From Acidobacteriota bacterium (GTDB lineage Bacteria > Acidobacteriota > Thermoanaerobaculia > Multivoradales > JAGPDF01), in contig WYBK01000150.1 of NCBI GenBank assembly GCA_011525905.1, positions 1 through 40,992 on the forward strand: 40,992 nucleotides of DNA, given 5' to 3'. Under the pieces are notes generated by a model that was not told the origin of the DNA, did not search any database, and worked only from the letters and a program-made list of their open reading frames with translations. The translations under genes and the position numbers were made by a program. Positions 1-40,992 of this stretch are shown piece after piece (position 1 is the stretch's first letter; each line of letters begins with the position of its first letter).

Positions 1-85
1 CGCGCGGGGTCTGGGCGCCGGCGAGCGGGCTCAGGAAGGCGATGCAGGCGAGCGCGGCGACGATACGGGTGCGGCTGCGGCTCAT
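1..85 (-). CDS. Exported protein, N-terminal fragment (runs off the window)
   Basis: Reading leftward from an ATG at 85, the first 28 codons encode a typical Sec signal peptide: a basic start (MSRSRTR), a hydrophobic core (IVAALACIAFL) and a likely signal peptidase I site after AGA in SPLAGAQ. A GGAG ribosome-binding site lies about 9 bases upstream. The rest of the gene is outside the window, so the mature function cannot be named; a periplasmic, outer-membrane or secreted product is the only supported inference. The gene has its own upstream region (86-224) containing a palindromic operator and a candidate promoter, so it is probably transcribed separately from the gene ending at 225. Confidence 0.75.
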   Translation of the reverse strand, partial: MSRSRTRIVAALACIAFLSPLAGAQTPR

Positions 86-163
86 CTCGACCGACTCCTC
101 GGTTCCCCCGGGGCGCTGAGCCTAGCCGGGGCTCCTCGACGAGCGACAACTCGACGGCTACCC

Positions 164-204
164 ATCGTACCCATGGTGACAGTTACCTCCAAGGTAACTG
201 TCAC
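164..204 (-). promoter_or_regulatory. Leftward promoter overlapped by a perfect palindromic operator
   Basis: Positions 176-187 (GTGACAGTTACC) and 193-204 (GGTAACTGTCAC) form a perfect 12-base inverted repeat around a 5-base centre. On the minus strand a -35-like TTGGAG (187-192) and a -10-like TACGAT (164-169) are separated by 17 bases, so the palindrome covers the -35 and half of the spacer. The start codon at 85 is about 75 bases further on. No T-run follows the palindrome on the minus strand, which argues against a terminator for the gene ending at 225. A dyad over a promoter is typical of TetR- or MerR-type control; the regulator is not in the window. Confidence 0.6.
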
Positions 205-224
205 TGTGAGTGGCGCCTCAGGGC

Positions 225-1259
225 TCAGAGGTCGACGCCGCGGGAGCGGAGGTAGGCCTCCTGGTCTTCGAGCAGGCCAGAGGCCCTCGCGAGGCGCACC
301 CCGTCGACCTTCGCCTCGAGCCGCGTTCCGTCGGCGGCGGTCGAGACGAAGCGGGTCGCCGAGAGCAGAGTGTCCGAGAGGTCCGCTCCGGAGAGGTCTG
401 CGCCGGAGAGATCGGCCCCCTCGAGGTCCGCGCCCGTCAGCCTGGCCCCACGCAGCCGCGCGCCCCGCAGATTCGAGAGCGAGAGGTTGGCGCCGCCGAG
501 ATCGCACCCCTCGAGGTCGGCGCCCGCGAGGTCGCAGTTCTTCAACTGGAGTCGCGACAGGTCGCGGCTCTTGGGCGCGAAGCCGGCGAGGTCGAGGCCG
601 AGCAGGACCTTGCGCGGCGCGCGCCAGGGCGCGAACGAGGTCGCCGCGCGGAAGCGCGCGAGCTCGCGCGGATCGATCGAGCCGGTCGAGAAGCGTTGGT
701 CGCCCGCCCAGGGGTCGCCGACGTCGTGGTAGCTCGACTCGCGCTCCCAGTAGCCGCGGCGATCGTCGGCGAGCAGCTCGACGCGGCGCAGCCACTTCAG
801 CGACTTGTAGAAGTAGCGCGAGGGCGTCACCGTGCGCAGCGGAAAGCCGTGCTCGACGGCGAGCGGCGCGCCGTCGAAGGCGTGGACCAGCCAGGTGTCC
901 GCGAGAGCGAGGTCGAGCGGGAGCGAGGTGTCGTGGGCGCGCGCCGAGGCCGCCTCGAAACGGACGAAGCGGGCGGCGGACGAGACGCCCGCCCGGTCGA
1001 GCAGCTCGGCGAGCGGCAGGCCGGTCAGGCGGCTCTCGAGGCGACTCCAGCCGGTCACGCAGTGGATGTCCACGGTGCGCTCCCGGTGCGGCAGCGCCAG
1101 ATACTCGCTCCAGGCGAGCTCGAGCGGTCGTTCGACCAAGCCCGCGATTCGCAAGCGGAAGCGGTCGAGGTCGAGCGCCCCGGCCGCCGGCTCGCGCTCG
1201 CCGACGACCGGGAACTTGCGCGTCTCGACCTGCCCCGGCGGCAGGCCTCTCCGGCTCAT
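225..1259 (-). CDS. Sulfite-oxidase-type molybdopterin oxidoreductase fused to a C-terminal pentapeptide-repeat domain
   Basis: The product has 344 residues. Residues about 25-165 match the oxidoreductase molybdopterin-binding fold (sulfite oxidase/YedY superfamily). It has the Mo-ligand cysteine C67 in DIHCVTGWS, and the conserved PLRTVTPSRYFYKSLKWLRRVEL-like segment at 140-162. A short bridge rich in aromatic residues follows. Residues about 233-305 are then a run of A(D/N)LxG pentapeptides, which normally fold as a right-handed quadrilateral beta-helix. No Tat or Sec signal is visible, so unlike YedY/MsrP the enzyme is probably cytosolic. The substrate is unknown. It lies 25 bases downstream of the universal stress protein gene and may be co-transcribed with it. 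The ATG at 1259 has no clear ribosome-binding site. The fusion is unusual; I do not recognise a characterised protein with this architecture. Confidence 0.8.
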   Translation of the reverse strand: MSRRGLPPGQVETRKFPVVGEREPAAGALDLDRFRLRIAGLVERPLELAWSEYLALPHRERTVDIHCVTGWSRLESRLTGLPLAELLDRAGVSSAARFVRFEAASARAHDTSLPLDLALADTWLVHAFDGAPLAVEHGFPLRTVTPSRYFYKSLKWLRRVELLADDRRGYWERESSYHDVGDPWAGDQRFSTGSIDPRELARFRAATSFAPWRAPRKVLLGLDLAGFAPKSRDLSRLQLKNCDLAGADLEGCDLGGANLSLSNLRGARLRGARLTGADLEGADLSGADLSGADLSDTLLSATRFVSTAADGTRLEAKVDGVRLARASGLLEDQEAYLRSRGVDL

Positions 1260-1284
1260 GCGCGCCGCTGGTCGGCCCGGGACA

Positions 1285-2202
1285 CTAGACGAGCGAGCTC
1301 CCTTCGGCGGGCACGGTCAGCACCGCGCAGGGCGCGAGCCGCGCGAGCCGCTCGGCGAAGCTGCCGAGCAGGATCCGGTCGAGGCCGGTGCGCCCCTGCT
1401 TGCCCTGCACGACCAGGTCGACGTCGCTCCCCTCAAGGTGCTCGACCAGGGCCAGGGCGCCGCGGCCGCGGAGGATCCGCACCTCGCCCTCGAGGTCGGC
1501 CGCGGCGCGCGCGCGCACCTCCGCCAGGCTCTGGGCGAGCTTCGGCTCGAGGTCCTCGAAGAAGGCCTCGGCCCAACCGCCCACCAGCGGCGTCGGCGCC
1601 ATCGGCACCTCCGGGGCCTCGAGCACGTGGACGAGGTCGAGCCGCGCGTGCGCCTGACGAGCCAGCGCGACGGCGTGCGCGAGCGCGCGTTCGGCGGCCG
1701 GGGAGAAGTCGTGGGCGACGGTCAGCCGTTGCAGCTTGAGCAGGGGCCGCGTGCCGGCGCCCGAGCGCAGGGTGAGCACGGGGCAAGGCGAGTGGCGCAG
1801 CACGCCGGCGGCGACGCTGCCGAGGAGCAGATGCGCCGCGCCCTTGCGACCGTGCGTGCCGAGGACGATCAGGTCGACCCGGTCCTCCTCGGCGCGCTCG
1901 AGGATGCGCCGCGCCGCGTCGACACCCCGGTCGACCACTTCGCGCAGGCGCAGCGGACGCTCCTGCCGGGACGCGACCAGCTTGCCGAGCTCCGAGGCGG
2001 CGAGCGCGTGCAGCCGCTCGAAGAGCTCCTCGGGCTGCGGGAAGTGGGCCTCCGGAATGTGCAGATCCGCTTCGCGAAAGACCAGGACGTGCTGCAGCAC
2101 CAGCTCGGCGTCGAGCAGCTCGGCGGCGAACAGGGCGGCGCCGAGCGCCTGCGAGCTCGCTTCCGAGAAGTCGGTCGGGAAGAGGATGGTCTGGGCTTTC
2201 AT
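1285..2202 (-). CDS. Tandem-domain universal stress protein (UspA family)
   Basis: Two consecutive Usp domains fill the 305-residue product (about 1-147 and 157-300). Each has the ATP-binding signature G-x2-G-x9-G-S of the ATP-binding UspA subgroup: GTHGRKG...LLLGS at 115-129 and GKQGRTG...ILLGS at 267-281. Proteins of this type bind ATP and accumulate in stress or growth arrest; the specific role is unknown. The ATG at 2202 follows a strong AAGGAGG with 5-base spacing. The gene runs leftward and is followed after 25 bases by the molybdopterin/pentapeptide gene, suggesting one transcript. Confidence 0.9.
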   Translation of the reverse strand: MKAQTILFPTDFSEASSQALGAALFAAELLDAELVLQHVLVFREADLHIPEAHFPQPEELFERLHALAASELGKLVASRQERPLRLREVVDRGVDAARRILERAEEDRVDLIVLGTHGRKGAAHLLLGSVAAGVLRHSPCPVLTLRSGAGTRPLLKLQRLTVAHDFSPAAERALAHAVALARQAHARLDLVHVLEAPEVPMAPTPLVGGWAEAFFEDLEPKLAQSLAEVRARAAADLEGEVRILRGRGALALVEHLEGSDVDLVVQGKQGRTGLDRILLGSFAERLARLAPCAVLTVPAEGSSLV

Positions 2203-2435
2203 CGAGCCTCCTTCCGCGCGGTTCCCTCGTTCATCTTCTCAGATCGCCGGCGCCGGCCGGCCACCCTCGAGGGCAGTGTACCGGCAGCACGTCGGCCGGC
2301 CCCTGCGGGCAGGGCGGGCGCCGCGAACCTGCCGACGCGCGCGCCGGCCGCCTGCTAGTCTCCGCCCGGTGCCCGTCGACCCGCCCGCATCGAACCCCGG
2401 CCCGCGCGCTGCGGCCGCGGGCACCCGGTCCGGCG
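2203..2435. other. Divergent intergenic region between usp and the UGM-like gene
   Basis: This 233-base region separates the leftward stress-protein gene (start 2202) from the rightward flavoprotein gene (start 2436). The only elements I can point to are the usp ribosome-binding site next to 2202, a rightward -10-like TAGTCT (2356-2361), and the 24-codon open frame beginning with GTG at 2369. I did not find a convincing leftward -10 for the usp gene. Confidence 0.4.
2356..2361 (+). promoter_or_regulatory. -10-like box TAGTCT ahead of the UGM-like gene
   Basis: TAGTCT fits TANNNT and lies 7 bases before a GTG at 2369 and 74 bases before the ATG at 2436. The spacing to the GTG is the same as at the leaderless starts elsewhere in this window. 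No recognisable -35 is present. It would drive the rightward flavoprotein gene. Confidence 0.4.
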
Positions 2436-2443
2436 ATGCGTGA
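2369..2443 (+). CDS. Possible leaderless 24-codon upstream ORF overlapping the UGM-like start
   Basis: A GTG at 2369, 7 bases after TAGTCT, opens a 24-codon frame rich in Pro and Ala (starting VPVDPPASNPGPR) that stops with TGA at 2441-2443. This overlaps the first codons of the flavoprotein gene (ATG at 2436) in a different frame. If transcription starts near 2368, ribosomes could load on this frame and re-initiate at 2436, which has no clear ribosome-binding site. The peptide shows no family resemblance. It could equally be untranslated leader. Confidence 0.25.
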   Translation: MPVDPPASNPGPRAAAAGTRSGDA

Positions 2444-3854
2444 CCCCGGCCGCGTGCTGATCCTCGGCGCCGGGCCGACCGGGCTCGGCGCGGCGAGCCG
2501 GCTCGAGGCGGCCGGCCACTCCGACTGGTTGCTGCTCGAGGCGCGCGACGCGCCGGGCGGCCTCGCCGCGAGCCACGTCGACCCGGCCGGCTACACCTGG
2601 GACGTCGGCGGCCACGTCCAGTTCAGCCACTACGCCCGCTACGACGCGGCGCTCGATCGCGCGCTCGGCGACGCCTGGCTCTGGCACGAGCGCGAATCCT
2701 GGATCCGCCTCGACGGGAGATTCGTCCCCTACCCGTTCCAGAACAATCTGCATCGGCTCGCGCCGGCCGAGCGCGACCGCTGCCTCGAGGGGCTCGAGCG
2801 GGCCGCTTCCCGGCCGCTCGGGCGACCGCCCGCGCACTTCGGCGAATGGATCGACGCGACCTTCGGCGCCGGCGTCGCCGAGCTCTTCCTGCGTCCCTAC
2901 AACGAGAAGGTCTGGGGCTATCCGCCGGAGCGGCTGGGCGTCGGCTGGATGGGGGACCGCGTGGCCCCGCCCGACCTCCAGCGGATCCGCGCCAGCGTCG
3001 CGAGCGGACGGGACGACGCCGGCTGGGGCCCCAACCGCCGATTCCGCTTTCCGCTGCGTGGCGGCACCGGCGCGATCTGGCGGGCGGTCGCCGCCGCCCT
3101 GCCGCGCGAGCGACTGCGCTACGGCGTTCGAGCGATCGAGGTCGACCTGCCGGACCGGACGGTGCGGCTCTCGAACGGCGAGCGCCTGCGCTACGACTGG
3201 CTGATCACGAGCGTCCCGCTCGAGCGGCTGGTCGGGATCGCGCGCGGTCTGTCGGCGGCGTCGGTGCGCGCGGCTCGGCGGCTGGTCAGCAGCGCCGTCC
3301 ACGTCGTCGGCATCGGTCTCGAGGGGGAGCGCCCCGAGACGCTGGCGCGCAAGTGCTGGATCTACTTCCCCGAGCCGTCGAGCCCGCATTTCCGGGTGAC
3401 GGTCTTTTCGAACTACTCGCCGCATCACGTGCCCGGTCCCGGCCGCTGGTCGCTGATGGCCGAGGTGACCGAGACTCCGTACCGACCGGTCCGACGGGAG
3501 CGGATCGCCTCCGATTCGCTCGCCGCGCTGGCCGCCGACGGCCTCGTGCCGGCGGCCGCCCGCGTCGAGAGCCTCTGGCACCACCACGAGGAGCACGGCT
3601 ATCCGACGCCCTTCCTGGGACGGGACGAGGTGCTCGCCGCCCTGTTGCCGACCCTGGAGCGGCACTGCGTTCTCTCGCGCGGCCGCTTCGGCGCCTGGAA
3701 GTACGAGGTCTCGAACCAGGATCACTCCTACATGCAGGGGGTCGAGGCGGTCGAGCGGCTGCTCGGGGAGGGGGAGGAGCCGACCCTGAACCGCCCCGAC
3801 TGGGTCAACTCGGGCGCGCTCGCGGCGCCACCCGCGACGCGCCACGGCGGCTGA
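2436..3854 (+). CDS. FAD-dependent UDP-galactopyranose mutase-like protein of the eukaryotic type
   Basis: This 472-residue flavoprotein has an N-terminal Rossmann GAGPTG (11-16). It then has a series of motifs that, from memory of the Aspergillus fumigatus enzyme, line up along its whole length with eukaryotic-type UDP-galactopyranose mutases: GGHVQFSHY (58-66), PYPFQNN (98-104), LRPYNEKVW (152-160), RVAPPDL (175-181), GPNRRFRFP..GGTGAIW (198-215), KCWIYFPE (306-313), FSNYSP (324-329), SRGRFGAWKYEVSNQDHS (414-431) and LNRPDWVN (451-458). Arginines matching the two fungal diphosphate-binding Arg are R153 and R320. A Tyr of the fungal active site (Y453 there) appears to be Arg here (R453). Length also fits the longer eukaryotic class rather than the usual bacterial class of about 370-400 residues. 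Expected reaction: UDP-galactopyranose to UDP-galactofuranose in the cytosol. Other flavin amine-oxidase or protoporphyrinogen-oxidase-like roles remain possible. Confidence 0.7.
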   Translation: MRDPGRVLILGAGPTGLGAASRLEAAGHSDWLLLEARDAPGGLAASHVDPAGYTWDVGGHVQFSHYARYDAALDRALGDAWLWHERESWIRLDGRFVPYPFQNNLHRLAPAERDRCLEGLERAASRPLGRPPAHFGEWIDATFGAGVAELFLRPYNEKVWGYPPERLGVGWMGDRVAPPDLQRIRASVASGRDDAGWGPNRRFRFPLRGGTGAIWRAVAAALPRERLRYGVRAIEVDLPDRTVRLSNGERLRYDWLITSVPLERLVGIARGLSAASVRAARRLVSSAVHVVGIGLEGERPETLARKCWIYFPEPSSPHFRVTVFSNYSPHHVPGPGRWSLMAEVTETPYRPVRRERIASDSLAALAADGLVPAAARVESLWHHHEEHGYPTPFLGRDEVLAALLPTLERHCVLSRGRFGAWKYEVSNQDHSYMQGVEAVERLLGEGEEPTLNRPDWVNSGALAAPPATRHGG

Positions 3855-3863
3855 AGCCGGCCC

Positions 3864-6410
3864 TCAGTCGAGCGGCGCGGGCGTCAGCTCGACGACGCCC
3901 GCAGCGGTCGCCACGCGCAACCTCCCCTCGGCGGTCGCCTCGAGAGCGCCGGGCGCCGCGCGTGGGTCGAGCGGAATGACGCCGCGTGGCCGGTGCCCCG
4001 CATCCCAGACCACGAGGGCGTCGCCGCGCGGGACGCTGGCGACCAGCCCGCCGCCCGGCAGGCAGGCGAGGCCGGGGAGGTCGTCGCGTTCCCAGAGCGG
4101 CGCCTCGACCGCCTCGACGAAGGCGAGCTCGCCGTCGAGCGCCACGAGCCGGCGGCGGCCGACATCGGCGATCCAGAGCTGGCCGCGCTGGGCGTCCCAG
4201 GCGAGCGGGCCGGGCAGGTCGAGCGGCAGCGACTCGCGGCGCGACTCGGCGAGCAGGCGGCCGTCGGCGTCGAAGGCACGGACGACGTGCCGCTCGCGGT
4301 CGGCTTCGAAGCGGCGGCCGTCGGGGGCGAGAGCGCCGCCGCCCCCGGGCGGCGGAGCGGCGGCCGGCTCCCGCGGCCAGTCGAGCAGGGGCAGCGGGTC
4401 GAGGACGCCCGCACCCGGCGCCGAGCGCGGCAGGTAGAGCGCGGCCGCCTTGCGCAACGGCCAGGGGTCGAGCGCCTGGTTCGGCCGCTCACGGAAGAAG
4501 AAGAGCGCGAGGCCCCGTCGCCAGGCGGCCGGATCGCCGAGCGCGGCGAGCGCGCGCCCCGGCGTCCAGTCGCGGTAGGTCTCGGGGGGCCAGCGCACCA
4601 GGTCGAACGGCAGGCGCTCGCGCGCGAAGGCGAGACGTGCACGCAGCGCGCGATCCTGGGCGTCGCCCGCGATCAGCGCCGGGGCGGCGAGCACGGCCTC
4701 GTCCGGGGTGCCTTCGAAGCTGCGCTGCGCCGTCCATCGGCGCAGGTGCCAGGCGAGCGGCCAGCTGGTCTCGGAGTCGACGGCGAGCTCGAGGCCGAGG
4801 CCTCCGGCCAGCCGCCGGCTGGCGCGTTCGAGCTCGGCCAGCGCCGGCGCGATCTGCTCGGTGCCGTGCGCGTAGACGAGCGGTTCGACCGCCAGCTCGT
4901 CGTGGACGAAGGAGGCGAGCAGCGCCGCCCGCGCGCCGAGCAGCCCTGCCGCTGCCAGGACGGTGAGCGCCAGGCCTCGTCGGAGCGCGCCGTTCCCCCG
5001 CCGTCGAAGGCGCGCGGCCGCGACGGCGAGCCCGCCGAGTAGCAGGGCGAGCAGGGTCGCGCGTAGCTGGCCGGCGGGCCCCTCGACGCCGCGCACGGCG
5101 AGGCCGGCGGCGACCAGCAGCGTGACGGCGAGCGCGCCGCCGGCTCCCAGGAGGCCGCAGGCCTCGCGTGCGTCGGGCTCGCCCGCCGGGAGCCGCGAGC
5201 GCGCTCCCAGCCACCAGCCGGCGAGCAGGATCGCGGGCAGCGCGAGGTGGACGAGCAGCCAGGGCATCTTCTCGCCCGCCAGGGTGAACGCTGCCCAGCC
5301 GATGACGCACCAGCCGGCGAGGAACCGGGGCAGCAGCGGCGCGGGCTCCGGCGTCCGGCCGCGCGGCCGCCGGAGCAACGCGAACCCCGCGGTGAGCGCC
5401 AGCGCCCAGGGGAGGGGCTCGTAGAGCAGGCCGAGCATCCCGTAGTAGAAGGGGGGCTGCGCGCCCCGCCCGACGCCGTGTTGCTCGAGCCAGTAGCCGA
5501 GCGAGCCGGAGACGCCGCTCACGACGCCGTGGCCGAGCGCCGTGCCGAGGCCGGTGTAGAGGGCGAGCAGCAGGCCCCAGGCCAGAGCGAAGCAGCGCGG
5601 CAACGCGCGCGCGGCCGCCGGCCAGGTGCGCCGGAAGCGGAGAAGGGCGACGCCGAGCGACGGCGAGGCGATGGCCGCCGCCCAGCCGAGCGTCGCCGCG
5701 AGCGCCCCGGGCGCGTCGGCGTCCGCCGGGTCCTCGCCCGCCGCCCAGCGCGCGGCTCCGGCGAGGTAGGGGGAGACCAGCGCCAGCTGGAAGAGCGCCA
5801 GGTCGAACGGGCGCCCCGCCGGCTCGCCGCGCAGCCGGCGCCCCGCCGCCTCGACCAGCAGCAGCCCGCCGAAGGCGCCGCCGACCAGGAAGGCGACCTC
5901 CTTGGTCGCGCAGGCGAGCGCCAGGAAGAGCGCGAGCCGCCCGAGCGCGCGCTCGCCCCGCGGCACCCGAGCGTCGAACAGCGCGCGCAGCCAGAGCAGC
6001 GAGAGCAGGGCGACGTAGACGTCGTTGCGCAGGTAGCGACTGTAGTAGGCGATCGAGGGCGAGATCAGCAGCAGCGCGCCGGCGGCGAGCGCGCCGCGCC
6101 GGCCGAGCTCGCGCCGGAACAGGAGCGGGGCGGCGACCAGGGCGATGCCGGCGAGCGCCACCGGCAGCCGCGCCGTCGCCTCGGAGTCGCCGAGCAGCGC
6201 GAAGACGGCCGCGCCGAGGTGAAAGAGCAGCGGCCCGTGCAACATCGGGTCGTGCCGGTACTCGCCGAGCTCGGCGAAGCGCCAGGCGTAGTAGGCGTGC
6301 AGGCTCTCGTCGTGGCTCGCCGCGCGCTCGCCGAGGCCGGGCAGCCGCCAGAGGGCGGCGAGCGCGAGCAGCGCCGCCCAGGCGAAGAGCTCTCGCCGGG
6401 CCAGTCTCAC
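3864..6410 (-). CDS. Agl23-like GT-C membrane glycosyltransferase with C-terminal beta-propeller-like domain
   Basis: The GTG at 6410 overlaps the stop of the upstream gene as GTGA, giving an 848-residue product. The first two thirds consist of many hydrophobic segments of the dolichyl-phosphate-mannosyltransferase/ArnT GT-C fold. An acidic pair (D34, E35 in ASHDESLHAYY) sits in the first external loop where this fold keeps its catalytic Asp, and it is followed by HGPLLFHLG and a SRYLRNDVY segment. These are hallmarks of the flippase activity-associated Agl23 family known from archaea and Chloroflexi. After about residue 640 the sequence becomes soluble with NHL-like repeats (GPLAWDAQRGQLWIADVG, LPGLACLPGGGLVAS), probably an extracytoplasmic beta-propeller. 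Pairing with the YYY gene just upstream is a known association for the family. The open frame continues upstream to 9539, but that extension lacks family similarity and lies across the two neighbouring genes. Confidence 0.8.
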   Translation of the reverse strand: MRLARRELFAWAALLALAALWRLPGLGERAASHDESLHAYYAWRFAELGEYRHDPMLHGPLLFHLGAAVFALLGDSEATARLPVALAGIALVAAPLLFRRELGRRGALAAGALLLISPSIAYYSRYLRNDVYVALLSLLWLRALFDARVPRGERALGRLALFLALACATKEVAFLVGGAFGGLLLVEAAGRRLRGEPAGRPFDLALFQLALVSPYLAGAARWAAGEDPADADAPGALAATLGWAAAIASPSLGVALLRFRRTWPAAARALPRCFALAWGLLLALYTGLGTALGHGVVSGVSGSLGYWLEQHGVGRGAQPPFYYGMLGLLYEPLPWALALTAGFALLRRPRGRTPEPAPLLPRFLAGWCVIGWAAFTLAGEKMPWLLVHLALPAILLAGWWLGARSRLPAGEPDAREACGLLGAGGALAVTLLVAAGLAVRGVEGPAGQLRATLLALLLGGLAVAAARLRRRGNGALRRGLALTVLAAAGLLGARAALLASFVHDELAVEPLVYAHGTEQIAPALAELERASRRLAGGLGLELAVDSETSWPLAWHLRRWTAQRSFEGTPDEAVLAAPALIAGDAQDRALRARLAFARERLPFDLVRWPPETYRDWTPGRALAALGDPAAWRRGLALFFFRERPNQALDPWPLRKAAALYLPRSAPGAGVLDPLPLLDWPREPAAAPPPGGGGALAPDGRRFEADRERHVVRAFDADGRLLAESRRESLPLDLPGPLAWDAQRGQLWIADVGRRRLVALDGELAFVEAVEAPLWERDDLPGLACLPGGGLVASVPRGDALVVWDAGHRPRGVIPLDPRAAPGALEATAEGRLRVATAAGVVELTPAPLD

Positions 6411-8665
6411 GGACCGCGCCGCCGGTAGAGCGTCACGCCGCCGCGCGCGAAGCGCGGCTCGGCGACGGCCTCGAGGGCGGCGAGCGACGCCGCGTCGATC
6501 CGATGGAGACGGCGCTCGACCGGGCCGAGCCAGATCCAGTCGATCGCGAAGCGTTCGAGTACCGCCTGCTTGGCCTCGGCGCTCGGGCGCTCGTAGACGA
6601 TCGCGACCGCTTCCGCGCGTCCCGCGGCCAGCCGCGCGAAGGCTTCGCCGCGCCATTGCGCCTGGTGCCCCGGCCAGCCGAGCAGTGTCGGGTGCGCGGC
6701 GTGGACGCTGGCCGAGAGCGCCTCGGCGTCGTAGCTGGCCGCGGCGGCCTGGAGCAGCCGCGCGCGCGTGGGCACCTGGTCGCGCACCCAGAGGAGCGCG
6801 GCGTGGACGTCGGGCGCCGAGCGTGCCAGCGGCGCGAGCGCGTCGAGCGTGGGCGGCGCGGACGCGAAGCGCCAGCGGTCGGCGAGCGCGACGGCCGGGA
6901 AGAGCAGGCCGGCGAGCAGCGGCGCGAACGCGGCGCCGGCGGCGAGGCGGCGACCGCGGGCGACCGCTCCGGCGGCGCCGGCGAGCGCCGCGAGCGCGAG
7001 CGGTGGCCAGGCGGCCGAGTGCGCTTTGAAGAGGGTGTTGAGGCGCGTCGCGTGACCGTCGCGCAGGTAGAGGAGCTCGGGCCCGAGCAGGGTGAGCAGA
7101 CCCGCGGCGGCGACCGCCAGCGCCGCGCGGCGCGCCCCGTCTCCGGTCGCCGTGCCGCGCGGCGCGGGCATCGCCCGCCAGAGAGCGAGGGCCGATCCGG
7201 CTCCGAGCAGGAAGGAGAGTGCGAAGCCCCCGACGCCGCGAGCCGCCAGAGCGGCGAGCAGTCCGCACGCCTCGAGACCGGCCGGCAGGCGCAGCAGCGC
7301 GCCGCTGCCGTCGGGGCGCGCGAGCGCTGCGGCGAGCGGCGCGGCGAGCGCCGCGGCCATGCCGCCCGAGACGGCGGCGGCTAGGCCCCGTCGCGGGCCG
7401 GCGGCGAGGAGCAGCGCGAGGCCGGGCAGGACCGGCAGCCAGAGCGCGACGAGCGGCGCGATCGGGCTCGGCGTCGTCGCGTTGACCACCAGCGCGCGGC
7501 CGCCCGGGGTGACCAGCAGGAGGTGGGGAAGAGCGACCAGCGCGCCGCCGCCTGCGACGGCGAGCGCCAGCCCGAGCGCCCGGCGGCCGCGCCCCGCGCC
7601 GCTCGAGGCGGCCGCGCCCGCGAGCGCCAGGGCGAGGACGACCGGGAGCGCCCAGGGGTTGGTCGCCAGCGTCGCACCGCCGAGCAGCGCCGCGAAGAGG
7701 GTCGCCGCCCTCCTGCGCGGACGGCGCACGAGCGCCACGGCGAGGGCGCAGGCGAGCACGACGAGCGGCAGGGCGAGCCAGTGCGCGTGCAAGTCGCCGA
7801 CCAGCAGGGTGAAGGCGGGCGCCTCGTGGATCAGCTCGGCCGGCCCGCCGGGCGCGGCGGCATCGACCAGCGTGCGGCTCGAGCGCCACCACCAGGCGCC
7901 GACAGGTCGTCCGGCGAGCAGGCCGGGCAGCCTCTCGAGCGCGTCGAGGACAGCCGGGGCGCCGGCGATCGCGGCGAGGCCGCCGCCGGCCAACGCGCAG
8001 GCGAGCGCGCCGCCGCGCGCGGGCCGCGCGAAGAGCGGACGGGTGAGCGCCCAGGCGACGCCGGCGCACCCGGAGGCGAGCAGCGCGAAGACCAGCGCGA
8101 AGCCGAGGTTGTAGGCGATGTCCGCGGCGACGCCGGCGAGCCGGGCGGGTGCCGCGATCGCGGCGTGGCCGAGGGTGTAGTAGGCGAGCGGCTCGCCGGC
8201 GAGCCAGGGGTCCTCGATCGGCCAGCCCGGCGCCTCCAGGAGCGCGCCGAGCAGCATGCGGTCCATCGGCCGCTCGGTCTGGGCGACGCCGGGATCGGCG
8301 GCACGCAGCAGCAGGCCGGCGGCGAAGGCGGCGAGGAAGATCAGCTCGAAGGCGAGCAGCGCGCGCCGGCGCGGCGCGAGCCGGCGAACGAGCGTGGCGC
8401 GCGGCGAGCGGGGCGAGGCGAGCAGCGCGAGCGACGCGGCGGCGAGCAGCAGCAGCGCGACGGCGGTGCGCGCGACGGGCGAAAGCTCGGCGAGCGCTCC
8501 GGCCGCGGCGAGCCAGAGGTCGAGCAGCGCGAGCGCGAACAGGCCGGCGCCCTTGGCGAGCGCGAAGCCGCGATCGGGCAGCGCGGGCAGGGCGCGCGCG
8601 AGCAGCGGCCAGACCGCGAGGCCGGCGGCCTCGACCACCAGCAGGTAGCGCAGCGCTTCGGCCAC
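6407..8665 (-). CDS. YYY/DUF2298-family multi-spanning membrane protein
   Basis: This 752-residue polytopic protein has the recognisable DUF2298 (chlorobial/archaeal YYY) landmarks: TERPMDRML near 135, EDPWLAGEPLAYYTLGH near 155-171 (the name-giving Tyr triplet is YYT here), LLVGDLHAHWLALP in the middle, RLNTLFKAHSAAWPPLAL later, and GWPGHQAQWRG near the C-terminus. The family is a probable GT-C-type glycosyltransferase or lipid-linked sugar handling protein and is commonly encoded beside Agl23, as here. It starts with GTG at 8665. There is no ribosome-binding site, but a TACGCT box ends 8 bases upstream, so translation may be leaderless. Its stop overlaps the next start (GTGA), so the two membrane proteins are translationally coupled and probably work together on a surface polymer or glycoprotein. 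Confidence 0.8.
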   Translation of the reverse strand: MAEALRYLLVVEAAGLAVWPLLARALPALPDRGFALAKGAGLFALALLDLWLAAAGALAELSPVARTAVALLLLAAASLALLASPRSPRATLVRRLAPRRRALLAFELIFLAAFAAGLLLRAADPGVAQTERPMDRMLLGALLEAPGWPIEDPWLAGEPLAYYTLGHAAIAAPARLAGVAADIAYNLGFALVFALLASGCAGVAWALTRPLFARPARGGALACALAGGGLAAIAGAPAVLDALERLPGLLAGRPVGAWWWRSSRTLVDAAAPGGPAELIHEAPAFTLLVGDLHAHWLALPLVVLACALAVALVRRPRRRAATLFAALLGGATLATNPWALPVVLALALAGAAASSGAGRGRRALGLALAVAGGGALVALPHLLLVTPGGRALVVNATTPSPIAPLVALWLPVLPGLALLLAAGPRRGLAAAVSGGMAAALAAPLAAALARPDGSGALLRLPAGLEACGLLAALAARGVGGFALSFLLGAGSALALWRAMPAPRGTATGDGARRAALAVAAAGLLTLLGPELLYLRDGHATRLNTLFKAHSAAWPPLALAALAGAAGAVARGRRLAAGAAFAPLLAGLLFPAVALADRWRFASAPPTLDALAPLARSAPDVHAALLWVRDQVPTRARLLQAAAASYDAEALSASVHAAHPTLLGWPGHQAQWRGEAFARLAAGRAEAVAIVYERPSAEAKQAVLERFAIDWIWLGPVERRLHRIDAASLAALEAVAEPRFARGGVTLYRRRGP

Positions 8666-8673
8666 GGCCGGGG

Positions 8674-8679
8674 AGCGTA
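8674..8679 (-). promoter_or_regulatory. -10 box TACGCT for a leaderless YYY gene
   Basis: On the minus strand TACGCT (TANNNT) ends 8 bases before the GTG start at 8665. It lies in the 30-base gap after the upstream gene. No -35 is recognised. Distance and absence of a ribosome-binding site match the other leaderless starts in the window. Confidence 0.5.
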
Positions 8680-8695
8680 GCGCAACGCGCGCGGG

Positions 8696-10378
8696 TCAGA
8701 GCCGCGCGGCGCCGCGGCGCGCCAGCGCGGCGATCGCGCGGCGCAGGCGAGGGTGCGCGTCGAAGCGCCGGACGAAATCGCTCTCCCGCCGGCCCCCCTT
8801 GGCGCGGATCACCTCGACGAGCGCGGCCCGCTCGGCGGCGCTCCAGCTCTCGACCCGGGGTAGCGCCAGGACGACCGGGGCCCAGCGTCCGAAGGCCAGC
8901 CGCTCGCCGGCCGACCAGCCCCGCTCCGGGCCGCCGCCCAGCCGCTCGGCCGCCTCCTCGGCGCAGGCCGCGAAGCCGCGCGCCGGCGCGCGGCCGAAGC
9001 GCCGCGAGAGCAGCGCGGAGACCGTCAGGCCGACTCCGGCGACCGCGAGCTCGCCGATCACGTCGCGGCGCGGCCGGCCGAGGAAGAGATAGAGGTTCTC
9101 GCGCGCCAGCCGGCGGAGAGTGGCGGGGGAGGAGCGATGGGCCGGGCGGCGCGCCATGCGCTCCAGCTCGCGCCGCATGAGGGCGTCGACCCCGGGGTCG
9201 CGCGGCCGGAAGCCGAGCTTCTGGTAGAACCACCAGGCCCCCGACTCGATCGCCTCGTCGTTGCCGTCGCCGAGTTGGTAGGGAAAGATGGTGAAAGCGT
9301 CGGCACCGAACAGATGACGCACGGTCGCCAGCACGCGCGCGTAAACGCGCGCCGCCTCGGCGCCCCGGAAGGTCTCGAAGACGTTGTACGCGATCTCGGC
9401 CGAACCGAAGAGCGCGCTGTTGAGCACGTAGCCGATCGGCACCCGGTTCTTGAGCGTCAGGAAGCCGTAGACCGCCTCGAGCAGCAGCCGCCGCTCGGGG
9501 CGCACGCCGATCGCGGCGAAGGCGAGGCCGTCCTCCCACTCGACCAGCCGGACGTCCTCCTCGCTGCCGTAGGCGAAGGCGTCGAGATCGCGGGCGCGGC
9601 CGACCATGGCGGCGCGCGCCAGGTCGAGCAGATCGCGCCCCTGCCGGCGCGACAGCCGGCGCACGGCGAGCGGCCGGCGCGCGATCTCGACGCGCAGGTC
9701 GGGGCGGCCCCGGTCGAGCGGTGCGCGCTGGTAGTGGCGCGGACCGACCGGCGACCGTTCGCGCCCCCGCGCCGGCGTCGCGGCCGCGGGGTGGAGGCGC
9801 AGCTCGAGGTCGAGATCCTCGTAGATCCGCTCGAAGTCGAAGCCGTCGGGGTAGCGCTCGGCCAGGCGGCGCACCAGGAAGACCGCGGCGGACTCGCCCG
9901 GGGCGGCGAGCCGCCCGAGCCAGTCGGCGGCCGCGATCGGCGCCTCGTCGAGCGCCGGCGTCTCGGCGTAGTGGGCCAGCAGGGGCAGCAGCCGCTCGAG
10001 CCGCTCCTCGTCGAGCGCGGCGTCGGGGTCGAACGTGAGCCGGTCGGGAAAGCGCCCGGCCAGCCAGCGCGCGGTCGGCGCGAAGAACGGGTAGCGGGTG
10101 TCGGTGCCGGCGATACCGCTGTTGACCAGGGCACCGGCGTGCCGGACGAGGTCGCGCCGCGACGCGAAGCGGGCCAGGGCACGCTCGGCGACGCGCTCGA
10201 CCTCGGCGTCGTCGGGGTAGGCACGGGCGAAGCAGAGCGCCTCGTGCAGGCGTTCGACTTCGCGCGCGCGCGCGAGGTCGGCGCGATCCAGGCGCTCGAT
10301 CAGGAGGCGGCGCTCGCGCGCCGCCTCCGGACCGAACTCGAGCTTCAGGCTCTCCAGCCGAGCGAGGGGTGCGGACAC
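8696..10378 (-). CDS. Unrecognised 560-residue protein with a GNAT-like core
   Basis: I do not recognise the family. The predicted product is soluble and arginine-rich. Residues about 286-393 look like a degenerate GNAT acetyltransferase fold. There is a beta-strand pair around FLTLKNRVPIGYV (306-318), an R-G-A-like acyl-CoA loop in ETFRGAEAARVYARVL (335-350), and a C-terminal SGAWWFYQKLGFRPRD (379-394) that resembles the FYxKLGFR end of GNAT enzymes. The N-terminal half (1-200) is alpha-helical with ERLHEALCFARAYPDDAEV, and the C-terminal part (400-560) is helical and basic. It has a GTG start at 10378 directly behind a TAGAAT box, and is followed 30 bases later by the YYY gene. Location suggests a link to surface glycan assembly, but no function can be assigned. 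Confidence 0.75.
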   Translation of the reverse strand: MSAPLARLESLKLEFGPEAARERRLLIERLDRADLARAREVERLHEALCFARAYPDDAEVERVAERALARFASRRDLVRHAGALVNSGIAGTDTRYPFFAPTARWLAGRFPDRLTFDPDAALDEERLERLLPLLAHYAETPALDEAPIAAADWLGRLAAPGESAAVFLVRRLAERYPDGFDFERIYEDLDLELRLHPAAATPARGRERSPVGPRHYQRAPLDRGRPDLRVEIARRPLAVRRLSRRQGRDLLDLARAAMVGRARDLDAFAYGSEEDVRLVEWEDGLAFAAIGVRPERRLLLEAVYGFLTLKNRVPIGYVLNSALFGSAEIAYNVFETFRGAEAARVYARVLATVRHLFGADAFTIFPYQLGDGNDEAIESGAWWFYQKLGFRPRDPGVDALMRRELERMARRPAHRSSPATLRRLARENLYLFLGRPRRDVIGELAVAGVGLTVSALLSRRFGRAPARGFAACAEEAAERLGGGPERGWSAGERLAFGRWAPVVLALPRVESWSAAERAALVEVIRAKGGRRESDFVRRFDAHPRLRRAIAALARRGAARL

Positions 10379-10384
10379 GCCGCG

Positions 10385-10390
10385 ATTCTA
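10385..10390 (-). promoter_or_regulatory. -10 box TAGAAT, leaderless start of the 560-residue gene
   Basis: TAGAAT (minus strand) matches the sigma-70 -10 consensus at five of six positions and ends 6 bases before the GTG at 10378. Transcription should therefore begin at the start codon itself. There is no ribosome-binding site. The box falls in the short gap after the exported-protein gene ending at 10402. Confidence 0.6.
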
Positions 10391-10401
10391 CGCACGCCGG
10401 A

Positions 10402-10971
10402 TCAGGAGGCCTCGAGCCCGAGGATGCGCATCGGCAGCGGCGTCAGGCTCCGGTAGCTGAGCTTGCCGTCGGGCGAGACGTCGAGGCGCGCCGCCGGGTA
10501 GAGCTCACCGACGCCGTAGCCCTCGGCGTCGACCGTCGCGTCGATCACCAGATAGGGGTAGTCGACGCTGCGCGAGGCGCGGAATGCCTCGCGGGTGCCG
10601 AGGTCGCGCGGCACGACCAAGAGGAGCCGGCGCAGCCCCTCCACGCGCGTCTCCTGGACGATGGCGATCGGCCGGCCGAGGCCGTTGCCGATGCTGACGC
10701 GGCCGAGCTCGAGGCCGCCGAGCAGGTTGCGCAGGGCGCGCTCCCCCTCGTCGCGCGCGATGCGCGCGAAGTCGACCAGCTCGAGCTCGGCCGTCCGGCC
10801 GCTGAGCCGGACGTCGAGGAAGGCCGAGTCGAAGCCGGCGACCAGCGCCGCGCTGTCGACCAGCAGGCCGTCGATCCGCTCCACCGGCTGGGCGGACGCG
10901 GGGGTGGGGGCGAGCGCGAGCGAGAGCGCCGCGAGCGCCACGAGTTGCGATGCGATGCGAGTGCGTGTCAT
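10402..10971 (-). CDS. Small exported protein of unknown function downstream of clpB
   Basis: The 189-residue product starts at the ATG at 10971, preceded by AGGAGA at good spacing; a further ATG at 11034 is rejected because it would bury the signal peptide. Residues 1-28 are a Sec signal peptide (basic MTRTR, hydrophobic VALAALSLALA, cleavage after ASA in TPASAQP). The mature part (about 160 residues) has no cysteines or membrane segments and reads as a mixed alpha/beta domain (for example LELVDFARIARDEGERALRNLL and YLVIDATVDAEGYGVGELYPAARLDVS). I do not recognise the family. It follows clpB by 106 bases on the same strand, so it may be transcribed with clpB or from its own promoter. A periplasmic location is inferred. 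Confidence 0.75.
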   Translation of the reverse strand: MTRTRIASQLVALAALSLALAPTPASAQPVERIDGLLVDSAALVAGFDSAFLDVRLSGRTAELELVDFARIARDEGERALRNLLGGLELGRVSIGNGLGRPIAIVQETRVEGLRRLLLVVPRDLGTREAFRASRSVDYPYLVIDATVDAEGYGVGELYPAARLDVSPDGKLSYRSLTPLPMRILGLEAS

Positions 10972-11052
10972 GTCGGTCTCCTGGATTCCTTCCATCCGCC
11001 GGGCAGGGAGTGCAAGGCGTGGACCAGGCCCCACGCGAGTCGGTGCCGGCCT

Positions 11053-11072
11053 CCCGACGAAGGTGTGTCGGG
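11053..11072 (-). terminator. Weak hairpin after clpB
   Basis: CCCGAC (11053-11058) and GTCGGG (11067-11072) form a 6-base stem with an 8-base loop just beyond the clpB stop. No T-run follows on the minus strand, so termination would be inefficient or factor-dependent; the hairpin could be incidental. Confidence 0.25.
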
Positions 11073-11077
11073 CAACC

Positions 11078-13717
<2,640 letters not shown>

Positions 13718-13736
13718 CTCGCTCCCTCGTATCGGT

Positions 13737-14678
13737 TCAGCGACGCGCCCGGAACTCCGAGGCGTCGCGCAGTTCCTGGAAGAGCTCGCGCTCGCGGCTG
13801 CTCAGGCTCTCGGGGACCACGATACGGATCTCGGCGAACAGGTCGCCGGCCTCGCCGCGCGCCCCCGCTGGAAAGCCGCGGCCGCGCACGCGGATGCGGC
13901 GCCCCGAGGAGGTTCCGGCGGGGATGCGGATGCGGACGTGCCCGTCGAGCGTGGCGACCTCGGCTTCGCCGCCGAGCGCCGCCTCCCAGGGCGTGACCTC
14001 GAGCAGGGTGTGCAGGTCGCGCCCGTCGAGCCGGAACCGGGGGTGCGGCTCGAGCTCGACGCGCAGCAGCAGGTGCCCGGCGGCGCCGCCGGCGTGACCG
14101 GCCTCGCCCTGGCCGCTGACGCGCACGGTCTGTCCCGGGCGGATGCCGCGGGGCAGGTTGACCCGCAGGCGGCGGGTCTCCCCGTCGGGAGTCTGGAGCT
14201 GGAACTCGCGGACGCCGCCGCGCGCCGCCTCTTCGAGGCTCAGGCGCAGCGTGCTCTCGCGGTTGGCTCCGGGCCGGGCCCAGCCGCCCCGCCCCTCGTT
14301 GGTCCAGGTCGCCCAGCCGCCGCGCTGCCGGGCGGCCTCGCCGAAGAGCATCTCGAAGAACTGGGAGAACCCGGAGCCGCCGGCCCCGAACGGGGCGCCG
14401 CCCAGATCGAAGCGGAACTCCTCGAAGCCGGGCGGCGGGCCGCCCGCGGTGCCACGCGCCTTCCAGGCTTGGCCGAAGCGGTCGTACTTCTCCCGCTTCT
14501 CGGGGTCCTTGAGCACTTCGTACGCCTCGGCGATCTCCTTGAAGCGCGCCTCCGCCGAGGCCTCCTTGTTGACGTCGGGGTGGAACTTGCGCGCGAGCTT
14601 CCGGTAGGCCCGTTGGATCTCCTCCGGCTTGGCGTCGCGCGCCACGCCGAGGACGCCGTAGTAGTCCTTGTATTCCAA
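13737..14678 (-). CDS. DnaJ-type co-chaperone (CbpA-like, no zinc finger)
   Basis: The 313-residue protein begins with a J-domain (about 4-70) with the HPD tripeptide in [11 protein letters not shown] Gly/Phe-rich linker follows (75-125, [21 protein letters not shown]). The two-part DnaJ C-terminal substrate-binding domain then starts directly ([17 protein letters not shown] to the end). The four CxxCxGxG zinc-binding repeats of classical DnaJ are absent, so this is type II/CbpA-like. It would stimulate a DnaK ATPase and hand clients to ClpB, whose gene follows 19 bases downstream. The start is a TTG at 14678 giving MEYKDYY, typical for the family; AGGGGAGG lies close upstream. Confidence 0.92.
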
Positions 14679-14753
14679 CGCCTCCCCTCTCCCGGACGAT
14701 CTGCGGCCCGGCCTGCTCCGAGCCCAGGAAACCTGAGCGCCAGTCTGTCACAT

Positions 14754-14760
14754 TTTCAAA
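14754..14760 (-). promoter_or_regulatory. Heat-shock-like -35 element (TTTGAAA) upstream of the cbpA-clpB pair
   Basis: On the minus strand TTTGAAA resembles the sigma-32 -35 CTTGAAA. It lies about 75 bases before the TTG start at 14678. A good CCCCATnT-like -10 is not present at the expected distance, so this is only a candidate for the heat-shock promoter that such an operon should have. Confidence 0.25.
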
Positions 14761-14810
14761 CCGATCGAGGGGGGCGTTCATTCCCGAGCCGCCGGCGTCC
14801 TCCGAAACGA

Positions 14811-14838
14811 CGAAGGGCGCGCCGCAGCGCGCCCTTCG
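14811..14838 (-). terminator. Intrinsic terminator of the ferredoxin gene
   Basis: CGAAGGGCGCGC (14811-14822) and GCGCGCCCTTCG (14827-14838) form a perfect 12-base stem with a 4-base loop. It lies 28 bases past the ferredoxin stop and is followed on the minus strand by a short T-containing stretch (TCGTTTCGG). It separates the ferredoxin transcript from the cbpA-clpB promoter region. It could also work in the opposite direction. Confidence 0.7.
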
Positions 14839-14866
14839 GGCGAGTCGGGGGCGACGCGGTCGGTTC

Positions 14867-15121
14867 TCAGGGCGGAGTCAAGTCGAACTTCTCGTAGTTC
14901 TTGGCGATGAAGTCCTTCCACTTCTCCGGCACCTCTTCGGCGGGGAAGATCGCCTGCACCGGGCAGGCGTCGATGCAGAGGCCGCAGTCGATGCACTCCT
15001 CCGGGTGGATGTAGAGCATCTCCCAGTCCTCGTTCTTGCCGTAGATGCAGTCGACCGGGCAGACGTCGACGCAGGCGGTGTCCTTCACGCCGATGCAGGG
15101 CTCGGTGATGATGTGGGTCAT
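14867..15121 (-). CDS. 7Fe/8Fe-type ferredoxin
   Basis: The 84-residue product has two iron-sulfur motifs: C9-x7-C17-x3-C21-P with C25 ([19 protein letters not shown]), and the standard C43-x2-C46-x2-C49-x3-C53-P ([12 protein letters not shown]). The first spacing is that of FdxA-like ferredoxins (Azotobacter, Mycobacterium, Thermus type), which usually hold one 3Fe-4S and one 4Fe-4S cluster. It is a soluble electron carrier; the redox partner is unknown. The start at 15121 has AAAGGA upstream. Longer in-frame starts (to 15241) would run through the promoter and are rejected. It is monocistronic, with its own promoter (15168-15196) and terminator (14811-14838). Confidence 0.93.
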
Positions 15122-15167
15122 TCGCCGTCCTTTCTCCGTCCGCCGCGAGCTTGCCGGACGCGCGGGC

Positions 15168-15196
15168 ATTGTAGCGGCTCCGGCGACGCCCCTCAA
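15168..15196 (-). promoter_or_regulatory. Sigma-70 promoter of the ferredoxin gene
   Basis: On the minus strand TTGAGG (15191-15196) and TACAAT (15168-15173) are separated by exactly 17 bases. The -10 matches the consensus at five of six positions. The start codon at 15121 is 46 bases downstream of the -10, leaving a leader of about 40 bases with a ribosome-binding site. The nearest PhaR-like operator copy (15226-15240) lies 29 bases upstream of this -35. Confidence 0.75.
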
Positions 15197-15225
15197 CGGC
15201 GGGGCCGAGCGCCGGCGGCCAGTTC

Positions 15226-15305
15226 TGCCGCACTGCGGCATGGCCGGGGCTTGACGGGCTTGCCGCGCTGCGGTATAAAGCGGTTGTCTCTGCCGCGCTG
15301 CGGCA
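15226..15305 (+). promoter_or_regulatory. Three PhaR-like operator copies TGCCGC-N3-GCGG(C/T)A
   Basis: Three 15-base near-palindromes sit at 15226-15240 (TGCCGCACTGCGGCA), 15261-15275 (TGCCGCGCTGCGGTA) and 15291-15305 (TGCCGCGCTGCGGCA). Start-to-start spacing is 35 and 30 bases. The first is a perfect 7+1+7 dyad. The second lies inside the spacer of the phaR promoter and overlaps the -10. The third lies just after the predicted transcription start. PhaR regulators of Paracoccus and Rhodobacter are known to bind TGC-rich dyads and to repress their own gene and phasin genes, so these are likely autoregulatory sites for the PhaR encoded next door. Confidence 0.75.
15251..15279 (+). promoter_or_regulatory. 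Sigma-70 promoter of the phaR-phasin operon
   Basis: TTGACG (15251-15256) and TATAAA (15274-15279) are 17 bases apart, each matching the consensus at five of six positions. This is the best promoter in the window. The spacer and -10 contain an operator copy (15261-15275). The expected transcription start near 15286 gives a leader of about 40 bases to the ATG at 15328, with GAGGAG before it. Confidence 0.85.
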
Positions 15306-15327
15306 TGACGAGAGGAGCGCGAACCGC

Positions 15328-15831
15328 ATGCCTCGCCTGATCAAGCGCTACGAGAGCCGCAAGCTCTACGACACGGAAGAGAGCCGCTACGTCTCGCTCG
15401 ACGAGCTGGCGGAGTGGATCCGGGGCGGCGCCGACGTCCAGGTGGTCGACAACTCCACGGGCGCCGACGTGACCGCGCAGACGCTCACCCAGATCATCCT
15501 CGACGAAGGGCGGCGCGGCACTTCGCTGCTGCCGACCGAGCTGCTGCACGACCTCGTGCGCGCCGGCCAGCGGGCGGTCGAGAGCGGCGTCGAGCAGGTG
15601 CAGCACCGGGTCGATCGCTTCGTGCAGGCTTCGATCGACCGGTTCGGGCCGGTGCGCCGGGCCCGCGAGGAGATGGATCGCCTGCGCAATCGCCTGGAGG
15701 AGCTCGAGTCCTCCTTGTCCCGGCTCGAGGAGTCGGGCATCGAGAAGAACGCACCGGCGCGGCCGCGCAAGCGGACGGCCGGAGACAAGGTCGCGTCGCG
15801 CCCGGTCCGGCGCAAGAAGGGAGAATCGTGA
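15328..15831 (+). CDS. phaR: Polyhydroxyalkanoate synthesis repressor PhaR
   Basis: The 167-residue protein starts with the PHB/PHA accumulation regulator DNA-binding domain (about 2-62). This carries the family's typical [21 protein letters not shown] segment and [14 protein letters not shown]...QIILDE. A helical middle (70-105) and a short coiled coil (about 110-136) follow, then a Lys/Arg-rich tail. PhaR senses PHA: it represses phasin genes and itself until it is titrated onto nascent granules. The gene has a strong promoter with three embedded operators and overlaps the first phasin gene by one base (TGATG). Confidence 0.93.
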
Positions 15832-16205
15832 TGAAGCAGATCGAGATGCCGAAGAACCTGACCGAGCTGCAGTCCTCGCTCGAGACCCTCGGCGGCGACG
15901 CCCTCTCGGCCGGGCGCCAGGTCTGGCTCGCCGGGCTGGGCCTCGCGGTCACGGTCGGCGAGACCGTCAGCGACACGTTCGACTCGCTGGTCGCCAAGGG
16001 GCGCCGGTCGGGTCTCGCTCCGGTCGCGGAGGCCGAGAAGGCCCTCGCTTCGGCGCGGCGCCGGGCCTCCCGGCTCGAGACCAAGGTCGAGAAGGCCGTC
16101 GAGTCGCGCCTCGGCGCGCTGCTCGGCCGGCTGGGCGTGCCCACCCGCAGCGAGGTGCAGGAGCTGACGCGTCGCGTCGAGAACCTGGCCCAGAGCCTGC
16201 GCTAA
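15831..16205 (+). CDS. Phasin-family granule-associated protein
   Basis: The 124-residue product has an amphipathic helical N-terminal part with the phasin-like stretch GRQVWLAGLGLAVTVGE (26-42). It ends in VPTRSEVQELTRRVENLAQSL, the heptad segment seen at the end of the phasin domain of PhaF/PhaI-type proteins. Such proteins coat PHA granules and control their size and number. The ATG at 15831 overlaps the phaR stop. No signal peptide is present. An alternative reading as a lipid-droplet coat is possible given the wax ester synthase nearby. Confidence 0.8.
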   Translation: MKQIEMPKNLTELQSSLETLGGDALSAGRQVWLAGLGLAVTVGETVSDTFDSLVAKGRRSGLAPVAEAEKALASARRRASRLETKVEKAVESRLGALLGRLGVPTRSEVQELTRRVENLAQSLR

Positions 16206-16230
16206 CTTCCCGCCGCAACGAGGAGCCGTC

Positions 16231-16725
16231 ATGGCCAAGAAGAAGATCGACGTCGAGAAGATGCAGAAGAACGTCAAGGAGTCGGCGAACCGCATCTGGC
16301 TCGCCGGCCTGGGAGCCCTCTCCACCGCCGAGAAGGAGGGGGGCAAGGTGTTCAAGAACCTGGTCAAGAAGGGCGAGGCCTACGAGAAGAAGGCCAAGTC
16401 GCAGCTCGACGAGCTGCGCGGCTCGTTCGAGTCGGCGGCCGGCAAGGCGAAGGACTCGGCGGTCCACGCCTGGGACCGGGTCGAGGACGCCTGGGACGAC
16501 CGGATCGCCGCCACGCTGCGCCGCATCGGCGTCCCCTCCAAGGAGGAGATCGGCCGTCTCACGCGGCGGGTCGAGGAGCTGACCGAGCTGGTCGAGGGCA
16601 AGGCGAAGCCGCGCCGCGCGCGCAAGCCGGCCGCGGCGCCGCGCGCCGCCGCCAAGCGCAAGGCGCCCGCGAAGCGGAAGGCGCCCGCCAAGCGGAAGGC
16701 CCCTACCAAGAGCTCCGCCGCCTGA
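16231..16725 (+). CDS. PhaF-like phasin with a histone H1-like tail
   Basis: This 164-residue paralogue of the preceding phasin shares the pattern ESANRIWLAGLGALSTAEKEG (14-34) and the terminal VPSKEEIGRLTRRVEELTELVEG. After about residue 128 a basic tail of Lys, Ala, Arg and Pro follows, with the hexapeptide (A)KRKAPA repeated three times. Pseudomonas PhaF has the same plan: an N-terminal phasin domain binds granules and the histone-like tail binds nucleoid DNA, so granules are shared out at division. The ATG at 16231 has GAGGAG 7 bases upstream and follows the first phasin by 25 bases. Confidence 0.85.
   Translation: MAKKKIDVEKMQKNVKESANRIWLAGLGALSTAEKEGGKVFKNLVKKGEAYEKKAKSQLDELRGSFESAAGKAKDSAVHAWDRVEDAWDDRIAATLRRIGVPSKEEIGRLTRRVEELTELVEGKAKPRRARKPAAAPRAAAKRKAPAKRKAPAKRKAPTKSSAA
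16651..16704 (+). repeat. Three tandem 18-base repeats encoding the KRKAPA tail
   Basis: Units at 16651-16668, 16669-16686 and 16687-16704 differ by only a few bases from GCSAAGCGSAAGGCGCCC and each encodes A-K-R-K-A-P. Copy number could change by slippage, altering tail charge. Confidence 0.85.
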
Positions 16726-16729
16726 GGCC

Positions 16730-17974
16730 GTGATCGCGCCGGCCGGATCTCGGTCGCGCCCTCGCTCGCGCGTCGGCCTCGCGTTGGCCGGCGGCGGGCC
16801 GGAGGGCGCCATCTACGAGATCGGAGCCCTGCGTGCCCTCGACGAGGCGATCGAAGGGATCGACTTCAATCGCCTCGGCGTCTACGTGGGGGTCTCGGCC
16901 GGCGCCTTCATCGCGGCCAACCTCGCCAACGGCCTGACCACGGCGCAGATGGTGCGCGCCATCGTCAAGGCCGAGCCGGGCGAGCACCCTTTCGTTCCCG
17001 AGACGTTCTTCACGCCGGCGCTCTCGGAGCTCGTGCGGCGCGGGCTCTCCGTGCCGCGCCTGTTCGTCGAGGCCTTGGGCGACTTCGTGCGCAACCCGCG
17101 CGACCGCTCGCTGCTCGACTCGCTGACCCGGTTGTCGCGCGCGCTGCCGGTCGGCGTCTTCGACAACGAGCCGATCCGCGAGTACCTGCGCGGCATCTAC
17201 GCGATCAAGGGGCGCACGGACGATTTTCGCCAGCTGCCGGCCCGCCTCTACGTCATCGCCTCGGAGCTCGACACGGGACGCGCCGTGCGCTTCGGTCAGC
17301 CGGGGTGGGACCACGTGCCGATCTCGCGCGCCGTCCAGGCCTCGACCGCGCTGCCCGGCCTCTATCCGCCGGTCGAGATCGACGGCAGCTACTACGTCGA
17401 CGGTGTCCTGCTCAAGACCGTCCACGCCTCGGTCGCGCTCGACTCCGGCGCCAAGCTGGTGCTCTGCGTCAACCCGATCGTCCCGGTCGACCTGACCGAT
17501 GCCGATGCGCTGGGCGGACTGTCGGAGCAGCAGCTGGTCGACCGGGGCCTGCCGACCATCCTGTCGCAGACCTTCCGCACGCTGATCCACTCGCGGCTCA
17601 CGGTGGGCATGGCCGCCTACGAGAAGCGTTACCGGGGCGCCGACGTCGTGCTGATCGAGCCGTCGCGCGACGACTACCGGATGTTCTTCACCAACATCTT
17701 CAGCTTCTCGGCCCGGCGCGACGTGGTGGCGCACGCCTACCAGGCGACCCGCCGCGACCTGCTGAGACGCTTCGAGGATCTCGAGCCGCTGCTGCGCCGC
17801 CACGGTCTGCGCCTGCGCCGCGACGTGCTCGAGGACGAGCGGCGCGACCTCTGGCGCGAGGTCGGGCTGCCCGAAGTTTCCGCGCGCCGGGCGGCGCACG
17901 AGACGGTGACGCGCCTCGACGCCGCGCTCGACCGGCTGGAGCGGCTGGTCGCGCCGGACCGCCCGGTGACCTGA
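16730..17974 (+). CDS. Patatin-like phospholipase/lipid hydrolase
   Basis: The 414-residue protein has the patatin Ser-Asp dyad architecture. Its oxyanion loop is GGGPEG (21-26), the nucleophile elbow is GVSAG with S56, and the catalytic Asp is D224 in VDGVLLK. The DG-G/A that usually follows the Asp is DGV here. No signal peptide is evident, so it acts in the cytosol or at granule and membrane surfaces. The C-terminal 100 residues are helical and charged. It starts with GTG at 16730, 4 bases after the second phasin, so it belongs to the phaR operon. The context suggests an acyl hydrolase that mobilises stored lipid (PHA, triacylglycerol or wax ester), but a membrane phospholipase is equally compatible with the sequence. 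Confidence 0.85.
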   Translation: MIAPAGSRSRPRSRVGLALAGGGPEGAIYEIGALRALDEAIEGIDFNRLGVYVGVSAGAFIAANLANGLTTAQMVRAIVKAEPGEHPFVPETFFTPALSELVRRGLSVPRLFVEALGDFVRNPRDRSLLDSLTRLSRALPVGVFDNEPIREYLRGIYAIKGRTDDFRQLPARLYVIASELDTGRAVRFGQPGWDHVPISRAVQASTALPGLYPPVEIDGSYYVDGVLLKTVHASVALDSGAKLVLCVNPIVPVDLTDADALGGLSEQQLVDRGLPTILSQTFRTLIHSRLTVGMAAYEKRYRGADVVLIEPSRDDYRMFFTNIFSFSARRDVVAHAYQATRRDLLRRFEDLEPLLRRHGLRLRRDVLEDERRDLWREVGLPEVSARRAAHETVTRLDAALDRLERLVAPDRPVT

Positions 17975-17991
17975 GGCCCCGTCGCCGGCGA

Positions 17992-17997
17992 TAGACT
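17992..17997 (+). promoter_or_regulatory. -10 box TAGACT, leaderless start of the WS/DGAT gene
   Basis: TAGACT ends 9 bases before the TTG at 18007, with no ribosome-binding site in between. The box is enclosed by a 7-base inverted repeat, GGCCCCG (17975-17981) and CGGGGCC (18000-18006), which could be an operator or may be a terminator for the patatin gene. No -35 consensus is visible. Confidence 0.5.
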
Positions 17998-18006
17998 CGC
18001 GGGGCC

Positions 18007-19452
18007 TTGAGCGCCCCGGACCTGGTTCTCGAACCCCAGCCTCTGCGCCCCGGGGAGAGCGGAACGCCGCTCGCGCCGGTCGACGTCGCCTGGTTGCGGA
18101 TGGACGATCCGACCAACCTGATGCACATCCACGGCGTGCTCGCCCTCGACGGCGAGATCACGCGCGAGCAGCTGGCCGACCGGCTCGGCGCCCGCATGGC
18201 GCCGATCTCCCGCTTCCACCAGCGGATCGGCGTCGACCAGGGCCGCCTGGTCTGGATCGACGACGCCGAGTTCGACATCCATCGCCACGTCACCGAGGAG
18301 GAGCTGCCGGCGCCCGGCGGGGACGCCGAGCTCGCCGCGGCGGTCTCCGCCCACCTCGAGCGCCCCTTCGACCGGCGCCATCCCCTCTGGGAGTTCCGGC
18401 TGCTGCGCGGCCACCGCGCGGGCTCGGTCGTCCTCGCGCGCATTCATCACGCGATCGGCGACGGGGTCGCGCTCATGCTGGTTCTGCTCGCCCAGACCGA
18501 TCTCTCGCGCGCCGGCGCGCCGACCGTCCAGCCTCCGGGGGAGCTGGAGCCGGAGGCGCGCAACCCCTTCCTCGAGGTGCTGCGCCGCCCGCCCGCCGGT
18601 TACGAGCGGGCGCGCGCCCTGGCCCGTGAGGTGATGCCCGAGACGCTCCGGCTCATGGAGGCGCCGGCCGAAGCCCTGGCGCGGGTCCATCCCCTGGTCA
18701 AGGGCGCCGGCGCGACGCTGGCGCTCGGCCGCCTGATCGGCCGGCCGAGCGATCCGCCGACTCCCTTCAAGGGGCGGCTCGGTCGGGGCAAGCGGGTGGC
18801 CTGGACCGAGAGCTTGCCGCTCGAGGAGGTCAAGGGGATCGGGCGCGAGCTCGGCGGCACGCTCAACGACGTGCTCAACGCGGCGATGGCCGGCGGCCTG
18901 CGCCGCTACCTCGAGCGCTTCGGCGAGCCCCCCGAGCGACTGCGGATCCGCTGCGCGATGCCGGTGTCGCTGCGGCCGCTCGAGGAGATGGCCGACCTCG
19001 GCAACTGCTTCGGCCTGCTCTTCCTCTCCCTGCCGCTCGGGCTGCGCGACCCGGAGCGCCGGCTCGAGGCGATCCGCCGGCGGTCGGCGGCGCTCAAGGC
19101 CTCGGCCGAGCCGATCGTCGTGCTCGCGATCCTGCGCGCGATCGGCGTGCTGCCGGCGGCGTTCCACCGGTTGGTCGTGAGGATCTTCGAGACCAAGGCG
19201 ACGGCGGTCTTCACCAACGTGCCGGGTCCGCGCACGACCCTCTACTTCGAGGGGCGGGCGATCCGCGACATCTTCTTCTGGGTGCCCCAGGCGGCGCGAC
19301 TCGGCCTGGGCGTCTCGATCCTCTCCTACGACGGCCGCGTGCGCATGGGGGTCGGCACCGACGCCGGCCTGGTGCCCCGGCCGGAGCTCATCGTCGACGG
19401 CTTCCGCGCCGAGCTCGACGAGCTGGCACGCCGCGCCGCGCGCCGCGGCTGA
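18007..19452 (+). CDS. Wax ester synthase/diacylglycerol acyltransferase (WS/DGAT)
   Basis: The 481-residue product has the bifunctional WS/DGAT (Acinetobacter AtfA type) hallmarks. These are PLAPVDVAWLRMDDPTN near the N-terminus, the catalytic HHxxxDG as HHAIGDG (147-153), FKGRLGRGKRVAW (254-266), the TLNDVLNA motif (285-292), and TNVPGP with a C-terminal GVSILSYDGRVRMGVGTDA block. It joins fatty acyl-CoA to a fatty alcohol or diacylglycerol, making wax ester or triacylglycerol for storage at the inner membrane face. The start is a TTG at 18007 close behind a -10 box. It directly follows the phaR-phasin-phasin-patatin cluster, so storage of neutral lipid and PHA-type granule proteins appear linked here. 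Confidence 0.93.
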   Translation: MSAPDLVLEPQPLRPGESGTPLAPVDVAWLRMDDPTNLMHIHGVLALDGEITREQLADRLGARMAPISRFHQRIGVDQGRLVWIDDAEFDIHRHVTEEELPAPGGDAELAAAVSAHLERPFDRRHPLWEFRLLRGHRAGSVVLARIHHAIGDGVALMLVLLAQTDLSRAGAPTVQPPGELEPEARNPFLEVLRRPPAGYERARALAREVMPETLRLMEAPAEALARVHPLVKGAGATLALGRLIGRPSDPPTPFKGRLGRGKRVAWTESLPLEEVKGIGRELGGTLNDVLNAAMAGGLRRYLERFGEPPERLRIRCAMPVSLRPLEEMADLGNCFGLLFLSLPLGLRDPERRLEAIRRRSAALKASAEPIVVLAILRAIGVLPAAFHRLVVRIFETKATAVFTNVPGPRTTLYFEGRAIRDIFFWVPQAARLGLGVSILSYDGRVRMGVGTDAGLVPRPELIVDGFRAELDELARRAARRG

Positions 19453-19462
19453 GCGCCGACGG

Positions 19463-19855
19463 CTACGGCTGCCGGGCCAGCAAGTCGATCTCGACCCGCG
19501 CCCCCTTGGGCAGGGCGGCGACGGCGACGGTCGAGCGCGCCGGCTTGTGGTCGCCGAAGGCCTCGGCGTAGACGCGATTGAGGACCGGGAAGTCGGCCAT
19601 GTCGACCAGGTAGACGGTGGCCTTGAGCACGTCGCCGAAGCCGCAGCCGCTCGCCGCGAGGACCGCGCTCAGGTTGGCGAAGACCCGTCGAGCCTGGGCC
19701 TCGAAGCCGCCGGTCTCGAGCTCTCCGGTCGCCGGATCGAGGGCGATCTGCCCGGAGGTCAGGACCAGATCGTCCGCGGAAACCGCCTGGGAGTAGGGAC
19801 CGATCGCCGCCGGCGCGCCGTCGGAATGGTGGAAACGAATCTCGGGACCGGGCAT
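19463..19855 (-). CDS. ridA: RidA family enamine/imine deaminase
   Basis: The 130-residue product starts at the ATG at 19855 with AAGGAG upstream. The RidA/YjgF/UK114 fold is shown by AIGPYSQAV near residue 17, VLTSGQIALDPATGEL and the C-terminal RSTVAVAALPKGARVEIDLLA. The last segment contains the Arg that binds the substrate carboxylate in active RidA. It hydrolyses reactive 2-aminoacrylate-type enamines made by PLP enzymes. It lies 13 bases after hpt on the same strand and shares its transcript. A longer in-frame start at 19981 overlaps hpt and is rejected. Confidence 0.92.
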   Translation of the reverse strand: MPGPEIRFHHSDGAPAAIGPYSQAVSADDLVLTSGQIALDPATGELETGGFEAQARRVFANLSAVLAASGCGFGDVLKATVYLVDMADFPVLNRVYAEAFGDHKPARSTVAVAALPKGARVEIDLLARQP

Positions 19856-19868
19856 CTCCGGGGCTCCT

Positions 19869-20420
19869 TCAGGCCTCGTCTTCGGTGAATTCGACCACGC
19901 CGACGTAGGGGAGGTTGCGGTGCCGCTCGTCGTAGTCGAGGCCGTAGCCGACCACGAAATCCTTGCCGATCCGGAAGCCACAGTAGGCGATGGGCACCTC
20001 GACCTCGCGGGCCTCGTGCTTGTCGAGCAGCGCGCAGAGCTTGACGGAGGCGGCGCCGCGGAATCGGAAGAGGTCGAGGATGGTCTTCAGGGTCCAGCCG
20101 GTATCGACGATGTCCTCGACCAGGAGCACGTCGCGCCCGCGCACCGAGAGGTCGATGTCGCGCTTGATCCGCACCTCGCCGGCGGTGGTGCCGGTGCCGT
20201 AGCTCGAAGTCTGGAAGAAGTCGATGCGCACGGGGATCGAGAGGCGCCGCACCAGATCGGTGAAGAAGAAGACCGAGCCCTTGAGCACGCCGATGACCAC
20301 GAGCGACTCGCTGGCGGCGTAGTCGCGGTCGATTTGCGCTGCCAGCTCGTCGACGCGGCGCGCGATCTCGTCGGCGGCGATCAGCGGCCGGACCCGGTGG
20401 TTCGGCTTTTCCTCGGCCAT
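19869..20420 (-). CDS. hpt: Hypoxanthine(-guanine) phosphoribosyltransferase
   Basis: The 183-residue type I phosphoribosyltransferase has the PRPP-binding loop VLLVEDIVDTGWTL (98-111). It also has the early LKGSVFFFTDLVRRL segment, a flexible SSYGTGT loop (72-78), and the family-specific VVGYGLDYDERHRNLPYVGVVE at the C-terminus. It converts hypoxanthine and guanine with PRPP to IMP and GMP. With pnp, apt and mtnP in this window it forms a purine salvage set. The ATG at 20420 is 36 bases from the divergent gene starting at 20457. Confidence 0.95.
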   Translation of the reverse strand: MAEEKPNHRVRPLIAADEIARRVDELAAQIDRDYAASESLVVIGVLKGSVFFFTDLVRRLSIPVRIDFFQTSSYGTGTTAGEVRIKRDIDLSVRGRDVLLVEDIVDTGWTLKTILDLFRFRGAASVKLCALLDKHEAREVEVPIAYCGFRIGKDFVVGYGLDYDERHRNLPYVGVVEFTEDEA

Positions 20421-20424
20421 GCCT

Positions 20425-20430
20425 TAGAAT
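20425..20430 (+). promoter_or_regulatory. -10 box TAGAAT for the 508-residue gene
   Basis: TAGAAT matches the -10 consensus at five of six positions and lies 26 bases before the TTG at 20457. Here a ribosome-binding site (GAAGGG) is present, so this gene would have a short normal leader. It lies in the 36-base divergent gap with hpt. No -35 is evident. Confidence 0.5.
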
Positions 20431-20456
20431 CCTCGCATTCTTCGAAGGGTCGATTC

Positions 20457-21983
20457 TTGACGGATACGGGAACTTCTTCGCTGCACCGACGCTACGTCGA
20501 CCTGGCCGGTCGATTCAAGGCGGCTTGGACCTTTCACCAGTTCCTGGAAGGGGTCCGCAAGTTCTTCGCCGAAGTGCAGGTCGGCCGCAGCCCGACCGAG
20601 TTCCAGGACGTCCATGCGCTGCTCAGGAGCGTCGCCGACGGCCTGACCGGCCCGGTCTCCGACCGGTTGGCCCTGCAGCTCGAGCAGGCCGGCGCCCTGC
20701 TCGACCGGATCGTCGCGGAGCTCGAGGCCGCCGATGCCAAGGTGTCGCCGTCGCTGCTGCGCCAGTTCTTCGACCGGGTCAAGAACTTCGACGACCAGAT
20801 CCTCACCCAGATGGTGCGCTTCTACCTGAGCTCGGCGGTCGAGGGGGGGCTGGCCGGCGATCGCCTCGACAAGGTCGACTACCTGGTCACCAAGCTCTCC
20901 GAGGAGGCGTTGCCGACCGGCGGGCTGGTCTCGCGCGATCCGACGCGGCTGCGCGAGATCTACCAGGGATTCTGGGGGATGTTCGGCGGGCTCGACCCGG
21001 AGCCGGCCTGGATCGAGGAGCGGCGCGCGGAGATGGCCGAGCTGCGCCGGGGCCTGGCGGCGGTCGGCGATCTCGAGGGGCTCAACCGCAACCAGCTGGT
21101 CACCCGCTATCGCGACCTCAAGCAGTCGCTCGGGCGCTACCTGATGCACCCGGAGCTCGTGGCGTCGGTGGTCGAGACCAACCTGGCGCTCAAGAACAAG
21201 GTGCGCCAGCACTACCACCTGGAAGAGCAGCGGATCCTGGCCGAGTCCCAGCGCATCTTCGAGCTCGAGAGCCAGGTGCTGGTCGACACGCAGCTCGACC
21301 GCGAGCTGAGCCAGTTCCGCAAGAGCTTCGAGGAGTTCGAGAAGAAGCAGCGCACCGCCAACGTCAAGCTCGACGAGCTCGCCTACCTGCGGCGCCAGGT
21401 CGAGGAGCTGATCCCGCGGCTGACCCGGCCGGCGGATGTCCAGGAGCCGCAAGCGGCCGCGCGCGCCGTCGGGCGGCCGGCTCGGGCGGTCGGCGAGCTC
21501 TCGCCGGCGGCGCTCGGCGAGGGACTCGGGACGCACTACCAGGAGCTGCTCGACGGCCTGGGAGGCACCGACGGTCAGGCGCCGCCCAAGACCGTGGCGC
21601 TGGCGCGCGAGATCTACCATCTCCGGCTCGAGCCGCGCGAGGTGGTCGCCTACCGGCGGCTGCACGTCGCTCCCGAGGGCGACGCCGAGCTGGAGCGGTT
21701 CCTGCTCGAGGCGGCCGCCCTGCGGCTGCGGATGAATCAGGAAGCCGCCGAGATCACCGACCTTCTGGACGAGACCGCGGTCACCAAGGACGCCCCGGTG
21801 TTCGCGCGAGCGCGCAAGACCACCAAGGTCGCCGACGCCTACGTTCAGCGCTTCGGCGCCTACGTCGACGCCGCCATCCAGGACGGCGCCTTCGGCGAGG
21901 CGCAGCAGCTCCAGCTGGTGCGCATGCGCCTGATCCGCGACTACAGCGGCCTCTGGCTGCTGGTCAATCGTCCCTCGAGCTGA
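20457..21983 (+). CDS. Unrecognised 508-residue cytosolic coiled-coil protein
   Basis: I do not recognise the family. The TTG at 20457 has GAAGGG 7 bases upstream. The protein has no signal peptide or membrane helix. It is helical throughout, with conserved-looking aromatic blocks early on (AAWTFHQFLEGVRKFFAEVQVG near 22-43; LREIYQGFWGMFGGLDPEPAW near 163-183). A strong coiled coil (about 249-320) starts at QHYHLEEQRILAESQRIFE. The C-terminal domain (350-508) ends in YVDAAIQDGAFGEAQQLQLVRMRLIRDYSGLWLL. The reading frame is open upstream through hpt but without homology. It overlaps the convergent cation antiporter gene by 20 bases. A scaffold or structural role is conceivable but not supported by a motif. 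Confidence 0.85.
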   Translation: MTDTGTSSLHRRYVDLAGRFKAAWTFHQFLEGVRKFFAEVQVGRSPTEFQDVHALLRSVADGLTGPVSDRLALQLEQAGALLDRIVAELEAADAKVSPSLLRQFFDRVKNFDDQILTQMVRFYLSSAVEGGLAGDRLDKVDYLVTKLSEEALPTGGLVSRDPTRLREIYQGFWGMFGGLDPEPAWIEERRAEMAELRRGLAAVGDLEGLNRNQLVTRYRDLKQSLGRYLMHPELVASVVETNLALKNKVRQHYHLEEQRILAESQRIFELESQVLVDTQLDRELSQFRKSFEEFEKKQRTANVKLDELAYLRRQVEELIPRLTRPADVQEPQAAARAVGRPARAVGELSPAALGEGLGTHYQELLDGLGGTDGQAPPKTVALAREIYHLRLEPREVVAYRRLHVAPEGDAELERFLLEAAALRLRMNQEAAEITDLLDETAVTKDAPVFARARKTTKVADAYVQRFGAYVDAAIQDGAFGEAQQLQLVRMRLIRDYSGLWLLVNRPSS

Positions 21984-23856
21984 GCGCGGCGCCGGATTCC
22001 CGACGCAACGATTCCGGGTCCCAGCCCGCGTCGCGGTCGAGGTCGGGCGCCTCGAGGTCGGCCGCGAGCCGGCGCTCGAGCTCTTCGATGCGCCGCCGGG
22101 CCTCGGAGAGATAGACCCTGGTATCCCGGTGCCTTCCGGTCAACTCGGCGAGCGCGCGTTCGTCGTGGCGGCGGAACGTCTGCGCCGCCCGGTGCGCCCG
22201 ATGGGCGCGGAAGCCCAGATCGCGCAGGGCGTCCTCGGCGAGCCGCAGGGCCGTGTCGAGCGATTGGCGGTAGACGTGCTCGACGCCCGCCTCGAGCAAG
22301 TCGTGGGCGTCGGGCCAGTCGAAGGCGCGAGCGTAGATGCGGAGCCGGGGGAAGTGCTGGCGGACGGTTTCGACCAGGGCGAGGGTCGACTCGGGCGAGT
22401 CGAGGGCGAGCACCAACAGCTCGGCCTGTTCGGCTCCGGCCGCGCGGAGCAGGTCGACTCGCGTCGCGTCGCCGTAGTGCACACGCAGCCCGAGGCGGCG
22501 CAACAGGTCGACGCGGTCGCCATCGAAATCGAGTACCGTCGCCGCGACGCCGTTGGCGCGCAGCAGACGGCCGACGGTCGAGCCGAAGGCGCCGAAGCCG
22601 GCGATCAGCACGCGCTGGCGCTCGTCGACCTCGTCGGCGACACGCGTCGCGCTCTCGCGGGTCCCGAGGCGCGGGCGCACCAGGCGCTCGTAGAGCACGA
22701 GCAGGAGCGGCGTGAGCGCCATCGAGAAAGCGACGCTCGCGACCAGCGGCGCGACGACCTCCTGCGGCAGCACGCCTTCCTGCGCGGCGAACGCGAAGAG
22801 CACGAAGGCGAACTCGCCGACCTGGGCGAGCGAGAAAGCGAACATCGCCGCCGAGTCGGGCCCGAGGCCGGAGAGGCGGCCGAGCAGGAAGAGCAGCGAG
22901 AGCTTGACCAGGACGATGCCGGCCACCAGACCGGCGAGCGCGAGCGGCCGGGCGGCCAGCAGGGCGAAGTCGATGGAAGCTCCGACGGCGATGAAGAAGA
23001 GGCCGAGCAGCAGCCCCTTGAAGGGCTCGAGATCACTCTCGAGCTCGTGCCGGTACTCCGAGTTGGCGAGCACGACACCAGCGAGGAAGGTGCCCAACGC
23101 GGGGCTCAGGCCTACGGTCGTCATCAGCAAGGCGATGCCGACGACGAGCAGCAGCGCCGCGGCCGTGAACAGCTCGCGCAGCCGCGTCGCGGCGATGGCG
23201 CGCAACGCCGGACGGACGAGGTAGCGCCCGCCGCCGACCACGGCCGCGACCGCCGCGAGCACCGCGAGCGCCTGCGACCACCCCGGCAGGCCCCCGATCC
23301 AGGTCGAGCCGCGGTCGCCGGCCGCGCCGCCGCCCGACGGTGGCGCGAGCAGCGGGACGAGCGCGAGCATGGGGATCACCGCGATGTCCTGGAAGAGCAG
23401 CACGGCGAAGGTGCTCTGGCCGCCCGCGGAGCCCAGCAGACCCTTTTCCTGGAGCGACTGCAGCACGATCGCGGTCGACGAGAGGGCGAGCGTCATGCCG
23501 ATCGCGACGGCCTGCCGCCCGGGCGACCCGAGGGCGAGAGCGAGCGCCGCGAGGACGAGCGAGCTGGCCACGACCTGGGCGCCGCCGAGCCCGACGAGCG
23601 GTCCGCGCAGTCGCCAGAGGCGAGCCGGCTCGAGCTCGAGGCCGACGACGAAGAGCATGAGCACGACGCCGAGCTCGGCGAAGTGGAGAACGTCGGCGCG
23701 CTCCTCGCCGACGAAGCCGAGCGCGAAGGGCCCGATCGCGACGCCGGCGGCGAGGTAGCCGAGCACGGAGCCGAGGCCGAGCCGCTTGGCGACCGGTACG
23801 GCGACCACCGCGGCCGCCAGGTAGACGACCGCCTGGAAGAGGAGCCCGCCGCTCAC
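21964..23856 (-). CDS. KefB/KefC-type cation:proton antiporter (CPA2 family) with TrkA-N domain
   Basis: The 630-residue protein has about 12 hydrophobic segments forming a Na+/H+ exchanger domain (1-390), including GLELEPARLW and the LALSSTAIVLQSL motif. A linker follows, then a cytosolic TrkA-N/RCK domain (about 415-530) with the nucleotide-binding GFGAFG. The charged tail contains ALRDLGFRAHRAHRAAQTFRRHDE, the KefB/KefC-like extension. It exports K+ in exchange for H+ when gated, usually by glutathione adducts during electrophile stress. The GTG at 23856 overlaps the kefF-like stop (GTGA), as with E. coli kefF-kefC. Its 3' end overlaps the convergent 508-residue gene. Whether the glutathione-contact residues are kept cannot be judged by eye. 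Confidence 0.9.
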   Translation of the reverse strand: MSGGLLFQAVVYLAAAVVAVPVAKRLGLGSVLGYLAAGVAIGPFALGFVGEERADVLHFAELGVVLMLFVVGLELEPARLWRLRGPLVGLGGAQVVASSLVLAALALALGSPGRQAVAIGMTLALSSTAIVLQSLQEKGLLGSAGGQSTFAVLLFQDIAVIPMLALVPLLAPPSGGGAAGDRGSTWIGGLPGWSQALAVLAAVAAVVGGGRYLVRPALRAIAATRLRELFTAAALLLVVGIALLMTTVGLSPALGTFLAGVVLANSEYRHELESDLEPFKGLLLGLFFIAVGASIDFALLAARPLALAGLVAGIVLVKLSLLFLLGRLSGLGPDSAAMFAFSLAQVGEFAFVLFAFAAQEGVLPQEVVAPLVASVAFSMALTPLLLVLYERLVRPRLGTRESATRVADEVDERQRVLIAGFGAFGSTVGRLLRANGVAATVLDFDGDRVDLLRRLGLRVHYGDATRVDLLRAAGAEQAELLVLALDSPESTLALVETVRQHFPRLRIYARAFDWPDAHDLLEAGVEHVYRQSLDTALRLAEDALRDLGFRAHRAHRAAQTFRRHDERALAELTGRHRDTRVYLSEARRRIEELERRLAADLEAPDLDRDAGWDPESLRRESGAALSSRDD

Positions 23857-24491
23857 CGCGTCGACTCCTCACCGCCGACTGCGGGCGCGAGGATCGTGGC
23901 GTCGCTGGCCAACGCCTCTTCGAGGGTGGCGAAGCGCGCCGCCGCGGCCCAGTCGACGCGGTCGTCGCGGACCGCTTCGAGCAGGCGGCGGTAGGCGCGC
24001 GCGGCGCGCTCGAGCTCCGCCGCGGAGAGCCGGTGGGTGCCGAAGAGAGCCCACGGCGGCAGGAAGTCCATGCCACAGAGGCGGGCGGTGCGCTCGAGCG
24101 GAGCCAGGAACTGGCGCAGCTCGAGGCCGTGGAAGCCCCGAGTCCGGTAACCGTCGCGCGGCCCGCCCGCCGAGACGATCTCGAGCCAGCCCTTGCCGGC
24201 GAGCGCGGTCCCCCGCGCGCCGTAGGCCCAACCATGCTCCAGCACGAGATCGATCCACTGCTTGAGCAGCGGCGGCACGCTGTACCAGTAGAGCGGGTGT
24301 TGGACGATCACCAAGTCGTGACCGGCGAGCGACCGCTGCTCGGCCTCGACGTCGACGTCGAAGTCGGGGTAGAGCTCGTAGAGGTCGCGCACCTCGATCC
24401 CGGACAGTGCCGCGGCCTCGGCCAAGAACCGCCGGTGGACCCGCGACTTCTCGAGCGCGGGGTGAGCGAAGACGAGGAGCGTACGGGCCAC
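23853..24491 (-). CDS. KefF/KefG-like flavodoxin-fold quinone oxidoreductase
   Basis: The 212-residue NAD(P)H:quinone oxidoreductase-family protein carries TLLVFAHPALEKSRVH (4-19), HPLYWYSVPPLLKQWIDLVLEHGWAYG (about 65-91) and the AGGPRDGYRTRG loop. These match the KefF/KefG/MdaB group that binds FMN. Partner proteins of this family are needed for full KefB/KefC activity and reduce quinones. The GTG start at 24491 lies 19 bases downstream of pnp, and the stop overlaps the antiporter gene by 4 bases, giving translational coupling with its partner. Confidence 0.9.
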   Translation of the reverse strand: MARTLLVFAHPALEKSRVHRRFLAEAAALSGIEVRDLYELYPDFDVDVEAEQRSLAGHDLVIVQHPLYWYSVPPLLKQWIDLVLEHGWAYGARGTALAGKGWLEIVSAGGPRDGYRTRGFHGLELRQFLAPLERTARLCGMDFLPPWALFGTHRLSAAELERAARAYRRLLEAVRDDRVDWAAAARFATLEEALASDATILAPAVGGEESTR

Positions 24492-24510
24492 CGGTCGCGC
24501 CCCGGGGCTC

Positions 24511-25347
24511 TCAGCTCTCGTGCAGCCTCGGATCGGCGAGCAGCGCCGCGAGCAGGGCGCGCACGCGACCGGCGGCGGCGCGGCCCGCCTCGAGCACCTC
24601 GTCGTGGGTGAGCGGCTGCGGCGTCACGCCGGCGCCCGGGTTGGCGACCAGCGAGAGGACCAGGCAGCGCAGGCCGCGGTGGCGCGCGGCGATGATCTCG
24701 AGGACGGTCGACATGCCGACCAGGTCGGCGCCCATCGCGCGCAGCATGCGGACCTCGGCCGCGGTCTCGTAGGCCGGCCCGAGCAGGCCGGCGTAGACCC
24801 CCTCGACCAGCGGATGACCGAGCCGCTCGGCGTGCTCGTGGGCGAGCGCGCGCAGCTCCGCGGAATGGGCGTCGAGCATGTCGGGGAAGCGCGGGCCCCA
24901 GCTCTCGGGGGGCTCGCCGCATAGCGGCGAGAGCCCGGTCAGGTTGATCTGGTCGCTGACCGCGGCGAGCGTCCCCGCCGGCCACTCCGGCCGCACCCCG
25001 CCGGCGGCGTTGGTCATCACCAGCGTGCGCACGCCGAGCGCCGCGGCCAGCCGCACCGGGAAGACGACCTCACTGGCCGAATAGCCCTGGTAGGCGTGGA
25101 GGCGACCGCGGAAGTAGAGCGCCGTCAGGCCGGGCCCCGGCTCGAGCAGCTCGAGCTCGTGTCCGTGCCCGGCGACCGCGCGCACCGGAAAGGGGAGCCA
25201 GCCGGCGAGCGGCTCGGGTCCGGCGACCGGCGCGCCGAGATCGACCGAGAGGCCCGAGCCGGCGACCAGAGCGACGCGCGGCGCCGGCCGGCCGAGCGCC
25301 CGCCAGCGCTCGGCCGCCGCTCGGACCTCGGCCTCGTAGTGGTGCAT
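24511..25347 (-). CDS. Purine nucleoside phosphorylase (trimeric PNP type)
   Basis: The 278-residue product has the phosphate-binding VALVAGSGLS (26-34), RGRLHAYQGYSASEVVFPVR, VMTNAAGGVRPEW, the long MGADLVGMSTVLEIIAARH helix, and LSLVANPGAGV with the Asn that sets specificity for 6-oxopurines. It cleaves inosine and guanosine with phosphate to base and ribose-1-phosphate. The ATG at 25347 lies 8 bases after a TAAGAT box without a ribosome-binding site, so it is likely leaderless. It heads a leftward operon with the kefF- and kefC-like genes. A longer in-frame start at 25470 overlaps lysS and is rejected. Confidence 0.93.
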   Translation of the reverse strand: MHHYEAEVRAAAERWRALGRPAPRVALVAGSGLSVDLGAPVAGPEPLAGWLPFPVRAVAGHGHELELLEPGPGLTALYFRGRLHAYQGYSASEVVFPVRLAAALGVRTLVMTNAAGGVRPEWPAGTLAAVSDQINLTGLSPLCGEPPESWGPRFPDMLDAHSAELRALAHEHAERLGHPLVEGVYAGLLGPAYETAAEVRMLRAMGADLVGMSTVLEIIAARHRGLRCLVLSLVANPGAGVTPQPLTHDEVLEAGRAAAGRVRALLAALLADPRLHES

Positions 25348-25355
25348 GGCCGGCG

Positions 25356-25361
25356 ATCTTA
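25356..25361 (-). promoter_or_regulatory. -10 box TAAGAT, leaderless start of pnp
   Basis: TAAGAT on the minus strand ends 8 bases before the pnp ATG at 25347. It shares the 55-base divergent gap with the lysS -10 box; the two boxes are 26 bases apart, so the promoters are back to back. Confidence 0.55.
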
Positions 25362-25387
25362 GCTCGGAGCGGTGGGCGCGGTTCGGA

Positions 25388-25393
25388 TATCCT
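25388..25393 (+). promoter_or_regulatory. -10 box TATCCT, leaderless start of lysS
   Basis: TATCCT ends 9 bases before the lysS ATG at 25403. There is no ribosome-binding site in the 9 bases between, so the mRNA probably begins 2-3 bases before the ATG. It would drive the long lysS-lol-clpC block. Confidence 0.55.
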
Positions 25394-25402
25394 GTCGGGC
25401 GC

Positions 25403-26940
<1,538 letters not shown>

Positions 26941-26944
<4 letters not shown>

Positions 26945-28122
26945 GCGGGGCCGCGACGCGCTTCGCCTGGAGCCTGGCGCTGCGCTGGCTGCGCAGCACG
27001 CGCAAGGACGCCTTCACCAGCTTCCTCTCCGCCGTCGCCGCGGGGGGCATCGGACTGGGCGTCGCCGCGCTGGTGCTGGCGCTCGCCGCGCTCGACGGCA
27101 TGCAGCGCAAGCTGCGCCACGAGATCCTGTCGCGCACGCCGTCGCTCGAGGTCGCGCTGGCGCCCGGGGTCGACCCGCTCGAGGTCGAGGCGCGCATCGG
27201 CCGCGAACCGGAGGTGGCCGCGGTCCAGACCGTGCTGCGCGGGCGCGGCTGGGTCGTCGGCGGCGGCAGCGCGCTGCCCGTCGAGCTGGTCGGCCATGCC
27301 GGGGCGGTGCCCGCCTCCTTCCCGGGGGCGGCGGGCGGCGCTCCCGGCCTCTATCTCGCCGACGCCACGGCCGCGCGCCTCGGTCTCGCGGCGGGGGAGG
27401 TGGTGACCCTGGTCGCTCCCCGGCCGACGCTGACGCCACTCGGGCCGCAGCCGCGCACGCTCTCGATGCGACTGGCCGGCGTCTACCGCGCCGCTCGGAC
27501 CGACGAGGTGGCGCAGGCGGCGCTGCCGATCGAGCGCGCCGAGATCCTCCTGGGGGCCGATCGCACCCGCGTCCTGCAGGTCTCGACCGGCGACCTCGAC
27601 TCGGCCCTGGTGCTCGCCGATCGGCTGGCCGGGGAGCTGCCCGCGGGAGCGCGGATCGCCACCTGGCGCGACCTCAACCGCCCGCTCTTCTTCGCCCTCC
27701 GCCTCGAGCGGACGGTGCTCTTCGCCGCCGTCTCCCTGGTGGTCGCGGTGGCGGCCTTCGCGCTCTTCTCCGACCTCTCGCTGGTGGCCGCCACCAAGCG
27801 GCGCGAGCTCGGCGTGCTGGCGGCGCTCGGCACCGACGGGCCGACTTTGCGCGCCGCCTTCCTGCGGCTCGGCCTGCTGCTCGGCGGCCTCGGGACCCTC
27901 GGCGGCGCGGCGCTGGGCGTGGCCGCGGCGCTGCTGCTCGACCGGACGAGGGCGCTCTCGCTGCCGGCGGGCGTGCTGCTCTTCGACTACCTGCCTTTCG
28001 AGGTGCGGGCGGGCGACGTCGCCGCCGTCGTGGCCACGGCGCTGGCGCTCGCAGCGGCCTGCTCGGCGCTCGCGGCCGACCGCGTGGCGCGCCTCGACCC
28101 GGTGGCGGCGCTGCGCCGATGA
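26941..28122 (+). CDS. Lipoprotein-releasing ABC transporter permease (LolC/LolE family)
   Basis: The TTG at 26941 overlaps the lysS stop, giving 393 residues. The topology is that of MacB/FtsX-type permeases: TM1 at about 24-48 ([17 protein letters not shown]), a large periplasmic domain (about 50-250), then three helices (about 255-280, 300-325, 355-380) with [24 protein letters not shown] between, the coupling region of LolC/E. It extracts lipoproteins from the inner membrane with the LolD ATPase encoded immediately downstream (ATGA overlap). Only one permease gene is present, so the complex may be a homodimer, as in species with a single LolF-like subunit. Confidence 0.9.
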
Positions 28123-28802
28123 GCGTGCCGGTCGCCCTGCGCGGCGTGGTCAAGAGCTACCGCGACGGCGCGCGGACGGTCGAGGTGCTGCGCGGCGTCG
28201 ACCTCGAGGTCGCCGCCGGGGAGCTGGTCGCGGTGGTCGGCCCCTCGGGCTCGGGCAAGTCGACCCTGCTCCACCTGCTGGGCGGGCTCGACCGGCCCGA
28301 TGCCGGCACGATCGAGGTCGGCGGCCGCCGATTGGACCGGCTCGCCGCCCGCGAGCTGGCGCGCTACCGGAACCGGACGGTCGGCTTCGTCTTCCAGTTC
28401 TCCCAGCTGCTCTCCGACTTCACCGCGCTGGAGAACGTGGCGCTGCCCGGCCGGATCGCCGGCTTGCCGGCTGCCGCCGTGGCGCGCCGGGCGGTCGACC
28501 TGCTCGACCGGGTCGGCCTGGCCGACCGGCGCGGCCACTTCCCGGGGCAGCTCTCCGGCGGCGAGCAGCAGCGCGTCGCCCTCTGCCGGGCGCTGGTGCT
28601 CGAGCCGGCCCTGGTGCTGGCCGACGAGCCGACCGGCAATCTCGACCCGGAGGCGGGGGAGGGGGTGTTCCGTCGGCTGGTCGAGCTCCAGACGAGCCAC
28701 GGCACGACGGCGCTGCTGGTCACGCACAATCCGGAGCTGGCCCGCCGATGTGGTAGGATTTCGCTGCTCGAAGGGGGCGTTCTGCGCAGCGGAACCCTCT
28801 GA
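28119..28802 (+). CDS. lolD: Lipoprotein-releasing ABC transporter ATPase LolD
   Basis: The 227-residue ABC ATPase is complete: Walker [10 protein letters not shown] (43-51), Q-loop FVFQFSQLL, signature LSGGEQQRV, Walker [13 protein letters not shown] and the switch His in LVTHNPEL. Family, length and the ATGA overlap with the permease gene identify it as LolD rather than MacB or FtsE. It powers transfer of lipoproteins to the periplasmic carrier LolA. Confidence 0.93.
28754..28759 (+). promoter_or_regulatory. Possible -10 box TAGGAT upstream of clpC
   Basis: TAGGAT near the end of lolD lies about 84 bases before the clpC GTG at 28843. It could give clpC expression independent of lysS-lol. 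No -35 is visible, so the evidence is weak. Confidence 0.25.
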
Positions 28803-28842
28803 TTCTTCTGGACTTCGACGGAGAGAGCAGAGAGGCGCGACC

Positions 28843-31269
<2,427 letters not shown>

Positions 31270-31399
31270 GCGCCGGCAGGAGGGCCGCGGCTCCCACCCG
31301 CCCGGGTACTCCTCTTGCATGGAATCGCACGAATCGACGACGGCGGGAACCCACCCGGAGGGCAGACGCTTGAGACGAGCAATCGAGGGGAGGCGTTGG
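31270..31399 (+). other. Gap between clpC and bamA
   Basis: These 130 bases hold no good terminator or promoter. An in-frame ATG at 31319 would add 27 hydrophilic residues before the bamA signal peptide. A strong GGGGAGG at 31387-31393 precedes the preferred start. Confidence 0.4.
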
Positions 31400-33757
31400 A
31401 TGCGCGCGGCGGCCTGGGGCGCCGCGCTCTGGTTGTCCGCCTCGGCGCTCGCGGCCGAGGTGGTGCGCGAGATCGAGATTCGCGGGCTGCGCTCGCTGGC
31501 GGAGGACACCGTGCGCTTCTACCTCGGCCTCGAGGAGGGCCGTGAGCTCGACGAGGCGGCGCTCTCCGCCAACCTGCGGGCGCTCTGGGAGCGCCGCCTG
31601 GTCGACGACGTGCGCATCGAGAAGGAGCCGGTGTCCGACGGGGTCAAGCTGGTGGTGACCATCGTCGAGCGGCCGATCCTGCGCTCGATCGACTACCAGG
31701 GGCTGAAGCGCCTCTCGCGCACCGATGTCTCGGAGCGCATCAGCAAGGATCAGATCGACATCCGCGAGGGCGACCCGCTCGACCTCGGCGAGCTCAAGCG
31801 GCTCGAGGCGGCGATCGAGGAGATGTACCGCGACAAGGGTTATCGCTTCGCCGAGGCCACCTACCAGCTCGAGGAAATCTCCCCGACCGAGCGCCGCGTG
31901 CTGTTCTCGATCGACGAGGCGGAGAAGGTGCGCATCGGCGACATCGACTTCCAGGGCAACGACGTCTACGGCGACCTGCGGCTGCGCTGGGTGATGAAGA
32001 AGACCAAGGAGACGAATCTCCTCTGGCGCATGCTGAAGAAGGACATCTACAACCCGGCGACCGTCCAGGAGGACCTGCAGAAGGTCAAGGACACCTACCG
32101 CGCGGTCGGCTACAAGGACGTGATCGTCGAGGATCCGGTGCTGTCGACCACGGGCGAGGGGGGCAAGCGCCGGTTGAAGCTGTCGATTCCGATCGACGAA
32201 GGCGACCGCTGGAAGCTCGGCGAGATCACCATCGACGGCAACGAGGTCTTCTCGGACGAGGCGCTGCTGCGCCAGTTCAAACGGCCGCGCGGCGGCTGGC
32301 TGCGCAAGAAGGCCATCGAAGAGGGCACGACCGCGGTCGACGAGGCGTATCGCAACTACGGCCACATCTTCGCCAAGGTCGAGACCGAGCTGCGCGAGCG
32401 TGACGGCAACGTCGCCGACCTGGTGGTCCGGATCGCCGAGGGCGACCAGTACAAGGTCGGGCGGCTCGAGTTCGAGGGCAACACGCGCACGCGCGACAAA
32501 GTGCTGCGCCGCGAGTTCCGCGTCCAGGAGGGCACCCTGCTCAACATGGGCGCCCTGAAGAACAGCCTGTTCAAGGTCAACCAGCTCGGCTACTTCAAGC
32601 TCAACGAGGACGACCCGATCCTGTTCGAGGACTTCGACAGCGAGAAGAAGACGGTCGACCTGCTGGTCCAGGGCGAGGAGTCGGACCGCACGGAGCTGCA
32701 GGTCGGCGGCGGCTGGAGCGAGGTCGACGGCTTCTTCGGCCAGCTGTCGGTGCGCACGCAGAATTTCCTCGGACGCGGCGAATCGCTCGGCGTCGCCTTC
32801 CAGAGCGGTCGTTACCGCGAAGAGTTCGACGTCAGCTACTTCGTCCCCTGGTTCCTCGACCGCCCGCAGTCGGTCGGCCTGCAGATCTTCAACAGCAGTC
32901 TGGACTACACCTACTTCAACTCGCAGCGGATCGTGCGCAAGAGCGAGGGCGGCGTGCTGACCTACGGCCGCTCGTTCGGCTACTTCGGCAGCGTCAGCGT
33001 CGCGCTCAACCGCTCGGACCTGATCGACAGCCGCTCGACCTTCGACCTGGCGGGCAACCTGGTCGAGCAGGAGTTCGAGCTGACCAACTCCTCATTGCGC
33101 CCCGCCTACGTCTTCGACAGCCGGGACAGCCGCGTCGAACCGACCATCGGCAAGCGGCTGAGCGCTTCACTCGAGTACGCCGGCGGCTTCCTGGGCGGCG
33201 ACAACTACTTCTGGCGGCCCGAGATCGGCGTCTCCTGGTTCCAGCCGGTGACCCAGGTGCCGCTCAAGACGGTGTTCGCGGTCAATCTCGAGGGGGGGTA
33301 CGTCAAGCCTTTCGGCGGCAGGACCCTGAGCTTCCTCGAGCAGTACTACCTGGGCGGCGAGACCAGCATCCGCGGCTTCAACTTCCGCTCGATCTGGGTG
33401 CGCTGCGAGGGCGGCGAACGCTACCCCGGACGCACCGAGCCCTGCCAGCCGGACGAGACCCTGATCGACGACTTCGGCTTCCCGGTGGGCGGCGACCGCT
33501 TCTTCCAGCTCAACCTGGAGTACCATCTGCTGGTCGGCGGGCCGTTCCGCGTGCTCGCCTTCGTCGATGCCGGCAACGTCTACGGCGTCGACCAGTCGTT
33601 CGACCTCGGGCGGCTGCGCTGGACGGCGGGCGCGGAGATGCGCATCTTCGTTCCGGTGTTCGGTGCGCCGCTCCGGTTCATCTATGCCTCGAACCTCGAG
33701 GAGCTGCCGGACGACCGGTTCGAGGGCTTCCAGTTCAGCATCGGTGCAACTTTCTAG
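31400..33757 (+). CDS. bamA: Outer-membrane protein assembly factor BamA
   Basis: The ATG at 31400 is chosen because GGGGAGG lies 6 bases upstream and a signal peptide follows at once (MRAAAWGAALWLSASALAA, cleaved before EVV). The product is 785 residues. POTRA repeats fill about 20-350 (IEIRGLRSLAEDTVRFYL, IDYQGLKRLSRTDV, IDFQGNDVYGD, ITIDGNEVF, LEFEGNTRTRDKVLRREF). A 16-strand Omp85 barrel follows, ending in Phe (FSIGATF). The L6 motif is SIRGF (656-660), and C669 and C682 lie in the same extended loop. It folds and inserts barrels into the outer membrane. skp follows after 16 bases. Confidence 0.96.
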   Translation: MRAAAWGAALWLSASALAAEVVREIEIRGLRSLAEDTVRFYLGLEEGRELDEAALSANLRALWERRLVDDVRIEKEPVSDGVKLVVTIVERPILRSIDYQGLKRLSRTDVSERISKDQIDIREGDPLDLGELKRLEAAIEEMYRDKGYRFAEATYQLEEISPTERRVLFSIDEAEKVRIGDIDFQGNDVYGDLRLRWVMKKTKETNLLWRMLKKDIYNPATVQEDLQKVKDTYRAVGYKDVIVEDPVLSTTGEGGKRRLKLSIPIDEGDRWKLGEITIDGNEVFSDEALLRQFKRPRGGWLRKKAIEEGTTAVDEAYRNYGHIFAKVETELRERDGNVADLVVRIAEGDQYKVGRLEFEGNTRTRDKVLRREFRVQEGTLLNMGALKNSLFKVNQLGYFKLNEDDPILFEDFDSEKKTVDLLVQGEESDRTELQVGGGWSEVDGFFGQLSVRTQNFLGRGESLGVAFQSGRYREEFDVSYFVPWFLDRPQSVGLQIFNSSLDYTYFNSQRIVRKSEGGVLTYGRSFGYFGSVSVALNRSDLIDSRSTFDLAGNLVEQEFELTNSSLRPAYVFDSRDSRVEPTIGKRLSASLEYAGGFLGGDNYFWRPEIGVSWFQPVTQVPLKTVFAVNLEGGYVKPFGGRTLSFLEQYYLGGETSIRGFNFRSIWVRCEGGERYPGRTEPCQPDETLIDDFGFPVGGDRFFQLNLEYHLLVGGPFRVLAFVDAGNVYGVDQSFDLGRLRWTAGAEMRIFVPVFGAPLRFIYASNLEELPDDRFEGFQFSIGATF

Positions 33758-33773
33758 GACGAGAGGAGCGGGA

Positions 33774-34343
33774 ATGATGCGGCAGGATCGGGGAACGAAG
33801 CTCCGCGCGGCGGCCGGCGCGCTGGCGCTGGCGGTCGCGTTGCTGGCGGTCGCTGGAGCGGCACCGGCGGCGGCGCAAGGCATCAAGGTGGCGGTCATCG
33901 ACGTCCAGCGGCTGGTCACCGATTCGGTGGCGGGCAAGGAGGCGCTGGCGCGGCTCAAGAAGCTGCAAGACGACAAGATCGCCGAGGGCAAGACCAAGCA
34001 GGAGGAGATCGAGCAGCTGCGCAAGCGGCTGAACGACGGGCGGCTGTCGCTCGCCGACGACAAGATCGCCGAGCTCGAGAAGCAGGTCGAGGACAGGATC
34101 ACCGCTTTTCGCCGCTTCCAGGAGGACGCAGAGCGCGAGCTCAACAAGTCGCGCGACTCCGCCTTCGCCGATATCGAGAAGCGCATCTCCCCGATCATCG
34201 AGCAGGCCGGTCGCGACGGGGGGTACACCCTGATCTTCAACAAGTTCCAGAGCGGACTCGTGTTCGCGGCCGAGGGCGCCGACATCACCGACCAGATCAT
34301 CCAGCGCTTCGACGCGGTGGCCGGCCAGGCCCAGGGGCAGTAA
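33774..34343 (+). CDS. skp: Periplasmic chaperone Skp/OmpH
   Basis: The 189-residue product starts at an ATG at 33774 (a second ATG follows at once; AGGAG is upstream). A signal peptide covers about 1-34 (AVALLAVAGAAPAAAQ). The mature protein starts with the Skp beta-strand IKVAVIDVQRLVTDS. It continues with long Lys/Glu/Arg-rich tentacle helices (about 55-145) and ends with GGYTLIFNKFQSGLVFAAEGADITDQIIQRFD, the OmpH C-terminal strand region. The trimer holds unfolded outer-membrane proteins on their way to BamA, whose gene is directly upstream. Confidence 0.93.
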   Translation: MMRQDRGTKLRAAAGALALAVALLAVAGAAPAAAQGIKVAVIDVQRLVTDSVAGKEALARLKKLQDDKIAEGKTKQEEIEQLRKRLNDGRLSLADDKIAELEKQVEDRITAFRRFQEDAERELNKSRDSAFADIEKRISPIIEQAGRDGGYTLIFNKFQSGLVFAAEGADITDQIIQRFDAVAGQAQGQ

Positions 34344-34347
34344 CCGC

Positions 34348-35382
34348 TTGGCCTGGACGCTCGGTCGGATCGCCGAGCGCGTCGCGGGCGAGGTCTGCGG
34401 CGACCCGCAGCGCGTGATCGAGGGGATCCGCACCCTCGACGAGGCCGGACCCCGCGACCTCTCTTTCCTGACCGGTTCGCGTTATCTCGACGCGGCGCGG
34501 CGCAGCGCCGCCGGCGCGATCCTGGTCGCCGAGCGACGCGCGGACCTCGCTGGCGACCAAGTGGTGGTGGCCGACCCCGCGCGGGCGCTCGCCAGGCTGC
34601 TCGAGGAGCTCTACGCGGAGCCGGTGCCCGCGCCGGGCGTCCACGCGACCGCGGTGGTCGGACCCGACTGCCGGATCGACCCCGGCGCCCACGTCGGACC
34701 CTATGTCGTGCTCGGCCGAGGGGTCGAGATCGGCGCGGGCGCCGTGCTGCACGCCCACGTCGTCGTGGGCGACGACTGCCGCATCGGCGACGGCGCACGG
34801 CTCCACCCCCACGTCGTGCTCTACCGCCGCAGCCGCATCGGCGCCGGCAGCGTGGTGCACGCGGGCGCCGTGCTGGGCGCGGACGGCTTCGGCTACACGA
34901 GCGAGTCCGACGGTCCCCGCAAGGTCCCGCAGGTCGGCGACGTCGAGATCGGCGCCGAGGTCGAGATCGGCGCCAACTCCACGGTCGACCGGGCGTTGCT
35001 CGGTTCGACGCGAGTGGGCGACGGCACCAAGATCGACAACCTGGTGCAGGTCGGGCACAATGTCGCGATCGGTCGGGGAGCGATCCTCTGCGGGCAGGCC
35101 GGGGTGGCCGGCAGCGCTCGCCTGGGCGACGGCGTGGTGCTCGGCGGCCAGGTGGGCGTCGCGGGCCACCTCGAGGTGGGCGCCGGCGTGCGCGCGGCCG
35201 CCAAGTCCGCGGTCTACTCGTCGGTCGAAGCCGGGCAGACGGTGGCCGGGATTCCCGCGGTGCCGATCGGACTCTGGCGGCGCCAACAGGCGCTGGTGCG
35301 GCGCCTGGCCGAGCTCTGGCGGCGGTTGCGCAGCCTCGAGCGGCGCACCGGGCTCGCGGGAGAAGAAGAGGGGGAGCGTTGA
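34348..35382 (+). CDS. lpxD: UDP-3-O-acylglucosamine N-acyltransferase LpxD
   Basis: The TTG at 34348 lies 4 bases after skp; the product has 344 residues. The N-terminal uridine-binding domain (1-95) contains GPRDLSFLTGSRY. A left-handed beta-helix of hexapeptide repeats (98-290) follows, with the catalytic His at 237 in NLVQVGHN and GADGFGY near 178. A C-terminal helix ends the protein (RRQQALVRRLAELWRRL). It adds the N-linked acyl chain in lipid A synthesis from acyl-ACP. The stop overlaps the fabZ start (TTGA). Confidence 0.95.
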   Translation: MAWTLGRIAERVAGEVCGDPQRVIEGIRTLDEAGPRDLSFLTGSRYLDAARRSAAGAILVAERRADLAGDQVVVADPARALARLLEELYAEPVPAPGVHATAVVGPDCRIDPGAHVGPYVVLGRGVEIGAGAVLHAHVVVGDDCRIGDGARLHPHVVLYRRSRIGAGSVVHAGAVLGADGFGYTSESDGPRKVPQVGDVEIGAEVEIGANSTVDRALLGSTRVGDGTKIDNLVQVGHNVAIGRGAILCGQAGVAGSARLGDGVVLGGQVGVAGHLEVGAGVRAAAKSAVYSSVEAGQTVAGIPAVPIGLWRRQQALVRRLAELWRRLRSLERRTGLAGEEEGER

Positions 35383-35852
35383 GTTCGTCGCGAGTCGAGT
35401 GGGACGTCCGTTGGATCCAGAAGATCCTGCCGCATCGCTATCCGATGCTGCTGGTCGATCGGGTGCTCTCGATCGATCCGAAGCGGCGCATCGTCGCGAT
35501 CAAGAATTTCACCGTCAACGAGGAGTTCTTCCAGGGGCACTTCCCGGGCTACCCGATCGTCCCCGGCGTGCTGCTGGTCGAGGCCATGGCCCAGGTCGGC
35601 GGCATTCTGCTGCTCCAAGACGATCCGGAGCGCGACCACAAGCTGCTCTTCTTCATGGCGATCGAGCGCGCCCGCTTCCGCCGCCCGATCGTGCCCGGCG
35701 ACCAGGTCCGTTTCGAGGTCGAGGTGCTGCGGCTCAAGGCGGCGCACTGCAAGCTCGAGGCGAAGGCCTTCGTCGGCGAGGCGCTGCACGCGGAGGCGCA
35801 GCTGCTCTCCACCTTCGTGCCGCGCGAGGGCCCGGCAGGAGGTGACGCGTGA
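35379..35852 (+). CDS. fabZ: (3R)-hydroxyacyl-ACP dehydratase FabZ
   Basis: The 157-residue hot-dog-fold enzyme has LPHRYPMLLVDRV (17-29), catalytic H54 in GHFPGYPIVPGV and E68 in LLVEAMAQ. It dehydrates 3-hydroxyacyl-ACP in fatty acid elongation and so competes with LpxA/LpxD for the same substrate, the usual reason it is encoded between them. It has a TTG start overlapping lpxD and overlaps lpxA by GTGA. Confidence 0.95.
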   Translation: MSSSRVEWDVRWIQKILPHRYPMLLVDRVLSIDPKRRIVAIKNFTVNEEFFQGHFPGYPIVPGVLLVEAMAQVGGILLLQDDPERDHKLLFFMAIERARFRRPIVPGDQVRFEVEVLRLKAAHCKLEAKAFVGEALHAEAQLLSTFVPREGPAGGDA

Positions 35853-36670
35853 GCGCGCGCATCCATCCGACCGCGGTCGTCGATCCGTCGGCCGAGATCG
35901 GCGCCGACGTCACGATCGGTCCCTTCGCCGTCGTCGGCGCCGACGTTCAGGTCGGCGACGGCTGCGAGATCGGTGCGCACGCCCATGTCGCGGGGCCGAC
36001 GCGGCTCGGCCGGGGCAATCGGCTCTCTCCCCACGTCTGCCTGGGCGGCGAGCCCCAGGATCTCAAGTACGCCGGCGAGCGCGTCGCGCTCGAGATCGGC
36101 GATCGCAACGTGCTGCGCGAGTTCGTCACCATCCACCGCGGCACGGCTCAGGGGGGCGGCCTGACCCGCGTCGGCGACGACAACCTACTGATGGTCTACA
36201 GCCACGTCGCGCACGACTGCCAGGTCGGCAGCCGGACGGTGTTCGCCAACTGCGCCACGCTCGCCGGCCACGTGAAGGTCCACGACGACGCGGTGATCGG
36301 CGCCTTCGCCGCGGTGCAGCCGTTCGGCCGCGTCGGCCGGCACGCCTACATCGGCGGCTTCACCCGCCTGCTCGCCGACGCGCTGCCCTTCGTCAAGACC
36401 GTCGGCATGCGCCCGGCGGTGCTCGGCGTCAACCGCATCGGACTCCAGCGCAAGGGCTTCTCGCCCGAGCGCGTGCGCGCTCTGCAGCGCGCCATGCGCA
36501 TCCTGCTGCGCTCGGGGCTCAACACCAGCCAGGCGCTCGAGCGCATCGAGGAGGAGCTCGCGGGCAACGCCGACGTCGAGTACCTGGTCGGATTCGTGCG
36601 GTCGGCGCGGCGCGGCGTGGTCAAGAGCCTGCCCTCCTCGCGCGGCGAGGAGGATTTCGCGGATGAGTGA
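35849..36670 (+). CDS. lpxA: UDP-N-acetylglucosamine acyltransferase LpxA
   Basis: The 273-residue product is a hexapeptide-repeat beta-helix (about 4-185) with a C-terminal helical domain (GVNRIGLQRKGFSPERVRALQRAM). Catalytic H122 lies in YSHVAHDC, with H119 and H141 kept. E. coli H160 aligns with Q157 here (AAVQPF instead of AVHQF). The hydrocarbon-ruler position is G170, matching E. coli G173, which suggests a C14-class acyl chain. It starts lipid A synthesis by acylating UDP-GlcNAc, or UDP-GlcNAc3N in species with GnnA/GnnB. The GTG at 35849 overlaps fabZ. The 3' end overlaps the next gene by 8 bases. Confidence 0.95.
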   Translation: MSARIHPTAVVDPSAEIGADVTIGPFAVVGADVQVGDGCEIGAHAHVAGPTRLGRGNRLSPHVCLGGEPQDLKYAGERVALEIGDRNVLREFVTIHRGTAQGGGLTRVGDDNLLMVYSHVAHDCQVGSRTVFANCATLAGHVKVHDDAVIGAFAAVQPFGRVGRHAYIGGFTRLLADALPFVKTVGMRPAVLGVNRIGLQRKGFSPERVRALQRAMRILLRSGLNTSQALERIEEELAGNADVEYLVGFVRSARRGVVKSLPSSRGEEDFADE

Positions 36671-37613
36671 GCGGCGGGCGCTGCGCTGCGGCGTCTTCGG
36701 CGTCGGCGCGCTCGGCCGGCACCATACCCGCATCCTGGGCGACCTGCCGGGCGTCGAGCGCGTCGGGGTCCACGATCCGCGTTGCGAGGCCGCCGAGGCG
36801 GCGGCGCGCGAGCACGGCGCGCGCGTCTTCGCGTCCTTCGGCGAGCTGGCGGCGGAGATCGAGGCGGCGGTGGTCGCGGCGCCGACGCGCGAGCACGAGG
36901 CTCTGACTCTCGAGCTGCTCGAGCGCGGCGTGCACGTGCTGGTCGAGAAGCCGATCGCGCCCGCTCTCGAGGCCGCGGACCGTATGATCGCCGCCGCCGA
37001 GCGCGCCGGCCGGGTCCTGGCGGTCGGCCATGTCGAGTACCACAATCCGGCTGTCGCGACGCTGCTCGAGGCGGGCGGCGCGCCCGGCTTCGTCGAGGTC
37101 CAGCGGCTCGGCGTCTTCTCGCCGCGCAGCCTCGACGTCGACGTGGTGCTCGACCTGATGATTCACGACCTCCAGATCCTGCACGCGCTCGACCCCTCGG
37201 ACCTGGTCGAGGTGCGGGCGACCGGCATTCCCGTCCTGTCCGAGCGCATCGACATCGCCAACGCGCGCGTCGAGCTCGCCTCCGGTCTGGTGGCCAACCT
37301 GACCACCTCGCGGGTCTCCTCCGAGCGCGTCCGCAAGCTGCGCGCGTTCTACGGCGATCGCTACGCCTCGCTCGACTACCAGGCGCAGGAGCTCAAGGGG
37401 TTCCGCCTCGACCGCTCCGGGGGCGACCGCCGCATCCTGCCCGACGACCGGCCGGTGGAGCGCGCCGAGCCGCTGCGCCGCGAGCTCGAGGCCTTCGTCG
37501 CCGCTTGCCGTGGCGAGCCCAACCGCTCGGTCGGCGGCCCGGAGGCCCGCCGCGCCCTGGCCACCGCCCTGGCGGTGGCCGCGGCGGCCGGGCGGCGCGG
37601 CGCGGCAACGTGA
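36663..37613 (+). CDS. Gfo/Idh/MocA oxidoreductase, GnnA-like
   Basis: The 316-residue NAD(P)-dependent oxidoreductase has a Rossmann GVGALG (13-18), catalytic-lysine motif VEKPIA (94-99), VGHVEYHNPAV (121-131) and LDLMIHDLQI (163-172). These match the lpxA-linked Gfo/Idh proteins such as GnnA, which oxidises the 3-hydroxyl of UDP-GlcNAc before transamination by GnnB. No GnnB-like aminotransferase is in the window. The 8-base overlap with lpxA indicates translational coupling and a role in lipid A precursor supply. Another sugar dehydrogenase role cannot be excluded. Confidence 0.8.
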   Translation: MSERRALRCGVFGVGALGRHHTRILGDLPGVERVGVHDPRCEAAEAAAREHGARVFASFGELAAEIEAAVVAAPTREHEALTLELLERGVHVLVEKPIAPALEAADRMIAAAERAGRVLAVGHVEYHNPAVATLLEAGGAPGFVEVQRLGVFSPRSLDVDVVLDLMIHDLQILHALDPSDLVEVRATGIPVLSERIDIANARVELASGLVANLTTSRVSSERVRKLRAFYGDRYASLDYQAQELKGFRLDRSGGDRRILPDDRPVERAEPLRRELEAFVAACRGEPNRSVGGPEARRALATALAVAAAAGRRGAAT

Positions 37614-37620
37614 TAGCTTG

Positions 37621-37643
37621 ACGCTCCGCGGCGCGCGGAGCGT
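37621..37643 (+). terminator. Hairpin between the gnnA-like gene and mtnP
   Basis: ACGCTCCGCG (37621-37630) and CGCGGAGCGT (37634-37643) form a perfect 10-base stem with a 3-base loop, 8 bases after the oxidoreductase stop. No T-run follows. It may end the bam-lpx transcript with Rho's help or stabilise the mtnP leader; a TAGCTT box (37614-37619) just before it could be an mtnP -10. Confidence 0.45.
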
Positions 37644-37683
37644 GTCCGGAACCCCAGCAACAGCAAGAAGTTGGAGGCGAGCG

Positions 37684-38577
37684 ATGAGCGAAGTTCGGAT
37701 CGGTGTGATTGGCGGCAGCGGCCTGTACGAAATGGCCGGCCTCTCCGTGCGGGAGGAGCGGCGGATCGACACCCCTTGGGGAGAGCCGTCCGACGCCTAC
37801 GTGATCGGCGAGCTCGACGGCCGGCCGGTCGCCTTCCTGGCGCGTCACGGGCGCGGCCATCGGCTGCTGCCGACCGAGCTCAACTTCCGCGCCAACGTCT
37901 TCGGCTTCAAGAAGCTGGGCGTCGAGTTCCTGATCTCGGTGTCGGCGGTCGGCTCGATGAAGATCGAGTACGCGCCCGGGCACATCGTGGTCCCCGACCA
38001 GTTCTTCGACCGCACGCGCCACCGGCCCGACACTTTCTTCGGCGACGGCCTGGTCGCCCACGTCTCGCTCGCGCATCCGGTGTCGGGCACGCTCGCGCGT
38101 CGGCTCTTCAACGCCGCGGAGGACGAGGGCGCGACGGTGCACTTCGGCGGCACCTACCTCAACATGGAGGGACCGCAGTTCTCGACGCGCGCCGAGTCGA
38201 TGGTCTACCGCCAGTGGGGCGTCGACGTCATCGGCATGACCAATCTGCAGGAGGCCAAGCTGGCGCGCGAGGCCGAGATCGCCTACGCCTCGCTCGCCAT
38301 GATCACGGACTACGACTGCTGGCACGAGGAGGAGGCCGACGTCACCGGCGAAGGGGTGATGGAGGTCCTGCGGCGCAACGTCTCGCTCGCCCAGCGGGTG
38401 GTGCGCCGTGCGATCGGCGCCCTCGACGAGAGCGTCGAGAACGACTGCGCGGACGCGCTGCGCATGTCACTGATCACCGATCCGAACTTGGTGCCGGAGG
38501 CGACCCTCGCCAAGCTCGAGCCGCTCCTCGGCAAGTACCTCGACCGCTCGGGCGACAAGCTCGCCTGGCAGCGCTGA
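37684..38577 (+). CDS. mtnP: S-methyl-5'-thioadenosine phosphorylase
   Basis: The 297-residue product has the phosphate-binding IGGSGLYEM (9-17), RHGRGHRLLPTELNFRAN, NMEGPQFSTRAES and the MTA-specific TDYDCWHEEE. It cleaves methylthioadenosine to adenine and methylthioribose-1-phosphate; the adenine can be recycled by Apt, encoded 2.7 kb downstream. The ATG at 37684 has GGAGG 7 bases upstream. It resembles the hexapeptide-free trimeric PNP/MTAP family, and the Asp and Trp context favours MTA over inosine. Confidence 0.94.
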   Translation: MSEVRIGVIGGSGLYEMAGLSVREERRIDTPWGEPSDAYVIGELDGRPVAFLARHGRGHRLLPTELNFRANVFGFKKLGVEFLISVSAVGSMKIEYAPGHIVVPDQFFDRTRHRPDTFFGDGLVAHVSLAHPVSGTLARRLFNAAEDEGATVHFGGTYLNMEGPQFSTRAESMVYRQWGVDVIGMTNLQEAKLAREAEIAYASLAMITDYDCWHEEEADVTGEGVMEVLRRNVSLAQRVVRRAIGALDESVENDCADALRMSLITDPNLVPEATLAKLEPLLGKYLDRSGDKLAWQR

Positions 38578-38655
38578 ACGACCGGCGGCGCGCCGCGGCG
38601 CGGGGGTTCCCGGCCGGCGGCGGAGTGTGGAATCGTTGCGCCCCGAGGTGAGCGC

Positions 38656-39432
38656 TTGACCCGCATCCTGGTCACCAACGACGACGGCGTCTACTCCGAA
38701 GGGCTGCGCCTGCTGGCGCGCGAGCTCGAGGCGCTGGGCGAGGTCTGGGTCGTGGCGCCCGACCGGGAACAGAGCGCGACCAGCCACAGCCTGACGCTCA
38801 CCCGCCCGCTGCGTCTGCAGAAGCTCGAGAGCCGCTGCTATTCGGTCGACGGCACGCCGACCGACTGCGTCAACCTCGCCGTGCTCTGGCTGCTGCGCGA
38901 CGCCAAGCCTGACCTGGTGGTGTCGGGCATCAACTTCGGCACCAACGTGGGTGACGACGTGACCTATTCGGGCACCGTGTCGGCGACCTTCGAGGCCTCG
39001 CTGCTCGGCATTCCGTCGCTCGCCTTCAGCCAGGAGGTCGCCGAGGGGTTCTCCTTCGCGCGCTCGGCGCGCCTGGCCACGCGCTTCGTCGAGACCGTGC
39101 TCGCCGAGCCGGTGCCCTCGGACCTGCTGCTCAACGTCAACTTTCCGGCGTCGCCGGCGAAGGGGATGCGTTTCACCCGCCTGGGCAAGCGCGTCTACCG
39201 CCAGTCGGTGATCGAGAAGGAGGACCCGCGCGGCCGCAAGTACTACTGGATCGCCGGGACCCCCGAGTGGCAGGAGGACGAGGGCACCGACCACGAGGCG
39301 GTCCAGCTCGGCTACGTCTCGGTGACGCCGCTGCACCTCGACCTGACCGACTACCGGGGCCTCGAGTCGTACGCCGGGTTGGCCGATCGCCTGGCGCGCC
39401 GCGCCGCCGAGGAGCGGGCCGATGCTGGGTGA
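38656..39432 (+). CDS. surE: 5'/3'-nucleotidase SurE
   Basis: The 258-residue product starts with the SurE metal-binding ILVTNDDGVYSEGL (4-17). It continues with APDREQSATSHSLTL, the CYSVDGTPTDCV motif and SGINFGTNVGDDVTYSGTVSATFEASL. It removes phosphate from nucleoside monophosphates. The TTG at 38656 follows GAGGTGAG. It overlaps pcm by 11 bases, the classical surE-pcm stationary-phase survival pair. Confidence 0.95.
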   Translation: MTRILVTNDDGVYSEGLRLLARELEALGEVWVVAPDREQSATSHSLTLTRPLRLQKLESRCYSVDGTPTDCVNLAVLWLLRDAKPDLVVSGINFGTNVGDDVTYSGTVSATFEASLLGIPSLAFSQEVAEGFSFARSARLATRFVETVLAEPVPSDLLLNVNFPASPAKGMRFTRLGKRVYRQSVIEKEDPRGRKYYWIAGTPEWQEDEGTDHEAVQLGYVSVTPLHLDLTDYRGLESYAGLADRLARRAAEERADAG

Positions 39433-40084
39433 CACGGTGCTGCGCGAGCGGATGGTGCGCGAGCTGGTCGAGGCGCGCGGCGTCACCGACGCGCGCGTGC
39501 TCGCCGCGATGCGCGAGGTGCCGCGCCACCTGTTCGTGCGCGACCTGCTGATGACGCAGGCCTACGGCAACCACGCGCTGCCGATCGGCGGGGCGCAGAC
39601 CATCTCGCAACCCTACGTAGTGGCGAAGATGACCGAGATGCTCGACGTCGGACCGGAGCACAAGGTGCTCGAGATCGGCACCGGCTCGGGCTACCAGACG
39701 GCGATTCTGGCGCGGCTGGCGCGCTGGGTCTACAGCCTCGAGCGGCTCCCCGACCTGGCCCACCAGGCGATTCGCCGGATGCGCCAGCTCGGCGTGCTCA
39801 ACGTCAAGATCCAGGCCTTCGACGGCACGGTGGGCTGGAGCGAGGTCGCGCCCTTCGACCGCATCCTGGTGACCGCCGGAGCGCCGCGGGTGCCCAAGCC
39901 GCTGCTCGAGCAGCTCGCGGCCCGCGGCAAGCTGGTGATTCCGGAAGGGGACCGGCACCGGCAGCGGCTGGTGGTCTACGAGCGGATCGCCGGCCGGGTG
40001 CGCCGGCTGGAGGGGGAGGAGGTCGCCTTCGTGCCGCTGGTCGGCCGGCATGGCTGGGACCCGCCGGAGGGGGAGCGCGAGTGA
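39422..40084 (+). CDS. pcm: Protein-L-isoaspartate O-methyltransferase
   Basis: The 220-residue product carries the PCMT signature IGGAQTISQPYVVAKM (55-70) and the SAM-binding VLEIGTGSGYQTAIL (82-96). It repairs isoaspartyl damage in aged proteins using S-adenosylmethionine. The ATG at 39422 lies inside the surE end with GAGGAG upstream, and the stop overlaps the acylphosphatase start (GTGA). Confidence 0.95.
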   Translation: MLGDTVLRERMVRELVEARGVTDARVLAAMREVPRHLFVRDLLMTQAYGNHALPIGGAQTISQPYVVAKMTEMLDVGPEHKVLEIGTGSGYQTAILARLARWVYSLERLPDLAHQAIRRMRQLGVLNVKIQAFDGTVGWSEVAPFDRILVTAGAPRVPKPLLEQLAARGKLVIPEGDRHRQRLVVYERIAGRVRRLEGEEVAFVPLVGRHGWDPPEGERE

Positions 40085-40365
40085 GCGCGGGAAGCGACCG
40101 GAGCTGCCGGCGCTACCGGGTCACCGGCCGGGTCCAGGGGGTCGGCTTCCGCGCCTTCGTCCTGCGGCTGGCGGCGGCCTGCGGGGTCGACGGCTGGGTG
40201 CGCAACGAGCGCGACGGCAGCGTGGGCGCTCTGGCAGCCGGCGAGGCGGAGGCGCTCGCGCGCTTTCGCGCCGGGCTCGCGAGCGGCCCGCCGGCGGCGC
40301 GCGTCGCCGCAGTCGAGGAGTGGCCGGCCGAGCCGCCGGCCGGGTCCGGTTTCCACGTCGCCTGA
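40081..40365 (+). CDS. acyP: Acylphosphatase
   Basis: The 94-residue product has the active-site loop GRVQGVGFRAF (16-26) with catalytic R24, and GWVRNERDGSV (38-48) with catalytic N42. It hydrolyses acyl phosphates such as acetyl phosphate or 1,3-bisphosphoglycerate. The GTG start overlaps pcm by 4 bases. Confidence 0.93.
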   Translation: MSAGSDRSCRRYRVTGRVQGVGFRAFVLRLAAACGVDGWVRNERDGSVGALAAGEAEALARFRAGLASGPPAARVAAVEEWPAEPPAGSGFHVA

Positions 40366-40380
40366 ACGAGGAGAGAGAGG

Positions 40381-40899
40381 TTGGACGATCTCAAGAGCTA
40401 CATCCGCGAAGTGCGCGACTTTCCGAAGCCCGGGATCAACTTCTACGACATCACCACGCTGCTCAAGGACCCTCACGCGCTGCGCATGACGGTCGATCGC
40501 TTCGCCTGGATGTTCACCCGCAAGCCGCCGATCGACAAGGTCGTGGGCATCGAGTCGCGCGGCTTCATGTTCGGACCGTCGCTCGCCTACAGCCTGAACG
40601 CCGGCTTCGTGCCGGTGCGCAAGCCGGGCAAGCTGCCCGCCGCGACGGTCTCGGAGACTTACGAGCTCGAGTACGGCGAGGACCGGATCGAGATGCACGC
40701 CGACGCCGTCGAGGCGGGCGAGCGGGTGCTGATCGTCGACGACGTCATCGCCACGGGTGGCACGGCGCTCGCGGCCGCCAGCATGGTGCGCCGGCGCGGC
40801 GCCCAGGTGGTGGCGCTCGGCTTCATCATCGAGCTCACCTTCCTGCCCGGGCGCGAGAAGCTCGCCGGCTACGAGGTCGAGTCGCTGATCCGGTACTGA
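40381..40899 (+). CDS. apt: Adenine phosphoribosyltransferase
   Basis: The 172-residue product has the PRPP-binding VLIVDDVIATGGTAL (116-130), early FPKPGINFYDITTLLKDP (14-31) and GIESRGFMFG (56-65), all typical of Apt. It makes AMP from adenine and PRPP, recycling adenine from mtnP. The TTG at 40381 has GAGAGAGG immediately upstream. It is the last protein gene before the tRNA. Confidence 0.95.
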   Translation: MDDLKSYIREVRDFPKPGINFYDITTLLKDPHALRMTVDRFAWMFTRKPPIDKVVGIESRGFMFGPSLAYSLNAGFVPVRKPGKLPAATVSETYELEYGEDRIEMHADAVEAGERVLIVDDVIATGGTALAAASMVRRRGAQVVALGFIIELTFLPGREKLAGYEVESLIRY

Positions 40900-40905
40900 T
40901 AGACT
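40900..40905 (+). promoter_or_regulatory. -10 box TAGACT of the tRNA-Arg gene
   Basis: TAGACT starts at the base after the apt stop codon and ends 10 bases before the mature tRNA 5' end. It is the same hexamer as ahead of the WS/DGAT gene. No -35 consensus is visible. Confidence 0.45.
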
Positions 40906-40915
40906 AGCCGGCCGG

Positions 40916-40992
40916 GCGGCTGTAGCTCAGCAGGATAGAGCAGGAGCTTCCTAAGCTCTTGGTCGGGGGTTCGAATCCTCCCAGCCGCACCA
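40916..40992 (+). tRNA. tRNA-Arg, anticodon CCT
   Basis: The 77-base cloverleaf is complete with an encoded CCA. The acceptor GCGGCTG pairs with CAGCCGC and the discriminator base is A. The D-arm is GCTC/GAGC. The anticodon stem GGAGC/GCTCT carries loop TTCCTAA with anticodon CCT, reading AGG. The T-arm GGGGG-TTCGAAT-CCTCC has one G-T pair. The gene ends on the last base of the window. Confidence 0.95.

Follow-up and report, generated by a model that had tools for sequence, protein, structure and literature searches.

In Acidithiobacillus ferrooxidans, the GnnA/GnnB route yields UDP-GlcNAc3N, as described in the sections of PMC8036547 used here. The two genes need not be neighbors; those of Mesorhizobium loti are separated (PMC5644692, in the excerpt consulted). 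We analyzed a stretch of 40,992 nucleotides from an Acidobacteriota bacterium (the window) that carries a gene similar to gnnA directly after lpxA. Judging from gene content, this bacterium, like the whole of its phylum, probably carries a nitrogen in place of an oxygen in its lipid A sugar, with the first gene of the known two-enzyme route placed within the lipid A operon.

The window corresponds to contig C56 in a genome assembly of 353 contigs and 3.74 Mb that is 93.33% complete. Its lipid A genes are listed in Table 1. The start codon is GTG for lpxA and ATG for the gnnA-like gene. The overlap of 8 bases between the two genes that was given in the preliminary description is present (positions 36663-36670). 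LpxC and LpxB are encoded on other contigs. For the UDP-2,3-diacylglucosamine hydrolase step, the genome has zero matches to LpxI and a match to LpxH that stays below threshold. Elsewhere in the phylum, lpxI is found between lpxA and gnnA (L081, L097, L143, L126, L131).

Table 1. Lipid A genes of the window and the two LpxA codons discussed in the text.
Feature	Position	Strand	Basis
lpxD	34348..35382	+	NCBIfam lpxD models above cut-off
fabZ	35379..35852	+	NCBIfam fabZ models above cut-off; 4-base overlap with lpxA
lpxA, 273 aa	35849..36670	+	NCBIfam LpxA models above cut-off; PDB LpxA relatives
LpxA Q157 codon CAG, E. coli H160 position	36317..36319	+	alignment
LpxA P158 codon CCG, E. coli Q161 position	36320..36322	+	alignment
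gnnA-like Gfo/Idh/MocA dehydrogenase, 316 aa	36663..37613	+	7bvj similarity; PF01408 above cut-off

The closest solved relative of the dehydrogenase in a comparison with the PDB is 7bvj (183 bits, with the next structure at 61.5 bits), which is similar over the full length and 40% identical. The PDB title of 7bvj is 'Oxidoreductase, NAD-binding', and we take this protein to be the GnnA of A. ferrooxidans. An alignment of 111 related GnnA rows, from which rows under 150 bits were excluded, contains 47 near-invariant positions (kept in at least 97% of rows). 7bvj has 42 of these, the Legionella gene beside lpxB has 40, and two haloarchaeal genes have 39 and 37; the number falls to 26 in a Rhizobium Gfo gene adjoining an aminotransferase. 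Residues typical of the Gfo/Idh/MocA family, E95, K96 and P97 (the EKP motif) and D164 and H168 (Asp-x3-His), are near-invariant and common to 7bvj. The top NCBIfam model is an archaeal UDP-GlcNAc 3-dehydrogenase (NF040723), and the dehydrogenase is not assigned to this equivalog because its score of 178.6 bits is below the cut-off of 450. By homology, the window dehydrogenase is of the GnnA type, as had been proposed. The record with the Legionella gene (NZ_LR134421.1; L146) is labelled plasmid 12; it carries lpxB, htpG, glnA, and type II secretion genes and may for this reason be a piece of chromosome.

No GnnB is encoded in the window, as previously noted. Searching the whole genome for GnnB recovered a candidate, P0003 (G000:C83:422-1543), on another contig, so the case of no GnnB homologue, which had been named as counting against a modified lipid A, did not arise. 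P0003 is the sole strong DegT-family protein of the genome (there is one marginal match besides) and scores 354 bits against PF01041. Its best PDB matches are 2oga, WbpE, and QdtB (271-306 bits), with ArnB at 137. These best matches are presumably C-3 rather than C-4 sugar aminotransferases. A GnnB model search gave no match. By these matches, P0003 belongs to the C-3 type of DegT-family sugar aminotransferases and is a candidate GnnB. The P0003 gene is unlinked to gnnA, and linkage of the two genes is not strictly defining because those of M. loti are also unlinked.

Within the order, the P0003 clade comprises 25 rows from six families and has an SH-aLRT value of 100 in a quick tree made without bootstrap, from which one partial row (L061, 213 aa) was left out. 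The haloarchaeal aminotransferases that are paired with GnnA-like genes fall outside the P0003 group in this tree. P0003-like proteins (E <= 1e-35) occur in 117 of 119 genomes of the phylum according to the per-genome table, in 33 of them as a single copy; the 117 is a loose figure, given the breadth of the family and the presence of relatives with 48% identity in glycan clusters. No full-length DegT protein was found in G036 or G145, though gnnA adjoins lpxA in both. These absences could be assembly gaps, less easily so for G145, which is 99% complete. Upstream of the P0003-type aminotransferase gene, the same membrane protein, one with no Pfam match, is encoded in 22 of 25 loci (L036-L060). 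Two genomes of 1.9 Mb (G100 and G076; L190 and L193) have their sole P0003-like aminotransferase gene between genes for glutamine synthetase and a MATE transporter.

We predict the following pathway. GnnA would use NAD to oxidize UDP-GlcNAc at its 3-OH, leaving a ketone, and P0003, a putative PLP aminotransferase whose gene is on another contig, would add an amine at C-3 to form UDP-GlcNAc3N. LpxA would acylate this amine to give an amide, after which the Raetz pathway would continue, and some or all of the C-3 chains of the resulting lipid A would be amides. GlcN3N, amide-linked lipid A made through GnnA, P0003, and LpxA is likely because the GnnA-type gene is phylum-wide and adjacent to lpx genes and a GnnB candidate is present; the prediction draws on identity by homology, operon order, conservation across the phylum, and the C-3 type of the aminotransferase. 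What the three enzymes act on, and how the lipid A is built, are inferred.

It is possible, but unlikely, that GnnA acts as proposed with some other aminotransferase, perhaps one missing from the 93%-complete assembly, and that the product of P0003 is a dTDP- or UDP-3-amino sugar destined for a glycan of the cell surface. P0003 is about equally close to DesV-, WbpE-, and QdtB-type enzymes, and a plasmid relative with 48% identity adjoins a WxcM-like gene; relatives at this identity lie in glycan clusters, and the substrate of P0003 is therefore not fixed by homology. The conserved aminotransferase clades also differ in families f4 and f5/f7, that of f4 being encoded near mutY and dnaA. A search of the flanks of 80 named gnnA loci (10 kb or less) found no P0003-like aminotransferase, so an attempt to prove P0003 as GnnB through its neighborhood failed. 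Against another partner, P0003 is the one strong DegT protein that the genome encodes, and the neighbors of its gene in relatives (an M20 peptidase, pilin-like and unknown membrane proteins) form no glycan cluster.

The gnnA gene is widely conserved. It is found in 55 of the 59 genomes of the order, and the four genomes without it are assemblies of 510-1250 contigs. Across the phylum, each of 119 Acidobacteriota genomes (at least 90% complete) has exactly one match at E <= 1e-30. The order fabZ-lpxA-gnnA is kept in all 30 fetched loci of the order (L006-L035, the window's own included), and the lpxA-gnnA arrangement therefore exceeds chance. Among the 80 named loci, lpxA, lpxI, or lpxB is in the flank of 66, within 300 bp in 55, and 14 have none. 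These counts uphold the link between gnnA and lpxA that was first read from the window. Outside the lineage of the window, the common order is lpxA-lpxI-gnnA, followed by lpxB in L126. Six further loci with low-scoring gnnA were inspected; those of G069, G076, G100, and G104 adjoin lpxA or lpxI, and in G070 and G164 no lpxA was found in the stretch examined. The gnnA-like gene of G121 is not linked to lpx genes, has no lpxA in its cluster, and is closer to the archaeal model, so the count of lpx-linked GnnA is one fewer than 119 of 119.

We regard it as an even call whether GlcN3N, amide-linked lipid A is ancestral and phylum-wide in Acidobacteriota. In such a history, gnnA would have become fixed in the lpx operon of nearly every species, and the unlinked GnnB would have been replaced several times by different clades of C-3 aminotransferase (the P0003 clade, the clade near dnaA in family f4, and a third in f5 and f7).

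The product of the dehydrogenase (UDP-3-keto-GlcNAc, or that of another UDP sugar) might instead serve something other than a GlcN3N lipid A, for instance a surface glycan, with the position among lpx genes reflecting shared regulation only. We consider this improbable. Pairs of GnnA-like and aminotransferase genes do occur in clusters of polysaccharide type in haloarchaea and G121, and G036 and G145 have gnnA without a full-length DegT protein. However, in most loci gnnA adjoins lpxA, lpxI, or lpxB or is flanked by them, and one copy per sampled genome fits a step of lipid A synthesis better than a variable glycan. Haloarchaeal plasmids and G121 carry GnnA-like and DegT aminotransferase genes as adjacent pairs, in settings of glycan type (L147, L164, L188). 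The G121 pair is the sole adjacent one found in the phylum; in G157 an aminotransferase gene is about 9 kb from gnnA.

The predicted GnnA and P0003 pathway would place the acylation of UDP-GlcNAc3N on LpxA. The window LpxA scores 331.3 and 306.7 bits against two curated models (cut-offs 226 and 231.05). It keeps the equivalents of E. coli H122, H125, D126, and H144, and the catalytic H125/D126 of the E. coli enzyme correspond to H122/D123 of the window protein. Residues H122, H125, D126, H144, N198, and R204 are invariant in the 82 distinct LpxA sequences from fetched gnnA loci; the alignment has 90 rows, excludes matches under 200 bits, and includes the window twice (L003 and L006). E. coli H160 aligns with Q157 of the window protein, which agrees with the preliminary description. 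The next residue, E. coli Q161, aligns with P158, a change that was not mentioned there.

The substitution at H160 had been coupled to GnnA chemistry, and this part of the proposal does not hold. The 160-position is His in 74 of the 82 distinct sequences, Gln in seven, and Glu in one. Gln occurs in the window species, in five relatives from two genera of its family, and in one species of another family; its presence in the window species and these five relatives indicates that it is inherited. E. coli LpxA reportedly takes both substrates, UDP-GlcNAc and UDP-GlcNAc3N, whereas that of Leptospira is said to prefer the amino sugar. The Leptospira interrogans LpxA 3hsq, which we take to be selective for UDP-GlcNAc3N, has His. 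According to a legend in the review PMC6286764, E. coli LpxA contacts its product through K76, H122, H125, H144, and Q161 (the last listed as an alpha-phosphate contact), among others; H160 is not listed. The excerpts of literature examined gave no residue rule that sets the LpxA acceptor, and the contact residues do not discriminate in this respect.

H160Q as a marker of the amino sugar substrate was rejected on the His of the 74 sequences and of 3hsq. That H160Q adapts LpxA to the GnnA-derived amino sugar and marks such lipid A is very hard to credit, despite its inheritance in the window's family and its occurrence in one species elsewhere, because His predominates in LpxA from gnnA loci, 3hsq has His, and H160 is outside the E. 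coli contacts listed in that legend of PMC6286764; H160Q is thus not coupled to gnnA, and the amino sugar would not require it. Pro at the 161-position is present in two of the 82 distinct sequences only, and Q161P was rejected as a general feature. Q157 and P158 vary by lineage, and nothing in the comparisons ties them to GlcN3N chemistry. Loss of the Q161 contact through P158, which is rarer than H160Q, could matter more, or P158 could be an assembly error. The modified lipid A backbone proposed from the window is probably right, given the GnnA identity, the lpx linkage, and the GnnB candidate, and H160Q is to be dropped as its sign.

Acidobacteriota are among the commonest bacteria in soil. 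We found nothing on point about GlcN3N lipid A of Acidobacteriota in the literature searched, and a term search did not find 'gnn' in the text of PMC3087551 that it covered. The pathway itself is known, and its spread throughout this phylum is the new and testable point. With one gnnA in each of the 119 genomes, mostly adjacent to lpx genes, a base-stable, amide-linked lipid A is predicted for the phylum. The gnnA/gnnB genes of Campylobacter are reported to be involved in cationic peptide resistance and weak TLR4 activation (PMC8036547, same sections), and the lipid A predicted here bears on both properties. The pathway would also supply a function for a gene that databases annotate only as a Gfo/Idh/MocA oxidoreductase.

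The predicted system shares features with each of those described. Like A. ferrooxidans, the bacterium has a GnnA-type dehydrogenase and a C-3-type aminotransferase in one genome, although its GnnB candidate is on a contig other than that of gnnA. M. loti and Phyllobacterium also have genes for GlcN3N lipid A, with the M. loti pair unlinked, but their gnnA lies outside the lpx cluster whereas the window gnnA is inside it (PMC5644692, same excerpt). Legionella adelaidensis (NZ_LR134421.1) also has a GnnA-like gene in an lpx context with no aminotransferase nearby; the gene precedes lpxB there, whereas the window gene adjoins lpxA. The L. interrogans 3hsq and window proteins both have the LpxA fold, with His-Gln in the former and Gln-Pro in the latter at positions 160-161.
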